The notes below the pieces were generated by a model. It was not told where the DNA came from, ran no database searches, and saw only the letters and a program-made list of their open reading frames with translations. Positions 1 to 64,000 of a stretch of DNA of 64,000 nucleotides are shown one piece after another. A program made the translations under genes and the position numbers. The DNA is taken from contig JABARQ010000011.1 in assembly GCA_019186985.1 (NCBI GenBank), positions 1 to 64,000 on the forward strand, read 5' to 3'. Within the stretch, counting starts at the first letter, position 1. Every line of letters starts with the position of its first letter. The stretch comes from Prosthecobacter sp. Its GTDB lineage: Bacteria; Verrucomicrobiota; Verrucomicrobiia; Verrucomicrobiales; Verrucomicrobiaceae.

Positions 1-130
1 ACTGTGAGTCATGTCGTTTGCGTTTGCTTTTCATGCTGTCGGTTTGGGTTCGGGGTGTTTCGCCCAAAGCTACAACCACCATATTCACATACCTTAACAC
101 CTGGCCCGATTTTCGGGGTCCACCTCACCT

Positions 131-964
131 TCACGACGCCACAACCATCGAGATCAGTCCCCAGAGCCAGCTGACGGTGCCGATCCAGCAACGGCCGAGC
201 TCGATGAACTCATGGCCTGGGGAGGGGGAGGCGGCGAGGTAGAGGGCGGTGATGAGCAGGATGTTGAAGAGGAAGATCAGGCTCATCGAAAAGAACTCGC
301 CGTTGCGCTCCAGGTCGCTCTGGTGAGTGAGCACGGTCTTGATCGTGTAGGTGGCGTGAAACCACCAGGTCAGGCCGAGGGCGGCATAGAAAAACCAGAC
401 CGGGGCCAGGGTCACTCCGTGGCTGCCGATGGGAAGACGGACCGGGTCATGCAGGCTCCAAAAAATGCCCAGCAGGCCAAAAAGCAGCATCACTGCCAGC
501 GAATAGAAGGGGATCAGGTAGGGGGCGAGGGTGATCCAGGTGTTGGACTTGTTGGTTTCGACGTAACCTCCTGTCGGCGAGGCGCTCCAGTCAAAAATCT
601 TGCCCCCGAAGGCCCTGGCCACGATCAAGTGGCTGAGTTCGTGGCCGAGGACATAGGCGTGGACGGGACGCCAGCCGGCCAGGTAGGCGACGGCCCAGGC
701 CAGGCCACCGGTGGTGAAGAAGATGAACTGCTCGGAACGCCAGAAATCCGCCCGGGTGAGGGATCGGAAGAACATCTCCACCAGAGTAAAGGCAGTGATG
801 CAGCCCAGGGGCAGCAGGAGCGCCCCCCCGATGACCTGTTTCCAGGTGCGGATCTGCTTCCGCTTCCTGAAAGTCGGATGCCGACTCACGTTGGCAGGCT
901 TGGATTTCTCCAACTGCTGGGCGGTGCGCTCGCGGCTGCTGAGTCGATAGGTGTTGGCGGGCAT
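131..964 (-). CDS. Putative membrane-embedded M50-like zinc metallopeptidase
   Basis: 277 residues with about five hydrophobic segments (near 46-68, 78-97, 145-167, 184-204 and 224-244). An HELSH motif (HExxH zinc-site pattern, residues 108-112) sits at the start of a hydrophobic stretch, as in site-2-protease-type M50 peptidases that cleave within the membrane. The N-terminal 45 residues are basic and presumably cytosolic. The ATG at 964 is the only good start. It is divergent from the cytochrome gene at 1211 across a 246-bp AT-rich region. I see no clear NPDG-type third ligand, so activity is inferred from the HExxH only; the M50 assignment is moderate and the substrate unknown. Confidence 0.6.
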   Translation of the reverse strand: MPANTYRLSSRERTAQQLEKSKPANVSRHPTFRKRKQIRTWKQVIGGALLLPLGCITAFTLVEMFFRSLTRADFWRSEQFIFFTTGGLAWAVAYLAGWRPVHAYVLGHELSHLIVARAFGGKIFDWSASPTGGYVETNKSNTWITLAPYLIPFYSLAVMLLFGLLGIFWSLHDPVRLPIGSHGVTLAPVWFFYAALGLTWWFHATYTIKTVLTHQSDLERNGEFFSMSLIFLFNILLITALYLAASPSPGHEFIELGRCWIGTVSWLWGLISMVVAS

Positions 965-1210
965 CTGAAATTCCCAGGTTATTTAACATCTCTTAACATT
1001 TTAACAATCCTATATGTTCAAATGTAGAATAACCCTGTGAGCTTTTACCACTCGCCAGCACCCGCATCAGCGCTAAGGAGCTCGCTCTCAGCCCCCTTCC
1101 AGGCCAAGAATCGACATTTCAATCGCACGATCAGACATCCTTTCTCCTGATGGAATCCCTTTCCAGGCACCGTTGGTAACTCTGGCAGTTCGCAATTTCC
1201 CCTCCTGTTC
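965..1210. promoter_or_regulatory. Divergent intergenic region with candidate promoter and triple TTAACA
   Basis: The only clearly AT-rich stretch at this end of the window lies at about 970-1035. TTAACA occurs three times (983-988, 993-998, 1001-1006). The last copy lies 18 bp before TAGAAT (1025-1030), which would make a sigma70-like promoter pointing right toward the cytochrome gene at 1211. On the minus strand GTTCAA/TTGAAC (1016-1021) could serve the metallopeptidase gene. Positions are seen directly; promoter function is inference. Confidence 0.35.
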
Positions 1211-2359
1211 ATGTCTTCTGCTTCATACGACGAAAACTCTCCCAGGTCCTTCACCCTGACATGGGTAGCCACCCTTCTTCTCATCCTGGGCTTTGTCGTA
1301 GGGCTTCTGATGTTCCCCCCCCTTTATGAAGAGTCGAAAACCGAGGTTTCGAACAATCTGCTGTTCGTGGGGAGGTTTCATCCGATTCTCCTGCATCTTC
1401 CCGTCGGGGCGCTGGGATTGCTTTGCCTGATGGAACTGGTCTGCCTGACCCGTCGGGGTGAGGCAAGCATGGGCAGCGCGGCCCTGCTGACCCTTTGGGT
1501 GGGCTCTGCCGGAGCGGTCGTGGCCGTGCTGGCGGGCATCCTTCTGTCCAGGGAAGGGGGGTATGAAGGCGGCAATTTTACCCTGCACCAGACCCTGGCC
1601 CTGGTCGGTACGGCCGGGGTGCTCCTGGCCCTGGTCATTCGTATCTTCTCGATGAGCAGCGAAAACCGGGAGCTCATGCATGCCTACCGGGCGGTGTTTT
1701 TTGGAAGCTTTGGCCTCATGGGGCTCGGGGCTCACTTCGGAGGAAACATGAGCCATGGCTCCAAATTTCTGACTGAATATGCCCCCGAGTCCTTGAAGGG
1801 GCCGATGGTCAGCATGGAAAAGTGGATGCTCGGTTTTGTCGAAAAACCCAAGGCCAAGACTCCTGAAGCGGCTCCGGCTCCGTCCGTCCCTAGCCCGGCT
1901 CCCGCACCCGCTCCAGCCCCAGTGGCCGGAACCACCCCTGCACCTGCTCCCGCGCCGACACCCGTCCCAGCCCCTGCCGCTCCGGCTCCGGCTCCGGCTG
2001 GCAATGAAAAGCTGGTCTTCCAGCATGTCATCCTGCCGATTTTTGAAGCCAAGTGCAACAAGTGTCACAATGAGGACAAGTCCAAGGGCGACCTGCGTCT
2101 CGACAATTACGAAGTCACGATGAAGGGCGGGGAAAACGCCAACAACATCGTTGCCGGCAAGCCGGATGACAGCCTGACGATCCAGCGCATCCTTCTTCCC
2201 CTGGACGACGACGAGCACATGCCGCCCGAGGGCAAGGAGCAGGTGACCCCTGCCGAACTGGCCGCCATCCGCTACTGGATTCAGGCAGGGGCCAGCGCCA
2301 CCCTGAAGGTGTCCGAGGCCCAGTTCCCTCCGGAAGCCAAGGAAGCTGTCAAACTTTGA
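1211..2359 (+). CDS. DUF2231-like membrane protein fused to a PVC-type cytochrome c domain
   Basis: 382 residues. The N-terminal half has five membrane helices (about 14-39, 55-79, 90-113, 123-145, 157-178), including HPILLHLPVGALG, the pattern of DUF2231 membrane proteins. A Pro/Ala linker (about 215-265) leads to a planctomycete-type cytochrome c domain: CNKCH heme motif at residues 282-286 and the HMPP motif with probable axial Met337. The heme domain should face the periplasm. It begins a rightward set with the LRR cytochrome 88 bp downstream and the cytochrome c assembly genes, so it is probably a client of that machinery. The electron partner is unknown. Confidence 0.8.
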   Translation: MSSASYDENSPRSFTLTWVATLLLILGFVVGLLMFPPLYEESKTEVSNNLLFVGRFHPILLHLPVGALGLLCLMELVCLTRRGEASMGSAALLTLWVGSAGAVVAVLAGILLSREGGYEGGNFTLHQTLALVGTAGVLLALVIRIFSMSSENRELMHAYRAVFFGSFGLMGLGAHFGGNMSHGSKFLTEYAPESLKGPMVSMEKWMLGFVEKPKAKTPEAAPAPSVPSPAPAPAPAPVAGTTPAPAPAPTPVPAPAAPAPAPAGNEKLVFQHVILPIFEAKCNKCHNEDKSKGDLRLDNYEVTMKGGENANNIVAGKPDDSLTIQRILLPLDDDEHMPPEGKEQVTPAELAAIRYWIQAGASATLKVSEAQFPPEAKEAVKL

Positions 2360-2364
2360 TCTTC

Positions 2365-2398
2365 AGCCGCCTTTGGAAGGGCGGCTCCCCGAAACGCG
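2365..2398 (+). terminator. Hairpin between the two cytochrome genes, weak terminator or attenuator
   Basis: A perfect 7-bp stem AGCCGCC/GGCGGCT (2365-2371 with 2380-2386) has an 8-nt loop and is followed by GTTTT at about 2398. It begins 5 bp after the stop of the DUF2231-cytochrome gene. It could lower expression of downstream genes or stabilise the upstream mRNA. The T-run is short, so function is uncertain. Confidence 0.35.
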
Positions 2399-2447
2399 TT
2401 TTCCCTCATTGCCGTTACTTTTCACCCCCCAAGTCACCCACTCCTCC

Positions 2448-4472
2448 ATGAAGAAAATCCTGCTGCTTCCGGTCCTTTTTGCCCTGAGCCTGCACGCCGC
2501 CGATCCGGTGGCCGTTGACCCGGCCGTCAAGGCTGCCATCGACAAGATCAATGCCTCTGGCGCCTCGCTCATGCCCATCGCCGCCGATGGCAAGACCTAC
2601 CGGTTCACCGCGCTGAACGTTGCCAAGGAGTTCACAGACGCAGGCCTCGACGCCCTGGCACCGGTCGCTGACAAGATCAGCTCCCTGGACATCGCGCGCT
2701 CGAAGGTCACGGATGCAGGGCTGGCCAAGCTGGCCGCGATGAAGAACCTCACCGAACTGCATCTGGAAAACACGGCCATCACCGACGCCGGGCTGGATCA
2801 TCTGAAAGGCCTGGCCTCGCTTGAGTATCTCAATCTCTACAACACCAAGGTCACCGACGCCGGTCTGCCCAAGCTGGCCGGGCTGGCCAAATTGAAGTCG
2901 CTTTACCTCTGGCAGAGCGGCGTGACCAAGGCGGGTGTCGCCGCCCTGAAGGCCAAGCTGCCCAAAACGCACATCAACAACGGCTGGACGGCCGAGGACG
3001 ATGCCAAGCCGGTGGCCGTGGCCGCCGCCGCTGCTCCTGCTGCGCCAGCGACTCCTGCGGCCAAGCCCGGAGCGGCATCTGCCAAACCAGCCGCCGCTGC
3101 TCCTGCCCCTGCTGGCAAGCTGGATCCCGCCATCGCCGCCAAGGCCGTGGTGTATCGCGATGTCGTCGCACCGATCATGCAGGCCAAGTGCGTGAGCTGT
3201 CACGGCGAGGAGAAGAAGAAGGGCAAGTTGCAGCTGCACGACTTCGCCGCCATTCTCAAGGGAGGTGGCGACGGTGCCACCACCGTCATTCCCAAGAACA
3301 GCAAGGACAGCCTGCTGCTCGTGCGTGCCAACCTTCCTGCGGATGACGACGAGCACATGCCGCCGAGTGACGAGCCACAGCTGACCAAGGAGGAGATTGC
3401 CGTGCTGAAGTGGTGGGTTGACAGCGGTGCTTCGGAAAAGGACACCGTCACCGCCGCCAAACCCACGCCGGAGGTGGAGGGTGCCCTGGCGGTGCTGCTG
3501 GCCAAGGGCCTGCCCAAGACTGCAACGGTGGCCAAGGTGGAAAAAGAGAAGCCCAAGCCGCTGACCGATGCTGAAAAGAAGCTGGTGGCCGAAGTCACCA
3601 CGAAGATGACCGCCCTGAACGCCAGCCTGATGCCTCTGGCCCAGGACACGGAACAGCTTCGTCTGAGCGTCATCAACGCCGCCGACAAGTTTGGCGACAA
3701 GGAACTGGCCCTGCTTGAGCCGATTGCCGCGCAGGTTGTCTGGGTGGACCTTGCACGCAGCCAGGTGACGGATGCCGGGGCGGCGACCCTTGCCAAGCTG
3801 GTGAACCTGGAGCGACTGCATCTGGAAAACACCAAGGTCGGCGATGCTGGTGTCGAGAAGCTGGCCGGTCTGCAGAAGCTTGAGTACCTGAACCTTTACG
3901 GCACCAAGACCACGGATGCCGGGGCTGCCAAGCTGGCCGGTGCCAAGGGTTTGAAGAAGCTTTTCGCCTGGCAGACAGGCATCACCAAGGCAGGCGCTGC
4001 CGCCCTGGAAGGCAAGGTTCCTGGCCTGAAGGTGAACGTCGGTCTCAGCGAGGCGGAGATCGCCGCCCTGACGGCTCCTCCTCCCGCCCCTCCGGCTCCG
4101 CCCGCCCCCGCGAAAAAGGAGGAGCCCAAGAAGGCGGATCCCAAGGCCGCTCCGGCCCCTGCCGCCAAGCCAGCCGCTGGCAGTGATGTGATCAAGACGG
4201 CCATGAAGCAGTCCTTCAAGCCCGACGATGCCCTGTGCAAAAAGGTCTCCGGTGGCACGGCAAGCGATGCCGACCTGGCCCAGATGCTTAAGATCTGCCA
4301 GACCATCTGCGCCGCCACGCCTCCGAAGGGCGACAAGGCGGCCTGGGTGGGCAAGTGCCAGGCCCTGATCGCCTCCGTGAAGAAGATCCAGGCCAAGGAT
4401 CCTGCAGGCATCGAAGCCTTCAAGAAGGCGGTCAACTGCAAGGCCTGTCATACGGACCACAAGGGCTCGTGA
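2448..4472 (+). CDS. Double leucine-rich-repeat, diheme c-type cytochrome
   Basis: 674 residues from the ATG at 2448, chosen because MKKILLLPVLFALSLHA is a clean Sec signal peptide. Order: LRR block 1 (about 55-165, repeats of the form VTDAGL..L..L..L), Pro/Ala linker, PVC-type cytochrome domain (CVSCH 248-252; HMPP with Met304), LRR block 2 (about 375-530) that closely resembles block 1, another Pro/Ala linker, then an alpha-helical C-terminal domain ending in CKACH (664-668), six residues from the end. A heme motif at the extreme C-terminus is typical of the cytochrome c' four-helix bundle. Probably periplasmic. LRRs may bind a partner or bring the heme to a receptor; function unknown. Confidence 0.75.
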   Translation: MKKILLLPVLFALSLHAADPVAVDPAVKAAIDKINASGASLMPIAADGKTYRFTALNVAKEFTDAGLDALAPVADKISSLDIARSKVTDAGLAKLAAMKNLTELHLENTAITDAGLDHLKGLASLEYLNLYNTKVTDAGLPKLAGLAKLKSLYLWQSGVTKAGVAALKAKLPKTHINNGWTAEDDAKPVAVAAAAAPAAPATPAAKPGAASAKPAAAAPAPAGKLDPAIAAKAVVYRDVVAPIMQAKCVSCHGEEKKKGKLQLHDFAAILKGGGDGATTVIPKNSKDSLLLVRANLPADDDEHMPPSDEPQLTKEEIAVLKWWVDSGASEKDTVTAAKPTPEVEGALAVLLAKGLPKTATVAKVEKEKPKPLTDAEKKLVAEVTTKMTALNASLMPLAQDTEQLRLSVINAADKFGDKELALLEPIAAQVVWVDLARSQVTDAGAATLAKLVNLERLHLENTKVGDAGVEKLAGLQKLEYLNLYGTKTTDAGAAKLAGAKGLKKLFAWQTGITKAGAAALEGKVPGLKVNVGLSEAEIAALTAPPPAPPAPPAPAKKEEPKKADPKAAPAPAAKPAAGSDVIKTAMKQSFKPDDALCKKVSGGTASDADLAQMLKICQTICAATPPKGDKAAWVGKCQALIASVKKIQAKDPAGIEAFKKAVNCKACHTDHKGS

Positions 4473-4639
4473 TCCAAGGTCCGGGTTCGTGCTGTTTCCG
4501 TGGGTCCGTTTGAAACCTGGCGGAGCACCGCCCGTGCCGGACAAGCCTTGTCCATCGCCTACTTCCCGGGCACACCCTGCCGTGTCCGTGCGTATCTTCG
4601 TGGCAGACGTCACGGATGCTGCTAATCCTCCCGTCCCCC

Positions 4640-5260
4640 ATGCGTTTTCTTTCAATGAAACTTCCCCCTGCCTGCATCGCCTGCCTGGCGCTGCCCATGC
4701 TGACCTCCTGTGAACCCGTGTCAGAACGCATGGAGATCACCCGCACCCGGGAGATCTCGGAATACGAGGCCAGGCCGAAGGTCGGTGCCTATCCGCAGGA
4801 GCGCTTTGGGGATGAACGCCTGATCTGGGAAACCCCTGCCGGCTGGGCTCAGGCCGAGCGCAGCCAGATGCGTCCCGTCAATCTCACCTTCGGCCCGAAC
4901 AAGGAAGGCGAATGCTACCTATCCCTGCTGCCCGGCGGTGGAGGAGGCTCCCTGGCGAACGTCAACCGCTGGCGCAAGCAGATGGGGCAGCCGGAGATCA
5001 CCGAGACGGATCTTGCCGGGCTTCCCAAGAAAAAGCTCATGGGCATCGACGGCACCTATGTCAGCATCGACGGCGCCTACACCAGCGTCGGTGCGACCGA
5101 GGCCCGTCCGGATCATCGAATGCTTGGCATCGTGGCCTCCATGGGCGAGGCCGGATTGTTTGTCAAAATGGTCGGTCCCAAGGCGCTTGTCGAGGCGAAC
5201 ACCCAGGCCTTTGAACAGTTTGTGACCTCCCTCCGCCTCCGCATGCCCCAGGGGCAGTAA
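4640..5260 (+). CDS. Putative lipoprotein upstream of the cytochrome c assembly genes
   Basis: About 206 residues. The N-terminus has a hydrophobic segment ending in the lipobox LTSC, so the mature protein should begin at the lipidated Cys. Starts at 4640 (MRFLSMKL) and 4655 (MKLPPAC) are both possible. The rest is soluble, with phrases such as LIWETPAGWAQ and a C-terminal region resembling small envelope proteins that carry a post-translocation fold; I recognise no family. It lies 20 bp upstream of the ResB gene, which suggests co-expression and perhaps an accessory role in heme delivery or cytochrome assembly; that role is inference only. Confidence 0.6.
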   Translation: MRFLSMKLPPACIACLALPMLTSCEPVSERMEITRTREISEYEARPKVGAYPQERFGDERLIWETPAGWAQAERSQMRPVNLTFGPNKEGECYLSLLPGGGGGSLANVNRWRKQMGQPEITETDLAGLPKKKLMGIDGTYVSIDGAYTSVGATEARPDHRMLGIVASMGEAGLFVKMVGPKALVEANTQAFEQFVTSLRLRMPQGQ

Positions 5261-5280
5261 CCTCTTGCCACCCCAGCCCG

Positions 5281-6456
5281 ATGTCAGCCCCCTCCCCAAG
5301 CCTTCCCGGTAAAATCTTCGATCTCCTGTCCTCGTACGGACTGGCGATCATCGTCCTGAGCTTCCTGCTCATCGACACCTACCTCGGCACCCTGTCCCAG
5401 AAGGACATCGGCCTGCTCGACAGCCAGGCGAAGTATTTCGAATCCTGGTTCCTCATCCATGATGTGAACCTGGGCGGCATGCTGCTGCCCATTCCGCTTC
5501 CGGGCGGCGCCCTGCTCATGGTGCTGCTGTTCATCAACATGCTCTGCGGGGCCGTCATCCGCATCCGCAAGGGCTGGCGCACCATCGGCGTGCTGATCTC
5601 CCACGTTGCCATCATGTTCATGCTGGCCGCCGGCTTCGTCAGCTTCCTCTACAAGACCGAGGGCGCCATGCCGCTGTTTGAGGGGCAGACCAGCGACCAG
5701 TTTCAAAGCTATCATGAGCGTGTCATCGAGGTCCGCCGCTGGGCCGCCGACGGCAAGGGTGACAGCACGGCCCTGGTGATCCCCATGAAGCACTTCGCCG
5801 ACCTTGAGCCCGGCCGTGCCCGCACCTTTTACGGAAAGGACCTGCCGTTTGAAATCCAGGCCACCGGCTACCATCGCAACGCCAATGTGGTCCAGGCCGA
5901 TGCCGAGGACAAAAATGCCATCGACGGCTATCGTGTCCAGCCTGCGCCCAACGCCAAGGAGGACGAGGCAAACACTGCTGCCCTGGAACTGCGCGTGAAG
6001 CTGAAGGACGGCTCCGAGCAGCGCGGCATCCTCTGGGAGCGTGAGTTTGAGCCCTTCACGGTCAAGGCGGGGGACGCCAGCTACACGCTCGCGCTCAGCC
6101 GCATGAAGTGGAAGCTGCCCTTCGCCATCCGCCTCAATGACTTTCAGCGTGAGCTTCACCCCGGCACCATGAAGGCGAAGAAGTACACCAGTCACGTCAC
6201 CAAGATCACGGATGGCAAGGAGGAGCCCAAGGTGGTGACCATGAACGTCCCTGTGCGAGACCAGGGCTACGTTGTCTATCAGGCCAGCTTCAGCCAGGGC
6301 ACGAGCGGCGAGCAGTCGGTCTTCACCGTGGCCAGCAACCCCTCCGACCAGTGGCCGCTCTGGAGCTGCGTGGCCGTGGCCGTCGGCCTCGTGATCCACT
6401 TCATGATGCACCTCATCCGCTTCCTCCGCCATGCCCTGAAGCCGAAGGTCGCCTAA
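5281..6456 (+). CDS. resB: ResB/Ccs1-like cytochrome c biogenesis protein
   Basis: 391 residues. Three N-terminal membrane helices (about 17-36, 76-94, 101-123), a periplasmic domain of about 230 residues and a last helix near 358-380 match the topology of ResB/Ccs1, which with CcsA exports heme and attaches it to apocytochromes on the outside (System II). His108 in helix 3 could be a heme-ligand position. It is shorter than many ResB proteins. The ccsA gene follows 18 bp later, so the two form an operon. The function is well supported by topology and the partner gene. Confidence 0.87.
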   Translation: MSAPSPSLPGKIFDLLSSYGLAIIVLSFLLIDTYLGTLSQKDIGLLDSQAKYFESWFLIHDVNLGGMLLPIPLPGGALLMVLLFINMLCGAVIRIRKGWRTIGVLISHVAIMFMLAAGFVSFLYKTEGAMPLFEGQTSDQFQSYHERVIEVRRWAADGKGDSTALVIPMKHFADLEPGRARTFYGKDLPFEIQATGYHRNANVVQADAEDKNAIDGYRVQPAPNAKEDEANTAALELRVKLKDGSEQRGILWEREFEPFTVKAGDASYTLALSRMKWKLPFAIRLNDFQRELHPGTMKAKKYTSHVTKITDGKEEPKVVTMNVPVRDQGYVVYQASFSQGTSGEQSVFTVASNPSDQWPLWSCVAVAVGLVIHFMMHLIRFLRHALKPKVA

Positions 6457-6474
6457 CCTATTTTTGCCCCAGCC

Positions 6475-8406
6475 ATGAGACGCCTTCTCCTCGCCTGCCT
6501 GCTGTCCGTCACCGCCCTCGCGGCCGCCCAGCAGCTCCCTGAACCCGCCGTGATCCTCGACAAGGAGGTCGTCGGCAGCTTCCAGTCGCTTCCCGTCCAG
6601 GAGGGCGGGCGAATCAAGCCCCTGGACACCTACGCCCGCTTCCTGCTGCTCCGCATCCACGGCAAGCAGAGCATCGCCGTCGAGCATGAAAAGCTGCCTG
6701 GCATCAGGAAGCTGAAGGCGATCGAGTGGCTGCTGCTGTCCTGGTTCAGGCCTGACATTGCCCGCGACCTGCCGCTCTTTGTGGTCGACAACTCCCAGGC
6801 CGTCGGTGAGATCGGGGTCGATCCCAAGGGGCTGCGCGACCGCTATTCCTGGAACGAGATCATCAAGGGCAGGGAGGAGCTCATCAAGCGCGCCCAGTCC
6901 TACGGCCAGATTGACTCTGCCGAACAAACCGGCGTGCAGCGCAACGTCATCAACCTTGCGCGCAACTTCTTCGACTTCGATGCGGTCAGCGACTTCCTGA
7001 CCGCCGCACGCACCGACTGGAAGAAGGAGGTGGACGCCATCCTGTCGCCGGAGCTGGCGAAGGAGGTCACCGGCGGCAAGGCCCTCAATGTCTGGGATCT
7101 TGCTTCGAAGCTGGGAACCCTGATCCGCGAAAACAAGATCCAGGGCGGCTCCGAGGAGAGCCAGAAGATCCTGAACCTTTTCATCGACACCACCCTGCGT
7201 CCGGGCAAGACCCTCGCCTTCATCCCGCCGGATGATGCCAAGGAGGAGGCCTGGCTGCAGGTTGAGCAGACCGTGACCAACCTCATGCGCGAGGGCAAAC
7301 TGCCCGAGGGGGAGCTGAAAATTTCCAAGGCTCGTGACGCCCTTTACGCCGCCAGCCTGAAGGCGGAGGCCTTCAAGCCGGCCGTTCAAGCCTTTGTCGG
7401 AGACATTCGCGCAGCCGCCGAAAAGCGTGGAGAGCTGGGCCAGGTGGACCGCGAGGTGAACTATTACAAGCGTGATGACTTCACCCATGCCCTTGTCTGG
7501 TACCTCCTCGGCTTCCTGGTCGCCATCCTCGGCCTGGCGGCGCCGCAGACGCGCTGGGCAAAGTGGGCCGCCCGGCTGGCCTGGGGTTCCGTTCTTCTGG
7601 CCGTGTATTACAACATCCATGGAATCGTACTGCGCTGCCTCATCATGGGCAGGCCGCCGATTGCGACGCTCTATGAGACCATCATCTTCATCGCCGCTTC
7701 CTGCGCCGTGGTCGGGCTGTTCATCGAGAAGGTGACCCGGAAGGGGGTCGTGCTTGCCGTCGTCGGCTTTGTGGGCGCCCTCGGCATGTTCCTTTCCAAC
7801 CGGTTCATGGCGCTCGACGGCCAGGACACGATGCCGACCCTGGAGGCGGTGCTGATCACCAACTTCTGGCTCGCCACGCATGTGACCTGCATCAACATTG
7901 GTTATGCCGGGGCGTTGCTGGGCTCCATCACCTCGATGGTCTATGTGATCTACCGCCTGTTCACGCGTGGCGAGCAGGCCGCCGATTTCCGCCGGCTGCT
8001 GACCCGCATCACCTATGGCATCATGTGCTTCGGCGTGCTCTTCGCGCTGGTCGGCACCGTCCTGGGCGGCATCTGGGCCAACGACAGCTGGGGCCGCTTC
8101 TGGGGCTGGGACCCCAAGGAGAACGGCGCGCTCATGATCGTCCTGATGGGCCTCATCATCCTGCACGCCCGTCTGGGCGGCTACATCCGGGAGATCGGCA
8201 TGCATGCGCTGTCCCTGCTGCTTGGCGCCATCACCCTGTTCAGCTGGTTTGGCGTGAACCAGCTCAGCATCGGCCTGCACAGCTACGGCTTCACCGCCGG
8301 CATCTCGCTGGCCCTGAACATCGGCTACAGCATCAAGTTTGCCTTCATGCTCGCCTGCGGCTGGTTCTGGCTGCAGGAGCGTGCGGCAAAGCGTGCGGCC
8401 GCCTGA
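6475..8406 (+). CDS. ccsA: CcsA/ResC-like cytochrome c biogenesis protein with periplasmic extension
   Basis: 643 residues. The C-terminal half is a multi-helix membrane domain with the tryptophan-rich heme-binding WWD motif WGRFWGWDPKENG (from residue 539) and His residues in flanking helices. This is the heme handling protein of System II. The N-terminal 340 residues begin with a signal-like segment (MRRLLLACLLSVTALA) and then form a soluble extension, longer than in a standard CcsA of about 320-400 residues. It is directly downstream of resB (18 bp). The extension may act in place of part of a larger ResB; that is inference. Confidence 0.9.
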   Translation: MRRLLLACLLSVTALAAAQQLPEPAVILDKEVVGSFQSLPVQEGGRIKPLDTYARFLLLRIHGKQSIAVEHEKLPGIRKLKAIEWLLLSWFRPDIARDLPLFVVDNSQAVGEIGVDPKGLRDRYSWNEIIKGREELIKRAQSYGQIDSAEQTGVQRNVINLARNFFDFDAVSDFLTAARTDWKKEVDAILSPELAKEVTGGKALNVWDLASKLGTLIRENKIQGGSEESQKILNLFIDTTLRPGKTLAFIPPDDAKEEAWLQVEQTVTNLMREGKLPEGELKISKARDALYAASLKAEAFKPAVQAFVGDIRAAAEKRGELGQVDREVNYYKRDDFTHALVWYLLGFLVAILGLAAPQTRWAKWAARLAWGSVLLAVYYNIHGIVLRCLIMGRPPIATLYETIIFIAASCAVVGLFIEKVTRKGVVLAVVGFVGALGMFLSNRFMALDGQDTMPTLEAVLITNFWLATHVTCINIGYAGALLGSITSMVYVIYRLFTRGEQAADFRRLLTRITYGIMCFGVLFALVGTVLGGIWANDSWGRFWGWDPKENGALMIVLMGLIILHARLGGYIREIGMHALSLLLGAITLFSWFGVNQLSIGLHSYGFTAGISLALNIGYSIKFAFMLACGWFWLQERAAKRAAA

Positions 8407-8425
8407 AAGGCGTGATGCCTTTCTT
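8405..8425 (+). terminator. Small hairpin at the ccsA stop codon
   Basis: The 7-bp stem GAAAGGC/GCCTTTC (8405-8411 with 8417-8423) has a GTGAT loop and starts inside the ccsA stop codon. The following T-run is very short (TT), so it may only be an mRNA 3' stabiliser or a weak terminator before the DUF5069 gene. Confidence 0.35.
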
Positions 8426-8502
8426 GACCGAAGCCTGTCACTGCCGACGTTTAAACCCGTCTCCTGCGGACATCGAATTCCCAACCCAACCACACCCACC
8501 TC

Positions 8503-8943
8503 ATGAGCCAAATCGTTCCCACCATCTCCTCCGGTGTCGCCGGCCCCCTCGGCGTCCTGCACCTGCCCCGCCTCTGGCAGAAGGCTTCCCTGGCAGCCGC
8601 CGGCAAGCTGCACCCTGATTATCCCGGCTGTGGCAAGGGCTACGACGGCATGACCCTCGCCGCCCTTGGCATCAAGGAGGATGACTTCCTCGCCTTCATC
8701 CAGACCAAGCCGACCTACGCCCAGCTCGAAGCCTGGGTGAAGGCTTATCCTGGCGTCAAGCTGACCAAGGCCGACATCTACAGGCACAACCAGTCCATCA
8801 TGGGCTACATCCATGGTGATGACGTCCGCAAGGGCATCCTGGAGGCCGTCGGCCTTCCGGATGATGGCAGCGTCAACCCTGGAGCGGTTGACCTGAACAA
8901 CCTGGACGACTGGCAGACCTTCTGGGCCACGGAAATCAAGTAA
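8503..8943 (+). CDS. DUF5069 domain protein
   Basis: 146 residues, no signal peptide or membrane segment. It resembles the DUF5069 family, common in Verrucomicrobia and Planctomycetes: LPRLWQKA near residue 22, a YDGMTLAALGI stretch and an all-helical remainder. No biochemical function is known. It lies 97 bp downstream of ccsA and ends at a strong terminator, so it may be the last gene of the cytochrome assembly operon, although a weak hairpin separates them. Confidence 0.7.
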   Translation: MSQIVPTISSGVAGPLGVLHLPRLWQKASLAAAGKLHPDYPGCGKGYDGMTLAALGIKEDDFLAFIQTKPTYAQLEAWVKAYPGVKLTKADIYRHNQSIMGYIHGDDVRKGILEAVGLPDDGSVNPGAVDLNNLDDWQTFWATEIK

Positions 8944-8959
8944 GGCTCCTTTTTCAGCC

Positions 8960-9005
8960 GGCCGCGGAGACCCGCCTTGCGCGGACTCTGCGGCCTTGCT
9001 TTTTT
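8960..9005 (+). terminator. Strong rho-independent terminator directly before moaC
   Basis: GGCCGCGGAG (8960-8969) pairs with CTCTGCGGCC (8986-8995) with one G-U pair, and the inside can pair further (CCCGC with GCGCGG). A T-rich tract follows, ending in six T at 9000-9005. The T-run ends 5 nt before the moaC ATG at 9011, so it terminates the DUF5069 transcript but also sits where the moaC leader would be. Confidence 0.8.
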
Positions 9006-9010
9006 AGGTC

Positions 9011-9460
9011 ATGAACCTCACGCACACAGACGACCAGGGCCGGGCCAGCATGGTGGATGTTTCCGCCAAGCCTGCCATGGCTCGTGAAGCCGTGGCCAGG
9101 GCCTTTGTCGAGCTTCAGGCGGAGACCTTGAGGCTCATCCGGGAAAATGGTTTGAAAAAGGGTGATGTGCTCGCCGTGGCAAGGATCGCCGGCATCCAGG
9201 CGGCCAAGCAGACGCAGATGCTCATCCCCCTCTGCCACCAGATCGCCCTGAGCAAGGTGGCGGTGGATTTTGAAGCGAAGCCGGACGGCATTCTCATCAC
9301 CACCACCGCCCGGACCATCGCCCAGACCGGGGTTGAGATGGAGGCGCTGACGGCGGCGAGCGTGGCCGCGCTGACGATTTACGACATGTGCAAGGCGGTG
9401 GACAAGGCCATGCGCATCACGGAGGTAAGCCTGCTCGCCAAGACCAAGACCGAACTCTGA
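9011..9460 (+). CDS. moaC: MoaC, cyclic pyranopterin monophosphate synthase
   Basis: 149 residues, close to the usual 160. It converts the 3',8-cyclo-dihydro-GTP made by MoaA into cyclic pyranopterin monophosphate, the first stable intermediate of molybdenum cofactor. Family marks: SMVDVSAKP near residue 13, [22 protein letters not shown] and YDMCKAVDK near the C-terminus, holding the active-site lysines. It is 10 bp upstream of mogA. The start at 9011 matches the N-terminus of known MoaC and lies right after a terminator T-run, leaving almost no leader. No moaA, moaD or moaE is in the window. Confidence 0.93.
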
Positions 9461-9470
9461 TTCACCCGAC

Positions 9471-9950
9471 ATGATTCAAACAGGCATCATCACCATCTCC
9501 GACCGAGCCAGCCAGGGCGTCTATGAGGATTTTGGCGGCCCGGCCTTGCGAGCCGCTGCGCAGGGCCATGGCTGGCAGGTGCATGCCGAGGTGATCGTGC
9601 CGGATGACCTCAAGGCCATCCAGACGGCCGTGCAGTCCCTGGAAAGCCAGGGCTGTGGATTGATCCTGACCACGGGCGGCACCGGCATCGCCGAACGTGA
9701 CGTGACCCCGGAGGCCATCCGCGGCATCATGAAGGTTGAACTGCCCGGATTTGGCGAGGTGATGCGCATGAGGTCCCTGGAGATCACGCCCAACGCCATC
9801 CTTTCACGTTGCCTGGCCGCCGTGGTGGGCAGGTCCTTGGTGGTGGCCCTGCCGGGCAAGCCCCAGGGGGCTGTGGAGTGCCTGGGCTTTGTGCTTGGCG
9901 CCATTCCCCACGCCGTCAAGCTGGCGCAGCGAGTGCCGACCAGCTGCTGA
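9471..9950 (+). CDS. mogA: MogA/MoaB-type molybdopterin adenylyltransferase
   Basis: 159 residues. MogA-like proteins adenylylate molybdopterin before molybdate insertion. Seen: ITISDRAS near the start, the TTGGTGIAERDVTPEA nucleotide-binding loop, LPGFGEVMR, and LPGKPQGAVECL near the C-terminus where many relatives have LPGSP. It follows moaC by 10 bp, forming a two-gene cofactor operon. Whether it is orthologous to MogA or MoaB cannot be settled by eye. It ends convergent with the unknown secreted protein gene, only 8 bp away. Confidence 0.88.
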   Translation: MIQTGIITISDRASQGVYEDFGGPALRAAAQGHGWQVHAEVIVPDDLKAIQTAVQSLESQGCGLILTTGGTGIAERDVTPEAIRGIMKVELPGFGEVMRMRSLEITPNAILSRCLAAVVGRSLVVALPGKPQGAVECLGFVLGAIPHAVKLAQRVPTSC

Positions 9951-9958
9951 ACCAGCCG

Positions 9959-10798
9959 TCATTTCAGGGTCAGCTCCTCCATCATCGTGCGCAGCCTTTC
10001 ATGGGTGCCCGCGACCATGCTCTGGGTCGGGGCTCCGGCCTTGGCATTGCCCCAGGTCTTTTCCAGCTCGGAAAGCACGGTGATCAGAGGCTGCAGCAGC
10101 GCGGAACGGCGGGTGGTGCCGCCTAACGAGGCGAAATCCTGCCGGAGTTCCGCAAGCAGGGCGGGCGAACCGATGCACAGCGGACGCTTGTCCACCTCGG
10201 GGGTTTCCATCACGAGCTTCGAGACGATTTCAAGCGACCGCATCCAGGCGCCGATGCTTACAAGGACGGCCAGGTCCTCGTCCTGCTGCTCACGGAGGAG
10301 ACGCATGATCTCCTGGTGACCGTCGACGATTTCCTGCCTCAGGTCCTTCCACTCGTCCATCTCCGCCATCCTGGCCTGGGCCATGAGCCTGGGCATGATT
10401 TTTTCACCCATCCCCAGGCTGCGGCAGTAGGAGACGATGTCCTGGTTGTTGTTGCGGAACTGCTGGGCGTCACCGGCCTCCCAGATGAGGAAGCTTTCGC
10501 CGATCAAGCTGCCCAGGGTGAAGCCGGTCTTGGTGCGGTCACTGCTAGGCGTGGTCGGCTTCGGTCGAAACAGCGCCCTCCAGCGGGCCTTGGTGTGGCG
10601 TCCGGCCATTTCCAGAAAGTCAGCCGGAGTCTGATCCTCGGTCCAGAAGACAGGGGGGGCGACAAACTCACCTGCGCTGGCAGCAATGGAATCCTGGCCG
10701 CTTTTGGAGGTTTGAGCGGTCTGTGCCGGCAGATGAACGCCAGCCAGCAGCAGGCACAAGGCAGTGCCTGTGAGGCGTCGGTTGGTGTTCTCGGTCAC
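9959..10798 (-). CDS. Secreted protein of unknown function
   Basis: 279 residues. The N-terminus is a Sec signal peptide (core TGTALCLLLAGVHLPA, probable cleavage near AQT). The mature part is helical and polar, with several WF/WK residues in the first half (FWTEDQTPADFLEMAG) and a long helical C-terminus that could form coiled-coil. I recognise no family. It lies downstream of the DUF1015 gene on the same strand and is convergent with mogA. Confidence 0.6.
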   Translation of the reverse strand: MTENTNRRLTGTALCLLLAGVHLPAQTAQTSKSGQDSIAASAGEFVAPPVFWTEDQTPADFLEMAGRHTKARWRALFRPKPTTPSSDRTKTGFTLGSLIGESFLIWEAGDAQQFRNNNQDIVSYCRSLGMGEKIMPRLMAQARMAEMDEWKDLRQEIVDGHQEIMRLLREQQDEDLAVLVSIGAWMRSLEIVSKLVMETPEVDKRPLCIGSPALLAELRQDFASLGGTTRRSALLQPLITVLSELEKTWGNAKAGAPTQSMVAGTHERLRTMMEELTLK

Positions 10799-10821
10799 GG
10801 ACGGGAGCAGGGGAGGAAACG

Positions 10822-10841
10822 AGGCAGGATGAGATGCCTCA
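10822..10841 (-). terminator. Hairpin downstream of the DUF1015 gene
   Basis: A 6-bp stem GAGGCA/TGCCTC (10822-10827 with 10836-10841) with an 8-nt loop is followed, on the minus strand, by GTTTCC. It lies between the DUF1015 gene and the next minus-strand gene. The stem is short and the T-run poor, so this is a weak candidate. Confidence 0.3.
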
Positions 10842-10898
10842 GGAGCCCTTCGTGTTCAACCCTGGATTCACCCGCACGTTTTGGCTGTGTTCAAGGGA

Positions 10899-12128
10899 TC
10901 AGAACGTGTGGATGAAGAGGCCGGAACGCAGCTTCGGCTCAAACCAGGTGCTCTTGGGCGGCATGATCTGGCTGGCATCTGAAATGGCCATGAGCTGATC
11001 CACCGTGACCGGGTGCATGGAAAAGGCCACGGCATGATCACCGCCGTCAACCAGCTTTTCCAGCTCCGCGGTGCCACGGATGCCGCCGATGAAATCGATG
11101 CGCTTGCTGGTGCGCGGGTCGTCAATGCCAAGGACAGGCTTGAGCAGGCGGTCCTGAAGAATGCTGACATCCAGCAGGTCGATCGGGCTGGCGTTGGCGG
11201 CGGGCTGCCAGGCCAGGTCGTACCATTTTCCTCCGAGGTACATGCTGGCATGACCAGGCTGGGCGGGGGATTTGATGGAGGTTGGCGTGACCGTGAAAAT
11301 GCTGCTGACTTCGGACAGGAAGGCTTCAGCAGTGCGGCCGTTGAGGTCCTTCACCGCGCGGTTGTAGGGGAGGATTTTCAGCTCATTGCCGGGAAAGAGC
11401 ACGCAGAGGAACCAGTTGTACTCCTCGCTGCCGTCATGCTGAGGGTTGCGTTCGCGGCGCAGCCTGCTGACCCGGAAGGCGCTTGCGGCACGGTGATGGC
11501 CGTCGGCGATGTAGCTCGCCGGGACTTCAGCGGCAAAGAGGCCTTCAAGCTGGGCGCAGGCGTCCGCCGGCAGCTTCCAGACCTGATGCTGGACACCATC
11601 TGCGGCGGTGAAGTCATGCTGCGGGGCATGGGCATTCATGTGCCCCTGGATGATGGCGTCGATGCTGGCTGTGCCACGATAGGTCAGGAAGATCGGGCCG
11701 GTGTTGGCGCCCAGCGTGTCGACCAGGCGCGTGCGGTCGTCCTCCTTGTCCTGGCGGGTCTTTTCATGCTTCTTGATGATGTCCTGCTCATAATCCTGCG
11801 TGTGGCAGACACCGACCAGGCCCGTCTGGCTGTGATCGCCAATGGTCTGGCGATAGAGGTAGAGGGCCCTTTCAGATTCACGGATGAGCACGCCGTCGGC
11901 CTGAAGCTTCAGAAAGTTCTCCCGCGCCTTGGCATAAACTTCCGGGGCGTAGGGATCGACGGACAGGGGCAGGTCGATCTCGGCACGGTCCACATGCAGG
12001 AGGTTCAGCGGCTTGTCGTGGGCGAGGGCGAAGGATTCCTCACGGTTGACGACATCATAGGGCACGGCGGCGACGGCTGCGGCGTGCTGGGGGGCGGGTA
12101 CGAGGCCTTGGAAGGAGCGGAGACGCAT
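10899..12128 (-). CDS. DUF1015 family protein
   Basis: 409 residues, soluble. The start MRLRSFQGLVPAP, then VPYDVVN and LLHVDRAEIDLP, are typical of the DUF1015 family; later YLYRQT and an ADGHHRAASAF stretch fit as well. The family is widespread and often near serine biosynthesis genes; it is sometimes described as a putative HTH regulator, but its biochemical role is not established. It is divergent from the large VWA gene at 12242 across 113 bp. Confidence 0.82.
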   Translation of the reverse strand: MRLRSFQGLVPAPQHAAAVAAVPYDVVNREESFALAHDKPLNLLHVDRAEIDLPLSVDPYAPEVYAKARENFLKLQADGVLIRESERALYLYRQTIGDHSQTGLVGVCHTQDYEQDIIKKHEKTRQDKEDDRTRLVDTLGANTGPIFLTYRGTASIDAIIQGHMNAHAPQHDFTAADGVQHQVWKLPADACAQLEGLFAAEVPASYIADGHHRAASAFRVSRLRRERNPQHDGSEEYNWFLCVLFPGNELKILPYNRAVKDLNGRTAEAFLSEVSSIFTVTPTSIKSPAQPGHASMYLGGKWYDLAWQPAANASPIDLLDVSILQDRLLKPVLGIDDPRTSKRIDFIGGIRGTAELEKLVDGGDHAVAFSMHPVTVDQLMAISDASQIMPPKSTWFEPKLRSGLFIHTF

Positions 12129-12241
12129 GGGGCGCGCATGGTTGAGAGATGCGGCACGGTGTCAATGCCGGGCGGGTTCGTTCTTGCTGCAAACCTTGAA
12201 TTGCAGTTGTCCAGGAGGAGGAGCCCGCATAGAACCCGCAG

Positions 12242-14968
12242 ATGATTCTGCGCCACCCTGAATGGCTAGCGCTGCTGCCGGTCCTGCTGCTGGGGGGATG
12301 GTTGCTGCCCAGGACGGGCCTTTTCAGGCCGCTGCGGCTGCTGCTGATCGCGCTGCTGACCCTGGCCCTGGCTGACCCTCTGTGGCGGCGGCTTCAGGAC
12401 GGCATCGACCTGTGGGTGCTGCTGGACTCCTCCGTATCCGCCGAGCAGCCCATGGCCCGGGGTTTGTCCGAATGGGAGGCCCTGCTGGAAAAGCATCGCG
12501 GAGGCAACGACCGGCTGTTCTACTTGAATTACGCTTCGGAGGTGATGCGCCGCGGTGCGCAGGGGGCTGAGCTTTATGACCGCAACCGTCACTCAACCCA
12601 GACCGGGCAGGCCGTCACCCAGGCCCTGACGCTGGCCCGCAGGGAAGGCGTGGGCAAACCGGCGCGCATCCTGGTTTTCACAGATGGTTATTCCACGGAA
12701 CCCCTCACGGGAATCGCTGAAAAGCTTGCCGGGAGCTCCGTGGAACTCGACTACAGGCTGGTGCGTGAACCGGGCACGGTGGACTTCAACCTGGCCGCGC
12801 TGAACCTGCCGTCCCGCACCCAGCCCGCTGAGCCGTTCATGATTGAAGTGGAGGTGAGGGGGGGGCGCGACGGCCGGGTGCCGCTGAGCATCCTGCGCGA
12901 CGGACGTGAGATGAAGCGGAGCGAGGTCGAGCTGCGCCAGGGCGTCGGCAGGCTGCGCTTGGCCGACCGGCTCAGCAAGGCGGGAGTCGCCCGCTACGAG
13001 GCGGTGATCCTGCCGCAGGAGGATGCGCATCCGGGCAACAACAGGCATGAGGCGATGATCGAGGTCTCAGGCGGGCCGCGTGTGCTGCTGCTGACTTCCT
13101 ACCTGGACGATCCCGTGGCTTCGGTGCTGGAGCGCCAGGGCTTCAGCCTGGATGTCGAAACGGCGCTGCGCGGCCTGAGTCCGGGGCGGCTCGCCGGGGT
13201 GAAGTGCGTCATCCTGAACAACGTGCCCGCCTTTGAGCTGCCGGCGGAGTTTCTTCGCGCGCTGAACTTCTTTGTGCGGGACCAGGGCGGCAGCCTGCTG
13301 ATGGCCGGCGGCAGGAAAAGCTTCGCCGCAGGAGGTTACTTTGAGTCATCCATCGACCCGCTGATTCCCGTCTCCATGGAAATGAAGCAGGAGCACCGCA
13401 GGCTGATGACCGCCCTGGCCATCGTGATGGACCGCAGCGGCTCCATGGGCATGACGGCGGCGAACGGCTTCACCAAGATGCAGCTCGCCGACGAGGGGGC
13501 GGGCAATGCGATCCGCTTCCTGGGACCGCAGGACCTGCTGACGGTCTTTGCCGTGGACAGCAGCGCCCACGTCATGGTGCCGCTGCAGCAGGTGGGGCCA
13601 AACCGCGGCAAGATGGAGAGCGCGGTGCGTCGGATCGAAAGCAGCGGCGGGGGCATTTATGTTTACGAGGGCCTGAAGGCGGCCTGGGATTCCTTGAAGC
13701 TATCGCCTGCGGGGCAGAGACACATCATCCTGTTCTCGGACGCCGCCGACTCGGAGGAGCCCGGGGATTACACGAAGCTGATCGACGAAATCCTGGCCGG
13801 TGGCGGCACGGTCAGCGTGATCGCCCTGGGCACCCGCAGCGATGCGGACGCCGGCCTGCTGGAGGACATCGCGAAGCGCGGCAAGGGCAGGCTTTTCTTC
13901 ACCGACAACGCCGAGGACCTGCCCAGCATCTTCAGCCAGGAGACGGTGGCGGTGGCACGCAGCGCCTTCATCGCCGAGCCCGTGAAGAGCCGGCAGGCGC
14001 CGGGCTGGCTGGAAGTCAGCAGCCAGCCCATGGAATGGCCGGCCGAGGTGGATGGGTACAACCTCAGCTACCTCAAGGACTGGGCCTCGCAGGCCCTGGT
14101 CGCCCTCGATGAATACAAGGCGCCGCTGGTTGCCCTGGGGCAGCGGGGCGTCGGCAGGACGGCGGCCGTGTGCATGCCTCTGGGCGGAGAACATTCGTCC
14201 AGGCTCCGCGCCTGGCCGCATTACGGCGATTTTTTGCAAACTTTGGTACGCTGGCTGATGGGCGCGCCGCTGCCTCCCGGGGTGGGCCTGAAGCACCGGA
14301 TCGAAGGCCGGCAGATGTTTCTCGACCTTCTCCATGACGATGAATGGGAGCCAAGGCTGCAGGCGAAGCCTCCGAGGATCCTGATGGCTCATGGGGATGA
14401 CGCCGCCGCTGCGCATGAGGTCGCCTGGGAGCGCCTGTCTCCGGGGCATTATCAGGCCAGCGTCACCCTGAATGAAGGTGAGATGGTGCGTGGCGCCGTC
14501 CAGCTTGGCGGCACCGCCCTGAGCTTCGGCCCCACGATCCTGGGCGGCAGTGCGGAATGGGCCTTTGAGGAATCCCGCGTCGAGGACCTGCGCAGGACAT
14601 CGGCCGCCAGTGGAGGTCGTGAATTGCTCGACCTCAGCCAGGCGTGGAGAAATCCGAAGACGCCGCGTTTAGCCAGCCTGCGGCCGCTGCTGCTGCTGAC
14701 GGCGCTGCTGCTGTTCCTTGTCGATGCCCTCGTCACCCGAACGGGCTGGACGACGCCGCTGCGTGCATGGGAGGGCTGGCGGTTTTGGGAGCCGCAGGCC
14801 AGGGCTGCCGGCGAGATGTCCCGGAAGCATCGGGAAAGGCTGCGGGAAAGCCCTGGAGCGCGCATGACCGGCCCGTTCGTTGAATCCGGCCTGAAGGATG
14901 AACAGGCTGAGCCCGGGGCTGATGCGGACAGGCGAAGCCGCTTCGCCCGTGCCAAGAAGAAGCCGTGA
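12242..14968 (+). CDS. Large membrane protein with two VWA domains and a GATase-like middle
   Basis: 908 residues. Two N-terminal helices (about 8-24 and 32-46) precede a first von Willebrand A domain with metal-site motif DSSVS (62-66). A class I glutamine-amidotransferase-like fold follows at about 275-375 (VLLLTSYLDD, GGSLLMAGG). A second VWA domain begins at DRSGSMG (397-403). A final helix lies near 811-832 and a basic cytosolic tail ends the protein. This architecture is common in Verrucomicrobia and Planctomycetes and resembles BatA/BatB-type scaffolds. No MoxR AAA+ ATPase or DUF58 gene is beside it. Probable role: metal-dependent envelope protein binding. Confidence 0.75.
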   Translation: MILRHPEWLALLPVLLLGGWLLPRTGLFRPLRLLLIALLTLALADPLWRRLQDGIDLWVLLDSSVSAEQPMARGLSEWEALLEKHRGGNDRLFYLNYASEVMRRGAQGAELYDRNRHSTQTGQAVTQALTLARREGVGKPARILVFTDGYSTEPLTGIAEKLAGSSVELDYRLVREPGTVDFNLAALNLPSRTQPAEPFMIEVEVRGGRDGRVPLSILRDGREMKRSEVELRQGVGRLRLADRLSKAGVARYEAVILPQEDAHPGNNRHEAMIEVSGGPRVLLLTSYLDDPVASVLERQGFSLDVETALRGLSPGRLAGVKCVILNNVPAFELPAEFLRALNFFVRDQGGSLLMAGGRKSFAAGGYFESSIDPLIPVSMEMKQEHRRLMTALAIVMDRSGSMGMTAANGFTKMQLADEGAGNAIRFLGPQDLLTVFAVDSSAHVMVPLQQVGPNRGKMESAVRRIESSGGGIYVYEGLKAAWDSLKLSPAGQRHIILFSDAADSEEPGDYTKLIDEILAGGGTVSVIALGTRSDADAGLLEDIAKRGKGRLFFTDNAEDLPSIFSQETVAVARSAFIAEPVKSRQAPGWLEVSSQPMEWPAEVDGYNLSYLKDWASQALVALDEYKAPLVALGQRGVGRTAAVCMPLGGEHSSRLRAWPHYGDFLQTLVRWLMGAPLPPGVGLKHRIEGRQMFLDLLHDDEWEPRLQAKPPRILMAHGDDAAAAHEVAWERLSPGHYQASVTLNEGEMVRGAVQLGGTALSFGPTILGGSAEWAFEESRVEDLRRTSAASGGRELLDLSQAWRNPKTPRLASLRPLLLLTALLLFLVDALVTRTGWTTPLRAWEGWRFWEPQARAAGEMSRKHRERLRESPGARMTGPFVESGLKDEQAEPGADADRRSRFARAKKKP

Positions 14969-14975
14969 GGCCGGC

Positions 14976-16346
14976 CTAGTTCTTCTTCTGTTTGACAGCC
15001 TTTTTGTTCGTCCTTGGGCTCTGGAAAATGGGCGGGATGGTACCTTTCTCCCACTCGGCAATGGCAGCCTGCAGCTCCTGCACCCTGGCCGGTTGTTCAG
15101 ACGCCAGGTCGCTGGATTCGCCGACATCGGAGGCCAGGTCGTACAACTCGGGCGCCGACCCGGCTTTGCGAACCAGCTTCCACTGCCCCTGACGGACGGC
15201 GTGGTTGCCCTGCGGCCCCTGGGTGCGCCAGAAGAGGCGTTCATGAGGCGCGCCCTGTTTTTCACCAGTCAGGAAGGGCATGAGGTCAACGCCGTCGATG
15301 ACGCGGTCCTGGGGCGGGCTTCCTCCCGCCAGGGACACGAGGGTGGGCAGGAAGTCCAGCGCAATGACCGGCTGCTCATAAGTGCCGGGTTTCAGCCTCG
15401 CAGGCCAGCTGACAAGAAACGGAACGCGCATGCCGCCTTCGTAAAGGTCGCCCTTGGCGCCGCGCAGCGGTGAGTTGTCGGTGAAGTTGCCGATGCCCCT
15501 GAAGGAAAGGTTCGGGCCGCCGTTGTCGCTGACGAACAGGACGATCGTGTTGTCGCGCTGGCTGGTGGCCTGAAGCTGATCAAGGACATGACCAACGGCC
15601 TCGTCCATGGCACAGACCATGGCTGCGTAGGTGCGGCGGTTGATGTCCGGAATGTGCGCAAGCTTTTGCAGCCATCTTTCCGGGGCTTGAAGCGGCGTGT
15701 GCGGTGCATTGAAGGCCAGGTAGAGCATCCAGGGCGTTCCCCGGCCCGCGTGGCGTTTCACGAAGGCGGCGGCCTCATCGCCGAACTGCCCGGTCAGGTA
15801 TCCGGTTTGCGGTTCGTCAACGCCGTTGCGATTCAGGGGGATGGTGTATTCTGAACTGCCTTTTTTTCCTGGAAAATATTCATGCCCCCCTCCGAGCGCC
15901 CCGAAGTACTCATCAAAGCCGCGCTTCATGGGATGAAACTGCGGATGGGCGCCCAGGTGCCATTTGCCGACGGCCCCGGTCCGATAGCCGGCCTTCTTCA
16001 AAAGCTCAGGCAGGGTGACCTGGTCCAGGGGCAGGCCGTCATGGGTGCTTTCGGGCAGCCAGGCGGGGTTGTTTTCATGACCGAACCGATGCTGATAGCG
16101 GCCCGTGAGCAGCCCAGCACGCGTAGGGCTGCAGAAGGAATGCGAGACATAACCATGGGTGCAGCGGATGCCCGAGGCGGCCAGCCTGTCCAGGCTGGGC
16201 GTGGGAATGTCCCTGGCTCCCTGAAAGCCGAGGTCGTGATAGCCCAGGTCATCGGCCACGATGAGGAGCATGTTCGGCCGGTCGGCGGACAGGGCCGGGA
16301 AAGCGGTGGTCAGGACGAGGGAGAGGAGGATGCCCAGGCGGTTCAT
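14976..16346 (-). CDS. Secreted arylsulfatase family protein
   Basis: 456 residues. A signal peptide (MNRLGILLSLVLTTAFPALS) is followed by MLLIVADDLGYHDLG with metal-binding Asp residues and by the sulfatase signature CSPTRAGLLTGRY; Cys72 would be oxidised to formylglycine by a maturase. Further sulfatase blocks: GKWHLG, and VSDNGG with a metal-binding Asp/Asn. It probably removes sulfate esters from polysaccharides outside the cytoplasm. Formylglycine-generating enzyme is not encoded in the window. It lies 43 bp downstream of hisC on the same strand, which seems accidental. Confidence 0.92.
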   Translation of the reverse strand: MNRLGILLSLVLTTAFPALSADRPNMLLIVADDLGYHDLGFQGARDIPTPSLDRLAASGIRCTHGYVSHSFCSPTRAGLLTGRYQHRFGHENNPAWLPESTHDGLPLDQVTLPELLKKAGYRTGAVGKWHLGAHPQFHPMKRGFDEYFGALGGGHEYFPGKKGSSEYTIPLNRNGVDEPQTGYLTGQFGDEAAAFVKRHAGRGTPWMLYLAFNAPHTPLQAPERWLQKLAHIPDINRRTYAAMVCAMDEAVGHVLDQLQATSQRDNTIVLFVSDNGGPNLSFRGIGNFTDNSPLRGAKGDLYEGGMRVPFLVSWPARLKPGTYEQPVIALDFLPTLVSLAGGSPPQDRVIDGVDLMPFLTGEKQGAPHERLFWRTQGPQGNHAVRQGQWKLVRKAGSAPELYDLASDVGESSDLASEQPARVQELQAAIAEWEKGTIPPIFQSPRTNKKAVKQKKN

Positions 16347-16389
16347 GCGGTGCTTCGAAACGTCCTCATGAACCCGGCCTTGCAGGCTT

Positions 16390-17484
16390 TTACCTCCCCA
16401 GGACCTGCTTGAGCACCTCGATGCAGCGTTCGTTCTGCGGCATGGTGCCGATGCTGATCCGCACCCACTCAGGCAGCTTGTAGGCGGCCATGGCGCGGAC
16501 GATGACGCCCTTGTCCATCATGCCTTTGAACACCGCGTTGCCATCGCCGACCTTGACCAGCACGAAGTTGGCATAACTGGGGATGTATTCGAGGCCAAGC
16601 TCTCCGAACTGCTTCTGGAGATAGGCGCGCCCCTCGTCGGTGATGCTCTTGGTCCGGGCCTGGTGCTCCTCGTCGAGCAGGCCTGCAAGCGCGCCCGCCT
16701 GGGCGATGGAGTTGAGGTTGAAGGGCTGGCGCGTGCGCTGAAGGACGTCGATCAGCTCCTTGTTCGCCACACCGTAGCCGACACGGGTTCCGGCGAGGCC
16801 CTGAATCTTCGAGAAGGTGCGCAGGACGACCACATTGCGGCCTTCACGGACGTATTTGAGCGTGTCCGGCGGGTTGTCGAGGAACTCGTAGTAGGCCTCG
16901 TCAAAGACGACGACGACATGCTCCGGAACCTTGGCCATGAAGCGGTCGATCTGCTCCTGGGTGACGAGGGTGCCGGTGGGATTGTTGGGGTTGGCGATGA
17001 AGACTTCCTTGGTCTTCGGCGTGATGGCGGCGGCCATGGCGTCGAGGTCATGCACATAGCCGGGATCCGGCACCTCGATGGTGTCGGCCCCGAAGACCTT
17101 GGCCATGAGCTTGTAGACGAGGAAGGCGTGCTCGGCCGTGATGATGTTGTCGCCGGGCCTGAGGAAGGCGTGGCCGATGAATTCGATGACCTCGTTGGAG
17201 CCGCAGCCCATGATGAAATTGCCCATCTCCAGGCCAAACTTCTCCGCCAGGGCGTTGCGAAGCTTCCATGAGGCGCCGTCGGGGTAGATGTGCACCTCCT
17301 CGACAGCCTTCTTCATGGCCTCGACCGCCTTCGGGCTCGGCCCCAGGGGGTTTTCATTGGAGGCCATCTTGATGATGTCTTCAGGACGCAGTCCGCGTTC
17401 ACGGGCGACATCCTCGATGGGCTTGCCGGGTTCGTAGGCGACGAGGTCTTTGAGCTGGGGGTTGGCGTAGTTCCAGATGGACAT
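16390..17484 (-). CDS. hisC: Histidinol-phosphate aminotransferase
   Basis: 364 residues from the ATG at 17484 (MSIWNYANPQLKDLV); an ATG at 17499 (MKAPTM) is possible. HisC is a fold-type I PLP enzyme in histidine biosynthesis, converting imidazole-acetol phosphate to histidinol phosphate. Seen: SNENPLGPSP, ANPNNPTG, DEAYYEF with the PLP-interacting Asp, and RTFSKIQGLAGTRVGYG, where Lys226 should form the Schiff base. Length is normal. No other his gene is near, so the gene is detached from an operon. Some HisC homologs act on aromatic amino acids, so substrate is slightly uncertain. Confidence 0.9.
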   Translation of the reverse strand: MSIWNYANPQLKDLVAYEPGKPIEDVARERGLRPEDIIKMASNENPLGPSPKAVEAMKKAVEEVHIYPDGASWKLRNALAEKFGLEMGNFIMGCGSNEVIEFIGHAFLRPGDNIITAEHAFLVYKLMAKVFGADTIEVPDPGYVHDLDAMAAAITPKTKEVFIANPNNPTGTLVTQEQIDRFMAKVPEHVVVVFDEAYYEFLDNPPDTLKYVREGRNVVVLRTFSKIQGLAGTRVGYGVANKELIDVLQRTRQPFNLNSIAQAGALAGLLDEEHQARTKSITDEGRAYLQKQFGELGLEYIPSYANFVLVKVGDGNAVFKGMMDKGVIVRAMAAYKLPEWVRISIGTMPQNERCIEVLKQVLGR

Positions 17485-17603
17485 GGTTGGGGCTTTCATG
17501 AGCCCGTTTTCGCCGCCTGGCAAGCGTCTGCAAAGGCGGGGCGAGGTTTTGCGAAGGGCGGGCTTCCCGGGAAAGCCGGGGCCGGCTGCCGCGTTGGTTT
17601 GCC

Positions 17604-18872
17604 ATGAAGCATTCCTTGCTGTGCCTCCTTGCGCTCGTTCAGCTCCAGGCCGCCGAACGTCCGCCCGTGACGCATCCCCGCCAGACGAGTGGCGACCAGG
17701 CCGTGCAGCCGGCCTGGGAGGAGGGGCTGATCCTGAGTGTCGGCAACCGTGACGCGGACCTTGCCGGCGATGACCAGCGCGTGATCCAGGCGGCTGTGGA
17801 CCACCTGGCGCGGCTCGGCGGCGGCACGGTGCTGATCAAGGCTGGAACCTACCGGCTGCGCAACGCCGTTTATCTTCAGGGAGGGGTTCATCTGCGCGGT
17901 GAGGGGGCCGGAACGCAGATCATCAAGGAGCCTTCGAGCACCACGGCGCTGAAGCTGGACAGCGACTGGTATGATCAGGAGATCACCCTGCACGACGCCG
18001 CAGGCTTCCGGGTGGGGGATGGCGTCTGCCTGCGTGCCAGGGATGTGAGGACCGGCCGTCAGACGGTCATCAAGCGGACGCTCACCGCCAGGAGCGGGAA
18101 CCGGTTCAAGCTCGACAAGCCGTTGCGCGAGAACCTCTGGCAGATGAACGGCGCCACCTGCTCCACCTTGTTCCCTCTCCTGAGCGGTGAGTTTGCCGAT
18201 GACATCCGCATTGAAAACCTCGTGCTCGACGGCAACCGTGCGCACAATGAGGAGCTCGACGGCAACTACGCAGGCTGCATCTTCCTCCAGGACTGCAACC
18301 GCATCCACATCAAGGGGGTGGTCGCGCGCAACTACCAGGGCGACGGCATCAGCTGGCAGATCTGCCACGATGTCGTGGTCGAGGACTGCGTCAGTGAAAA
18401 CAACAAAAACCTCGGCCTGCACCCCGGCTCGGGCTCCCAGCGCCCCGTGATCCGGAACAACCAGCTGCGAGGCAATGACATCGGCGTCTTTTTCTGCTGG
18501 GGCGTCAAGTACGGCCTGGCTGAGAACAACCGGATCGAGAACAACCGCGTCGGCATCTCGATCGGGCACCGGGACACGGACAACCTCATCACGGGCAACA
18601 TGGTGAGCGGCAGCACGGCCCATGCGGTGTTGTTTCGTGAGGAGCGCGGCCCGGACTTCGCCGGTCATCGCAACCGCATTGTCGGCAACAGCTTCATCGA
18701 CAATTCGGCCGAGGGCGGGGCGGTGATCGAGATCAAGGGCGGCACGGAATCCATCACGATTCAGGACAACCAGTTCACCGAAACCCGCGGTGGCAAGGCC
18801 CGGATTCCCGTGAACCAGGGGCCGGAGACCAAGGGCATTGTCGTGGAAGGCAGCCGGCTGAAGGGATGGTAA
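17604..18872 (+). CDS. Secreted right-handed parallel beta-helix protein
   Basis: 422 residues. Signal peptide MKHSLLCLLALVQLQA, then a pectate-lyase-superfamily start (GGTVLIKAGTYRL, VHLRGEGAGTQI), followed from about residue 190 by repeated short strands rich in Asn, Asp, Val and Ile (for example IENNRVGISIGH), the pattern of right-handed beta-helix repeats. Such proteins are usually polysaccharide lyases or glycosidases, or carbohydrate binders; the catalytic residues cannot be picked out. Divergent from hisC across 119 bp and followed by malQ 84 bp on. Confidence 0.75.
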   Translation: MKHSLLCLLALVQLQAAERPPVTHPRQTSGDQAVQPAWEEGLILSVGNRDADLAGDDQRVIQAAVDHLARLGGGTVLIKAGTYRLRNAVYLQGGVHLRGEGAGTQIIKEPSSTTALKLDSDWYDQEITLHDAAGFRVGDGVCLRARDVRTGRQTVIKRTLTARSGNRFKLDKPLRENLWQMNGATCSTLFPLLSGEFADDIRIENLVLDGNRAHNEELDGNYAGCIFLQDCNRIHIKGVVARNYQGDGISWQICHDVVVEDCVSENNKNLGLHPGSGSQRPVIRNNQLRGNDIGVFFCWGVKYGLAENNRIENNRVGISIGHRDTDNLITGNMVSGSTAHAVLFREERGPDFAGHRNRIVGNSFIDNSAEGGAVIEIKGGTESITIQDNQFTETRGGKARIPVNQGPETKGIVVEGSRLKGW

Positions 18873-18956
18873 GGGTGGGTTGGCACGCGGATTGCGCCTC
18901 AAGTCAAATCACCCGTTGCAACCTGCGGCTGCCTGCCCCTTTTCCCCGCCTCTTTC

Positions 18957-20660
18957 ATGCCCTCCGTCCAACCCCGCCGCACTGGCATCCTGGTTCCTGT
19001 ATTCGCCCTCCGCTCCGCCGATGACCTTGGCATTGGCGACACCGGCTGCGTCCGGGAGCTGGTGGACTGGGCGGCTTCGGTGGGCGTCGGCTTCCTGCAG
19101 TTCCTGCCCGTCAACGCGACCGGAACCGACAGCAGCCCCTACAACGCCATCAGCTCGGTGGCGCTGGATTACCTGACGCTTCAGCTGACGCCGGAAACCC
19201 TGCCTGAACTTGAGGAGCGTTACCACCGGGTCATGGTGCGTTTCATTGGCGGGCCGGATCTGGGGCGGGGGCCTGTCTCCTACGTCAAGGTCAGGCAGCT
19301 CAAGACAAGGCTGCTGCGGCATGGTTATTCCAGGCTTTGTCAGTTCCCGGAAAGGCGGGCGGCCTTTGAAGCCTTCCGCAGGGAGGAGGGACCATGGCTT
19401 GAGGAGTTCTGCCTCTTCCGGGTGCTCATGGACGAGCATGGTCATGAAGACTGGCCCAACTGGCGGGAGGAGGTGAACTCCGGTGAAAAGGCACGCGCCT
19501 GGCTTGCCGTACGTCGCGGGGAGGACGCGGGGGAAATTGAATCCCGCCTCGGCTTCCACGCTTATGTCCAGTGGCTTTGCTTCAGCCAGTGGCGGGAGGT
19601 TCGCGCCCATGCGGCCTCGAAGAAGGTGAAGCTCATGGGCGACGTGCCCTTCGGCATTTCCTGGTGCAGTGCTGACGTCTTCTTCCAGCTGGAGCAGTTC
19701 AACCTCGAATGGTGCGGTGGCGCGCCGCCGGAGACCTATTTCAAGGACGACCTTTTTGTTCAGCGATGGGGGCAGAACTGGGGCATCCCGCTCTACCGCT
19801 GGGACCGCATGGAGGCCGACGGCTTCTCCTGGTGGCAGCGCCGGGTCCGCAAGCTCACGGAGGTCTTCGACATCTTCCGCATCGACCATGTCCTGGGCTT
19901 TTACCGCATCTACAGCTTCCCCTGGCGGCCCCAGCGCAACCCGGAGTTCCTTCATCTCAACGATGCGGAGGCTGCGGCAAGGGCGGGCGGGCGTCTGCCG
20001 CATTTCAAGGAGCACGATGACGACACCCCGGAGCACAGGGCGGCCAACCTGGCGGCGGGTGACAGGTTCCTGAGGATGATCGTGGCGGCCGCCAGGCCTA
20101 ACGAAGTGGTTGGCGAGGACCTGGGCACCGTGCCCGAATACGTCCGGCCGCACCTGCTTAGCCTTGACGTGCCCGGCTTCAAGGTCAGCCACTGGGAGGA
20201 TGACGGGCACGGTCATGTGCAGCGGGGCGCGGATTACGACAACTGCGCCTTCACCACCTATGCCACCCACGACCACGAGCCCATGAAGACGCACTGGGAG
20301 CACCGGCGGCGCGACCTGAGGAGCGAGGATCCCGCCGACCGTGCCCTGGGCATGAAGGAACTGCGCTTTCTCAGCGAGTTCGCCGGCCTGCCGGTGCCGG
20401 AGAACGGAGATTTCCCACCCTATGATGACGGCATCCGTCGCGCCCTGCTCGAAGCCCTCCTGGCCAGCAACGCCCGTTTTGCCGCCTTCATGCTGTCGGA
20501 CCTGTTCGCGCTGGAGGACCGTTTCAACGTGCCCGGCATCGCCAGCGGCGACAACTGGAGCGCCCGGCTGCCCATGACCGTGGCCCAGATGCGCAGCCAG
20601 GCACCGTGGAAGCAGGAATGTTCCTGGCTCAGGCAGGCGATCAGGCGTACGGGTCGCTGA
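18957..20660 (+). CDS. malQ: 4-alpha-glucanotransferase (amylomaltase)
   Basis: 567 residues, near the normal 500-690. MalQ (GH77) transfers alpha-1,4-glucan segments in maltodextrin and glycogen turnover. Seen: FALRSADDLGIGDTG near residue 17, SSPYNAISSVALD, FRIDHVLGFYR with the nucleophile Asp, NEVVGEDLGTVP with the acid/base Glu, and TYATHDHEP with the third acid. No signal peptide, so cytosolic. It lies 14 bp upstream of the lipoprotein aminopeptidase gene; any functional link is unclear. No glycogen gene is adjacent. Confidence 0.95.
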   Translation: MPSVQPRRTGILVPVFALRSADDLGIGDTGCVRELVDWAASVGVGFLQFLPVNATGTDSSPYNAISSVALDYLTLQLTPETLPELEERYHRVMVRFIGGPDLGRGPVSYVKVRQLKTRLLRHGYSRLCQFPERRAAFEAFRREEGPWLEEFCLFRVLMDEHGHEDWPNWREEVNSGEKARAWLAVRRGEDAGEIESRLGFHAYVQWLCFSQWREVRAHAASKKVKLMGDVPFGISWCSADVFFQLEQFNLEWCGGAPPETYFKDDLFVQRWGQNWGIPLYRWDRMEADGFSWWQRRVRKLTEVFDIFRIDHVLGFYRIYSFPWRPQRNPEFLHLNDAEAAARAGGRLPHFKEHDDDTPEHRAANLAAGDRFLRMIVAAARPNEVVGEDLGTVPEYVRPHLLSLDVPGFKVSHWEDDGHGHVQRGADYDNCAFTTYATHDHEPMKTHWEHRRRDLRSEDPADRALGMKELRFLSEFAGLPVPENGDFPPYDDGIRRALLEALLASNARFAAFMLSDLFALEDRFNVPGIASGDNWSARLPMTVAQMRSQAPWKQECSWLRQAIRRTGR

Positions 20661-20674
20661 CTACGACCTGCCCC

Positions 20675-21736
20675 ATGAAGAACCTGACATCTGCCGCCAA
20701 GTGGTGCGGCCTGGCCTTTCTCCTCTGTTCCTGCTCGACCCTGCGCTTTTACAGCCAGGCGGCAGGTGGCCAGTGGGAGATGCTGCGCAAGGCGAGGCCC
20801 GTCGCCGAAGTCATGGCCGATCCCTCCTCCAGGCCGCTGCTGAAGGAAAAGCTGACCACCGTGGGTCACATTCTTGATTATGCCGGACAGGGGCTGCACC
20901 TGCCGGCCGAGGGGCAGTACCGTCGTTATGCCAACCTGGGCCGCAAACATGCGGTCTGGGTCGTCTTTGCCGCACCGGAGTTCAGCATTGAGCCCATGAC
21001 CTGGTGCTATCCGCTGCTGGGCAGGCTTGCCTACCGCGGCTTCTTTGAAGAAAACCTGGCCGAGGCCGAGGCCGCGAGGCTGCGGTCGAAGGGATATGAC
21101 GTGCATGTCAGCGGGGTCGCCGCCTACTCCACCCTCGGCTTTTTCCGCGACCCGCTGCTCAACACCTTCATCGGACGTGATGACGCCGACCTCGCGGAGC
21201 TGGTCTTCCATGAGCTCACCCACCAGCGGCTCTACCTGCGTGGCGACACCGACTTCAACGAAGCCTTCGCCACGGCGGTGGGGCAGGAGGGCGCGCGCCG
21301 CTGGCTGCGCTCCGAGCGGAGGTGGAAGGACCTGGCCCGGTATGAAAAGGAGCTGCGGGTCGAGCGGGAATTCGTGCAGCTCATCCTGCATGTTCGAGAG
21401 CAGCTGAAGGAGGTGTATTCACGAACCCACCGCAGTTTCGAAGCCGAGCGTTTGCAGAAGGAACGGGTGCTTGCCAGGCTGAAGGAGCGAGCCCTGGCCC
21501 TGGACCGGCGCCATGGTGGCAGCCTCAGCATCGAGCGATGGTTCAAGAAGCCGGTGAACAACGCCCGCCTGGCAACCGTTTCCTCCTACTACGAGATGCT
21601 GCCTGGCTTCGAGGCGATTCTGAAAGGGTGCGGAGGAGACATCGACGCCTTCTTCGCGGAAATCGACGCCATGAGAGGCCTGGATCACGATGAGCGGCGC
21701 CGGCGCATCATGAAGGCCGTTCCCACAGGGTTATGA
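20675..21736 (+). CDS. Lipoprotein aminopeptidase (COG4324-like)
   Basis: 353 residues from the ATG at 20675. The N-terminus ends in a lipobox-like LLCSCS, so it is probably anchored by a lipidated Cys. The HELTHQ zinc motif (His179, Glu180, His183) followed by NEAFATAVGQEG (Glu196) is typical of the predicted aminopeptidase family COG4324. The long helical region near 220-270 may form coiled-coil. Its TGA overlaps the ATG of the next gene (ATGA at 21733), showing translational coupling with the parvulin. The peptide substrate is unknown. Confidence 0.85.
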   Translation: MKNLTSAAKWCGLAFLLCSCSTLRFYSQAAGGQWEMLRKARPVAEVMADPSSRPLLKEKLTTVGHILDYAGQGLHLPAEGQYRRYANLGRKHAVWVVFAAPEFSIEPMTWCYPLLGRLAYRGFFEENLAEAEAARLRSKGYDVHVSGVAAYSTLGFFRDPLLNTFIGRDDADLAELVFHELTHQRLYLRGDTDFNEAFATAVGQEGARRWLRSERRWKDLARYEKELRVEREFVQLILHVREQLKEVYSRTHRSFEAERLQKERVLARLKERALALDRRHGGSLSIERWFKKPVNNARLATVSSYYEMLPGFEAILKGCGGDIDAFFAEIDAMRGLDHDERRRRIMKAVPTGL

Positions 21737-22572
21737 AGAAGCTTTTCACCCTGTTGATCCTGCTTTTGGTTGGGGCCGCCCTGGTTGCGGCGCTTCGGGA
21801 GCATCGGCGTCACAAGTCCCTTCAGCAGGCCTGGACGGCGTTGCGTTTTCGTGATCAAGAAGCCTCGCTGGAGACGGCCAGGCTCCGGCTTTCGGAGGAT
21901 GTCCGGCTTCGCGCCGAGCGCCTGAAGGCAGGCTGCCAGGCCGATGTCTCCGAAGCGCTGGCGGCTGAGATGGAGCTGTGGCGGAAGCAGTTTCACCTGG
22001 GCGGCCAGGACCGGGCCGAGCGGCTGGCGATGCAGGGGCTGGATGAAGCTGGAATGCGTGAGCGCATCCGGGAGGCCCTGCTTGACCAGGCCTTTCTGGA
22101 GCAGCGCAGCCGGCCCGTCGGTGATTCATCAGTCCTGGCCTGGCATGAATCCCATCGCGAGCATCTGCGAGTCCCCGGGCTGCATCGTGTGTCCCACATC
22201 TTCCTCACGGCCCATGATCCCAGGAAGCCGGACCGCCGCTCCGAGATCCAGGCGATCTCCGAACGGTTGTCGGCGGGTGGGAGCTTCGCTGAACTGGCCG
22301 CGAGGCATTCCGAGGACGCCCGAAGCAGGCTGCATGGAGGCGACCTTGGCTGGGTCGGCGCGGCACGGATGCCTGCGGACGTCATGGCTGCTGTAGCCCA
22401 ACAAACTTTGGGGAAACCTGGCGGGCCCGTCCGCAGCCGCCTTGGCTGGCATGTTTTCCTGGTTCAGGAACGCCGTGCTTCACGCATTCCGGCGCCGGAG
22501 GAGGTGCGTGCGGAAATCACCGCGCTGCTGGACCTTCGTCAGCGTGAGTCCGGTGCGGCCGCCTTCCCCTGA
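21733..22572 (+). CDS. Parvulin-type peptidyl-prolyl isomerase
   Basis: 279 residues. One N-terminal membrane helix or uncleaved signal (LFTLLILLLVGAALVAAL, about 4-21), then a helical region, then a parvulin (rotamase) domain at about 150-260 with VSHIFL, AARHSED, GGDLGWV and LGWHVFLV. It would catalyse Xaa-Pro isomerisation of envelope proteins, like the SurA/PpiD group. Its ATG overlaps the stop of the aminopeptidase gene by 4 bp, suggesting joint action in envelope protein quality control. Confidence 0.85.
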   Translation: MKKLFTLLILLLVGAALVAALREHRRHKSLQQAWTALRFRDQEASLETARLRLSEDVRLRAERLKAGCQADVSEALAAEMELWRKQFHLGGQDRAERLAMQGLDEAGMRERIREALLDQAFLEQRSRPVGDSSVLAWHESHREHLRVPGLHRVSHIFLTAHDPRKPDRRSEIQAISERLSAGGSFAELAARHSEDARSRLHGGDLGWVGAARMPADVMAAVAQQTLGKPGGPVRSRLGWHVFLVQERRASRIPAPEEVRAEITALLDLRQRESGAAAFP

Positions 22573-22589
22573 TTCAAGGCGCCCCTGGT

Positions 22590-23345
22590 TCAGGCATGAA
22601 AGCCGTGCCTCAGGTGTTCTGGAAGAGGGTGGCCGGCATCGATGTCATGCATCTCGACGATCTGTCCGTCGTCCATGGAGGCAATCCGGTTGGCGTGGGG
22701 GAAGATGCGGTTGTCATGGGTGACGATCAGCACGGCGCGATCCGGACTGCGTGCCACCGTTTCGAAAAGGTCCATCACCAGGGTGCCGTTTTTAGCATCC
22801 AGCGCCGCCGTCGGCTCGTCACAGATGATCAGGCGCGGCTCGTGAACCAGGGCCCGGGCGATCGCCACCCGCTGCTGCTGGCCGCCGGAAAGCTGGCCCG
22901 GGCGGTGCTTCATGCGGTCGCCAAGGCCGACCTGCTCGAGAACCTCCCTGGCGCGCCTTTCCGCATGACGGGTGGGTCTTCCTTGAATCAGCAGCGGCAC
23001 GCTGACGTTCTCCACGCAGCTCAGGGTGGGGATGAGGTTGAAGGACTGGAAGATGAAGCCGATGTGCTGCGCCCGGAACTTCGTGGTGCGGCCCCGGCTC
23101 ATGCCGAGCAGATCCTGGCCAAAGACAGTGACCTCGCCTGACCCTTCGTCACAGCCCAGGGTGCCGGCGATGATGCTCAGCAGGGTGGTCTTTCCGCAGC
23201 CTGAAGGCCCGACCAGCATGGTGATGTCACCGCAGCGGACATCCAGGTCGACGCCCTTCAGCACCTGCAGGCGCGAACCGCCGTCACCAAACGACTTGTT
23301 CACGTTGCGCAGCCTCGCGGCGAGAATGGGGGCGGTTTCTGGCAT
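22590..23345 (-). CDS. ABC transporter ATP-binding protein (LolD/MacB type)
   Basis: 251 residues. Walker [12 protein letters not shown]-loop near [12 protein letters not shown], signature [15 protein letters not shown], Walker [13 protein letters not shown] and H-loop VTHDNRIF are all present, so it should hydrolyse ATP. The LolD/MacB-type sequence pairs with FtsX-like permeases that act as mechanotransducers or exporters. The permease gene is 18 bp upstream on the same strand. Convergent with the parvulin gene. No membrane-fusion (HlyD) gene is adjacent, so the substrate is open: lipoprotein, peptide or glycolipid are possible. Confidence 0.9.
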
Positions 23346-23363
23346 TCGGGAACAGGGGGCTGG

Positions 23364-24527
23364 CTAGCCGCGGAACACCATGGCAGGTTCCAGCCGGGCG
23401 ACACGCCAGATGCCGAGCAGGGCGGAGATTCCGCAGATGAACAGGATGACGCCGAGCACGGCGGGCGGGACGATCTCGGGCATGTAGAAGGGCGGCTGCT
23501 CGTTCTCCAGGGCGGGGAAGGCGAAGCGGGCGGTGAAGAACAGTCCGATGCCGTAACCAATCAGGCCGACCGTGAAGGCCTGGGTGAGCAGCATCAGGCA
23601 GAGCGTCCAGGTGGAGGCGCCCATGGCCTTGAGGGCGCCCAGATGCTTCATGTGCTCCAGGACGAAGCTGTAGAAGGTCTGGCAGGAGATGGCGATGCCG
23701 ACGATGAAGCCGATGGCGACCGTGATGCCAAAGGAGAACGGGATGCCCGTGTTGCGGACGTACCACCAGACAGTGGAGGTGTTGAAGTCCTGGTCCGCCC
23801 CGAACTGGAAGCCCTGGTTGAGGAAGGCGGCCAGTTTTGTCTCTCGGCGGATGTCCTCCGCGCACCCGGCGACGCTGACCCCGGGCCTGGGCGCGGCGAT
23901 GACGGCTGACAGCATTTTACGTTGGGCCGGTGCGTATTGAAGGGCGCGCTCATAGGTCGTCCAGACGTAAGGGCCGCCGGTGAAGGACTGCACCGTGTCG
24001 GCGATGCCGACGATGCGCGCCTCCTGGTCGTTGATCTCGAAGACATCGCCGACCTTCACCCGGCCGCCGCGCTGGGATGCCAGGCGTTTCACCGCGAGAT
24101 CGTCGATGATCACCGCATGGGGCAGGCGCAGGTCCTCGATGCGGCCCTCCTTCAGCCGGACGGGTGCGCCGGCAAAGCTGGTGGCGTCGATGCCAATGAG
24201 CTGGATGATCTTGAAGTTGCCGTTCTCCAGCCGCACGCGCAGGATGCCGGAGTAGATCGGCGCCGCCCAGGCCACGCTGTCGACGCTGCGGACCCGCGCG
24301 ACGTCGGTGTCGAGAAGGGGGTTGGTTTCATTCACCTGCTCGACCCTGGCCTCGACCACCCAGATGGGGGCGGGCACGTTCTTGAGTGTGGCCGTCGTCC
24401 AGCTCATCAGCCCGCAGAAAACGGCGCTCTGCTGCGCCATGAGGAAGGTGGCAAAGACCAGCCCCGCGACAAGCATGAGAAACTTGGCGGTGTCACCGAA
24501 GAGCATTTTCAGGGCGAGACGAAGCAT
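23364..24527 (-). CDS. ABC transporter permease, FtsX/DevC family
   Basis: 387 residues from the ATG at 24527 (MLRLALKMLFGDTAK). One N-terminal helix (about 15-40), a large extracytoplasmic domain (about 40-260), then three C-terminal helices, ending with the FtsX-like stretch GIWRVARLEPAMVF. It resembles DevC of heterocyst glycolipid exporters and MacB-type permeases. It precedes the ATPase gene by 18 bp. It lacks a neighbouring HlyD/DevB gene; the partner may lie elsewhere in the genome. Confidence 0.82.
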   Translation of the reverse strand: MLRLALKMLFGDTAKFLMLVAGLVFATFLMAQQSAVFCGLMSWTTATLKNVPAPIWVVEARVEQVNETNPLLDTDVARVRSVDSVAWAAPIYSGILRVRLENGNFKIIQLIGIDATSFAGAPVRLKEGRIEDLRLPHAVIIDDLAVKRLASQRGGRVKVGDVFEINDQEARIVGIADTVQSFTGGPYVWTTYERALQYAPAQRKMLSAVIAAPRPGVSVAGCAEDIRRETKLAAFLNQGFQFGADQDFNTSTVWWYVRNTGIPFSFGITVAIGFIVGIAISCQTFYSFVLEHMKHLGALKAMGASTWTLCLMLLTQAFTVGLIGYGIGLFFTARFAFPALENEQPPFYMPEIVPPAVLGVILFICGISALLGIWRVARLEPAMVFRG

Positions 24528-24680
24528 CAGGGATGATGAAATACGTCTCTGCCACAGGGTGTGGCGACATGCCAGGGCCATGATCGGATGGAATATAGAA
24601 CTTTTCTTCCACTGGCAGGTCGCCTAGTCTGAGGCTCCTGAGCTCACCTCTCACCAAAACTCCTACCGAACACCACGATC

Positions 24681-25733
24681 ATGGGCCTGATGGACTACCT
24701 CAAAGGACAGTTTCTCGAAATCATCCAGTTTCAGGACGACTCACGCGACACGCTTGTCTGGAGGTTCCCGGACGAGGACAAGGAGATCAAGCGCGGCGCC
24801 CAGCTCATCGTGCGCGAATCACAGGTCGCCCAGTTCATCTACCTAGGCCAGTTTGGCGACACCTTTGGCCCGGGCAAGCATGACCTGGTCACTGACAACA
24901 TCCCGGTCCTCTCGACCCTGAAGGGCTGGAAGTACGGCTTCGAATCTCCCTTCAAGGCCGACGTCTACTTCATCAACACCCGCCTTTTCACCGGCAACAA
25001 ATGGGGCACCAGCAACCCCATCATGATGCGTGACCAGGACTTTGGCATCGTCCGCGTCCGTGCATTCGGCACCTTCGACTTCCGCATCACGGATCCTAAG
25101 CTGTTCCTCAAGGAGGTGAGCGGCTCCGATCATCACTTCCGCCTGGATGAATTCGCCGACACCATGCGCAGCCGCATTGTCAGCGTTTTCAGCGACGCAC
25201 TGGCCAGCGCCAAGGTTCCCGTGCTGGACCTGGCGACGCGCTATGGCGAGCTTGGTGAGGCGCTGCTGCCGCTCATCAACCCGCAGACGCAGGGCAGGTA
25301 TGGCATCGAGATCACCAGCTTCATCCTTGAAAACGCCAGCGTGCCGCCGGAGGTCGAGCAGGCCATCGACAAGCGCAGCAGCATGAGCGCGATCGGCAAC
25401 TTGAACGACTATGTGAAGTTTCAGATGGCCGAAGGCCTGGCGAAGGGTGGTCCGAGCGCCGCCGGATCGGCCGCCGAGATTGCCATGGGCTTTGGAATGG
25501 CCCAGCAGATGATGGCCCAGGGGGCGTTCAACATGGCTGGAGGTCAGTCCGCCGCCCCGGCAGCAGCGGCTCCTGCGGCTGACATTCTGACGCCCGTCCA
25601 GGTGGCGCAGACCCTTGGGGTTGCCGAGGCCGACGTCATCGCCAGCATTGAAGCCGGTGACCTCAAGGGCAAGAAGATCGGCACCCAGTACCGCATCACC
25701 AAGGCGGCCCTTGATGAGTTCCTGGCTCATTAA
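24681..25733 (+). CDS. SPFH-domain protein fused to an excisionase-like HTH
   Basis: 350 residues. Residues about 1-255 form an SPFH (band 7, YdjI or virion-core-like) domain: MGLMDYLKGQ, LIVRESQVAQFIYLGQ, FGIVRVRAFGTFDFRITD, VSGSDHHFRLDEFADT. An Ala/Gln-rich linker (about 260-300) leads to LTPVQVAQTLGVAEADV..IEAGDLKGKKIG..YRITKAALDEFL, the pattern of the small HTH_17/excisionase DNA-binding domain. No signal peptide, so cytosolic, perhaps membrane-peripheral. The combination suggests ring-like assembly with a DNA or peptide binding tail; function is unknown. It is convergent with the RRM gene, separated by a bidirectional terminator. Confidence 0.82.
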   Translation: MGLMDYLKGQFLEIIQFQDDSRDTLVWRFPDEDKEIKRGAQLIVRESQVAQFIYLGQFGDTFGPGKHDLVTDNIPVLSTLKGWKYGFESPFKADVYFINTRLFTGNKWGTSNPIMMRDQDFGIVRVRAFGTFDFRITDPKLFLKEVSGSDHHFRLDEFADTMRSRIVSVFSDALASAKVPVLDLATRYGELGEALLPLINPQTQGRYGIEITSFILENASVPPEVEQAIDKRSSMSAIGNLNDYVKFQMAEGLAKGGPSAAGSAAEIAMGFGMAQQMMAQGAFNMAGGQSAAPAAAAPAADILTPVQVAQTLGVAEADVIASIEAGDLKGKKIGTQYRITKAALDEFLAH

Positions 25734-25777
25734 GGCCGGTGCGGCTGAGATGAAACTGCATGGGGGCGGCCCCAAGA

Positions 25778-25807
25778 AAAGGCGGAACCCGCTGAGGTTC
25801 CGCCTTT
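25778..25807. terminator. Bidirectional rho-independent terminator
   Basis: The perfect 12-bp stem AAAGGCGGAACC/GGTTCCGCCTTT (25778-25789 with 25796-25807) has a 6-nt loop. Because it begins with AAA and ends with TTT it can act for both convergent genes, the SPFH protein on the left and the RRM protein on the right. Confidence 0.8.
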
Positions 25808-25833
25808 GAAGTTTGTTAGGTTGTTGAGGTTGA

Positions 25834-26298
<465 letters not shown>

Positions 26299-26417
26299 AG
26301 TTCGCTTGAAGTTCGGGACTCTGCTTCAGGCCTGGACTTGCAGCGCAGGTTCATCCTTCGGAATACCGGGAACGCACCTGAGATGCTGCTTATCCTAACC
26401 CTGTCACAGGTGGTCGC

Positions 26418-26438
26418 GGACGGATGTTTACTCCGTCC
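26418..26438. repeat. Small inverted repeat upstream of the RRM gene
   Basis: A 7-bp stem GGACGGA/TCCGTCC (26418-26424 with 26432-26438) with a 7-nt loop lies in the 180-bp gap between menE and the RRM gene, both on the minus strand. It could be a weak terminator for menE or an operator; no T-run is visible. Confidence 0.35.
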
Positions 26439-26478
26439 CACCCTCCCACGGCAAGCAAATAGATGGGTGATTTTTCGG

Positions 26479-27603
26479 TCACACTTGGCCCGAAATCAGC
26501 ATCTCCCTTAGCCTCCCGGAATTCACCTTTCCCAGCGCTGAACGCGGGATGGCTGGCAGGCGGACACACTCGGCAAGCTGGTGAAGCGACGGGCAACCGG
26601 CATTGAACGGGGCCAGCAAAGCGGCTCCTGCGGAGTCTTCCGCCACCAGCACCAGCCGGCTTTCGCGACGCGCGTCCGGCAGGCAGGCCACAACCGGCGG
26701 CGGGCTGACCCCGTGCTTCAGGGCCAGGGCGTCAAGCCTGGCCTGCAGGGGGGCCAGATGAACCAGTTCACCCAGGATTTTGACGAATCCTGACTCACGT
26801 CCGGCGAACTCCAGCCAGCGCCGGCCATGATGTTCTCCCAGATGCACCAGGTCCCGGGTGACAAGCTCACTCCCCAGGGGCTGCCAGGTCCACTCTCCGG
26901 GCTTGCTGCGCAGGACATAGCCTTTCGCGAGGGCCGGACCGCGGATGACCAGGCGCCCTGACGCATCCAGGCTTGTCTGCCAGTGGGGCAGGATTTCCAG
27001 GCACCCCGGGGGAAGGTCATCCGCCAGGGGCTGGGTGGCGACCTGTGAGGCGGCCTCGGTCATGCCATAGCTCTGGTAAACCGGCCAGCCGAGGCGGCGT
27101 GCCGCTTCGGCAAGCTCGTGGGACATGCCTCCTCCTCCAACGATGGCCGCGCGCAAGCAGGCAGGACAGGCGAGCTTTTTCTGAACGAGGTCATGCACCT
27201 GGGTGGGAACCACGGAGACCAGGGTGACACTCTCATGCAGGATGCGGCGGACAAAGTCTTCAGCAGACCAGGGCGGGTCTGAGCAGGTCACTGCTGCTCC
27301 TGAAAGATGCGCGCGGGCCAGGATCGAAAAGCCGCCGACGTGATGCAAGGGCAGGGCGATCATCCAGCGGTCGGTGCTTGTCACCCGAAAGTGTTCGTTC
27401 ACCGCTCCTGCGGAGATGAGGAGGGCTTCCTTGGCAAGGGCCACCCATTTGGGAACCCCTTCGCTGCCGGAGGTCTGGAAGAAGCAGGTCCGCTGCAGGC
27501 CCGTCGAACTGGCAAACGCCGCCAGGCCCGCTGAATCGGCGGGTTGATGAGGATTGATCGCGACATGCGCAGCGTCGCTTTCCCAGAATCCATCGGGCAT
27601 CAT
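26479..27603 (-). CDS. menE: O-succinylbenzoate-CoA ligase, short form
   Basis: 374 residues, short for MenE (about 450). AMP-binding ANL-superfamily marks: the P-loop TSGSEGVPKWVALA near residue 44, LPLHHVGGFS, YQSYGMTEAASQVA, and the C-terminal PRSALGKVNSGRL with the catalytic Lys. MenE makes o-succinylbenzoyl-CoA for menaquinone. The N-terminus lacks roughly 100 residues before the P-loop compared with the longer enzyme; short MenE forms also occur elsewhere. menA lies in the same window at 36649, supporting the pathway. Divergent from topB across 184 bp. Confidence 0.8.
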   Translation of the reverse strand: MMPDGFWESDAAHVAINPHQPADSAGLAAFASSTGLQRTCFFQTSGSEGVPKWVALAKEALLISAGAVNEHFRVTSTDRWMIALPLHHVGGFSILARAHLSGAAVTCSDPPWSAEDFVRRILHESVTLVSVVPTQVHDLVQKKLACPACLRAAIVGGGGMSHELAEAARRLGWPVYQSYGMTEAASQVATQPLADDLPPGCLEILPHWQTSLDASGRLVIRGPALAKGYVLRSKPGEWTWQPLGSELVTRDLVHLGEHHGRRWLEFAGRESGFVKILGELVHLAPLQARLDALALKHGVSPPPVVACLPDARRESRLVLVAEDSAGAALLAPFNAGCPSLHQLAECVRLPAIPRSALGKVNSGRLREMLISGQV

Positions 27604-27787
27604 GGGCGGACATCATCAAGGTCCGGCGCTGATGCAAGCATGGCTTGATTTGAACGCTTCGCTGGCCGTGCCTTCCAAGGCTGCCGCCATCACCGGCTCG
27701 GGTCCGCCTTTTCTGAAAAGTTTGACATCAGGGGTGATTGGATGCCCTAGATGGCCCCTTTTCCCTCCTCCGCTCGTTCCTTTGCTC

Positions 27788-30397
27788 ATGTCCAAGACCC
27801 TTATCATTGCCGAGAAGCCCAGTGTCGCCGCCGACCTTGCCCGAGCTCTGGCGAAGGCCCCCGGCATGACCGCCTTCAAGAAGGAAAAGGACTGGTATGA
27901 AAACGAAACCCATGTCATTTCCAGCGCCGTCGGCCACCTGATCGAGCTCGCCATGCCGGAGGTGAACGGCAAGAAGATAGGCTGGGGCTGGACGCACCTG
28001 CCGATCATGCCCGGGGAGTTTGAGCTGCGCCCGATCCAGGACAGCGAGGACCGTTTCAAGCTGCTGAAGCGCCTGATGAACCGCAAGGACGTGACCCAGC
28101 TTGTGAACGCCTGCGACGCCGGACGCGAGGGGGAGCTGATCTTTCGTTACATCGTCGAGGCCGCCGGCGTCAGGAAGCCGGTCCGGCGCCTCTGGATGCA
28201 GTCGATGACGCAGGGGGCGATCCTTGAGGCCTTCAAGAAGCTGCGCACGGACAACGAGATGCAGCCGCTCGCAGATGCCGCGAAGTGCCGGAGCGAGTCC
28301 GACTGGCTGGTCGGCATCAACGCCACGCGCGCGCTGACCGCCCTGAACTCCCGTCATGGCGGCTTCCGCCTGACCCCCGCCGGGCGCGTGCAGACGCCGA
28401 CCCTCACCATCCTGGCCAAGCGTGAGCGTGAGATACAGTCCTTCGTCAGCCGCACCTATTATGAGGTGCATGCGCTTTTCGAGGTCACCTCAGGCCGTTA
28501 CGAGGGCCGCTGGCTCAACGAAAAGTTCGTCAAGGACGAGCAGGACGAGCACAGGAAGGCCGAGCGCCTCTGGGACCGGGCGCGGGCCGAGGCCATCGTC
28601 GCCCGCTGCATCGGCCGCCCGGGGAGGATCGAGCAGGTCACCAAGCCGGTGAAGCAGGTTGTGCCCCTGCTTTACGACCTCACCAGCCTCCAGCGCGAGG
28701 CCAGCAACCGCTTTGGATTCTCCGCCCGCCGCACTCTCCAGATCGCCCAGGCCCTCTACGAGAAGTACAAGGTTCTGACCTATCCGCGAACCGATTCGCG
28801 CTACCTGCCCGAGGATTACCTGGGCACGGTTTCATCCACGCTGAAGACCTTCGCCTCCCACGACGACCGCAAGCACGATGCGCTGCCCTCGGACCTGGGC
28901 CGGCATGCCGCCACGGCGCTTGACAACAAGTGGGTGCGTCCGACCAGGCGTGTGTTCGACACCTCGAAGGTCAGCGACCACTTTGCCATCATCCCGACCG
29001 GACAGATTCCGCCCAAGGAGCTGCCGGAGGCCGAGCAGAAGCTTTTCGACATGGTCGCCCGCCGCTTTGTGGCGGTGTTCTTCCCTCCGGCGGAGTTCGA
29101 GGAAACAACCCGCATCACCCGTGTGGCCGATGACGCCTTCCGCAGCGTCGGCAAGGTGCTGATGGAGCCCGGCTGGCTGGCGGTTTATGGCAAGAAGGCC
29201 GCCGAGGAGGCCGCTGGTGAAGGGCAGGAGCAGGCCAAGCTGCTGGTGCAGGCCAGGGACGGCGACACCGCCTCCACGATTGACGCCAAGGTGGAGGAGC
29301 TTCAGACCAAGCCGCCGGCGCGTTATAACGAAGCCACGCTGCTCCGCACCATGGAGACCGCCGGCAAGCTGGTCGAGGATGAAGAGCTGGCCGAGGCGAT
29401 GAGCGACCGCGGGCTTGGCACTCCGGCCACTCGCGCGGCGATCATCGAAGGGCTCATCAGCGACAAGTACATCGAACGCGTCGGCCGTGACATCGCCGTC
29501 ACCACCAAGGGCCTCGCCTTGATCGACCAGATCAGCGAGATCGGCATCGAGGCGCTGAGTTCGCCCGAGCTCACCGGCCAGTGGGAGCACAAGCTCCGCC
29601 AGATGGAGCACCACCAGCTCGACCGCGGCAGCTTCATGCGCGACATCCGGTCCCTGACCACGGACGTCGTGGAAAAGACCCGCGCCTACCAGAAGGCGGC
29701 GAAGGAGCGCGTGTATCCTGATCTTGACGCCGTCTGCGGCGCCTGCGGTCATCGCGGCTTCAAGCAGACCGAGGATTACTACGCCTGCAAAAACGACGAC
29801 TGCAACGTCCGTGTCTTCAAGGTCATCGCCGGCATGGAGCTTGGAGAAGGCCAGGTGCGCGAGCTTTTGGAGAAGAAGTTCCTGCCCCCCATGGAGGGCT
29901 TCCGCAGCCGCCTGGGCAAGGAATTCAGCGCCGGTCTGGAAATCAAGGACACCGGCAAGGTCTCCTTTGTCTTCCCCAGCGGCAGCAACGATCCTGACGC
30001 GCCTCCGCCTGTTGATTTCGACAATGCCGTCCCACTTTGTGCCTGCCCCGTGTGCGGCAAGAAAAAGCGTGAGGGCAGGATTTTTGAAACCCCGACGAAC
30101 TACATCTGTGATGTCGCCGCCAAGGATTCGAAGGCCTGCAACGCCAAGCTGCCGCGGCAGCTCTGCCAGAAGGAGATCAGCGTCGCCAACGCCATCAAGT
30201 TCTTCACGGAAGGCAAGACCGACCTGATCGAAGGCATGATCTCGAAAAAGGGCAGGCCGTTCAGCACCTACCTGCTCTGCAAGCCAGGGGAGAAGCGCCT
30301 GCTGGGCTGGGAGTTCCCGCCGCGTGAGCCTCGTCCCAAGGCCCCGGCGAAACCCAAGGGCAAGTTTGCCAGGAAGGAAACTGCCCCGGAGGGCTGA
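27788..30397 (+). CDS. topB: DNA topoisomerase III (type IA)
   Basis: 869 residues from the ATG at 27788 (MSKTLIIAEKPSVAADLA); in-frame upstream codons are unlikely to be translated. The Toprim domain is N-terminal (EKPSVA, DAGREGELIFRYI), the catalytic Tyr332 is in TYPRTDSRYLP, matching Tyr328 of the E. coli enzyme. After residue about 640 come a Cys-rich element beginning at C650 (CGACGH) and another (CPVCGKK) in a C-terminal zinc-finger region. It cleaves single strands to resolve DNA structures and is ATP-independent. thrS follows 80 bp on. Confidence 0.95.
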   Translation: MSKTLIIAEKPSVAADLARALAKAPGMTAFKKEKDWYENETHVISSAVGHLIELAMPEVNGKKIGWGWTHLPIMPGEFELRPIQDSEDRFKLLKRLMNRKDVTQLVNACDAGREGELIFRYIVEAAGVRKPVRRLWMQSMTQGAILEAFKKLRTDNEMQPLADAAKCRSESDWLVGINATRALTALNSRHGGFRLTPAGRVQTPTLTILAKREREIQSFVSRTYYEVHALFEVTSGRYEGRWLNEKFVKDEQDEHRKAERLWDRARAEAIVARCIGRPGRIEQVTKPVKQVVPLLYDLTSLQREASNRFGFSARRTLQIAQALYEKYKVLTYPRTDSRYLPEDYLGTVSSTLKTFASHDDRKHDALPSDLGRHAATALDNKWVRPTRRVFDTSKVSDHFAIIPTGQIPPKELPEAEQKLFDMVARRFVAVFFPPAEFEETTRITRVADDAFRSVGKVLMEPGWLAVYGKKAAEEAAGEGQEQAKLLVQARDGDTASTIDAKVEELQTKPPARYNEATLLRTMETAGKLVEDEELAEAMSDRGLGTPATRAAIIEGLISDKYIERVGRDIAVTTKGLALIDQISEIGIEALSSPELTGQWEHKLRQMEHHQLDRGSFMRDIRSLTTDVVEKTRAYQKAAKERVYPDLDAVCGACGHRGFKQTEDYYACKNDDCNVRVFKVIAGMELGEGQVRELLEKKFLPPMEGFRSRLGKEFSAGLEIKDTGKVSFVFPSGSNDPDAPPPVDFDNAVPLCACPVCGKKKREGRIFETPTNYICDVAAKDSKACNAKLPRQLCQKEISVANAIKFFTEGKTDLIEGMISKKGRPFSTYLLCKPGEKRLLGWEFPPREPRPKAPAKPKGKFARKETAPEG

Positions 30398-30477
30398 ACC
30401 TGGTTCAAGCCACTTCCGGTTTCATCACCCATCCTTGCGCTCCGGCCATCCCGCGCCAAACTCCGCGCCCCTTTCCC

Positions 30478-32436
30478 ATGTCCACCGAACGCAAGACCCT
30501 CGAAGAACGCGCCCAGATGTCCGACATCGAGCGCCTGCGCCACTCCTGTGCCCACGTCATGGCCACGGCGATCCTGCGTCTCTGGCCCGACGCCCAGTTT
30601 GCCTACGGTCCGCCCGTGGAAAACGGCTTCTACTACGACTTCGACATGAAGCACCGCATCACGCCGGATGACTTCGAGAAGATCGAGGCCGAGATGAAGA
30701 AGATCGCCAAGGAAAACCAGCGCTTTGAAAAGAAGGTGATCAGTCGCGAGGAGGCCGTCGCCCTCGCGAAAAGCGGCCGGCTCGGCGGACTCAGCGAGCG
30801 CCCCGGCAATGAAAGCCGCTTCAAGCTGGACCTCATCGACAAGATTCCCGAAGGCGAGGAGATCTCCTGCTTCCAGAACGGCGACTTCATCGACCTCTGC
30901 GCCGGCCCGCACGTCGGCTACACCAGCAAGTGCAAGAACGTCAAGCTGACCTCGGTCTCCAGTTCCTTTTACATGGGCGATGAGAGCAAGGGCCAGCTTC
31001 AGCGCCTCTATGGAACCGCCTTTGAAAGCCGGGAGGAGCTGGATGCCTACTTCGTCCGCCTGGAGGAGGCCAAGAAGCGCGACCACCGCCGCCTCGGCAA
31101 GGAACTGAAGCTCTTCCACATCGACGAGGACGTCGGCCAGGGCCTGATCCTCTGGACGCCGAACGGCGCCACCCTGCGTCAGGAGCTGCAGACCTTCATC
31201 AGCGAGGAGCTGCGCAAGCAGGGTTACAGCCAGGTCTTCACCCCGCACATTGGCAAGCTGGCCCTCTACAAGACCAGCGGCCATTTCCCCTACTACAAGG
31301 ACGCGCAGTTCCCGGCCATCATGGAGCCTGACCAGCTTGAGCAGATCGCCCACGAAGGCTGCTCCTGCGCCGAAATGACCTCCCGCATCGATGCCTGCTC
31401 GGCCCAGTTTGCCGCCCAGATGAACGAGCGCACCGGCCGCCAGATGATCGGTCCCGAGCGCGTCATGGACGCCGAGAAGCTGCTCGACGGCTTCCTGCTC
31501 AAGCCGATGAACTGTCCGCATCACATCAAGATCTTCGCCAGCCAGCCCCGAAGCTATCGTGACCTGCCGGTGCGCCTTGCGGAGTTCGGCACCGTCTATC
31601 GCTGGGAGCAGTCCGGCGAGCTGAACGGCATGACCCGTGTCCGCGGCTTCACCCAGGATGACGCCCACCTGTTCTGCACCGAGGACCAGGTGGCCGAAGA
31701 GGTGCTCGGCTGCCTTTCCCTGGTCAAGGTCGTGCTCAGCACCCTGGGCATGTCCGACTACCGGGTCCGTGTCGGCCTGCGTGATCCCGACAGCAACAAG
31801 TACACCGGCAGCCCGGATCAGTGGGACCGTGCCGAGGCCGCCTGCCGCGAGGCCGCCAGGACCCTGGGCGTGCCCTTCAGCGAAGAACCGGGCGAGGCCG
31901 CCTTCTACGGGCCGAAGATCGACTTCGTCATCAAGGACGTCATCGGCCGTGAATGGCAGCTCGGCACCGTGCAGGTGGACTATCAGCTGCCGATCCGCTT
32001 TGACCTCAGCTACACCGGCGCCGATAACAAGCCGCACCGCCCGGTGATGATCCACCGCGCTCCCTTCGGCAGCATGGAGCGCTTCACCGGCGTGCTGATC
32101 GAGCACTTTGCAGGGCATTTCCCGACCTGGCTCGCCCCTGAGCAGGTGCGTGTGCTGACCATCAGCGAAAAGGTGGACGCCTTCGCCCAGGAGATCTTCG
32201 CCCAGCTCAAGGCCGCAGGCCTGCGCGTGACCCTGAACAACGATGCCGACAAGATCGGCGCCAAGATCCGGAACGCCCAGCTCGACAAGGTGCCCTACAT
32301 GCTGGTTCTCGGTGAAAAGGAGGCTGCGGCGCAGAGCGTGGCCGTCCGTCACAGCAAGAAGGGTGACCTTGGTGTGAGGCCCGTGGCCCAGTTTGTCGAG
32401 GAAATCACCGCTGAAGTGCGTGAGCGCCGGTTGTAA
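30478..32436 (+). CDS. thrS: Threonyl-tRNA synthetase without TGS domain
   Basis: 652 residues. It begins at once with the N2 editing domain (HSCAH 22-26 and CAGPH 141-145, the zinc-like HxxxH/CxxxH site), so the usual N-terminal TGS domain is missing. The catalytic core has [16 protein letters not shown] and the [13 protein letters not shown] motif 3; the zinc ligands (Cys in MNC, His in DDAH, His in IHR) are conserved. Residues about 278-341 form an insertion some 50 residues longer than in E. coli ThrRS, with several Cys (HEGCSCAEM). The anticodon-binding domain ends it. pstB follows 34 bp on. Confidence 0.93.
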
Positions 32437-32470
32437 GGCATCGCCCCCGAGGATTCAGACCTGCTTTCCA

Positions 32471-33253
32471 ATGTCCACCGCAACCGCCACACAAGCCGGG
32501 CCTCCTGTTGTTGAAGTCAAGGACATGGACTTCGCCTACGGCGGCAAGGTGGCGCTTCATGACATCCATCTCGCCGTCGAAAAGCGTCGTGTCACCGCCC
32601 TGATCGGTCCGTCAGGCTGCGGCAAAAGCACCCTCCTGAGGTGCATCAACCGCATGAACGACCGTGTGGCCGGCGCCAGGATCGTCAAGGGCGCCGTGCT
32701 GGTGAAGGGCAAGAACATCCATGATCCGGATGTCGACCTCACCCAGCTCCGCAGGCAGGTGGGCATGGTCTTCCAGAAGAGCAATCCCTTCCCGAAAAGC
32801 ATCTTTGAAAACGTGGCCTACGGGCTGCGTGTCCATGGTGAGGACGACATGGAGGTTCTCAACGAGGCCGTTGAACGGGCCTTGAAGCAGGCCGCCCTCT
32901 GGGATGAGCTGAAGGACAGGCTGCAGGCCCACGCCCTCGGCCTCAGTGGCGGCCAGCAGCAGCGCCTCTGCATCGCCCGGGCCATCGCCACCCAGCCGGA
33001 CGTCCTGCTCATGGACGAACCCTGTTCGGCGCTCGACCCCATCGCCACCTTGAAAATCGAGGAGCTGATCCATCAGCTCGCCCGCGACTACACGGTGATC
33101 ATCGTCACTCACAACATGCAGCAGGCCGTGCGGGTCAGTGACTTCACCGCCTTCCTTCACCTGGGCAGGCTCGTCGAGTTCAGCCCGACGGAGCAGATGT
33201 TCGAGCAGCCGAAGGAAAAGCTGACCGAGAGCTACCTGCGCGGCACCTTCTGA
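32471..33253 (+). CDS. pstB: Phosphate ABC transporter ATP-binding protein PstB, copy 1
   Basis: 260 residues from the ATG at 32471. Walker [20 protein letters not shown], signature [15 protein letters not shown], Walker [17 protein letters not shown] and H-loop VTHNMQQA are typical PstB. It would power phosphate uptake with PstCA. It lies 34 bp after thrS and 99 bp before a second pstB-like gene. No pstS, pstC, pstA or phoU is in the window, so it may serve components encoded elsewhere. Confidence 0.9.
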
Positions 33254-33352
33254 TCCGAACGGCCCGCGACCCGGCGGCGCTCATGAAATGAGATTGCCTG
33301 AAATCTGCCTTGGTCAAGGTGCCCGGCCTGTGCTTTTTCCTGCGTCCCGCCC

Positions 33353-34138
33353 ATGTCCGACCCAACCGCCGCCATCCCCGACGCCCGCTTCATCCAGGTG
33401 GAGAAGTTCAACTATGCCTACGGTGACCACCAGGTGCTCTTCGATGTCGACCTGGACCTGCACCGTCAGGACATCACGGCTTTGATCGGCCCGTCCGGCT
33501 GCGGAAAAAGCACGCTGCTGCGCTCCATCAACCGCATCAACGACCTCGTGGACATCGCCCGTGTCGTCAGCGGCAGGATCCTGGTCGATGGCGTGGACAT
33601 CTACGCACCGGAGGTCGATGTGATCAGCCTGCGCCGGAACATCGGCATGGTGTTCCAGAAGTACAATCCGTTTCCCCGCAGCATCTTTGAAAACGCTGTC
33701 TACGGGCTGCGGGTCGCCGGGGTGAACGACAAGGAAAAGCTCGAAGAGGCGGCCGAGCGCAGCCTGAAGCTCTCCGCCCTCTGGGACGAGGTGAAGGACC
33801 GCCTGCATGAGCCTGCCACAGGTCTCAGCGGCGGCCAGCAGCAGCGCCTGTGCATCGCCCGGGCCGTGGCCCTGGAGCCCCGTGTCCTGCTCATGGACGA
33901 ACCCTGCGCCGCGCTGGACCCGATCGCCACCGCCCGCATCGAGGACCTCATCGCCCAGCTTCGCGGTCAGTTCACCTTTGTCATCGTCACCCACAACATG
34001 GAGCAGGCCAAGCGCATCGCCGACAAGACGGCGTTCTTTTACAAGGGCCGGGTGGTGGAGTGTGATGACACCATGACCATCTTCGGCAACCCGGGGCAGA
34101 AGCTCACGGAGCAGTATGTGACCGGACGGCTTGTCTGA
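33353..34138 (+). CDS. pstB: Phosphate ABC transporter ATP-binding protein PstB, copy 2
   Basis: 261 residues, clearly a paralog of copy 1: Walker [20 protein letters not shown], signature [15 protein letters not shown], Walker [17 protein letters not shown] and [18 protein letters not shown]. All ATPase motifs are intact, so neither copy looks degenerate. The two differ in N-terminal, helical subdomain and C-terminal stretches, suggesting separate roles, for example a second phosphate transporter. It ends at a strong hairpin. Confidence 0.9.
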
Positions 34139-34148
34139 TGAAAACGAA

Positions 34149-34173
34149 AGGGCGGCTGGAGATCAGCCGCCCT
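34149..34173. terminator. Hairpin between pstB copy 2 and the HMA gene
   Basis: The perfect 10-bp stem AGGGCGGCTG/CAGCCGCCCT (34149-34158 with 34164-34173) has a 5-nt loop and starts 10 bp after the pstB stop. The two genes are convergent, so it may serve both. There is no long T-run. Confidence 0.65.
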
Positions 34174-34212
34174 CGAAATCATCCGGATGGTGATGGTTCC
34201 AGACTGGGTGAA

Positions 34213-34716
34213 TCACTTCACCGTGCCGTGGAATCCGGCCTTGTTCATGGCGGCGATCAGGTCTGCCTCGGTGAATTCACCCTTGACCGTGAAGCTGCTG
34301 GCCTTGGAGGCCACCGTGTGTTCGGTCACTCCGGGGACGGATTTGACCGCGTCAGCCATGGCATTGGCGCATTTCTGGCAGCAGAGGTGGGCGCCGTTGA
34401 CGGTCGCCTCCGTCAGTTTTTTGGAGGCGGCGGCGGATGCCCCGACGGAGGACTTTTCGGTGTCATCGCTGGTGCCGTAGTAACCGGCGGCCATGATGGC
34501 TTCGACGGCCTTTTTGGCGTTGTTCTTGGACTTGGCGGTGATGGTGACCGTCTTGCCTTCAGCCGTGACCGTCACATCCTTGATGCTGGCGGCGGCCTTG
34601 ACGATGCCGTTGGTGCAGCTTTTGCAGCAGTTGTGCACGCCGTTCAGGGTGACGGTGGTTTCGGCCTGGGCAAGACCCGAGGCAAGGAGGAGGGAGGCGA
34701 GGAGGAGCTTCTTCAT
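34213..34716 (-). CDS. Exported protein with two HMA-like CCxxC domains
   Basis: 167 residues from the ATG at 34716 (signal peptide MKKLLLASLLLASGLAQA). Two heavy-metal-associated ferredoxin-like domains follow, each with a doubled Cys: HNCCKSC near residue 29 and HLCCQKC near 111, joined by a Ser/Ala linker. Ordinary HMA domains have CxxC in cytosolic metallochaperones; the CCxxC exported form occurs in planctomycetes and Verrucomicrobia. It probably binds copper or another soft metal in the periplasm. Divergent from the rhomboid gene across 121 bp. Confidence 0.8.
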   Translation of the reverse strand: MKKLLLASLLLASGLAQAETTVTLNGVHNCCKSCTNGIVKAAASIKDVTVTAEGKTVTITAKSKNNAKKAVEAIMAAGYYGTSDDTEKSSVGASAAASKKLTEATVNGAHLCCQKCANAMADAVKSVPGVTEHTVASKASSFTVKGEFTEADLIAAMNKAGFHGTVK

Positions 34717-34762
34717 GGGCGCAGTCAAAGACGTTCGCCGACCCTGCGTTCTTTGCTCAATC

Positions 34763-34791
34763 TTGCCACAAACCTGCGCATTGAGGATAAA
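34763..34791 (+). promoter_or_regulatory. Candidate sigma70-like promoter of the rhomboid gene
   Basis: TTGCCA (34763-34768) and GATAAA (34786-34791) are separated by exactly 17 bp and lie about 46 bp before the rhomboid start. The -35 matches 5 of 6 consensus positions and the -10 four of six. Inference from spacing and sequence only. Confidence 0.4.
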
Positions 34792-34837
34792 AAAGCCCTC
34801 GCATGCGGAGTGGGCTGCTTTTAAAATCCAGGCCGTC

Positions 34838-35794
34838 ATGTCTCTCTACGAACGCGATTACATGCGTGAAGAACAGCCCTCCCTGATGGACCGGCTGAGG
34901 CGCGTTCAGGCCTTTCAGTGGTTTTTCTGGGCGAACATCGGCGTCTTTTTCGTCCAGTGGGTGCTCCTGGCGGAAAACAGGCCTGGCAGGGAGTTTCTGC
35001 CGGAGGGGGGAGTCAGCATCAAGGCTCTGACGGAAGGCAAGGTCTGGACGCCGTTCACCTACATGTTTGTGCATGGCAGTGTCGGCCACATCCTGCTGAA
35101 CATGATCATGCTCTGGTTTGCGGGCCGCCGGGTGCAGGATCTTTACGGCCCTCGTCATTTCACCCTGATCTACATCCTCTCAGGCCTGGCCGGCGCCGCC
35201 CTGCAGCTCACGACCGCCAGCCTGACCAGCCAGGGGGATGCCTACCTCCTCGGTGCCTCGGCCTCGATCATGGGCCTGCTGCTCGCCTATGCGGTCGCGA
35301 TGCCGGAGGAGGAGATCTATCTGTTGGTCATGTTCATCGTGCCCGTGCGCTTCCGGTTGTGGACGCTCGCCCGCGTGCTGCTGGTGTTCAACCTGGCGCT
35401 TGGGCTGCTCGACCTGCTGAACGCCCTGCCGTCCTGGCTGGCCGGTGGAGGGGCGCCCGTGGCCTATCTGGCGCATTTCGCCGGGGCCATCGCCGGCTGG
35501 CATTATGCGCGGACCCTTGGCTATGGCGAGATGCCGCAGGGGAAGAGCCTGCCTTTTAAGGCGGCACGTCGAAAGGCCGTCGCCGCCACCGTCCGCCGCC
35601 GTCCGGCCGTGGAGCTCGATGAGGATGCCATGCGTCAGCAGGCCTCCCGCAGCAGTCCTGCGACCGATCTGATGCGGGATGAGGTGGATCCCATCCTCGA
35701 CAAGATCAACGACCACGGATTCCACAGCCTGACGGATGACGAACGCCGCGTGCTGGAGCGGGCCAGCCGGAAGATCCAGGGAACGGGCAGGTGA
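34838..35794 (+). CDS. Rhomboid-family intramembrane serine protease
   Basis: 318 residues from the ATG at 34838. Six membrane helices, with GASAS (nucleophile Ser141) in the fourth and HFAGAIAG (His213) in the sixth, plus HGSVGHILLNM, give the rhomboid fold. It would cleave membrane proteins near the membrane surface. The C-terminal 90 residues after the last helix are a polar cytosolic tail with the DPILDKINDHGFHSL and ERRVLERAS phrases seen in many PVC rhomboids. Its substrate is unknown. Convergent with scpA, 15 bp apart. Confidence 0.9.
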   Translation: MSLYERDYMREEQPSLMDRLRRVQAFQWFFWANIGVFFVQWVLLAENRPGREFLPEGGVSIKALTEGKVWTPFTYMFVHGSVGHILLNMIMLWFAGRRVQDLYGPRHFTLIYILSGLAGAALQLTTASLTSQGDAYLLGASASIMGLLLAYAVAMPEEEIYLLVMFIVPVRFRLWTLARVLLVFNLALGLLDLLNALPSWLAGGGAPVAYLAHFAGAIAGWHYARTLGYGEMPQGKSLPFKAARRKAVAATVRRRPAVELDEDAMRQQASRSSPATDLMRDEVDPILDKINDHGFHSLTDDERRVLERASRKIQGTGR

Positions 35795-35809
35795 CAGCGG
35801 GGCAGGGGA

Positions 35810-36571
35810 TCAGCCTCCGAAGTCAAGCGGCCTGGCCGCCTCACTGACGGTCGGCCTCACCACCACGATCTCGCCGAGTATGCTCTCCTGCTCCACCTGG
35901 AGATGATTGAGTTTCATCAGTTCCAGCATGGCCAGGAAGGTGACGATGACCTCCACGCGGCTGGCGGCGTCGCTGAACAGGGTCTCAAACCGCACCCGGC
36001 CGCCGACGGGGATGGTTTCAAGCAGATGTTCGATCTTGTCGGCCACCGTGTAGCGGTCGCTGACGATCTCACGGATGTCGGTGGTGTTCTCGAAGCGCTT
36101 CAGCACGCGCTGGAAGGCGCGGATGAGGTCGAAGATGCCCACTCCTGCCACAGTGGGAACCGGGGCCTCCAGATCCAGAGGCTCGGGGCTGGTGGCGAAA
36201 AACTCGTCCGCCTTCACCTCCTGATGTCCCAGGAACTGGGCGGCGTCCTTGAACTTCTTGTACTCGACAAGCTGTCGGATCAGCTCCCAGCGCGGGTCCT
36301 CCTCCTCGGCATCTTCCTCGGGCGGCTGCTGGCTTTGCGGCAGCAGTTCACGGCTCTTCAGGTACATCAGGTTGGCCGCCATGACGATGAACTCACTGGC
36401 CAGCTCGACATTGAGCATCTTGAAGGTGTTGATGTACTCCAGGTACTGCTTCGTGATGCGTCCGATGGACACGTCATAGATGTCGATCTCATCCTTCTTG
36501 ATGAGATACAAAAGCAGGTCGAGGGGGCCCTCGAAAATCTCCAGTTTGACCTTGTAATCCTTGTCTTCCAC
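35810..36571 (-). CDS. scpA: Segregation and condensation protein A
   Basis: 253 residues if it starts at the GTG at 36571 (VEDKDYKVKLEIFEGPLDLLLYLI); no ATG precedes this conserved N-terminus in frame, so a GTG start is required or the true start is another non-ATG codon. ScpA is the kleisin that bridges SMC heads in chromosome condensation. The N-terminal GPLDLLLYLI and C-terminal winged-helix pattern (RFETLF..RVEVIVTFLAMLEL) fit. scpB and smc are not in the window. It lies 77 bp downstream of menA. Confidence 0.88.
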   Translation of the reverse strand: MEDKDYKVKLEIFEGPLDLLLYLIKKDEIDIYDVSIGRITKQYLEYINTFKMLNVELASEFIVMAANLMYLKSRELLPQSQQPPEEDAEEEDPRWELIRQLVEYKKFKDAAQFLGHQEVKADEFFATSPEPLDLEAPVPTVAGVGIFDLIRAFQRVLKRFENTTDIREIVSDRYTVADKIEHLLETIPVGGRVRFETLFSDAASRVEVIVTFLAMLELMKLNHLQVEQESILGEIVVVRPTVSEAARPLDFGG

Positions 36572-36648
36572 CCGTCGAGCTATGTGCGGGATGAGCGGGG
36601 ATGCGAGAGGAAAATCAAGGCGTTGGAAAGGCTGCGCCCTGCCCCCTC

Positions 36649-37527
36649 TCAGCCAAGGGCGATGCAGAAGAGGGCGGCAAAGAGGAGCAGCTGGGCGCCG
36701 CTCAGCGCCAGCAGCTTGTTGTAGGCCGGTCCTGGAGGCGTCAGCCACAGGCGCAGCAGGATGAACACCCCCAGCGGCAGCACGGCCATCGGCAGCGTGG
36801 CGGCCCGGTTCAGGTCCTGTTCCCACCAGTAATATCCGACGGCATAGGCCAGCAGGGTCAGCAACGTGATCTCAAGGCGGGCAAAGCCCTGGCCGAACCG
36901 CACCGCCAGGGTGCGTTTGCCTGTGACCCGGTCCTCGTCGATGTCGCGCAGGTTGTTGATGGCGATGAGCACCGTGCTCAGGCAGCCGACCTGCAGTCCC
37001 CCGACGATGCCGCCGACCAGCCATTCACCCGTCTGCACAAAGGCGGACCCGGTGACCGCCACCAGGCCGAAGAACAGGATCACAAAAAGCTCTCCCAGCC
37101 CGCGGTAGGCCAGGGGGGCCGGGCCGCCGGTGTAACCGTAGCAGAACCAGAGCGAGGGAAGGCCGATGATCACGATGGGCAGGCCGCGTGCGCTGATCAG
37201 CGGCAGGGAAAGCAGAGTGGCCAGCCCGAGCATGAGCAGGCCGGCCAGCATGACGGCTCCCGGCTTCACCACGCCCGCCGCCGTGATTCGACGCGGTCCG
37301 ATCCTTGCCTGGGTGTCCTTGCCCTGCTTGAAGTCGAGCGCGTCATTGAACCAGTTTGTGGCGACCTGGAGAGCGAGGGTGCTGCCCAGCGTGCAAAGCA
37401 GGAGCGGCCAGGCCAGGGGCTGGCCGCCCAGGTTGGCGCCGATGAAGAAACCGGCAAACACGGGCGCCACCGCCGCTCCGAGGGTTTTCGGGCGGGCCGC
37501 CTGGAGCCAGTCGGAAAGCGAGGCCAT
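36649..37527 (-). CDS. menA: 1,4-dihydroxy-2-naphthoate prenyltransferase
   Basis: 292 residues from the ATG at 37527 (MASLSDWLQAARPKTL); an in-frame GTG at 37542 would overlap the fabG stop. The UbiA-superfamily Asp-rich motifs NWFNDALDFKQGKD and NNLRDIDEDRVTGKRT, which bind prenyl diphosphate through Mg, are both present among about eight membrane helices. MenA attaches the isoprenoid tail in menaquinone synthesis. It lies 11 bp after fabG, so they are probably co-transcribed, and 77 bp before scpA. Confidence 0.92.
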   Translation of the reverse strand: MASLSDWLQAARPKTLGAAVAPVFAGFFIGANLGGQPLAWPLLLCTLGSTLALQVATNWFNDALDFKQGKDTQARIGPRRITAAGVVKPGAVMLAGLLMLGLATLLSLPLISARGLPIVIIGLPSLWFCYGYTGGPAPLAYRGLGELFVILFFGLVAVTGSAFVQTGEWLVGGIVGGLQVGCLSTVLIAINNLRDIDEDRVTGKRTLAVRFGQGFARLEITLLTLLAYAVGYYWWEQDLNRAATLPMAVLPLGVFILLRLWLTPPGPAYNKLLALSGAQLLLFAALFCIALG

Positions 37528-37538
37528 GGCCGGATGAA

Positions 37539-38285
37539 TCACATCACCATGCCGCCGTCCACCGCCAGCACCTGGCCGGTGATGTAACGGGCATCCGGGC
37601 TGGCCAGGAACAGGGCCGTGGCCGCAATGTCCTCCGCCTGGCCAAAGTCACCCAGCGGGATCTTTTCCAGGATGGCCGCCCTGACCTTCTCGTCCAGGAC
37701 GCCGGTCATGTCCGTGGCGATGAAGCCCGGGGCGATCACATTCGCGGTCACGCCGCGTCCTGCATACTCCTTTGCCAGCGACTTGGTGAAGCCGATCAGG
37801 CCGGCCTTGCTGGCGGCATAGTTGGCCTGTCCTGCGTTGCCCATGAGGCCGATCACCGAGGCGATGTTGATGATGCGCGCGCCCTTCTGCTTGAGCAGGC
37901 TGCGCTGAAAGGCCTTCACCATGTGGAAGGCGCCCTTCAGGTTGGTGTCCACCACAAAGTCCCAGTCCTCTTCGCTCATGCGCAGGAGAAGGCCGTCCTT
38001 GGTGACGCCAGCGTTGTTCACCAGGATGTCCACATGGTCGAAGTCAGCCAGGACCTGCCTGCCCATTTCAGCCACGGCGGCGCCGTTGCCGACATCCACG
38101 GCATAACCCCTGGCGGCCCCGGGGTGCAGGGCGTTGATGGCGTCGGCTGCAGCCTGCGAATTGGCTTCCGTGCGGCTCACAACGGCCACCCGTGCTCCTT
38201 CGGAGGCGAGTTTTTCTGCAATGGCTTTGCCGATGCCACGTCCGGCACCGGTCACAACGGCGACTTTGTCTTGAAGTTTACCCAT
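37539..38285 (-). CDS. fabG: 3-oxoacyl-ACP reductase
   Basis: 248 residues, full length. SDR Rossmann fold: VTGAGRGIGKAIA near residue 12, NNAGVTKDG, catalytic Ser in INIASVIG, and YAASKAG with Tyr and Lys. It reduces 3-oxoacyl-ACP with NADPH in fatty acid elongation. No other fab gene is adjacent. The AraC gene lies 52 bp downstream's other side on the same strand, and menA follows. Confidence 0.92.
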   Translation of the reverse strand: MGKLQDKVAVVTGAGRGIGKAIAEKLASEGARVAVVSRTEANSQAAADAINALHPGAARGYAVDVGNGAAVAEMGRQVLADFDHVDILVNNAGVTKDGLLLRMSEEDWDFVVDTNLKGAFHMVKAFQRSLLKQKGARIINIASVIGLMGNAGQANYAASKAGLIGFTKSLAKEYAGRGVTANVIAPGFIATDMTGVLDEKVRAAILEKIPLGDFGQAEDIAATALFLASPDARYITGQVLAVDGGMVM

Positions 38286-38337
38286 GCGCCATCATGGCGG
38301 GAAGGGCTGTCATGGCAAGGGGCGAGTCGCGCCACCC

Positions 38338-39213
38338 TCAGGGCTGCTTTTCCTGGATTCGAAACTGCGTCGGAGTCAGCAGGGTCATCTTCTTGAAGTC
38401 CTTGCTGAAGAAGAACTGGTCGCTGTAGCCCACCTGGCGGGCGATCTCCTTGATGGGATCCTCGCTCTCGATCAGACGGTGCTTGGCCTGGTTGATCCGC
38501 TCCCGCCTCAGCCAGTCGATCGGGCTGGTGCCGATGCAGGATTTGAAAAGCCGGCTGAAATGGCTCTCGCTCATGCCCGAAAGAGTCGCGAGGTCGGCCA
38601 CGCGGATCGCGGTATGGAAATACAAACGCATCTTCTCCAGGGCCTTCTGGACCGGCGGCGGCAGTTCAGGGCGGATTTCATCGGTGTCGGAAAGGCGAGC
38701 CTCAAAGGCCAGGGCGATGATGGCCGTGACGGCGGCGTTGACCAGGGCGGCCTCGCTTGGCCGGGTGCCGATCATGTGATGAAAGATGCGCTCGAACTCC
38801 AGGCTTGCCGCGCGTGTGTTGAAGTTCCGGATCACCGGCTGGGAGCGGATTTCCAGCAGGCCGGCAACACGGTCCAGAGGCCGTCCTTCGACCCTGATCC
38901 AATACAGCTCCCAGGGCTGCTTGGAGGAGGCACCGTAGGCGTGTGGATGATGGCAGTTGACCCACAGCAGCTCATCCGGCCCCACCTGGTGCCGCTTGCC
39001 GGCGACCTGCACCCAGCCATGTCCGGCAAGACACAGGATGAACTCGTGCCCGGGGTAGGTTTCGCGCTGGATCCGATGTTCATAACCTGCCCTGAGGTGC
39101 CCGCCACGAACGACAGAATAAAACAAGTCGCGCTGCCAGTCCGCCGGGGTGGCATATAAGTTCTGGAGAAAAACCGTCTCCTGAAACAAGGTGCTCATGA
39201 CCGAATATGACAT
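38338..39213 (-). CDS. AraC-family transcriptional regulator, copy 1
   Basis: 291 residues from the ATG at 39213 (MSYSVMSTLF); the ATG at 39198 (MSTLFQETV) is equally possible. The N-terminal part is cupin-like (GHEFILCLAGHGWVQVAG, ligand sensing). The C-terminus has two helix-turn-helix motifs: VADLATLSGMSESHFSRLFK and IKEIARQVGYSDQFFFSKDF. Probably senses a sugar or signal metabolite. It shares its strand with the unknown gene upstream and fabG downstream; targets are unknown. Confidence 0.88.
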   Translation of the reverse strand: MSYSVMSTLFQETVFLQNLYATPADWQRDLFYSVVRGGHLRAGYEHRIQRETYPGHEFILCLAGHGWVQVAGKRHQVGPDELLWVNCHHPHAYGASSKQPWELYWIRVEGRPLDRVAGLLEIRSQPVIRNFNTRAASLEFERIFHHMIGTRPSEAALVNAAVTAIIALAFEARLSDTDEIRPELPPPVQKALEKMRLYFHTAIRVADLATLSGMSESHFSRLFKSCIGTSPIDWLRRERINQAKHRLIESEDPIKEIARQVGYSDQFFFSKDFKKMTLLTPTQFRIQEKQP

Positions 39214-39346
39214 ACCAGGATTCGACAACATCTGTCGAGCAGGAAAATCCAAGCGGGGAAACTCATCCTCCAGCAGACCATGCCTTCTTCCGCCGCCCCT
39301 GCGGAAAGGAAAGTGGGCCAGGCCTTGCCATCTGCGGGTGCAGCTA

Positions 39347-39901
39347 CTAGCGTTTAGCCTCCTCAACCGCCTCGGCCTTCACCTTTGTGACGGACATGGT
39401 GCCGCTTCCTGCGGGAAAGCAGATGGCCATCTCGATGAGCTCCGGGTCGCTCACGTCCATTTCGGTGCTGAGAAAGTTCCACTCGCCTTTCTTGAGTTCA
39501 AAAACCCGGTATTGATAGCGCACCTTGCCGCTGGCGACCCTCAGGTGAAGGTCGGACCTGGGATAGGCCAGCGCCGTCCAGCGGTAGCTGCCGCCGGGCT
39601 TCCAGTCCAGGTCGGCGACATTGCGCGACTTGTCATTGAAGGCGTAGTCAGTGGAGACCTTGACCGCCAGTGTGATTTTCATCCGTTTGGTCGAGGCGGG
39701 CATCTTGAATGCCTGGCTGAGTTCGCTGAAGTTGAACTTGGACAGGTTGACGGTTGCCACCGTGTCGCCGTCGACCTTGTCAACCTTGCCGGCCCCCCGC
39801 CATCCCTCCTTGCCGCTGGCGAAGTCACCGTTTTTGATTTCTGCGCATGCGGACGCGAGGAGCGCCGCTTGAAACACGGCTGGCAGCAGGATGCTTTTCA
39901 T
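39347..39901 (-). CDS. Secreted protein of unknown function, beta-rich
   Basis: 184 residues from the ATG at 39901. Signal peptide MKSILLPAVFQAALLASA; the start of the mature part (EIKNGDFASGKEGWRG) resembles the N-terminus of carbohydrate-binding modules, and the whole is beta-rich. It could be a carbohydrate-binding or adhesion protein, but no firm family match is seen. Divergent from the HtrA gene across a 316-bp gap. Confidence 0.6.
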   Translation of the reverse strand: MKSILLPAVFQAALLASACAEIKNGDFASGKEGWRGAGKVDKVDGDTVATVNLSKFNFSELSQAFKMPASTKRMKITLAVKVSTDYAFNDKSRNVADLDWKPGGSYRWTALAYPRSDLHLRVASGKVRYQYRVFELKKGEWNFLSTEMDVSDPELIEMAICFPAGSGTMSVTKVKAEAVEEAKR

Positions 39902-40217
39902 GATGGAAGGAGGGCGGGTTCGCGGATTCGACGGGGAGTGATCCTCCGCCACAGGTGTCAAGCGCGCCTGCATTCCCGGACTGCTACCATGCAGGCGTGC
40001 CGCGAGTCGATCAAAAAATTCAGCACTTTTGGTTCGGCGACCGGTGCAGTCGGCCCTCCGGATGGCGGCAGCCGTCCGCCGGCAGGGCCGCGGAGGCGTC
40101 GGAAACGTTGCCGGGGCGCGTTTTTGTGCGTGGAATAGTTTTCAACAGCCTTGCTGCATCTTCGTCATATCCGCCTGCGTTTAAACCGCATAACCTACCA
40201 TGTCCCCCCTAACCAAC
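39902..40217. promoter_or_regulatory. Divergent intergenic region with an imperfect GC-rich hairpin
   Basis: A 316-bp gap between the unknown secreted gene (minus) and the HtrA gene (plus). An imperfect hairpin lies at 40051-40090: outer stem CGGCCCT/AGGGCCG (40051-40057 with 40084-40090) and inner stem GGCGG/CCGCC (40064-40068 with 40076-40080). No convincing -35/-10 pair was found. The region probably holds both promoters. Confidence 0.4.
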
Positions 40218-41831
40218 ATGAACAAGACCCTTCAGACAGCCATCGCCTGCGCGGCGGTGGGAATGTTCGGCGCCCCTCTGCTGCACGCCGAGGAAAAGCA
40301 GCCTGCCGCCAAGATCTCCTCCGAGGAGTTCCACTCACGCCTCCGGAAGGATGACAGCGCCCTGCCTGCCGGCGGCCAGCTTCAGATGAGCTATGCCGGC
40401 GTCGTGGACAAGATCCTGCCCAGCGTCGTCACCGTCTTCTCCTATGGTGAAAGGGCGGGCAGGGCAATGAGGGAGGGGCAGGAGATGCCCGACCTCGACG
40501 GCCTGCCCCCGATGTTCCGCGAATACCTCTGGGAGTGGTTCCGTCAGCAGCAGGGCGAGGAAGGGGAGGAGCGTCCGGGGCCGCGTGGAAGGCGCGGCCA
40601 GCGCCAGGAGCAGCCTCAGGAGAATGATGCAGAGAAAAAATTCGATCCCAACGGCGTCGGATCCGGCGTGATCATCTCCAACGACGGCTACATCCTCACC
40701 AACAACCATGTCGTCGCCGAGGCGGACAAGATCGAGGCCATCGTGCAGGTCAACGGCAGCACGAAGCGTTATGTGGCCCGGGTGATCGGGGCCGACCCGC
40801 AGACGGACGTCGCCCTGATCAAGATTGACGGCACCGGCCTTCCGGCCGCCACGCTGTCCGACAGCTCCAAGCTGAGGGTTGGAGACATCGTGCTGGCCCT
40901 GGGCGCCCCGATGGAGCTCAGCCGTTCCGTGAGCCAGGGCATCATCAGCGCCCTCGGCCGCAGCGGCATGGGCATCATCCGCGGTCGTGACATGCCGGCC
41001 TATGAAGATTTCATCCAGACGGACGCCGCGATCAACCCCGGCAACTCCGGCGGGCCCCTGGTCGACTCGCTCGGGCGCGTCATCGGCATCAACACGGCGA
41101 TCTACTCACGCTCCGGCATGAACGCCGGCATCGGCTTTGCCATCCCGATCAACCTGGCCCTGCGCATTGCCGAGGATCTCACCGATGACGGCGAGGTCTC
41201 CCGCGGCTACCTCGGCATCCTTCCGGCCGACATTGACGCCGAGACGGCCAAGCTCTGGAAGCTGAACGACGAAAGCGGTGCCATCATCAGGACGGTCAAG
41301 AAAAACTCCCCCGCCGCCAAGGCTGGCCTGCAGGTCGGTGACGTCATTCTTTCAGTGTCCGGCAAAAAGATTGAAAACGCCTCCAACCTGCCCGTCATTG
41401 TCAGCAGCTATCGCCCAGGGCAGGAAATCACCCTTGAGATCATCCGTGAAGGCAGGCCGATGACCGTCTCTGCCAGGCTTGAAAGGCTGACGCCCGAGAT
41501 CCTGGCGGGGGCCGAGGCTCAGGACGAAAACGACAAGGGGGCTCCGGGTGAGATCCTGCCCGGTGTCACCATTCAGAACCTCACCCCAGGACTCCGGGAG
41601 AGGTATGAAGTGACCGAAGACATCACGGGGGTGATCATCACGAAGCTTGACCCCCAGAGCCGCGCCGCCGCCATGGGCGTTGAGGAGGGGGATGTCATCA
41701 CCCAGGTGAACCGCAAGCCGGTCAAGACAGCTGGCGAGGCGAACACCCTTGCGAAGGAAAGCTCCAAGACCGTCCTGCTGAAAATCTGGCGCAAGGGTGA
41801 CACCATGCTCTTCATGGTCGGCAACAACTGA
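40218..41831 (+). CDS. degQ: HtrA/DegP-family serine protease
   Basis: 537 residues from the ATG at 40218 (signal peptide MNKTLQTAIACAAVGMFGA); an in-frame ATG at 40200 is possible. Trypsin-like triad: His164 in LTNNHVV, Asp197 in DPQTDVALIKI, Ser277 in GNSGGPLV. Two PDZ domains follow (about 370-450 and 455-537), so a periplasmic chaperone-protease of misfolded proteins. An Arg/Gln-rich insertion lies at about 105-135, before the protease core. The orthology to DegP or DegQ cannot be settled by eye. A terminator follows. Confidence 0.92.
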   Translation: MNKTLQTAIACAAVGMFGAPLLHAEEKQPAAKISSEEFHSRLRKDDSALPAGGQLQMSYAGVVDKILPSVVTVFSYGERAGRAMREGQEMPDLDGLPPMFREYLWEWFRQQQGEEGEERPGPRGRRGQRQEQPQENDAEKKFDPNGVGSGVIISNDGYILTNNHVVAEADKIEAIVQVNGSTKRYVARVIGADPQTDVALIKIDGTGLPAATLSDSSKLRVGDIVLALGAPMELSRSVSQGIISALGRSGMGIIRGRDMPAYEDFIQTDAAINPGNSGGPLVDSLGRVIGINTAIYSRSGMNAGIGFAIPINLALRIAEDLTDDGEVSRGYLGILPADIDAETAKLWKLNDESGAIIRTVKKNSPAAKAGLQVGDVILSVSGKKIENASNLPVIVSSYRPGQEITLEIIREGRPMTVSARLERLTPEILAGAEAQDENDKGAPGEILPGVTIQNLTPGLRERYEVTEDITGVIITKLDPQSRAAAMGVEEGDVITQVNRKPVKTAGEANTLAKESSKTVLLKIWRKGDTMLFMVGNN

Positions 41832-41847
41832 GCCGGCCTGCTGATTC

Positions 41848-41886
41848 CGCCCGCACCCGTCACCAAGGGGTGCGGGCGTTTTCTTG
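41848..41886 (+). terminator. Rho-independent terminator after degQ
   Basis: The 11-bp stem CGCCCGCACCC/GGGTGCGGGCG (41848-41858 with 41868-41878) has a 9-nt loop and is followed by TTTTCTT (41879-41885). It starts 17 bp after the degQ stop, so degQ and the DUF1553 gene are separate units. Confidence 0.85.
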
Positions 41887-41970
41887 AAGCGGGGGGCGTC
41901 CGGCGCGATTTCAAATTTGAACGCAACTTCGGTTGGGCGGCGGCGTTTCAGCGCAGGTTCTCCTCCCTCT

Positions 41971-44121
41971 ATGAAGACAACTTTGTCCGGCCTTCTCGCG
42001 GCCTTCCTGGCGTCCCTTGTCTCCGGCCAGGTTTCCGCCCCTGTTCCAGGGCCGCCCCGGCAGGCGGTCATCGCTCCGGACGGCAATTCCAACTTCCGGC
42101 TCTGGACCAACACGGCGGGCAAGACCCTGGAGGCGACCTTTCGAGGCGTGGAAAACGGCAGCGTTTTCCTGCAGGCCCGCAACGGCTTCGTCCACCGCAT
42201 CCCGCTGGAAGCCCTCGCCGATGCAGACCGCCGGCTGGCGATGACCATGAAACCGGAAGGCCTGGGCATCCCCAGGGACCCCGGCGTCGCCCAGGCGGCG
42301 GCCATCATCGACAAGGGCGTTCTGATGGGCCTGACCAAGGCCGGGCAGAAGCCAAATCCCCTGGCAAGCGACGAGCAGTTCATCCGTCGCGTCTATCTGG
42401 ACCTGGTGGGACGCATCCCGACACGCGAGGAAACGCTGGAGTTTCTCAATGACAGCAGCTCCTCCAAGCGTGGGAACGTCATCGACAGGCTGGTGAACAG
42501 CGACGGATTCACCTCCCGGATGTACAACTACTTCAGCGACATGCTGCGCATCGCCGATGATGCCCAGAAGGCGAAGTTTTACTCCTATCAGGAATGGCTG
42601 AAGGACCAGATCGCCAGGAACCGCCCCTGGAACGAGGTTGTTCATGACATGCTGGTCGCCGACGGCAAGATGCTTGAAAACGGCGCGGCAGGCTACCTGC
42701 TCAGGGATCGCGGCATGAGGCTCGACAACCTGAGCCTGACCCTCAGCACCTTCCTCGGTGCCAACGTCGCCTGCGCGCAGTGCCATGATCATCCCTTCGC
42801 CGACTGGACGCAGAAACAGTTCTATGAAATGGCCGCCTTCTTCGGCGCCTCGGAGGCCGGGGAGAGGCTGCGCCCGGGCATGGCTCTGCGTGGCCTGCGC
42901 GAGGAGCTGGGCCAGCAGGCCTTCCAGCAAGCCAGGCGCCTGTTTGATGTGAATTCACTCAGCATCAAGGATGTGCAGGAAAATGACCTCACCCTGCCTC
43001 CGGACTACAAGTACAAGGATGGCAAGCCTGGGGATCCCGTGAAGCCAGGCCTCGTTGCCTGGAGCAAGGATGACCATCGCCTGCGCTGTTATCAGGCCGT
43101 CGAGAATGAACTCAAGAAGTCCGGCAGTGAAAGCAGGCTGCGTGAGATCTTTGCCGGCTGGATGACCGCACCGGACAACCCCCGCTTTGCCATGACCATC
43201 GCCAACCGTCTTTGGAGGCTGGTTTTTGGCGTGGGTGTCAAGGAGCCGGTCACGGACCTCGATTCACCGGATGACTCCAGCAATCCGGCCCTGCTCCAGC
43301 ATCTGGCGAATGAAATGGTCCGCCTGAAGTTCGACATCCGGGCCTTCATGCGCCTGCTCTGCAACACGCAGACCTACCAGCGCGAGGCCGTGACCGCCGA
43401 ACTGGCGATGGGCGAGCCCTTTTACTTCCCCGGCCCGACACTGCGCCGCATGACGGCCGAGCAGGCCTGGGACAGCTGCGTCACGCTGGCGATTGGTGAC
43501 AAGGTGGACCAGTTCAAACTCAAGCGCGCCGACACCTACGCCCAGGTCATGAACATGACGGGAACCGACATGTCGGCCGAGGTCATCAAGGAGAAGCTGA
43601 CCGCCATGCAGGACATGAGGAAAAGTGCCGCGGGCGCCTTTGGCTTTGATGGCAAGGGCAAGGCGGGTGCGAAGAAGAAACGCGCCATGGCCAGGGCCCG
43701 GACCGATGCCTCGGAGGGTGAGGACCACAACCAGCCTGAAACAATGGGAGGCCTCGTGCTCGCCCGTGCCAGCGAGCTTCGCCAGCCGGAGCGCGATGAT
43801 CACTTCCTGCGCATGTTCGGCCAGAGCGACCGGCAGATCGCCGACAGCAATTCGGAGGAGGGCAGCGTGCCCCAGGTGCTGATGCTGATGAACGGCGAGG
43901 CGCAGGGTGTGCTCAGCAGCCGTCAGGCGCTTGCCGTGGCCACGGCAGAAAAGCAGGAAAGCGCCCAGGCCCAGGTGGAAAGCCTCTACCTCAGCTTCTT
44001 CAGCCGCAGGCCGAGCCCGGAGGAGCTCAAGAGCATCTATGCCGACATTGAGGCGGGGTTGAAGCCTGGCGACCTCGCCTGGGTGCTGTTCAACTCCCGT
44101 GAGTTTGTGTTCGTCCAGTAA
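41971..44121 (+). CDS. DUF1549/DUF1553 planctomycete-cytochrome-associated protein
   Basis: 716 residues from the ATG at 41971 (signal peptide MKTTLSGLLAAFLASLVSG). An SHD1-like N-terminal domain (FRLWTNTAGKTLEATF) precedes DUF1549 (RRVYLDLVGRIPTREE) with the CAQCHDHPF motif (usual in DUF1549, a CxxCH that may bind heme), then DUF1553 in the C-terminal half (NRLWRLVFGVGVKEPV, LLCNTQTYQR). Normally found with a DUF1501 gene, as here (44159). The pair is common in PVC bacteria; its chemistry is not established. Confidence 0.85.
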   Translation: MKTTLSGLLAAFLASLVSGQVSAPVPGPPRQAVIAPDGNSNFRLWTNTAGKTLEATFRGVENGSVFLQARNGFVHRIPLEALADADRRLAMTMKPEGLGIPRDPGVAQAAAIIDKGVLMGLTKAGQKPNPLASDEQFIRRVYLDLVGRIPTREETLEFLNDSSSSKRGNVIDRLVNSDGFTSRMYNYFSDMLRIADDAQKAKFYSYQEWLKDQIARNRPWNEVVHDMLVADGKMLENGAAGYLLRDRGMRLDNLSLTLSTFLGANVACAQCHDHPFADWTQKQFYEMAAFFGASEAGERLRPGMALRGLREELGQQAFQQARRLFDVNSLSIKDVQENDLTLPPDYKYKDGKPGDPVKPGLVAWSKDDHRLRCYQAVENELKKSGSESRLREIFAGWMTAPDNPRFAMTIANRLWRLVFGVGVKEPVTDLDSPDDSSNPALLQHLANEMVRLKFDIRAFMRLLCNTQTYQREAVTAELAMGEPFYFPGPTLRRMTAEQAWDSCVTLAIGDKVDQFKLKRADTYAQVMNMTGTDMSAEVIKEKLTAMQDMRKSAAGAFGFDGKGKAGAKKKRAMARARTDASEGEDHNQPETMGGLVLARASELRQPERDDHFLRMFGQSDRQIADSNSEEGSVPQVLMLMNGEAQGVLSSRQALAVATAEKQESAQAQVESLYLSFFSRRPSPEELKSIYADIEAGLKPGDLAWVLFNSREFVFVQ

Positions 44122-44158
44122 GCCGCCGCCAAGTCCCTGATCCCCAAAGAACGCCTTC

Positions 44159-45445
44159 ATGAACGCCATGCCAAACTCAGCCGACCCCGTGACCCGGCGA
44201 CATTTTGTGGAACAGGTCGCCCGGGCCGCCCTCGGGGTGACTCTGCTGCCGTACCTTTCTTCCGCAGCCGAACCAACAACGCCGAAACCAGGCAGCCTGC
44301 CGGGCTTCGGCAAGGCAAAGAACGTCATCTGGCTGCAGATGATCGGAGGCATGTCGCACATTGACACGCTCGATCCCAAGACGGGGGACAGCAAAGGTGC
44401 TCGCGATCCCATCCAGACCAAGGCCGACTATCAACTCGGCGGCTACCTGCCCACCCTGGCCCGGGATCACGCCGACAAGCTGGCCATCATCCGCAGCATG
44501 AGCTCGAAGACCGGCGTCCATGCCTCCGGGCAGTACCTGATGCGCACCGGCTATGAGCAGCGTGGCACGATCAAGCATCCGGTCCTCGGAGCCTGGGCGC
44601 AGGAGCTGCTTGGAAAGAGCAGCAAGACCCTGCCTTCCTCCGTCTGCATCAACAGGGGGCCCGAGCATGGCAACGGCTTCTTCAGCGCCGCCTACAGCCC
44701 GCTGCCCATCCATGATCCTGACGCCGGCCTGCAATACTCCACCTTCGCCGCCTCCGCCGACGTCATGAGCCGGCGGCTTGCCCTGCTGAACAAGATCGAC
44801 TCGCCGTTCCGCTCCAAGTTCCAGGACACCAACCTCAAGGCCTACACCGACTTCTACGACGACACGCTCAAGCTGCTCAGCAGTGACGATCTCAACGCCT
44901 TCAAGCTGACCGAGGAGAAGGATGCTGAACGTGAAAAGTACGGCCTTAACAAGTTCGGCCAGGGCTGCATGCTGGCCCGCCGCCTGGTTGAGCATGGCGT
45001 TCGCTTCATCGAGGTGACCCAGGGGGGCTGGGACATGCACAACGACATCGATGACGGCATGGAGGAGAACGGCACGATCATCGACACGGCAATCTCCGCG
45101 CTGCTCTCGGACCTCAAGGAGCGCGGCCTGCTTGCCAGCACCCTGATTGTGCTGTGCTCCGAATTCGGACGCGGGCCCACCATCAACAGCCGCAGCGGTC
45201 GCGACCATCATCCCAAGGTCTTTTCCACCCTGCTGGCAGGTGGTCCCGTCCGGGGCGGCACGATCTACGGGGCCAGTGACAAGGCGGGTGAATCGGTGGC
45301 CGACAAGCAGACCAGCATCCAGGACTTCCACAGCACCATCGGTCATGCGATGGGCATGGATGTGAACCAGGTGGTCATGTCACCCAGCAACCGTCCCTTC
45401 ACCGTAGGCGACAAGGGCCAGGTCATTCCCGAGGTGCTGGCCTGA
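44159..45445 (+). CDS. DUF1501 family protein
   Basis: 428 residues. A Tat-like N-terminus (VTRRHFVEQVARAALGVTLLP) suggests export in a folded state. The alkaline-phosphatase-like core has GGMSHIDTLDPK near residue 60 and RGPTINSRSGRDHHPKVFS near the C-terminus, DUF1501 marks. The start could be the ATG at 44168. It pairs with the DUF1553 gene 37 bp upstream. Probably a periplasmic hydrolase partner; function not known. Confidence 0.88.
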   Translation: MNAMPNSADPVTRRHFVEQVARAALGVTLLPYLSSAAEPTTPKPGSLPGFGKAKNVIWLQMIGGMSHIDTLDPKTGDSKGARDPIQTKADYQLGGYLPTLARDHADKLAIIRSMSSKTGVHASGQYLMRTGYEQRGTIKHPVLGAWAQELLGKSSKTLPSSVCINRGPEHGNGFFSAAYSPLPIHDPDAGLQYSTFAASADVMSRRLALLNKIDSPFRSKFQDTNLKAYTDFYDDTLKLLSSDDLNAFKLTEEKDAEREKYGLNKFGQGCMLARRLVEHGVRFIEVTQGGWDMHNDIDDGMEENGTIIDTAISALLSDLKERGLLASTLIVLCSEFGRGPTINSRSGRDHHPKVFSTLLAGGPVRGGTIYGASDKAGESVADKQTSIQDFHSTIGHAMGMDVNQVVMSPSNRPFTVGDKGQVIPEVLA

Positions 45446-45493
45446 AGGGGCTCCGGCACAAAGTCTGTCCAGGCACTTTCCTGGAGGGGCCTG

Positions 45494-45946
45494 CTACAGG
45501 TCAATCCAGACGGGAGTGCCCTCCGGGATGGCGTCGAAAAGCTCGATGACATCGCGGTTTCGCATCCTCACGCAGCCGTGGCTTGCCGCCCTGCCGACGG
45601 CTTTTTCGTCATTGGTGCCGTGGATGTAGATGTAGCGCCGCCAGGTGTTGCCGTTTCTGGATTCCAGTCCGTCTAGCCAGAGAATGCGCGTCAGGACCAG
45701 GTCCGAGTCCGTGTCCATGCCGGGCTTCCAGTGTCCGGCTGGCTTCCTGGACTTGAAGATGGTCCCGGGCTCGGCGCCTTCGCCATGCTTCTCCCTGACG
45801 ATGAACCTGCCCGGCGGAGTCTTGTTGCTGCCCTCGGTGAAGCCGATGCCAAATTTGGAGGTGCTGCAGGGCCACTCCCGCAGCAGGCGCTCATTTTCAA
45901 AAAGCCGCAGCCTCTGCGTGCTGATGCTGACTTCAATGCGTTTCAT
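45494..45946 (-). CDS. L,D-transpeptidase (YkuD) without a signal peptide
   Basis: 150 residues. The YkuD catalytic block IHGTN..SHGCVRMRN is intact (Cys in SHGCVRM), so it should cross-link peptidoglycan or attach proteins to it. YkuD enzymes usually have a signal peptide, but this one starts at once with the domain (MKRIEVSISTQRLRLFENE), so its export is unclear. It is 11 bp downstream of the pyruvyl-transferase gene and convergent with the DUF1501 gene. Confidence 0.88.
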   Translation of the reverse strand: MKRIEVSISTQRLRLFENERLLREWPCSTSKFGIGFTEGSNKTPPGRFIVREKHGEGAEPGTIFKSRKPAGHWKPGMDTDSDLVLTRILWLDGLESRNGNTWRRYIYIHGTNDEKAVGRAASHGCVRMRNRDVIELFDAIPEGTPVWIDL

Positions 45947-45957
45947 GAGGGGGGAGT

Positions 45958-47211
45958 TCAGCCAAGCGAGGCTCCGACCATCGCCATGGTTTCACGCTGA
46001 CGCTTGAGCACGACCTCCCGGGCGGCCGCCGCCCTGGCCTTCGCCGCGGCAGGATCCTTGGCCATCGCCAGGACCGCTGCTGGAACGCGTTCAAGCTCCT
46101 CCTCCTTGTCGAGGTCGAAGAGCCAGTCCTGCAATCCGATGTCCCGCCACATCAGGCCCTTGCTGGTCTGCTCCGCCCAGCGGCACACGATGGCGGGGAT
46201 GCCGTTTCCGATGCACATGATCGGACTGTGCATCTCTGCGCCGAAGAGGCCGGCGCTGCGGACATAGGTGCTCAGGGCCTCCGCCGTCAGCCAGTAGTCC
46301 TTCCGCCAGACGACATGCGCCTTCACATCCTCGGGAAGCGGGTCAAAGAGCATCTCGCGGTTCACCTCCATCTGGCTCGCATCCTCCGGGCACAGCAGCA
46401 CCTTCATGCCGGTGCCGCGCACGACATCCACGATCGCCCGGCGCAGCGGAGCCAGGTCATGCTCCTTCATCCTCTCATTTTTTTCATGCTTCACCGGATC
46501 GAATTTCATGCCCTTTTTGATCTTCCAGTAGGGCGTGTAACGAAGCCTGGCGATGCAGCAGAGGAACTTGCCGTCCTCCAGCCCGGAGGCCTTCAGGAAG
46601 GCCTCCGCCTTCTCGTCGTCGCGCAGATCGGTGGCAAAGGCGCCGTCAGGACCGAACTCCATGACCGGGCATGTGCAGCCACGCTTCCCGGCCACCTCCA
46701 GGGAGACCGAGTCCCGGAAATAGACAAAGCGGGCGGCGCTGAGTGTCTCAATCGTTTTCGCCACGGCGGCCTCGCTGGAGGGCTTGGTCGAGGTCGACGC
46801 TTGGAGGGGAAGCGTGATGCCGTACACTCCATAGGGCTTGCCGGTTTGCTGATGCCACTTTTCCACATCCTTCTGGGCCACCAAAGAGGGGCCCGAGCCA
46901 TGGAGGAGGAAGTCGCATTCGGCAAAGGCGGTCTCGATTTCGTCGGCGCCTTGCAGGATGCGCAGTTTGGGAAAGCGCTTCATCAGCATCTCGGAGACAC
47001 CGTTGTCCACCTTGCTCGGCCACAGCCGCACTTCGACCTCTGGAAGATGCTTCTCGAGCAGTGCAAGCACGCCGGGGGTGTGGGCAATGTCGCCGATGTT
47101 CACCGTCTGCCATGAGGAGCGCAGAATGAGCCGGGCCGGACGTCCGGCGGCGGAGGCGGCAGGTGCGAGTGCTGAGGCAAGGGCGGAGAATAGAAATGAT
47201 CGGCGTTGCAT
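45958..47211 (-). CDS. Exported polysaccharide pyruvyl transferase-like protein
   Basis: 417 residues from the ATG at 47211. The start [20 protein letters not shown] is a Tat-type twin-Arg signal. The rest matches the polysaccharide pyruvyl transferase fold: [16 protein letters not shown] near the start, [11 protein letters not shown], and [12 protein letters not shown] near the C-terminus. Such enzymes normally add ketal pyruvate to surface polysaccharide in the cytosol, so export is unusual. Donor and acceptor are unknown. The YkuD gene follows by 11 bp. Confidence 0.78.
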
Positions 47212-47268
47212 GGAATGGGAAAGCTTCAAGGCTGGGGCGGGGACATTTTGGACAAGGAAAGGCCGGGG

Positions 47269-48390
47269 TCAGGACCGGGCCTGCCCGCGGGTGGCGGAGG
47301 TGCCGATCACCCGCCGTCCAAGTCTCCAGGCGTAGGCGAGGGCTAAGGGCAGGAGGGCCCAGCCAAGCCACCAGCCGTCCATGTCACGATGAATGACGCC
47401 GAGGAGCAGGCAGCAGATGACGGGTGCGGACAGTCCGGCCCAGTAGGGCGGCTGAACAAAAAGCACTTCAGCCTGGGCCAGGAGCTGATGCCACAGTCCC
47501 GGTGGCACGGTGCCGGCGTCAGGCCGCAGGATCAGCAGGCCGTGATGTTCGCCGGTCTCCTCCTGTCCGGCGGAATGCCTGAAGAGGAAGGAGGCGTGTG
47601 CGCTCAGGGCGGTGGAAACCAGCGCCAGGGCCGCCAGGGCCAGGCTTGCGGAGACGCTGGTGTTCACCATTGGGATGGAGATCTCCTCGTTTTCATAAGC
47701 ATGCCGGACCGAGGCGTAAAGGTCGTCCATGTCACCGGTCGAGTCCGTCCATGCCTGGGCCTTGCGGCGGATGGCGCTTTCAATGTCATCGGCCCGCATG
47801 GGCTCCTCATGAAGGTGCGTGGCGGCCCTGGGCGGCATGATCTGCCAGTGCTCCTTTCCAGTCGTCGGGTGCAGGCCCTTCTCGGCGTTGGTGATTGTCA
47901 CTGAAAGCGGCGTGCGGAGATGCAGGTCGGAATCCGGCATGGTCAAGAAGGTGAACTCATAGAGGGGCGCCGCGTTCCCGTCAGCCGCCGCTGCCAGGCG
48001 TTTGTAGGAATTCCGTTCGGCCTTGAACCTGAGCCAGCCGCCGCTGGGAAGTGGCAGCCGGTGAAGCGGGGAACCCCCGGCTTGCGGGGACCGTTCCGAG
48101 TCAAAGAAGCGGGCGATGGCATCGGCGGCTGGCATGCTGGACGCCGGGCTTACATGTCGCTCAAGCTCATCCGCCTCCTCCTGGGACAGGCTGACCGTCC
48201 CGGGGTTGTCATGAGCCCGCATCTGGCCTGCGGTGGCGGTCAGCAGAAGGTGGGCGACGTAGAGCTTCTCCAGTTCGGTCATGTCTGCTGTCTGCGACCT
48301 CCGGCTGCTGGAAAAGGAGACGCACAGCACGACCACGAGCGCCTGGGTCAGCAGGTTGCTGCGGATTTTTTCTGCGAGTTCAGTCGGCAT
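47269..48390 (-). CDS. Membrane protein of unknown function
   Basis: 373 residues from the ATG at 48390 (MPTELAEKIRSNLLT). A helix near 10-26 is followed by a soluble part of about 200 residues (rich in polar and Pro residues; phrases PLPSGGWLRFKAERN) and then by three C-terminal helices (NTSVSASLALAALALVSTAL, APVICCLLLGV, WALLPLALAYAWRLG). I recognise no family. It lies between the AraC gene and the pyruvyl-transferase gene, all on the minus strand, so it may be co-transcribed. Confidence 0.55.
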   Translation of the reverse strand: MPTELAEKIRSNLLTQALVVVLCVSFSSSRRSQTADMTELEKLYVAHLLLTATAGQMRAHDNPGTVSLSQEEADELERHVSPASSMPAADAIARFFDSERSPQAGGSPLHRLPLPSGGWLRFKAERNSYKRLAAAADGNAAPLYEFTFLTMPDSDLHLRTPLSVTITNAEKGLHPTTGKEHWQIMPPRAATHLHEEPMRADDIESAIRRKAQAWTDSTGDMDDLYASVRHAYENEEISIPMVNTSVSASLALAALALVSTALSAHASFLFRHSAGQEETGEHHGLLILRPDAGTVPPGLWHQLLAQAEVLFVQPPYWAGLSAPVICCLLLGVIHRDMDGWWLGWALLPLALAYAWRLGRRVIGTSATRGQARS

Positions 48391-48445
48391 AGGAGGCGAA
48401 GTGTTTTCGAGCCTAACGGCTTCATTCGGCATGACAAGCCCGGTC

Positions 48446-49288
48446 TCAGGAGCCGCGTCCCCGGTATTCTCCCGGCGCCACGCCCACCCAGCGTCTGAAG
48501 ACGCGGGAGAAGATCGCGCCGTTGGCATAGCCGACCTGGGCTGCGACAACCTCCAGCTTGTCATCACCGGCCTCCAGAAGCAGGCGCGCCTTTTCCATGC
48601 GCAGGCAGGTCAGATGCTGCATCGGGCTGCGTCCCAGCTCCCTGAGGCAGAGCCGGCGCAGATGCTCGGGACTGCAGTGACAGCGGTGGGCAAGCTCCGC
48701 CAGCGTCCAGTCCCGAGCCAGGTCCTGCATGGCGTCCGCCCAGAGCTTCGCCACGCGCGGCTCCCGGCTGCGCCAGGGCTGGGCGATGCGCCGGATGCTG
48801 GCGTGCAGCAGCTCCAGCCAGTGATGAAGCATTCTTGGTTCGCGCTCGCCCTCCCATTCGGAACGGATGCCCGAGATCAGGCGTGCCACGCCGCCGGCTT
48901 CGGAGGTCGGCACCACCGGGGATGATGCGCCGACCACGGGGATCACAAAGGCCGGTTCGTCATAACGGATCCAGGCAAAGCACCAGCGCTCGCGTCCGGT
49001 GGCTTCAAAGGCGTTCAGCACCCGGGGCGGCGCCAGGCAGATCATGCCGGGCTTCACACGCTGCCATTTGCCATCCAGCAGGATCTTTCCGGCACCGCTC
49101 ACACAGGCCAGAACAAAGCTGCCCTCGGGCTTCATCCGCACCCGGCGATAGGGCGGCAGCGCCTCGTCCATCCCCAGCCGGGCGATTCGGTGCGACCGCA
49201 GTTCGGCGCACTCGGAGGACTCGACCAGCCAGCGGCGTGTCTTCGGGCCATCAATCGTGGTTTCAGTGAGTTCTTCCTGCGTGCTCAT
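48446..49288 (-). CDS. AraC-family transcriptional regulator, copy 2
   Basis: 280 residues. The N-terminal two thirds are cupin-like (GSFVLACVSGAGKILLDGKW), the C-terminus has the two-helix AraC pattern: LAELAHRCHCSPEHLRRLCL and LEVVAAQVGYANGAIFSRVF. It is divergent from the 1390-residue heme protein gene across 117 bp, so it probably controls that gene and perhaps the membrane protein gene downstream. The effector is unknown. Confidence 0.88.
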   Translation of the reverse strand: MSTQEELTETTIDGPKTRRWLVESSECAELRSHRIARLGMDEALPPYRRVRMKPEGSFVLACVSGAGKILLDGKWQRVKPGMICLAPPRVLNAFEATGRERWCFAWIRYDEPAFVIPVVGASSPVVPTSEAGGVARLISGIRSEWEGEREPRMLHHWLELLHASIRRIAQPWRSREPRVAKLWADAMQDLARDWTLAELAHRCHCSPEHLRRLCLRELGRSPMQHLTCLRMEKARLLLEAGDDKLEVVAAQVGYANGAIFSRVFRRWVGVAPGEYRGRGS

Positions 49289-49405
49289 GTCGGGTTCGCA
49301 TTTGAACCTCTTTCCGGTCCTCTGTCACGCCCTGGTGCATTTCAGGCATGACACCGTGCATGGCGGCCTGCTAGCCTGACTCCCGCATCCCGTATTCTCC
49401 CGACC

Positions 49406-52400
49406 ATGCGCCGACCATTCGCCCTGCTGGCCTTCTGCTCTCTGCTCTACGCTCACTGCCACGCGCAACCCGTGTCGCTCTTCGACGGCAAGACGCTCGA
49501 CGGCTGGGACTTTGACCCTGCCATGTGGCGCGTCGAGGATGGTGTCATCACCGGCGGCTCCACGACGGATAGAATCAAGAAGAACGACTTCATCAGCACG
49601 AAGAAGTCGTATCAAAACTTTGAGCTGAAGCTCAGGATCAAGGTCAGCGGCGATCCGAAGACCGGCATGCTCAACAGCGGCATCCAGATCCGCAGCGTGC
49701 GGGCGGAGCACGGTGCGATGAGCGGTTATCAGGTGGACTGCGGCGCGGGCTGGTTTGGCAAGATCTACGACGAGCACCGCCGAAACAAGGTCATCTGGTC
49801 ACCTGCGCCCGAGCAGCAGGCCGCGCTCGACAAGGCCGTCGACGTCTTCGGCTGGAACGAATACCGGATTCGCGCCGAAGGGCCGCGCATCCAGACCTGG
49901 ATCAATGGCGTCCACTGCATGGACTACACCGAGGCCGACCCCAACATCGCGCTCGACGGCCACATCGCCCCGCAGGTGCACAGCGGCGGCGTCTGCCTCG
50001 TGCAGGTCAAAGACGTGACCATCGAGGAACTGCCCGCCACACCCGGTGCGCCGACTTGGGAGTCTCTGGGCGGGCGCGAGGCGGCTTTGAAGAAGGTTTC
50101 AAGTTCCAAGTCTCAAGTTCCAGGAAACTCGAAACCTGAAACTGGAAACGTGAAACGCGACATCAGCTACAACAACGTGCAAGGCACCGCTTTGACCGCC
50201 CAGGACCAATTGAAGAAGTTCAAACTGCCCGAAGGCTACGAAATCGAGCTCGTCGTGCAGGAGAGTGAAGGCCTTGGAAAATTTGTCAGCGTCTATTTCG
50301 ACCAGCGCGGCAGGATGTGGACGCAGACCGCGCTCGAGTATCCCGTCGATGCGAATGAAAACCCCGCCGCCGCCGAGGCGGTGTATGCGGGCAAGGGCAA
50401 GGATAAGGTGCTCGTCTATCCGCGGGAGTCTTTGAATGCAAAGATTCCCGCGGGTGGACTCACAAACCCGACCGTTTTCGCCGACGGTCTCGCCATCCCG
50501 CTCGGCATCCTGCCATGGGGGGCGGGTGACGGCTGCTACGTGCAGCACGGCCACGATTTGAAGCTCTACAAAGACACCAATGGCGACGGCAGGGCTGACA
50601 CCTTTGGGGTCGTGCTCACCGGCTTCGGCGTGCAGGACTCGCACCTCTTTCCTCATCAGTTCACGCGGGCGCCAGGCGGCTGGATCTGGATGGCGCAGGG
50701 CCTCTTCAACAACAGCCAGGTCCGCAAACCCGGCAGCGAAAAGGTCGTCGACTGGCCGAAGTGCAGCATGGCCCGCATGCGACCCGATGGCAGCGAGTTC
50801 GAGGTCATCAGCACCGGCCCGAACAACATCTGGGGCCTCGTCATCACCGGCGAAGGCGAGACCTTCATCCAGGAGGCCAACGACTACGGCTACCCCGTCA
50901 TGCCCTTCCACGAATACGCCTACTACCCCGGCGGTATGGAGGCCCTCAAAAAAAGCTACCAGCCCGATTTCCCGCCGCAGGCCGAGTTCCGCATGGGCGG
51001 CACGGGGTTGAGCGGCCTCGCACTCATCGAAAGCGGATCGTTGAAGGACAAAGAGGCTGCGCACACCATGGCCGTCGCCAATCCCATCATCTCGAAGATC
51101 CAAACCATCGCCATGCATCGCGACGGCGCGTATTGGCGACTCGCCCAACTCCCCGACCTCATCACCTGCGACGATCCCTTCTTCCGCCCCGTCGCCCTCA
51201 CCAACGGCCCAGACGGCTGCATCTACATCGTCGATTGGTACAACAAGATCATCTCCCACAACGAGGTGCCGCGTGCGCATCCAGATCGTGACAAGACGCG
51301 GGGGCGCATCTGGAGGGTGAAACCCAAGGCTGCGAAGACCGAAATACACGACTTTACGAAGCTGAGCACCGAGGAGCTTGTCGAGTTGCTTGGCAAAGAG
51401 CCTGTCGGTAAAGTTCACCTCGCCTGGCAGGAGCTGCTCGACCGCAAACAGCTCCCGGCGACCCATTTTGCCGCTCAAGAGTATCTCGCCAGCAGTCAGT
51501 TCGGTCAGATCAGTCAGATCGGTCGGAATCTGTCAGAGCAAACCATCCCCGCTCTCCTCGCCTTCGCCAAGCCCAGCCTCCCCGGCCCCACCCTCCCATC
51601 CTCCCGAGGTCCGAAGCGTATCCCCGTGCGTGAAGCCTACGACCGCGAGTTCGAGCGCTTCCTCGTCCGCATGTTCCTGGAGCGGCAGCCCGACATCGTC
51701 GCGAGGTTTCTCGACTCAGAAGCAGCCGCGAAACTGCCCGTCGAGGCCCGCGTGCTCGCCTCTCTCGCGTTGGAACCGAAGGCCAGCGCCTCCCGCGTCG
51801 CGAAACTGCTCCCGCAGCTCGACCGCGCCCCGAATGACGAGGAACTCCTCCGCCTCGCCCAGTTCCCCGAGGAGCCTGGCGTGGGAGAGGCATTGAAAGC
51901 ACTCCTCACGAATGAAAGGTCACGGTCATCCGTGGTGGCAAAGCTGCTGGTGAACCGCACGAAGATCGACAATTCCCAGATTGGCCGGCTGATCATCGAT
52001 GTCTCGGAACAGATGATGCAAAGCTCCGATGAAAAGGTGCGTGGGCAGGCCCTGGACATGGTGATCGGCTTCCAGCGAGGATCTGAGCAGGCCATCATCC
52101 CGCCATTGATGGAACGTCAGAACCGCGTCCTTCAAAGGGAATCCGTGCCCATGGACGCCAGTGGCGAGCTTGTGCACCGGCTCAAGGCCCTCGCCGCCAT
52201 GCGAACCCAGGAGGCTCAGCTGTTTTATGTCCTGGCCGGCTCCGATCCGGATGAACGTGTCCGTGAGGCCGCGCTGGACGCACTCATCTCCACCAGCACC
52301 AACGTGGCCCAGAGCGCCTGTGAGAGGCTCTTCAAGCTGTATCCCTCGCTCAGCTCGGATCAGCGCAAGCGCGTCTTGCTTCCCCTCTCGGGTCAGGCAG

Positions 52401-53578
52401 AGGGCGGTGCGAAGTTTCTGATGGCGGCCGTGCTGGACAAGGTCGTGCCCGTGAACGACCTCGACGGCATCATCGTCGAGCGACTCGCCACCGTGCTCGG
52501 CGACGATCCCTTGCTCGAAAAGCTGCAGCAGCAGCTCGGCGGCGTTTTCCGGGAGGTCCTGCTGCTCGACGGCCGGGACACGGCGTGGGTTGATTCGAAG
52601 ATCACGCTCGAAGGTCCCTTCACCGTCGAGGCCTGGGTTCGGCTGGCGCCTGGCGTTGGCAATGAAGACTGCCTGCTGGGAACGCCCAATGGAATCCAGC
52701 TCAACTTCTTCCAGTCCAAGTTCCGCGTGTATGCAGGCAATGAGCTGCATGATGTCTGCGTGGCCTCGAAGCCGGTGACGCCGGAATTGTGGACGCATCT
52801 GGCCGTGACGCGCGATGCGCAGGGCATCTGCCGCATTTATCAAAACGGAGAACTTGATGCGGAAGGCGCCAAGCCCGCTCCGATGAAGTGGGAAGACTGC
52901 CGGATCGGGTGGAGCGGCCCCGCGAAGGGCACCGAGGGCGCCATCACCGAGTTCCGAGTGTGGAAAGTGGCTCGGAGTGCCGCTGAGATTCGTGGCGGCT
53001 TCGACAGGTCCTATGCGTCGAATGAGTCCCATAGGACCTATCTCAAAGCAGGTGAAAAGCTCGGCATGGGCGCCAGGATCGCCAAGACCATCGACAGCCC
53101 GCCGCTGCTCAGCGAAGACGCCGCGAAGGTCCTCGACGCCAAGTTTGCCAAATTCACGGACCTGGCCAGGAAAGGCAATCCCCAGGCGGGCAAAGCCCTC
53201 AGCGCGCTTTGCCTGGCGTGCCATCAAATCGGCAGCGCCGGCGGCCAGATCGGCCCGAACCTCTCCGGCGCGGGCGCGATGGGTCTGGAGGCCGTTTTGC
53301 GCAACATCCTCACGCCGAACGCCGCCATGGAGCCCGGCTACCGCATCTACCGCGTCGAAATGAAGAACGGCGACCTTATCGACGCCTTCTTTGTCAGTGA
53401 GGACAAGGATGCCGTCATCATCCGCCAGGCGGGCCTGCCCGACAGACGTCTGGGCAAGGCCGACATCCGCAGCACCCGGTTCATCCGGCGCAGCCTGATG
53501 CCTGAAGGCCTGCTGGACGGACTGGCGGATGCGCAGGTGGCCGATCTGCTGGCCTATCTCATGACCTTGAGGGGATAA
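49406..53578 (+). CDS. Five-module PVC-type heme protein (DUF1080, dehydrogenase, HEAT, LamG, cyt c)
   Basis: 1390 residues. Signal peptide (1-21), DUF1080 3-keto-disaccharide-hydrolase-like domain (about 22-215), linker with a 21-residue repeat-coded stretch (231-251), NHL/PQQ-type membrane-bound dehydrogenase propeller (about 265-640), helical HEAT-like region (about 650-1000), LamG/concanavalin-like domain (about 1050-1190), C-terminal cytochrome c with CLACH (1269-1273). The propeller plus heme suggests oxidation of a sugar with electron transfer to the heme. Divergent AraC copy 2 may regulate it. It is much longer than ordinary members. A 9-nt repeat array lies near residues 697-711. Confidence 0.85.
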   Translation: MRRPFALLAFCSLLYAHCHAQPVSLFDGKTLDGWDFDPAMWRVEDGVITGGSTTDRIKKNDFISTKKSYQNFELKLRIKVSGDPKTGMLNSGIQIRSVRAEHGAMSGYQVDCGAGWFGKIYDEHRRNKVIWSPAPEQQAALDKAVDVFGWNEYRIRAEGPRIQTWINGVHCMDYTEADPNIALDGHIAPQVHSGGVCLVQVKDVTIEELPATPGAPTWESLGGREAALKKVSSSKSQVPGNSKPETGNVKRDISYNNVQGTALTAQDQLKKFKLPEGYEIELVVQESEGLGKFVSVYFDQRGRMWTQTALEYPVDANENPAAAEAVYAGKGKDKVLVYPRESLNAKIPAGGLTNPTVFADGLAIPLGILPWGAGDGCYVQHGHDLKLYKDTNGDGRADTFGVVLTGFGVQDSHLFPHQFTRAPGGWIWMAQGLFNNSQVRKPGSEKVVDWPKCSMARMRPDGSEFEVISTGPNNIWGLVITGEGETFIQEANDYGYPVMPFHEYAYYPGGMEALKKSYQPDFPPQAEFRMGGTGLSGLALIESGSLKDKEAAHTMAVANPIISKIQTIAMHRDGAYWRLAQLPDLITCDDPFFRPVALTNGPDGCIYIVDWYNKIISHNEVPRAHPDRDKTRGRIWRVKPKAAKTEIHDFTKLSTEELVELLGKEPVGKVHLAWQELLDRKQLPATHFAAQEYLASSQFGQISQIGRNLSEQTIPALLAFAKPSLPGPTLPSSRGPKRIPVREAYDREFERFLVRMFLERQPDIVARFLDSEAAAKLPVEARVLASLALEPKASASRVAKLLPQLDRAPNDEELLRLAQFPEEPGVGEALKALLTNERSRSSVVAKLLVNRTKIDNSQIGRLIIDVSEQMMQSSDEKVRGQALDMVIGFQRGSEQAIIPPLMERQNRVLQRESVPMDASGELVHRLKALAAMRTQEAQLFYVLAGSDPDERVREAALDALISTSTNVAQSACERLFKLYPSLSSDQRKRVLLPLSGQAEGGAKFLMAAVLDKVVPVNDLDGIIVERLATVLGDDPLLEKLQQQLGGVFREVLLLDGRDTAWVDSKITLEGPFTVEAWVRLAPGVGNEDCLLGTPNGIQLNFFQSKFRVYAGNELHDVCVASKPVTPELWTHLAVTRDAQGICRIYQNGELDAEGAKPAPMKWEDCRIGWSGPAKGTEGAITEFRVWKVARSAAEIRGGFDRSYASNESHRTYLKAGEKLGMGARIAKTIDSPPLLSEDAAKVLDAKFAKFTDLARKGNPQAGKALSALCLACHQIGSAGGQIGPNLSGAGAMGLEAVLRNILTPNAAMEPGYRIYRVEMKNGDLIDAFFVSEDKDAVIIRQAGLPDRRLGKADIRSTRFIRRSLMPEGLLDGLADAQVADLLAYLMTLRG
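50096..50158 (+). repeat. Nine-unit 7-nt inverted array inside a coding region
   Basis: Exactly 63 nt made of nine heptamers: four of the form GTYYCAA/G and then five of the form GAAACNN, the reverse complement of the first type. The centre (GTTCCAGGAAAC) is nearly palindromic. The array starts on a codon boundary (residue 231) and encodes 21 residues in the linker between DUF1080 and the dehydrogenase domain. Seven is not a multiple of three, but nine units are. Looks like a dispersed repeat inserted in frame. Confidence 0.85.
51493..51537 (+). repeat. Five-unit 9-nt tandem array inside the same gene
   Basis: Five nonamers with consensus CRGTCAGAT (51493-51501 and on to 51537), the last two degenerate. 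Because 9 is a multiple of 3, the reading frame is kept whatever the copy number. It encodes repeats of S/G-Q-I/F near residues 697-708, between the propeller and the HEAT-like region. Distinct in sequence and period from the 7-nt array in the same gene. Confidence 0.75.
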
Positions 53579-53822
53579 TAGGTTCAGCTCCGGGTGCCAG
53601 TTCCGGCTGAGCTTGTGCATGAGATGCGAAACTGAATGAGATTTTGACCTCAGCGACAGGAGTCGTGTGATTTTCAGGCAAGCAGGGGGGCCAATCCCGT
53701 GAATCACGCCTGATTTGTGTTTCCTCCATCAAATCCTTCATGGAAGCCCTGCAAGGCCGGAGGATTAAGTTGTCATTCCAGCATGTCCTATGCTTGGATG
53801 AGAAGATTGTACCAAGCTTTCG

Positions 53823-54548
53823 ATGGCCGAAGACCCTGCATTTCCTCAAACACGCTGGACGCTTCTCAAGGTGTTGCGTGATGGCTCGGCCGAGGAGGCG
53901 CAGTCCGCCCTTGAAACCCTGTGCTCGGCCTACTGGTTTCCGCTTTATGTCTACGCACGAAGCCGGGGATTGAAGGAGTTTGATGCGGAGGACTCCGTGC
54001 AGAGCTTCTTTGCCCATGTTCTGCGCAGGGAGCTTTTTGCCAGGGCCGAGAAGGGCAGGGGCAGGCTGCGGTGGTTTCTGCTTTCCGCCTATGAAAGGTT
54101 CAGGATCAATGAATGGCGCAGAAGCCATGCTGGCAGCAATGGTGTGGTCGTGGAGTGGCCCCTGCGGGTGTCCGCCGAGGAGGCCGAGCAGCGTTATTTG
54201 CAGAACACCACGGACGGTGAGGACGCCTTCACCCTCTTCAACAGGGAGTGGGCCAGAAACCTGCTTGAACGCTGCCTGGACGATCTTCGCAAGGAGCATG
54301 AGGCGGATGGGCTGGCGGAGCGGTTTGAAGCCCTCGCCTCCGTGATGCTTGGCTCCAGCCTGGAAGGGGAGCCGGCAAGGCTTGCTGAAAAGCTTGGCAT
54401 GAGCCAGGTGGCCTTCCGCCAGGCCCTTTACCGCCTGCGCAGAAGGTATCGCGAAAAGATTGAGGCCGAACTGGCGCTGATCCTGGGAACTACAGACCAG
54501 GAGGTCATTCGGAATGAGATGCAGGAGCTGTGCAAATCCTTCGACTGA
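53823..54548 (+). CDS. ECF-like RNA polymerase sigma factor
   Basis: 241 residues. Region 2 resembles ECF sigma factors (TLCSAYWFPLYVYARSRG, DAEDSVQSFFAHVL), and region 4 is the HTH LAEKLGMSQVAFRQALYRLR. Similar sigma factors linked to Ser/Thr kinases occur across planctomycetes and Verrucomicrobia. The kinase gene starts 4 bp after its stop. It is therefore probably controlled by that kinase. The 244-bp upstream gap presumably holds its own promoter, which I could not define. Confidence 0.85.
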   Translation: MAEDPAFPQTRWTLLKVLRDGSAEEAQSALETLCSAYWFPLYVYARSRGLKEFDAEDSVQSFFAHVLRRELFARAEKGRGRLRWFLLSAYERFRINEWRRSHAGSNGVVVEWPLRVSAEEAEQRYLQNTTDGEDAFTLFNREWARNLLERCLDDLRKEHEADGLAERFEALASVMLGSSLEGEPARLAEKLGMSQVAFRQALYRLRRRYREKIEAELALILGTTDQEVIRNEMQELCKSFD

Positions 54549-54552
54549 CGCC

Positions 54553-55488
54553 ATGTCTGAATTTTCCACCAAGATCATCCACGGCCGGGAGCGCCTTATC
54601 CTCTCCCTTTTGCTGGAGTCGGATGCCCCCGACGCTGTGGAAGCAACTCCCGGCGTGGATTCCAGGATCGGGCCCTATGTCCTGCTTGAACGCCTGGGCG
54701 AAGGCAGGGTCGGTGTGGCCTGGCGCGCCAGGCAGGAGCAGCCCTTCCTGCGTGAGGTGGTGCTGAAGCTCATGAAGCCTGGCATGGACAGCCGCCAGGA
54801 TCTCGCGCTTTTCAGCCTTGAACGTCAGGCACTGGCCGCCATGGATCATCCCAGCATCGTGGCCCTGCTGGACATCGGTGTGACCCTGGATGGCCGGCCC
54901 TACTTTGTCATGGAACACGCCGCCGGGCGCAGCTTTGCGGAGCTGGCCGGCGAAACGACGATCACCTGGCAGGAGAAGCTGGAACTCTTCATCCAGGCCT
55001 CTTTGGCGGTCGCTCATGCCCATGGACGGGGAATCGTCCACCTGGATCTCCAGCCTGCGAACATCAAGGTGACGCAGAGCGAGGGGAGGCTGCTTCCCAA
55101 AGTCATCAATTTCGGCGTTGCCAGAACCCTGCCCAGGCAGTGGTGGGGTGACCTGGTTCCGGCTCATGGTCCAAGGCCCAGGCTCACCTCGCGCTTCACT
55201 TCACCGGAACAGCTCGTCGATGGCTCCTCGCCTGACCAGCGCAGCGATGTGTTCGCCCTGGGAGGCATTCTTCACGAGCTGCTGACTGGAACGAAGTTCC
55301 CCGGCTCCGGTTCAGGGCCGCAGCCTTCCCGGGATTGTCAGGATCTGCCCGCAGTCCTGTGGGATGTCATCCGACAGGCCACCGCCCAGAATCCCGGGGA
55401 GAGGCATGCTGACATCAACGCCCTGCTTGCCAGTCTGGCTCCGCTTGCAGAAAGGACGGTTTCCCCGGCCGAGGATGGATCCTCTTGA
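54553..55488 (+). CDS. Ser/Thr kinase-like protein with NFG in place of DFG (probable pseudokinase)
   Basis: 311 residues from the ATG at 54553. Kinase motifs: glycine loop GEGRVG, Lys72 in VVLKLMKP, catalytic loop HLDLQPANI (His163, Asp165, Asn170), SPEQ. Two departures: Lys of the HRDLKPxxN pattern is Gln167, and DFG is N186-F187-G188, which removes the Mg-binding Asp. There is no membrane helix or sensor domain. It lies 4 bp after the sigma factor gene. Probably a catalytically weak or dead regulator that binds the sigma factor; the M28 peptidase gene follows 22 bp on. Confidence 0.8.
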   Translation: MSEFSTKIIHGRERLILSLLLESDAPDAVEATPGVDSRIGPYVLLERLGEGRVGVAWRARQEQPFLREVVLKLMKPGMDSRQDLALFSLERQALAAMDHPSIVALLDIGVTLDGRPYFVMEHAAGRSFAELAGETTITWQEKLELFIQASLAVAHAHGRGIVHLDLQPANIKVTQSEGRLLPKVINFGVARTLPRQWWGDLVPAHGPRPRLTSRFTSPEQLVDGSSPDQRSDVFALGGILHELLTGTKFPGSGSGPQPSRDCQDLPAVLWDVIRQATAQNPGERHADINALLASLAPLAERTVSPAEDGSS

Positions 55489-55510
55489 CTGAAGCCGCTT
55501 CTGCGGGCGT

Positions 55511-58450
55511 ATGAACATCCCGACCATGCGCCTCATTACCGCCTCCCTGGTTTTTTTCACGTTCAGCGCCTCCGCCCAGACGGAGTCCGACTTTCTCACG
55601 AACATCCGGCAGATCACCTTCGAGGGCCGTCGTGCTGGTGAAGGATATTTCAGCGCCGATGGCGGCAAGATGGTCTTCCAGTCGGAGCGTGAGCCGGGCA
55701 ACCCCTTCTATCAGATCTACCTGATGGACCTGGAGACCGGCGACCAGGAACGCATCTCCCCCGGCATGGGCAAGACAACCTGCGCCTGGATTCATCCCGA
55801 CGGACAGCGCATCCTGTTCGCCAGCACGCACTCCGACCCACGCTCCAAGGAACTGCAGGACGCCGAATACAAGGACCGCGAGACCAGCCGGGTGCGGAAG
55901 TACTCCTGGGACTATGACGAAAACTACGACATCTGGGAATACAGCCTGGCGGACAAGTCCCTGAAAAACCTGACGAATCAAAAGGGTTACGACGCCGAGG
56001 GTGGCTGGTCGCCCGACGGCAGAAAGCTGGTCTTTGCAAGCAACCGCGCCGCTTATGACTCCGAGCTTTCCAAGGAGGACCGGGAACGGCTGAAGATCGA
56101 CAAGCAGTTCTTCATGGAAATCTACATCGCGGATGCCGACGGTTCGAACGTCAGGCGGCTGACCAACGAGCCCGGTTACGACGGCGGCCCCTTCTTCAGC
56201 GCCGACGGCTCGCGCATCTGCTGGCGCAGGTTCACGCCAAAGGGGGATGTCGCCGAGGTCTGGAGCATGAACACCGACGGCAGCGACGCCCGGCAGCTCA
56301 CCCGGCTGGGCGCCATGAGCTGGGCGCCGTATTTTCATCCGAGCGGTGAATACCTGATCTTCACGACCAACCTCAACGGCTTCGCCAATTTTGAGCTCTA
56401 CCTGGTGGATGCCGCCGGCAGGCACGAGCCTGTGCGTGTCACCACCACGGACGGCTTTGACGGCCTGCCGGTATTCTCCCCGGATGGCAGGCGGCTGTCC
56501 TGGACCAGCGGCCGCACCGCCGGCGGTCAGAGCCAGATCTTCATGGCGGACTGGGATCATGACCATGCCCGGGTGGCGCTTGGGCTCGACAAGAAGGCTG
56601 CACCCGCCGCGGCCGCCACCATCAAGACGCCGGATGTGGCGGCGACCAGGGCGGACATCAATCCGGCGGACATGCGCCAGCACGTGACCTTCCTGGCCGG
56701 CGACGAGCTTGAAGGCCGCCTCACCGGCACGCGTGGTGAGAAGCTTGCCACACAATATGTTGCCGATGTGTTCAAGGCCGTCGGCCTTCAGGAATACGGC
56801 GATGAAGGCTGGTTTGAGCCTTTTGACTTCACCGCCGGAGTCGCGCTCGGTGATGGCAACGCCCTGTCGCTGGATGCCGAACCGCAGACGGCGGACCGTG
56901 ACTGGAGGCCGCTGTCCTTCAGCCAGCTGGGCGAGGTGAAGGCTTCTCCTGTCGTGTTTGCAGGCTACGGCATCGAGACTCCGGAGGAGGCCACGGGCGG
57001 CGACGGCAAAAAGCTGGAGACCTACAGCAGCTACGCCCACCTGGATGTGAAGGACAAGTGGGTGCTCGTGCTGCGCTACCTGCCCGAAGGCGTCAGCAAG
57101 GAGCGCCGTGATGACCTCAGCCGTTATGCCAGCCTGCGTCACAAGGCCCTTGTCGCACGTCAGAAGGGCGCCAGGGGGCTGATCGTCGCCAGCGGGCCTA
57201 ACAGCAAGGTGGTGGACCAGCTGGTGCCGATGAGCTTTGACGCCTCGCTTGCCACCTCGGGCATTGCTGCGGTCAGCGTCACCGACACCCTGGCCGACAA
57301 GCTGCTGAAGCCCGCCGGGAAGACGATCAAGGAGCTTCAGGACAAGCTCGACACCGGCGACCTCATGGGTGGCATTGAATGTGGGAGGCTGGTGGTTTCC
57401 GCGAAGATCGACATCCGGCAGGAGAAGAAGACCGGCCGCAACGTGCTCGGTGTGCTGCCCGCCCGTGACAAGCCTGACCCGCATGTCGCTCCGCTCATCG
57501 TCTGCGCACACATCGACCACCTCGGCAACAAGGGCGGGGGGAACTCCCGTGCCAAGGGGGATGACCTCAACAAGATCCATCACGGGGCGGACGACAATGC
57601 CAGCGGCGTCGCCGGTGTCATTGAAATCGCCCAGTATCTGGCCGACCAGAAGAGGCAGGGGAAGATCAAGCTGACCCGGGATGTGATCTTTGCCGCCTGG
57701 AGCGGCGAGGAGCTCGGACTGCTTGGCAGCAACCATTTTGTGGAATCCCTGGCGAAGATGTTTCGCGGAGATCCCAATGGCAGGCTGACCGGCATGTTTG
57801 CCGCCTGCCTGAACATGGACATGATCGGCCGGTTCCAGAAGACGCTGGTGCTTCAGGGGGTTGGATCAAGCTCCTGGTGGGCGAAGGAAATTGAAAAGCG
57901 CAACGCGCCGATCGGGCTCCCTGTGACGACGCAGAATGATGCTCATCTTCCCACCGACAGCACGACCTTCTACCTGCGAGGCATCCCGACGTTGAACGCC
58001 TTCACCGGCAGCCATGCGGACTATCATCTGCCCAGCGACACGGCGGAAAAGATCGACTACGAAAACGCCGCGAAGATCGCCAGGCTCATGGGGCTCATCG
58101 CCCGCAGCATCGCCACGGCGGACAGCAATCCGGACTATGTCGCGATGGAGGCGCCCAAGAGCCAGGGCAGCCGCGGCGGCCTGCGCGCCTACCTGGGGAC
58201 GATTCCTGATTATGCCCAGGGCGACACCAAGGGGGTGAAGCTCAGCGGCGTTTCACCCATCGGGCCGGCTGCGAAGGCCGGAGTGAAGGGCGGCGATGTC
58301 ATCATCAAGCTCAGCGGCAAGGACGTGCTGAACATCTACGATTACACCAGCCTGATGGGAGAGCTGAAGATCGGCCAGGAGACCACCATCACCGTGCTCA
58401 GGGAAGGCAGGGAGCTGACCTTGAAGCTGACGCCCGGTTCCCGGGAATGA
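55511..58450 (+). CDS. Exported M28 peptidase with TolB-like propeller and PDZ domain
   Basis: 979 residues (an ATG at 55526 is also possible; signal peptide follows). An N-terminal WD40/PD40 (TolB-like) propeller holds repeats such as FSADGGKMVFQS, WSPDGRKLVFAS and FSPDGRRLSWTS. A PA-like domain precedes the M28 core with CAHIDHLG (zinc ligands His667, Asp669), GADDNASG (bridging Asp694), EELGLLGS (Glu733, Glu734), and a HLPSDTAEKID zinc-ligand His near 855. A PDZ domain ends the protein (about 890-979). Probably a periplasmic aminopeptidase. Convergent with the sialidase-like gene. Confidence 0.9.
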   Translation: MNIPTMRLITASLVFFTFSASAQTESDFLTNIRQITFEGRRAGEGYFSADGGKMVFQSEREPGNPFYQIYLMDLETGDQERISPGMGKTTCAWIHPDGQRILFASTHSDPRSKELQDAEYKDRETSRVRKYSWDYDENYDIWEYSLADKSLKNLTNQKGYDAEGGWSPDGRKLVFASNRAAYDSELSKEDRERLKIDKQFFMEIYIADADGSNVRRLTNEPGYDGGPFFSADGSRICWRRFTPKGDVAEVWSMNTDGSDARQLTRLGAMSWAPYFHPSGEYLIFTTNLNGFANFELYLVDAAGRHEPVRVTTTDGFDGLPVFSPDGRRLSWTSGRTAGGQSQIFMADWDHDHARVALGLDKKAAPAAAATIKTPDVAATRADINPADMRQHVTFLAGDELEGRLTGTRGEKLATQYVADVFKAVGLQEYGDEGWFEPFDFTAGVALGDGNALSLDAEPQTADRDWRPLSFSQLGEVKASPVVFAGYGIETPEEATGGDGKKLETYSSYAHLDVKDKWVLVLRYLPEGVSKERRDDLSRYASLRHKALVARQKGARGLIVASGPNSKVVDQLVPMSFDASLATSGIAAVSVTDTLADKLLKPAGKTIKELQDKLDTGDLMGGIECGRLVVSAKIDIRQEKKTGRNVLGVLPARDKPDPHVAPLIVCAHIDHLGNKGGGNSRAKGDDLNKIHHGADDNASGVAGVIEIAQYLADQKRQGKIKLTRDVIFAAWSGEELGLLGSNHFVESLAKMFRGDPNGRLTGMFAACLNMDMIGRFQKTLVLQGVGSSSWWAKEIEKRNAPIGLPVTTQNDAHLPTDSTTFYLRGIPTLNAFTGSHADYHLPSDTAEKIDYENAAKIARLMGLIARSIATADSNPDYVAMEAPKSQGSRGGLRAYLGTIPDYAQGDTKGVKLSGVSPIGPAAKAGVKGGDVIIKLSGKDVLNIYDYTSLMGELKIGQETTITVLREGRELTLKLTPGSRE

Positions 58451-58471
58451 GCAGGGCTGCGGCCCGCCAGA

Positions 58472-59533
58472 TCACGGGGAGGGAGCGTCCCAGATGGCGA
58501 CTCCCATGTGGTAGCGCTGGTGGTTTTCACTGGCCTTCGAGTACCATGCCGTCACAAGACGGCCGTCGGCACGCTGGACCGTGCTCGGGTAACCACAGTC
58601 CGAATTGAGCGTGTGCGCGATGCGGACGGGTTCGCCCCATGTCACTCCTTCATCGGCGGTCAGCCTGGCAAGCACGCCGAACTGGTCCTTGATCCGGCTG
58701 CCGTGGGACAGGAGGATTCGCCCGTCCTTGAGCCGGACCAGGTGGCCGTTGATCTCGTTCCTGGCGGTCACACGCCGCGGCTCGCCCCAGGTGACGCCGT
58801 CGTCCTCGGAAATGAAGACGTCCATGCCGGTTTCCCTGGCAGCCGCCATCCAGCGTTTTCCATCCAGATGAAGAAGGGTGGTCTCATTGCCGGTCGGATG
58901 AATGGTGCCCGTGCGCCTCCATGTCGTGCCGTCGTCATCACTGCGGAAATGCCAGGAGCGGTAGCCTCTGGTTTTGGTGCTTTTGGCCGGGTCGGTGAAT
59001 TCACCGCCATAACAAGAAACATGGAGCGCGCCGTCCGCGCCCTGCTTGATGTCGCCGAAGGGAATGTAGTTCGTCCACCCGGCGTCGGGTGCGGGAAACT
59101 CCTTCAGCTGCGTCCAGGTCCTGCCTCCGTCCCTGCTGCGGCAGATCCACAGCGGGAGGATGTCGTCCCGGAAGGCGGCCTGCTTCGGGCGCTGCGGCTG
59201 CTTCACGTCCGTCCAGCCGGAGCAGAGCACCAGCAGGTCGCCGTTTTTCGCCAGTCCTGCGGCATGGTTCATCCGGTTTGTATGCGGTTCGTTGGGCGCG
59301 GGGATGCCGCGTTTCTCCCAGAACTCTCCGGTGGCGCTGTTCCAGCATTCAACGGCTCCCTCCATCTGGCCATGGCTTGGCCTGCCAAAAAGCGTGGCAT
59401 TGATGCTGCCGTCTGGCATCAAGGTGAGGGCGGGCCAGGCACAGACGTTGTCGATGGCGACAAGGCGCGTGGTTTCCTCGGCCGGGAGGATCGCGTGGAC
59501 GGCGGCGATGAGAACAAGCGACAGTCGTTTCAT
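58472..59533 (-). CDS. Secreted BNR-repeat sialidase-like protein
   Basis: 353 residues from the ATG at 59533 (signal peptide MKRLSLVLIAAVHA). Asp-box (BNR) motifs SRDGGRTW, SDDDGTTW and SEDDGVTW mark a six-bladed propeller as in exo-alpha-sialidases. A classic sialidase Arg triad is not clear, so the glycan substrate is uncertain. Last in a leftward cluster of secreted carbohydrate genes, and 40 bp from the propeller glycosidase-like gene. Confidence 0.85.
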   Translation of the reverse strand: MKRLSLVLIAAVHAILPAEETTRLVAIDNVCAWPALTLMPDGSINATLFGRPSHGQMEGAVECWNSATGEFWEKRGIPAPNEPHTNRMNHAAGLAKNGDLLVLCSGWTDVKQPQRPKQAAFRDDILPLWICRSRDGGRTWTQLKEFPAPDAGWTNYIPFGDIKQGADGALHVSCYGGEFTDPAKSTKTRGYRSWHFRSDDDGTTWRRTGTIHPTGNETTLLHLDGKRWMAAARETGMDVFISEDDGVTWGEPRRVTARNEINGHLVRLKDGRILLSHGSRIKDQFGVLARLTADEGVTWGEPVRIAHTLNSDCGYPSTVQRADGRLVTAWYSKASENHQRYHMGVAIWDAPSP

Positions 59534-59573
59534 GGCATGAAGGCTGGATGGCTGTTTCAGGAGTGCGGGCTGT

Positions 59574-60968
59574 TCAATCGGCAAACCGCAGGGCATAGAG
59601 GTCCGCATCCTTCATCAGGAAGCGCAGGCGGAAGGTGCTGCCGGCGAGCCTGGTGGTGTCCAGCACGTCGGTCTCGAACTCATCGCCGAAGATCTCGGCT
59701 GACTTTACGAGGACCTTGTCCTGGTCGTCGATCGCCTCGATCTTGATGAAGCCCGTTGCAGAGGTGGCGAAGTTGAGCCGCAGCCTGCCTCCCGGACACT
59801 TGAGGGGATGCGTGGTGAACTCACCGCCCCTGGCGTCCGCATGCATGGAGGCAAACCCCTGCCTGCGAACGGTCAGGCGGCGGATGCGATGATCCGGATG
59901 ACGGTAGTGCTCGCTGATGTAAAGCGACCATTCGGTGTCGCTGGATTCATAGATGCCGCAGGCGGTCATGTTGCTGCGCTCGGTCCAGTTCCTGAGGTCG
60001 GGGCCGGGCCGCACCCAGGCTTCGAGGAAGGGACGGTCCCAGTGGGTGCCGTCACGGCTGGACATGAAGACGGCGTCACTCACGCCCGGGCCGCCCGAAT
60101 GGCCGGGAACCTTGACGCGGCTGGTGGCGAAGCGTTTGGGGAAGGAAAGGAATAGATGCGGGGCGGTGGGGCAGGGGACGGTGGCGCTGGTGTAGAAATG
60201 CTCGGCTGGAACGTCCTTCGCATAGGTGTGCGGGACGCCGTCGCTCCAGGTCAGGAAGTCCGCCGAGGCCATGCTCTGGATGGCGCGGACCTTGTTGGAA
60301 AAAATCCGGCTGTAGCTTGCATAGCGACTCCGTGTGACGTCCCAGAAGGCGAGGTTCTGCGAATCAAAGGCCCCCTTGGTGATCACCGGTTCCGTCTTCA
60401 TCTTCTTCCAATGAACGCCGTCCGGTGACACGAAGGCGTACAGACCACCGGGAGTCTCCCCCTGGTGCCAGTTCTTGCCGGGCAGCTTGACGCCTCCCAG
60501 GGCCTTGTAGCGCTCCCCGGGCCTGGCGTTTGGATTGCTGTCCAGAAACGGGGCGAAGTTATGCGACTCGACGCCGCGCCAGACGACGTTGTTGTCCTTG
60601 GTGCCTCCGGCCTCGATCAGGCCGAGCTTCGGCCGTGTGAAGTGGATGCCGTCTTCGCTTTCCACAAAGCAGGTCACCTGGGCGTCGCTGTGGTCGCTGC
60701 CACCGGCGGAACCACGGTAATAAAGCCGCACCTTTCGGCCGTCCTGGATGACCGAAAAGTAGCCGCAGGTCGGGCCCTCCCAGGGCTTGTCCGTGGTCAG
60801 CACGACCTCGCGCCTGACCGGTTCATGGAGCTTCAGCTCCAGCCCTTGTTTGGCGGCGACCAGGAATTCATCCACGAAAGGCTCCCAGCGTGAACCGATG
60901 TCCAGCGGTTCGGCGGCCTGGGTGCCAAGGGTTAGGGCGAAGGCGGAGAGGAAGGCGGCGGCTTTCAT
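59574..60968 (-). CDS. Secreted five-bladed propeller glycosidase-like protein
   Basis: 464 residues from the ATG at 60968 (signal peptide MKAAAFLSAFALTLGTQA). Repeated propeller phrases (ESEDGIHFTRP, SPDGVHWKKM, SRDGTHWDRPF) and WEPFVDEFLVA suggest a GH32/GH43-type five-bladed fold, frequent in Verrucomicrobia and Planctomycetes. The catalytic acids could not be assigned. 40 bp upstream of the sialidase-like gene and 89 bp downstream of the acetylesterase, all on the minus strand. Confidence 0.78.
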   Translation of the reverse strand: MKAAAFLSAFALTLGTQAAEPLDIGSRWEPFVDEFLVAAKQGLELKLHEPVRREVVLTTDKPWEGPTCGYFSVIQDGRKVRLYYRGSAGGSDHSDAQVTCFVESEDGIHFTRPKLGLIEAGGTKDNNVVWRGVESHNFAPFLDSNPNARPGERYKALGGVKLPGKNWHQGETPGGLYAFVSPDGVHWKKMKTEPVITKGAFDSQNLAFWDVTRSRYASYSRIFSNKVRAIQSMASADFLTWSDGVPHTYAKDVPAEHFYTSATVPCPTAPHLFLSFPKRFATSRVKVPGHSGGPGVSDAVFMSSRDGTHWDRPFLEAWVRPGPDLRNWTERSNMTACGIYESSDTEWSLYISEHYRHPDHRIRRLTVRRQGFASMHADARGGEFTTHPLKCPGGRLRLNFATSATGFIKIEAIDDQDKVLVKSAEIFGDEFETDVLDTTRLAGSTFRLRFLMKDADLYALRFAD

Positions 60969-61057
60969 GGCGTGCTGACTTGAAACGCAGGACGGGCTGG
61001 CAAACCAACTTTGCACCGCTGGTCCTTTGAGCAGACCAGGGTTCCAGCCGGAGCTGA

Positions 61058-62731
61058 CTAATCTGCCGCGACATTGAGGTCGGAGAACAGCACGCACCAG
61101 TTCCAGAGCGGGTAGGGCAGTCCCGCCCTGGCGCCATAGGCCGCGTCAGCGAACGAATGCACGGAGCGCTCCGGATCGGAGTCACGCAGGTTGCCGTAGC
61201 TGAACGAACGCTGGGCTGTGACGGCCTGGCCCTTTTCGAAACGGACGGCATTGCGCAGCTCCTTGGGATCGTAGCGCAGAAGCGTCCGGCCGCCGTCTTC
61301 ACGAACGGACCGGATCACCACCCGCGCGGGTTTTCCGGCCAGGCTGGTGATGAGAAACGCGCCTTCGTTGATCAGTGGGCGCAGGCGGTCCGTCAGGAGG
61401 CCTTCCAGCAACACGTCCTCCTGGCCGCCTTCGGCCTTTTGCAGTTCAACGATGCTGCCGAGCGCCGTTGCAAAGGGGTGTCCGTAGCTGAGCCTGCATG
61501 TTTCATCTTCAGGAAGCGGTTTCGTGAGCTGGATGCGAATGCTGGCGGGGCCGCTGACTGTGACTGAGCTTAGCGACAGCGTCCGTCCATTGCCGTCATG
61601 GGCCCTGAAGCCGGCCAGCGAGGTGAAGCCGCCGGATGTGGCGGTTTCCTGGCGTGCCAGGAAATCCGTGTCGATCACCAGCGGAGGCCGCGGCACGGTG
61701 AACTCAACCTCCATGGCGGTGCGTCCCGGCAGGAGCCTTGCCTTGCGCGGCCGCAGCGGCTGCCATGCCTCACCTTTATCAAGGACACGATGCATGACCT
61801 TGCCAACCTGCTCACCCCACCAGCGTTCGCCGTCGGCGGAGAGATGAATCGGGTCACCATGACGTCCGGGCGGATAGCGGCTGTGGATGGCGCTTGTCAC
61901 CGCATAATGTGGTCCCACGAGATGGATGCGGGGATCCTTGTCCGCCGCCATGAGCTGCGCCTCTCCGGCCGGCCCCAGGGTCTGGTAGGTGAACATCGGC
62001 AGGTCGGCCTGCTGTCCGGTGACCGCCCCAAGGTCGGTTGACCATCCTTTTCGATAGGCGATGAGCTGGTCACGGTACCAGGCCAGGCCTGCCTCGCGCG
62101 GCAGCTCCCTGTCCCATCGTGTGGGCATGATGCCTCCCGCCGGACCGCCATTGCCCTCGCCCTGCATCCAGTAGAGCGCCTCGATGCGGAATACCTCTCC
62201 GGCGGCCCCTGCCTGCTGAACCGCCCGTCGTGCGTCATCCAGGCTGGTCCGGTAGTGGCCGCCGCCGTGCCTTCTTGAAACCGGGGTGCGTTCATCCGTG
62301 GAAAGGTCAGCGCTGGAGAGCTCCTGAATCTGCCTGCCGCCCTGGCCCGCGCAGGCCACGAGGAAGCGCTGGGATGCGTCAGCAGCCGGAGTTCGGCTGA
62401 AGTTCATCCTGGCTGCCCTCCAGTGATCCGCCATGCCATTGGCCGCCGTCTCGCCAAGACCGCCGTTCACCTGGGCGTGAAGCGGCACCCTTCGAAAGGA
62501 TTCATCGGCGCGTTTCTCAGGTGATGCCGGATGATCCTGGGGCAGCCAGGTTCGGACACCGCGCCGAAACATGAGATTGCCCCAGCCTGTGTCTGTGGGC
62601 GTCACCAAAGGCAGGGACTCGGAGCCATCACACAAAGACTGCCCCATCATCCAGATGCCGGAGACGGTGGAAGCCGGCTCTGAGGCGAGGAGCGGGATGG
62701 CAATGATGAGGGCCCAGATGCGGCGGTTCAT
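61058..62731 (-). CDS. Secreted sialate O-acetylesterase-like SGNH hydrolase
   Basis: 557 residues from the ATG at 62731 (signal peptide MNRRIWALIIAIPLLASEP). Block I GIWMMGQSLCDGSESLP has the nucleophile Ser in GQSxxxG; MQGEGN matches block III; HGDPIHLSADGERWW gives the Asp-x-x-His pair. This SASA/DUF303 family removes O-acetyl groups from sialate or plant polysaccharides. A C-terminal extension of about 220 residues after the catalytic part is beta-rich. The upstream esterase gene is 59 bp away. Confidence 0.88.
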   Translation of the reverse strand: MNRRIWALIIAIPLLASEPASTVSGIWMMGQSLCDGSESLPLVTPTDTGWGNLMFRRGVRTWLPQDHPASPEKRADESFRRVPLHAQVNGGLGETAANGMADHWRAARMNFSRTPAADASQRFLVACAGQGGRQIQELSSADLSTDERTPVSRRHGGGHYRTSLDDARRAVQQAGAAGEVFRIEALYWMQGEGNGGPAGGIMPTRWDRELPREAGLAWYRDQLIAYRKGWSTDLGAVTGQQADLPMFTYQTLGPAGEAQLMAADKDPRIHLVGPHYAVTSAIHSRYPPGRHGDPIHLSADGERWWGEQVGKVMHRVLDKGEAWQPLRPRKARLLPGRTAMEVEFTVPRPPLVIDTDFLARQETATSGGFTSLAGFRAHDGNGRTLSLSSVTVSGPASIRIQLTKPLPEDETCRLSYGHPFATALGSIVELQKAEGGQEDVLLEGLLTDRLRPLINEGAFLITSLAGKPARVVIRSVREDGGRTLLRYDPKELRNAVRFEKGQAVTAQRSFSYGNLRDSDPERSVHSFADAAYGARAGLPYPLWNWCVLFSDLNVAAD

Positions 62732-62790
62732 GTCAGGAGTTGGTCGGGAATGCTGCGGTCTTTGAGGGTGCTTTGGCTCAGGGTGGGCGA

Positions 62791-63993
62791 TCACGGACCG
62801 AAGCTCATGACTGCTTGGAAGAGCTGTTCCTGAAGGGTCGTTGCCGGCCGGCCGTCGTGGGGGTGCCGCACCTCACACTTCACGCCGAGGGGCCTCAGGG
62901 TCTCCTGGAGCATCAGGCCGAGCAGGGCGCTGTGCGTAGGATCCGGCTGAGGCTCGCCCTTCACCGGCGGCCTGTCCTCCTTGGTGGTGAGAATGAAGGC
63001 GGGAGGATCGTCGGCGCTGGCATGGGAGATGGGGGACCACTCGCGCAGGTCGGCGAGGTGGCGGTCACGGCTGGCAAGGAAGGGGGCGAAGGCCTCCCTG
63101 CGTGTCCGGCCTGCATAACCAAAGGCATGTCCGCCGTATTCGCTGTTCGGGATCCATTCGACGAGCTGTCGTGGATCCAGCGAAGGCTGGGGCGCCTTGG
63201 TGACGGTGTGGCGGACGCGGGTGGACTCACGGGCCACCGGATCCCCCGACTTCGGGTCGGCCATGTCATCGTGCATGGCCAGCCAGAGACTGGAGCAGCC
63301 GCCGGCGCTGACGCCACAGGCGGCGATGCGTGTCTTGTCGAGGTTCCATTCGACGGCCCTGGAGCGCAGGAACTGCAAAGCGCGGGCGGCATCCTGCAGA
63401 GGCCATTGCAGGGGTGGTGAGACGCCGGCGGCATTAGCATCGGCCAGGAAGCGGTAGTTGATGGAGGCCACGGAGACGCCCGCATCGAGAAATGCGCGCA
63501 CGTCCAGATGCTGGTGGATGTCGGTCTTGTCCTGCGCTCCCCAGCCGCCGCCGTGTATGTAGAACACAACGGGCGCGGGCTTGTCCGGGTCTGCCAGCCA
63601 CACGTCAAGCGTCTGGCGGAAGTGCGATCCATAGGGCACGTCCACATGAGTGGCGGGCGTGGCGTCGGCCCTGTCGCTGGCGCTGGCCTTGCGCACCTCC
63701 GCCGGGGGCATCCAGCCGTTCCGGCGCTGTTCGCCGGGCTCGTAGGCGCAGGTGATGAAGTACAATCCTTCAGGCTCAAGCTTTGAAGGCGGCACGTTCA
63801 CCTGAAGCTGGGTGAACCCGTCGGCGAACCAACTTTGATAACCATCTGCTCCGTCCTGCCGCAGCGGGGCGCCGTTGAGGCGCACGTCCAGCTTTGCCGG
63901 AGCCCGGTAGGGAAGCCGCATCCGGAAGCCGATGCCATGCGTGATCCTGGCATCCGTCGTCGGGGCAAGAAGCTGTTCATCGGTCTGGTCCAT
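62791..63993 (-). CDS. Alpha/beta-hydrolase (carboxylesterase type), probably partial
   Basis: At least 400 residues; the reading frame is still open at the edge (64000), and the ATG at 63993 may be internal. The HGGGW oxyanion motif and GVSAG (nucleophile Ser) show an alpha/beta-hydrolase of the BD-FAE/carboxylesterase type; the C-terminal His is not firmly assigned. The N-terminal 110 residues have no clear match. First gene in the window of the leftward carbohydrate cluster, so it probably deacylates the same glycan. Confidence 0.8.
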   Translation of the reverse strand: MDQTDEQLLAPTTDARITHGIGFRMRLPYRAPAKLDVRLNGAPLRQDGADGYQSWFADGFTQLQVNVPPSKLEPEGLYFITCAYEPGEQRRNGWMPPAEVRKASASDRADATPATHVDVPYGSHFRQTLDVWLADPDKPAPVVFYIHGGGWGAQDKTDIHQHLDVRAFLDAGVSVASINYRFLADANAAGVSPPLQWPLQDAARALQFLRSRAVEWNLDKTRIAACGVSAGGCSSLWLAMHDDMADPKSGDPVARESTRVRHTVTKAPQPSLDPRQLVEWIPNSEYGGHAFGYAGRTRREAFAPFLASRDRHLADLREWSPISHASADDPPAFILTTKEDRPPVKGEPQPDPTHSALLGLMLQETLRPLGVKCEVRHPHDGRPATTLQEQLFQAVMSFGP

Positions 63994-64000
63994 GGCGACC

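Follow-up and report, generated by a model that had tools for sequence, protein, structure and literature searches.

A palindromic tract of heptamers in an interdomain linker of a Prosthecobacter protein is probably a diverged copy of a dispersed repeat with GTTTCAR arms

Results

The DNA under study (the window) is a stretch of 64,000 nucleotides from Prosthecobacter sp., whose genome of 5.88 Mb (G000) is referred to below as the host genome. An open reading frame (ORF) on the plus strand at 49406-53578 encodes a multidomain protein of 1390 aa, in which Pfam recognises a 3-keto-disaccharide hydrolase domain (PF06439, residues 22-206, 49469-50023), DUF7133 (PF23500, residues 266-641, 50201-51328), a LamG-like domain (PF13385, Laminin_G_3, residues 1065-1195, 52598-52990) and a cytochrome c domain (PF00034, residues 1260-1302, 53183-53311), all on the plus strand. 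Between PF06439 and PF23500 lies a tract of nine 7-nt units, 63 nt in total (50096-50158), which encodes residues 231-251. Its left arm (50096-50123, plus orientation), read directly and from genome pattern matches, consists of four GTYYCAR heptamers, GTTTCAA, GTTCCAA, GTCTCAA and GTTCCAG; its right arm (50124-50158, minus orientation), read directly, with a looser pattern and by ortholog comparison, consists of five heptamers in the reverse orientation, GAAACTC, GAAACCT, GAAACTG, GAAACGT and GAAACGC. The head-to-head pattern match inside the tract spans 50096-50142. The initial annotation of this DNA had described four and five heptamers facing each other in codon phase, and this is what the sequence reads.

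The orthologs of the host protein were collected as 30 loci including its own, and the linker is readable in 26 of them, i.e. 25 besides its own. None of these 25 carries the heptamer array. Read by eye, the site of the tract holds a stretch rich in Pro and Ala in 22 of the 25; it measures 12-16 residues in 20 of the 22, where the host protein has 19 residues before Lys-Arg-Asp. The segment bounded by APTW and RDxSYN has 42 residues in the host protein and 27-41 (median 37) in the orthologs, which gives a median net gain of 5 residues at the linker. The orthologs have their Lys-Arg codons where the tract ends in AAACGC, so that its foreign part is about 50096-50152. The tract is shown to have replaced an ancestral linker of the Pro/Ala type, the copy being read in frame. 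The 21-residue insertion proposed at the outset is therefore in frame and in a linker, but a clean insertion is rejected and the word is wrong in detail, because the orthologs carry a different linker at the site; the proposed check of whether homologs lack these residues showed the array to be absent, although the orthologs are not simply shorter by 21 residues. In two orthologs (L203 in G005 and L216 in G026) the slot of the tract is filled by another palindrome, starting GTAGAACG, which resembles the GTAG REPs.

A strict three-unit pattern, GTYYCARGTYYCARGTYYC, matched the host genome 28 times at 14 places including the window, whereas the same pattern read backwards gave 0 matches; a looser spacing pattern gave 45 matches versus 18 in its control. 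The whole-genome search suggested in the initial annotation thus found similar tracts at 13 other places under the strict pattern, and the observations that would have spoken against its reading, namely homologs with the same residues in unrelated codons and a genome free of similar tracts, were not made on either count. The flanks of 18 other places from both searches were read, and some of these are intergenic, some lie in protein linkers and some lie beside other heptamer arrays. The only strict head-to-head copy in the host genome is the window tract itself, which has no core. Within the window, a two-unit pattern with one mismatch gave 6 matches versus a shuffled mean of 2.02, with at least 6 in 1 of 100 shuffles. 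Together, the shuffles in the window and the genome control of 0 exclude a chance origin of the tract.

Three further tracts of the host genome (L001, L003 and L016) all lie between PSCyt1 and PSCyt2, and the length differences within each of these sites are multiples of three. The L003 site measures 37-40 nt in 12 of 13 measurable relatives (one locus was unmeasurable), 91 nt in G058 and 148 nt in the host genome, and six of the short relatives are made of another, CTCAAAR-like, heptamer type. The L016 site measures 75 nt in the host genome and 96 nt in five relatives, all with head-to-head heptamers; among the other relatives it is 24 nt in four (three of which keep about one unit), 33 nt in one and 39 nt in one, and three have 60 nt of other sequence. 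The L001 site is 78 nt in the host genome and 75-84 nt in three relatives, with heptamers in all, and 21 nt in four relatives; in the remaining seven loci, some of which are probably paralogs, other repeats or linkers fill 45-57 nt. In the region of L003 (contig C4, 138359), a 60-bp dispersed repeat is nested between the heptamer arms (about 844-903 of the query), and it has 90-95% matches in several other same-genus genomes. Relatives' PSCyt linkers are also found as other heptamer runs, of CTCAAAR, GGTCAGA and GAAATTC types (L263-L267, L269, L302 and L303), and because of these runs the PSCyt linker slot appears to take up period-7 DNA repeatedly.

Among the matches listed, 55 distinct same-genus copies were examined, 46 from 49 loci (45 under an alternative parser) and nine from L316-L324. 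Frames of at least 900 nt hold 26 of the 55, and 17 of these 26 are in Pfam-recognised proteins: 12 in PSCyt2 proteins, two in UvrA, two in DUF7133 proteins (the window included) and one in ThiC. Eleven of the 12 PSCyt2 hosts also have PSCyt1, with the element between the two, and in the twelfth the element lies just ahead of PSCyt2. The window copy lies between domains and the other DUF7133 copy (L390) inside the DUF7133 match, and the ThiC copy (L316, in another same-genus genome) is head-to-head, in frame and between two Pfam domains. Two of the 26 (MFS, L377; rhodanese, L394) are probably upstream of the true start, and seven are in frames without any family, which may be spurious. The recurrent encoded peptide is about VSSxKFQVSGS...LETLNLKPET. 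An unaltered right arm would give an in-frame TGA every 21 nt. In the window tract, both right-arm positions at which this is possible (50123 and 50144) read GGA, and in 6 of 14 other coding copies checked the right arm has a TTTAAAC unit, with TTA where TGA would fall; in-frame TGA codons are, by this reading of the copies, avoided where the element is translated. The suggestion that the array generates new protein linkers holds as an outcome, the 17 in-frame copies among the 55 lying mostly in one linker type.

The inverted arrangement, which had been singled out as striking, is the hallmark of a family. Of 48 same-genus genomes, 18 contain head-to-head pairs (GTTTCARGTYYC, 5-65 nt, GRRACYTGAAAC), with 121 matches that overlap, such that one element may count more than once in this and the other head-to-head genome counts, versus 0 for the reversed control; the tail-to-tail arrangement occurs in none of the 48. 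The spread within the genus is patchy, and many genomes have none. A scan of a genome collection yielded at least 120 stretches with the units, from Flavobacterium, other Bacteroidetes, Acidobacteria, Desulfobacterales, Planctomycetes, Verrucomicrobia, a cyanobacterium and candidate phyla. Viral contigs gave 8 stretches versus 1. Neighbouring arrays up to 150 nt apart in the scan loci were head-to-head in 25 cases, tail-to-tail in one and same-direction in 23; when any two bases were allowed between the GTYYC words, these numbers became 31, 4 and 25. A GTTTCCA-type unit is used by three of the tail-to-tail pairs, all outside the genus (L100, L108 and L117), and two of the four are from Desulfonema. 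Of 19 genomes behind chosen loci, all of which had been selected for an inverted pair and in which head-to-head alone was counted, 17 have such a pair, with up to 74 matches: 15-60 in each of ten Flavobacteriaceae (nine titled Flavobacterium), 3, 24 and 74 in the Acidobacteria, 8 in UBA11399, 1-2 in three other genomes, among them a Rhodothermaceae genome with 2 (versus 5 in its control), and 0 in Desulfonema and Syntrophorhabdus. An 86-nt element is identical in G015 and L099/G087 (UBA11399), which may be one organism. These counts show a multi-copy family of one polarity, both in the genus and in other phyla. A search of the open literature by sequence strings and topics found no description of this repeat, subscription papers lying outside its coverage.

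The anatomy of the element is clearest in an acidobacterial genome (G081), in which 16 copies with a 53-nt inner part, out of 32 matches in the scanned loci, could be aligned. The element there has a 25-nt core, its consensus close to GTTAAAGAACGAAGAACATTCAGAC, which is preceded by four GTTTCAR units and followed by four YTGAAAC units; the information content is 1.0-2.0 bits in the arms, 0.2-1.0 in the first ~5 flanking bases and at most 0.4 beyond, which shows sharp ends in this one genome with aligned copies. Copies of the repeat are 53-123 nt long including flanking units. Exactly four units make up 76 of 106 arrays in the acidobacterial set and 78 of 133 in the same-genus set. Bases 1-6 of the acidobacterial units are ~99% constant (with one mismatch per unit tolerated), and base 7 is A in 159, G in 156 and C in one; a few loci from other genomes (L407-L411) were present in the first acidobacterial set, and the unit statistics were redone without L404-L411. 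The A/G choice at the seventh base, seen in L412-L471 (Acidobacteria) and in the same-genus loci, tends to alternate between neighbours, with odds ratios of 0.36 (acidobacterial, p 0.0004) and 0.43 (same-genus, p 0.003). Adjacent states agree (odds ratio 3.0) in the mixed named-loci set, where some arrays are long and slippage-like. Between the two arms, base-7 states show no correlation in any of the three sets (p 0.64, 0.53 and 0.22).

As RNA, the minus strand of the window tract folds with -29.4 kcal/mol (z -4.62, 0 of 200 shuffles as good), whereas the coding strand shows no unusual folding (z -1.18, 22 of 200 shuffles), nor does the coding strand as DNA (z -1.14). The term palindromic thus holds for the orientation of the units, and as RNA the minus strand alone folds unusually well; an mRNA hairpin of the host gene is excluded for the window copy, its coding strand being without unusual folding. 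Rfam gave only four microRNA hits to the window tract (E 0.19-0.69), far below gathering, which we take as chance. For the 46 same-genus copies, z was below -2 on the better strand in 44, as is partly expected since inverted patterns had been selected; among 24 copies in frames of at least 900 nt, the frame strand folds better in 12, the opposite strand in 11, and one is a tie. At ten pairs of sites shared between species, identity is 44% in the core, 71% in the flanks and 75% and 67% in the arms, whose borders, placed by a script, are approximate; strong purifying selection on the arms is unsupported by these pooled values. Since the core diverges faster than the flanks and differs between loci, the copies of the genus are not recent copies of one sequence, and at least some are inherited with their site. 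In uvrA of G011 and G015 (L380 and L388) the element is kept in both, and a change from G-C to T-A leaves the core stem paired. In L365, L372 and L384 the element occupies one site common to three genomes, between the starts of two genes that face divergently; in one of the three the core has been replaced. By their flanks, L323 and L324 probably belong to that site too.

No target duplication is expected from HUH/Y1-type or template-switching routes. A target duplication of at least 2 nt was found in 1 of 46 copies, versus 3.2 by shuffling, and in 0 of nine further copies; GTAG/CGTC within 10 nt was found in 6 of the 46 and 0 of the nine, with ~11 of 55 expected, i.e. without tag enrichment. 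The 25 largest clusters of neighbouring frames within 2.5 kb of 120 element loci, many of which are shorter, include no transposase-like cluster, and the recurrent neighbours are host proteins, single-site orthologs and one histidine-kinase-like family in three loci. In 97,487 nt around 30 Y1 genes there was one two-unit array, and since the GTAGAACG palindrome was also found at 0 of the 30, this search had no working positive control; the numbers of Y1 genes and elements are not correlated (Spearman coefficient 0.23, p 0.12, 47 genomes). For RAYT as the driver the outcome was negative, in a test that lacked a working positive control.

Discussion

We consider it likely that the tract belongs to a dispersed palindromic repeat with GTTTCAR arms (5'-GTTTCAR...core...YTGAAAC-3'), as a copy that has diverged and has almost no core. 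The repeat would spread as a small non-autonomous element, perhaps via its single-stranded hairpin, moved by a putative enzyme, and a duplication-free route is our best guess; copies would survive where the encoded peptide is harmless, i.e. between genes and in flexible linkers. The mobile repeat element of the initial annotation is thus well supported as a dispersed repeat of one inverted polarity, whereas its mobility is something we infer, no transposition event having been seen in this analysis.

The main competitor, which we regard as unlikely, is a heptamer satellite of the STRR/LSSR type grown by slippage, in which the polymerase duplicates 7-nt words and template switching yields the inverted half. 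Adjacent units are indeed alike in the mixed named-loci set, and period 7 is the commonest in 0.86 Mb of the host genome, together with slippage-like arrays of other heptamers, in a sample that includes contigs C8, C15 and C42, which were selected for hits (an N run in L226 was dropped). In an unbiased 400 kb of C1 its lead is small, with 3 exact period-7 runs versus 0-2 for other periods after removal of an N run. Among repeats of 5-11 nt, heptanucleotides also rank first in abundance in most of the genomes surveyed in PMC4679880. Slippage is nevertheless at odds with the polarity, both in the scan loci (25 versus 1) and in the same-genus genomes (18 versus 0 of 48), with the preference for arms of four units, and with the excess of A/G alternation over repetition in the acidobacterial and same-genus sets. 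Long rigid period-7 arrays occur elsewhere in the host genome (C8:14509-14744, L242; C8:164848-165010, L250; C1:179430-179520, L230; C42 18163-18275, L261), with a unit that shifts along the array, e.g. from CGAAGCA to CGAAGCT and CGAAACT. Several GAA-containing heptamer families of this genome may be a separate slippage phenomenon.

A still less probable explanation is a regulatory hairpin, of mRNA or DNA, that is under selection and mostly intergenic, the copies in genes being accidental. It would agree with the persistence of copies at the one intergenic site of three genomes (with the similar flanks of L323 and L324) and with the stem pairing kept in the uvrA pair, but the even split between frame and opposite strands, the uncorrelated states of the two arms in three sets, and a pooled arm identity no higher than that of the flanks all argue against it, as does the absence of any Rfam family at gathering score in eight loci. 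An intrinsic terminator was set aside by eye for the Flavobacterium copies, which have T-runs 5' and A-runs 3'.

We give very little credence to the proposal that a telomerase-like or misreading polymerase adds GTTTCAR words to broken DNA ends, whose joining then produces head-to-head arms and a variable core. End addition would account for the polarity, the variable core, the loss of host sequence and the absent duplications, as well as for the nearly equal A and G at base 7 beside ~99% constancy at bases 1-6 in the acidobacterial set; the sharp ends and common core in G081, on the other hand, point to copying of whole elements, and adjacent units are not independent. A similarity by chance, or selection at the protein level for residues 231-251, is negligible, since the residues are not kept in the orthologs and the genome control was 0, even though a flexible linker rich in Ser and Lys would be plausible at any position.

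The preferred reading, a dispersed palindromic repeat, invites comparison with several known systems. STRRs are direct heptamer satellites of cyanobacteria. CRISPR-like ends read GTTTC...GAAAC, and a CRISPR-like repeat was considered, but the copies here are mostly solitary with multi-unit arms. In the accessible text of PMC10969869 and PMC3767692, the Rickettsia palindromic elements (RPEs) are small palindromes in frame inside unrelated proteins, with a recurrent peptide. Our repeat shares the in-frame position in unrelated proteins (17 of 55 copies, four protein types), but it appears to differ in sequence, and it differs in its heptamer-run arms, in the phyla concerned, in the lack of CGTC tag enrichment and in length (53-123 nt versus 100-150 bp). 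Intragenic copies of the GTAG/CGTC REPs, known from the verrucomicrobium O. terrae, encode 20-30 aa and have uvrA among their hosts, as far as the accessible text of PMC3733652 goes; these and the RAYT-linked REPs resemble our repeat as dispersed hairpins with head-to-head dimers, intragenic copies and a uvrA host (PMC3733652). Here, however, there is no GTAG/CGTC enrichment, the heptamer arms are contiguous, tail-to-tail copies are absent from the genus, and no transposase association was found, in a Y1 test without a working positive control. MITEs are likewise short and dispersed with inverted termini (PMC10969869, accessible part), but our repeat has no target-site duplication, and no parent element was found near the 120 loci, many of them short.

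The heptamers TAACTGA of Beggiatoaceae and GGGAATC of Xanthomonas and Nostoc are mainly direct and mainly intergenic, with inverted pairs in a minority, in the accessible text of PMC4679880 and PMC4692102; with these and the STRRs our repeat shares the unit length of 7 and the patchy spread across phyla. Unlike the direct, near-identical arrays of STRR/LSSR type, it has inverted halves and alternating units, and its unit is GTTTCAR rather than TAACTGA. The early comparison with STRRs accordingly stands for the 7-nt unit, but not for the fixed inverted polarity, the arms of mostly four units and the alternation of units in two of three sets. The palindromic amphipathic repeat coding elements (PARCELs), translated palindromic DNA spreading across taxa according to the accessible part of PMC2996958, resemble it in this respect, but they are 25-residue tandem repeat proteins, whereas our repeat is a single linker-sized element. 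Because the defining tag or unit of RPE, REP, STRR, TAACTGA and GGGAATC is absent from it, we treat the tract's repeat as a variant among palindromic dispersed repeats and assign it to none of the named classes.

A wider proposal, which we offer tentatively and hold to be somewhat less probable than its opposite, is that head-to-head palindromes with heptad arms and no tag form a separate, unnamed superfamily across Verrucomicrobia, Bacteroidota and Acidobacteria; they would be moved by a hairpin-based enzyme and would repeatedly rewrite interdomain linkers, chiefly ahead of PSCyt2 in PSCyt1-PSCyt2 proteins, with an A/G choice kept at every seventh base.

Conclusions

Palindromic 'selfish' insertions that are read in frame have been known best from Rickettsia and from the GTAG/CGTC REPs; the present repeat adds a class of different construction, in other bacteria. 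The occupied and unoccupied linkers of orthologous proteins provide a natural series, which opens two questions to testing: which agent moves hairpins of this kind, and with what frequency proteins gain new linkers from dispersed repeats.
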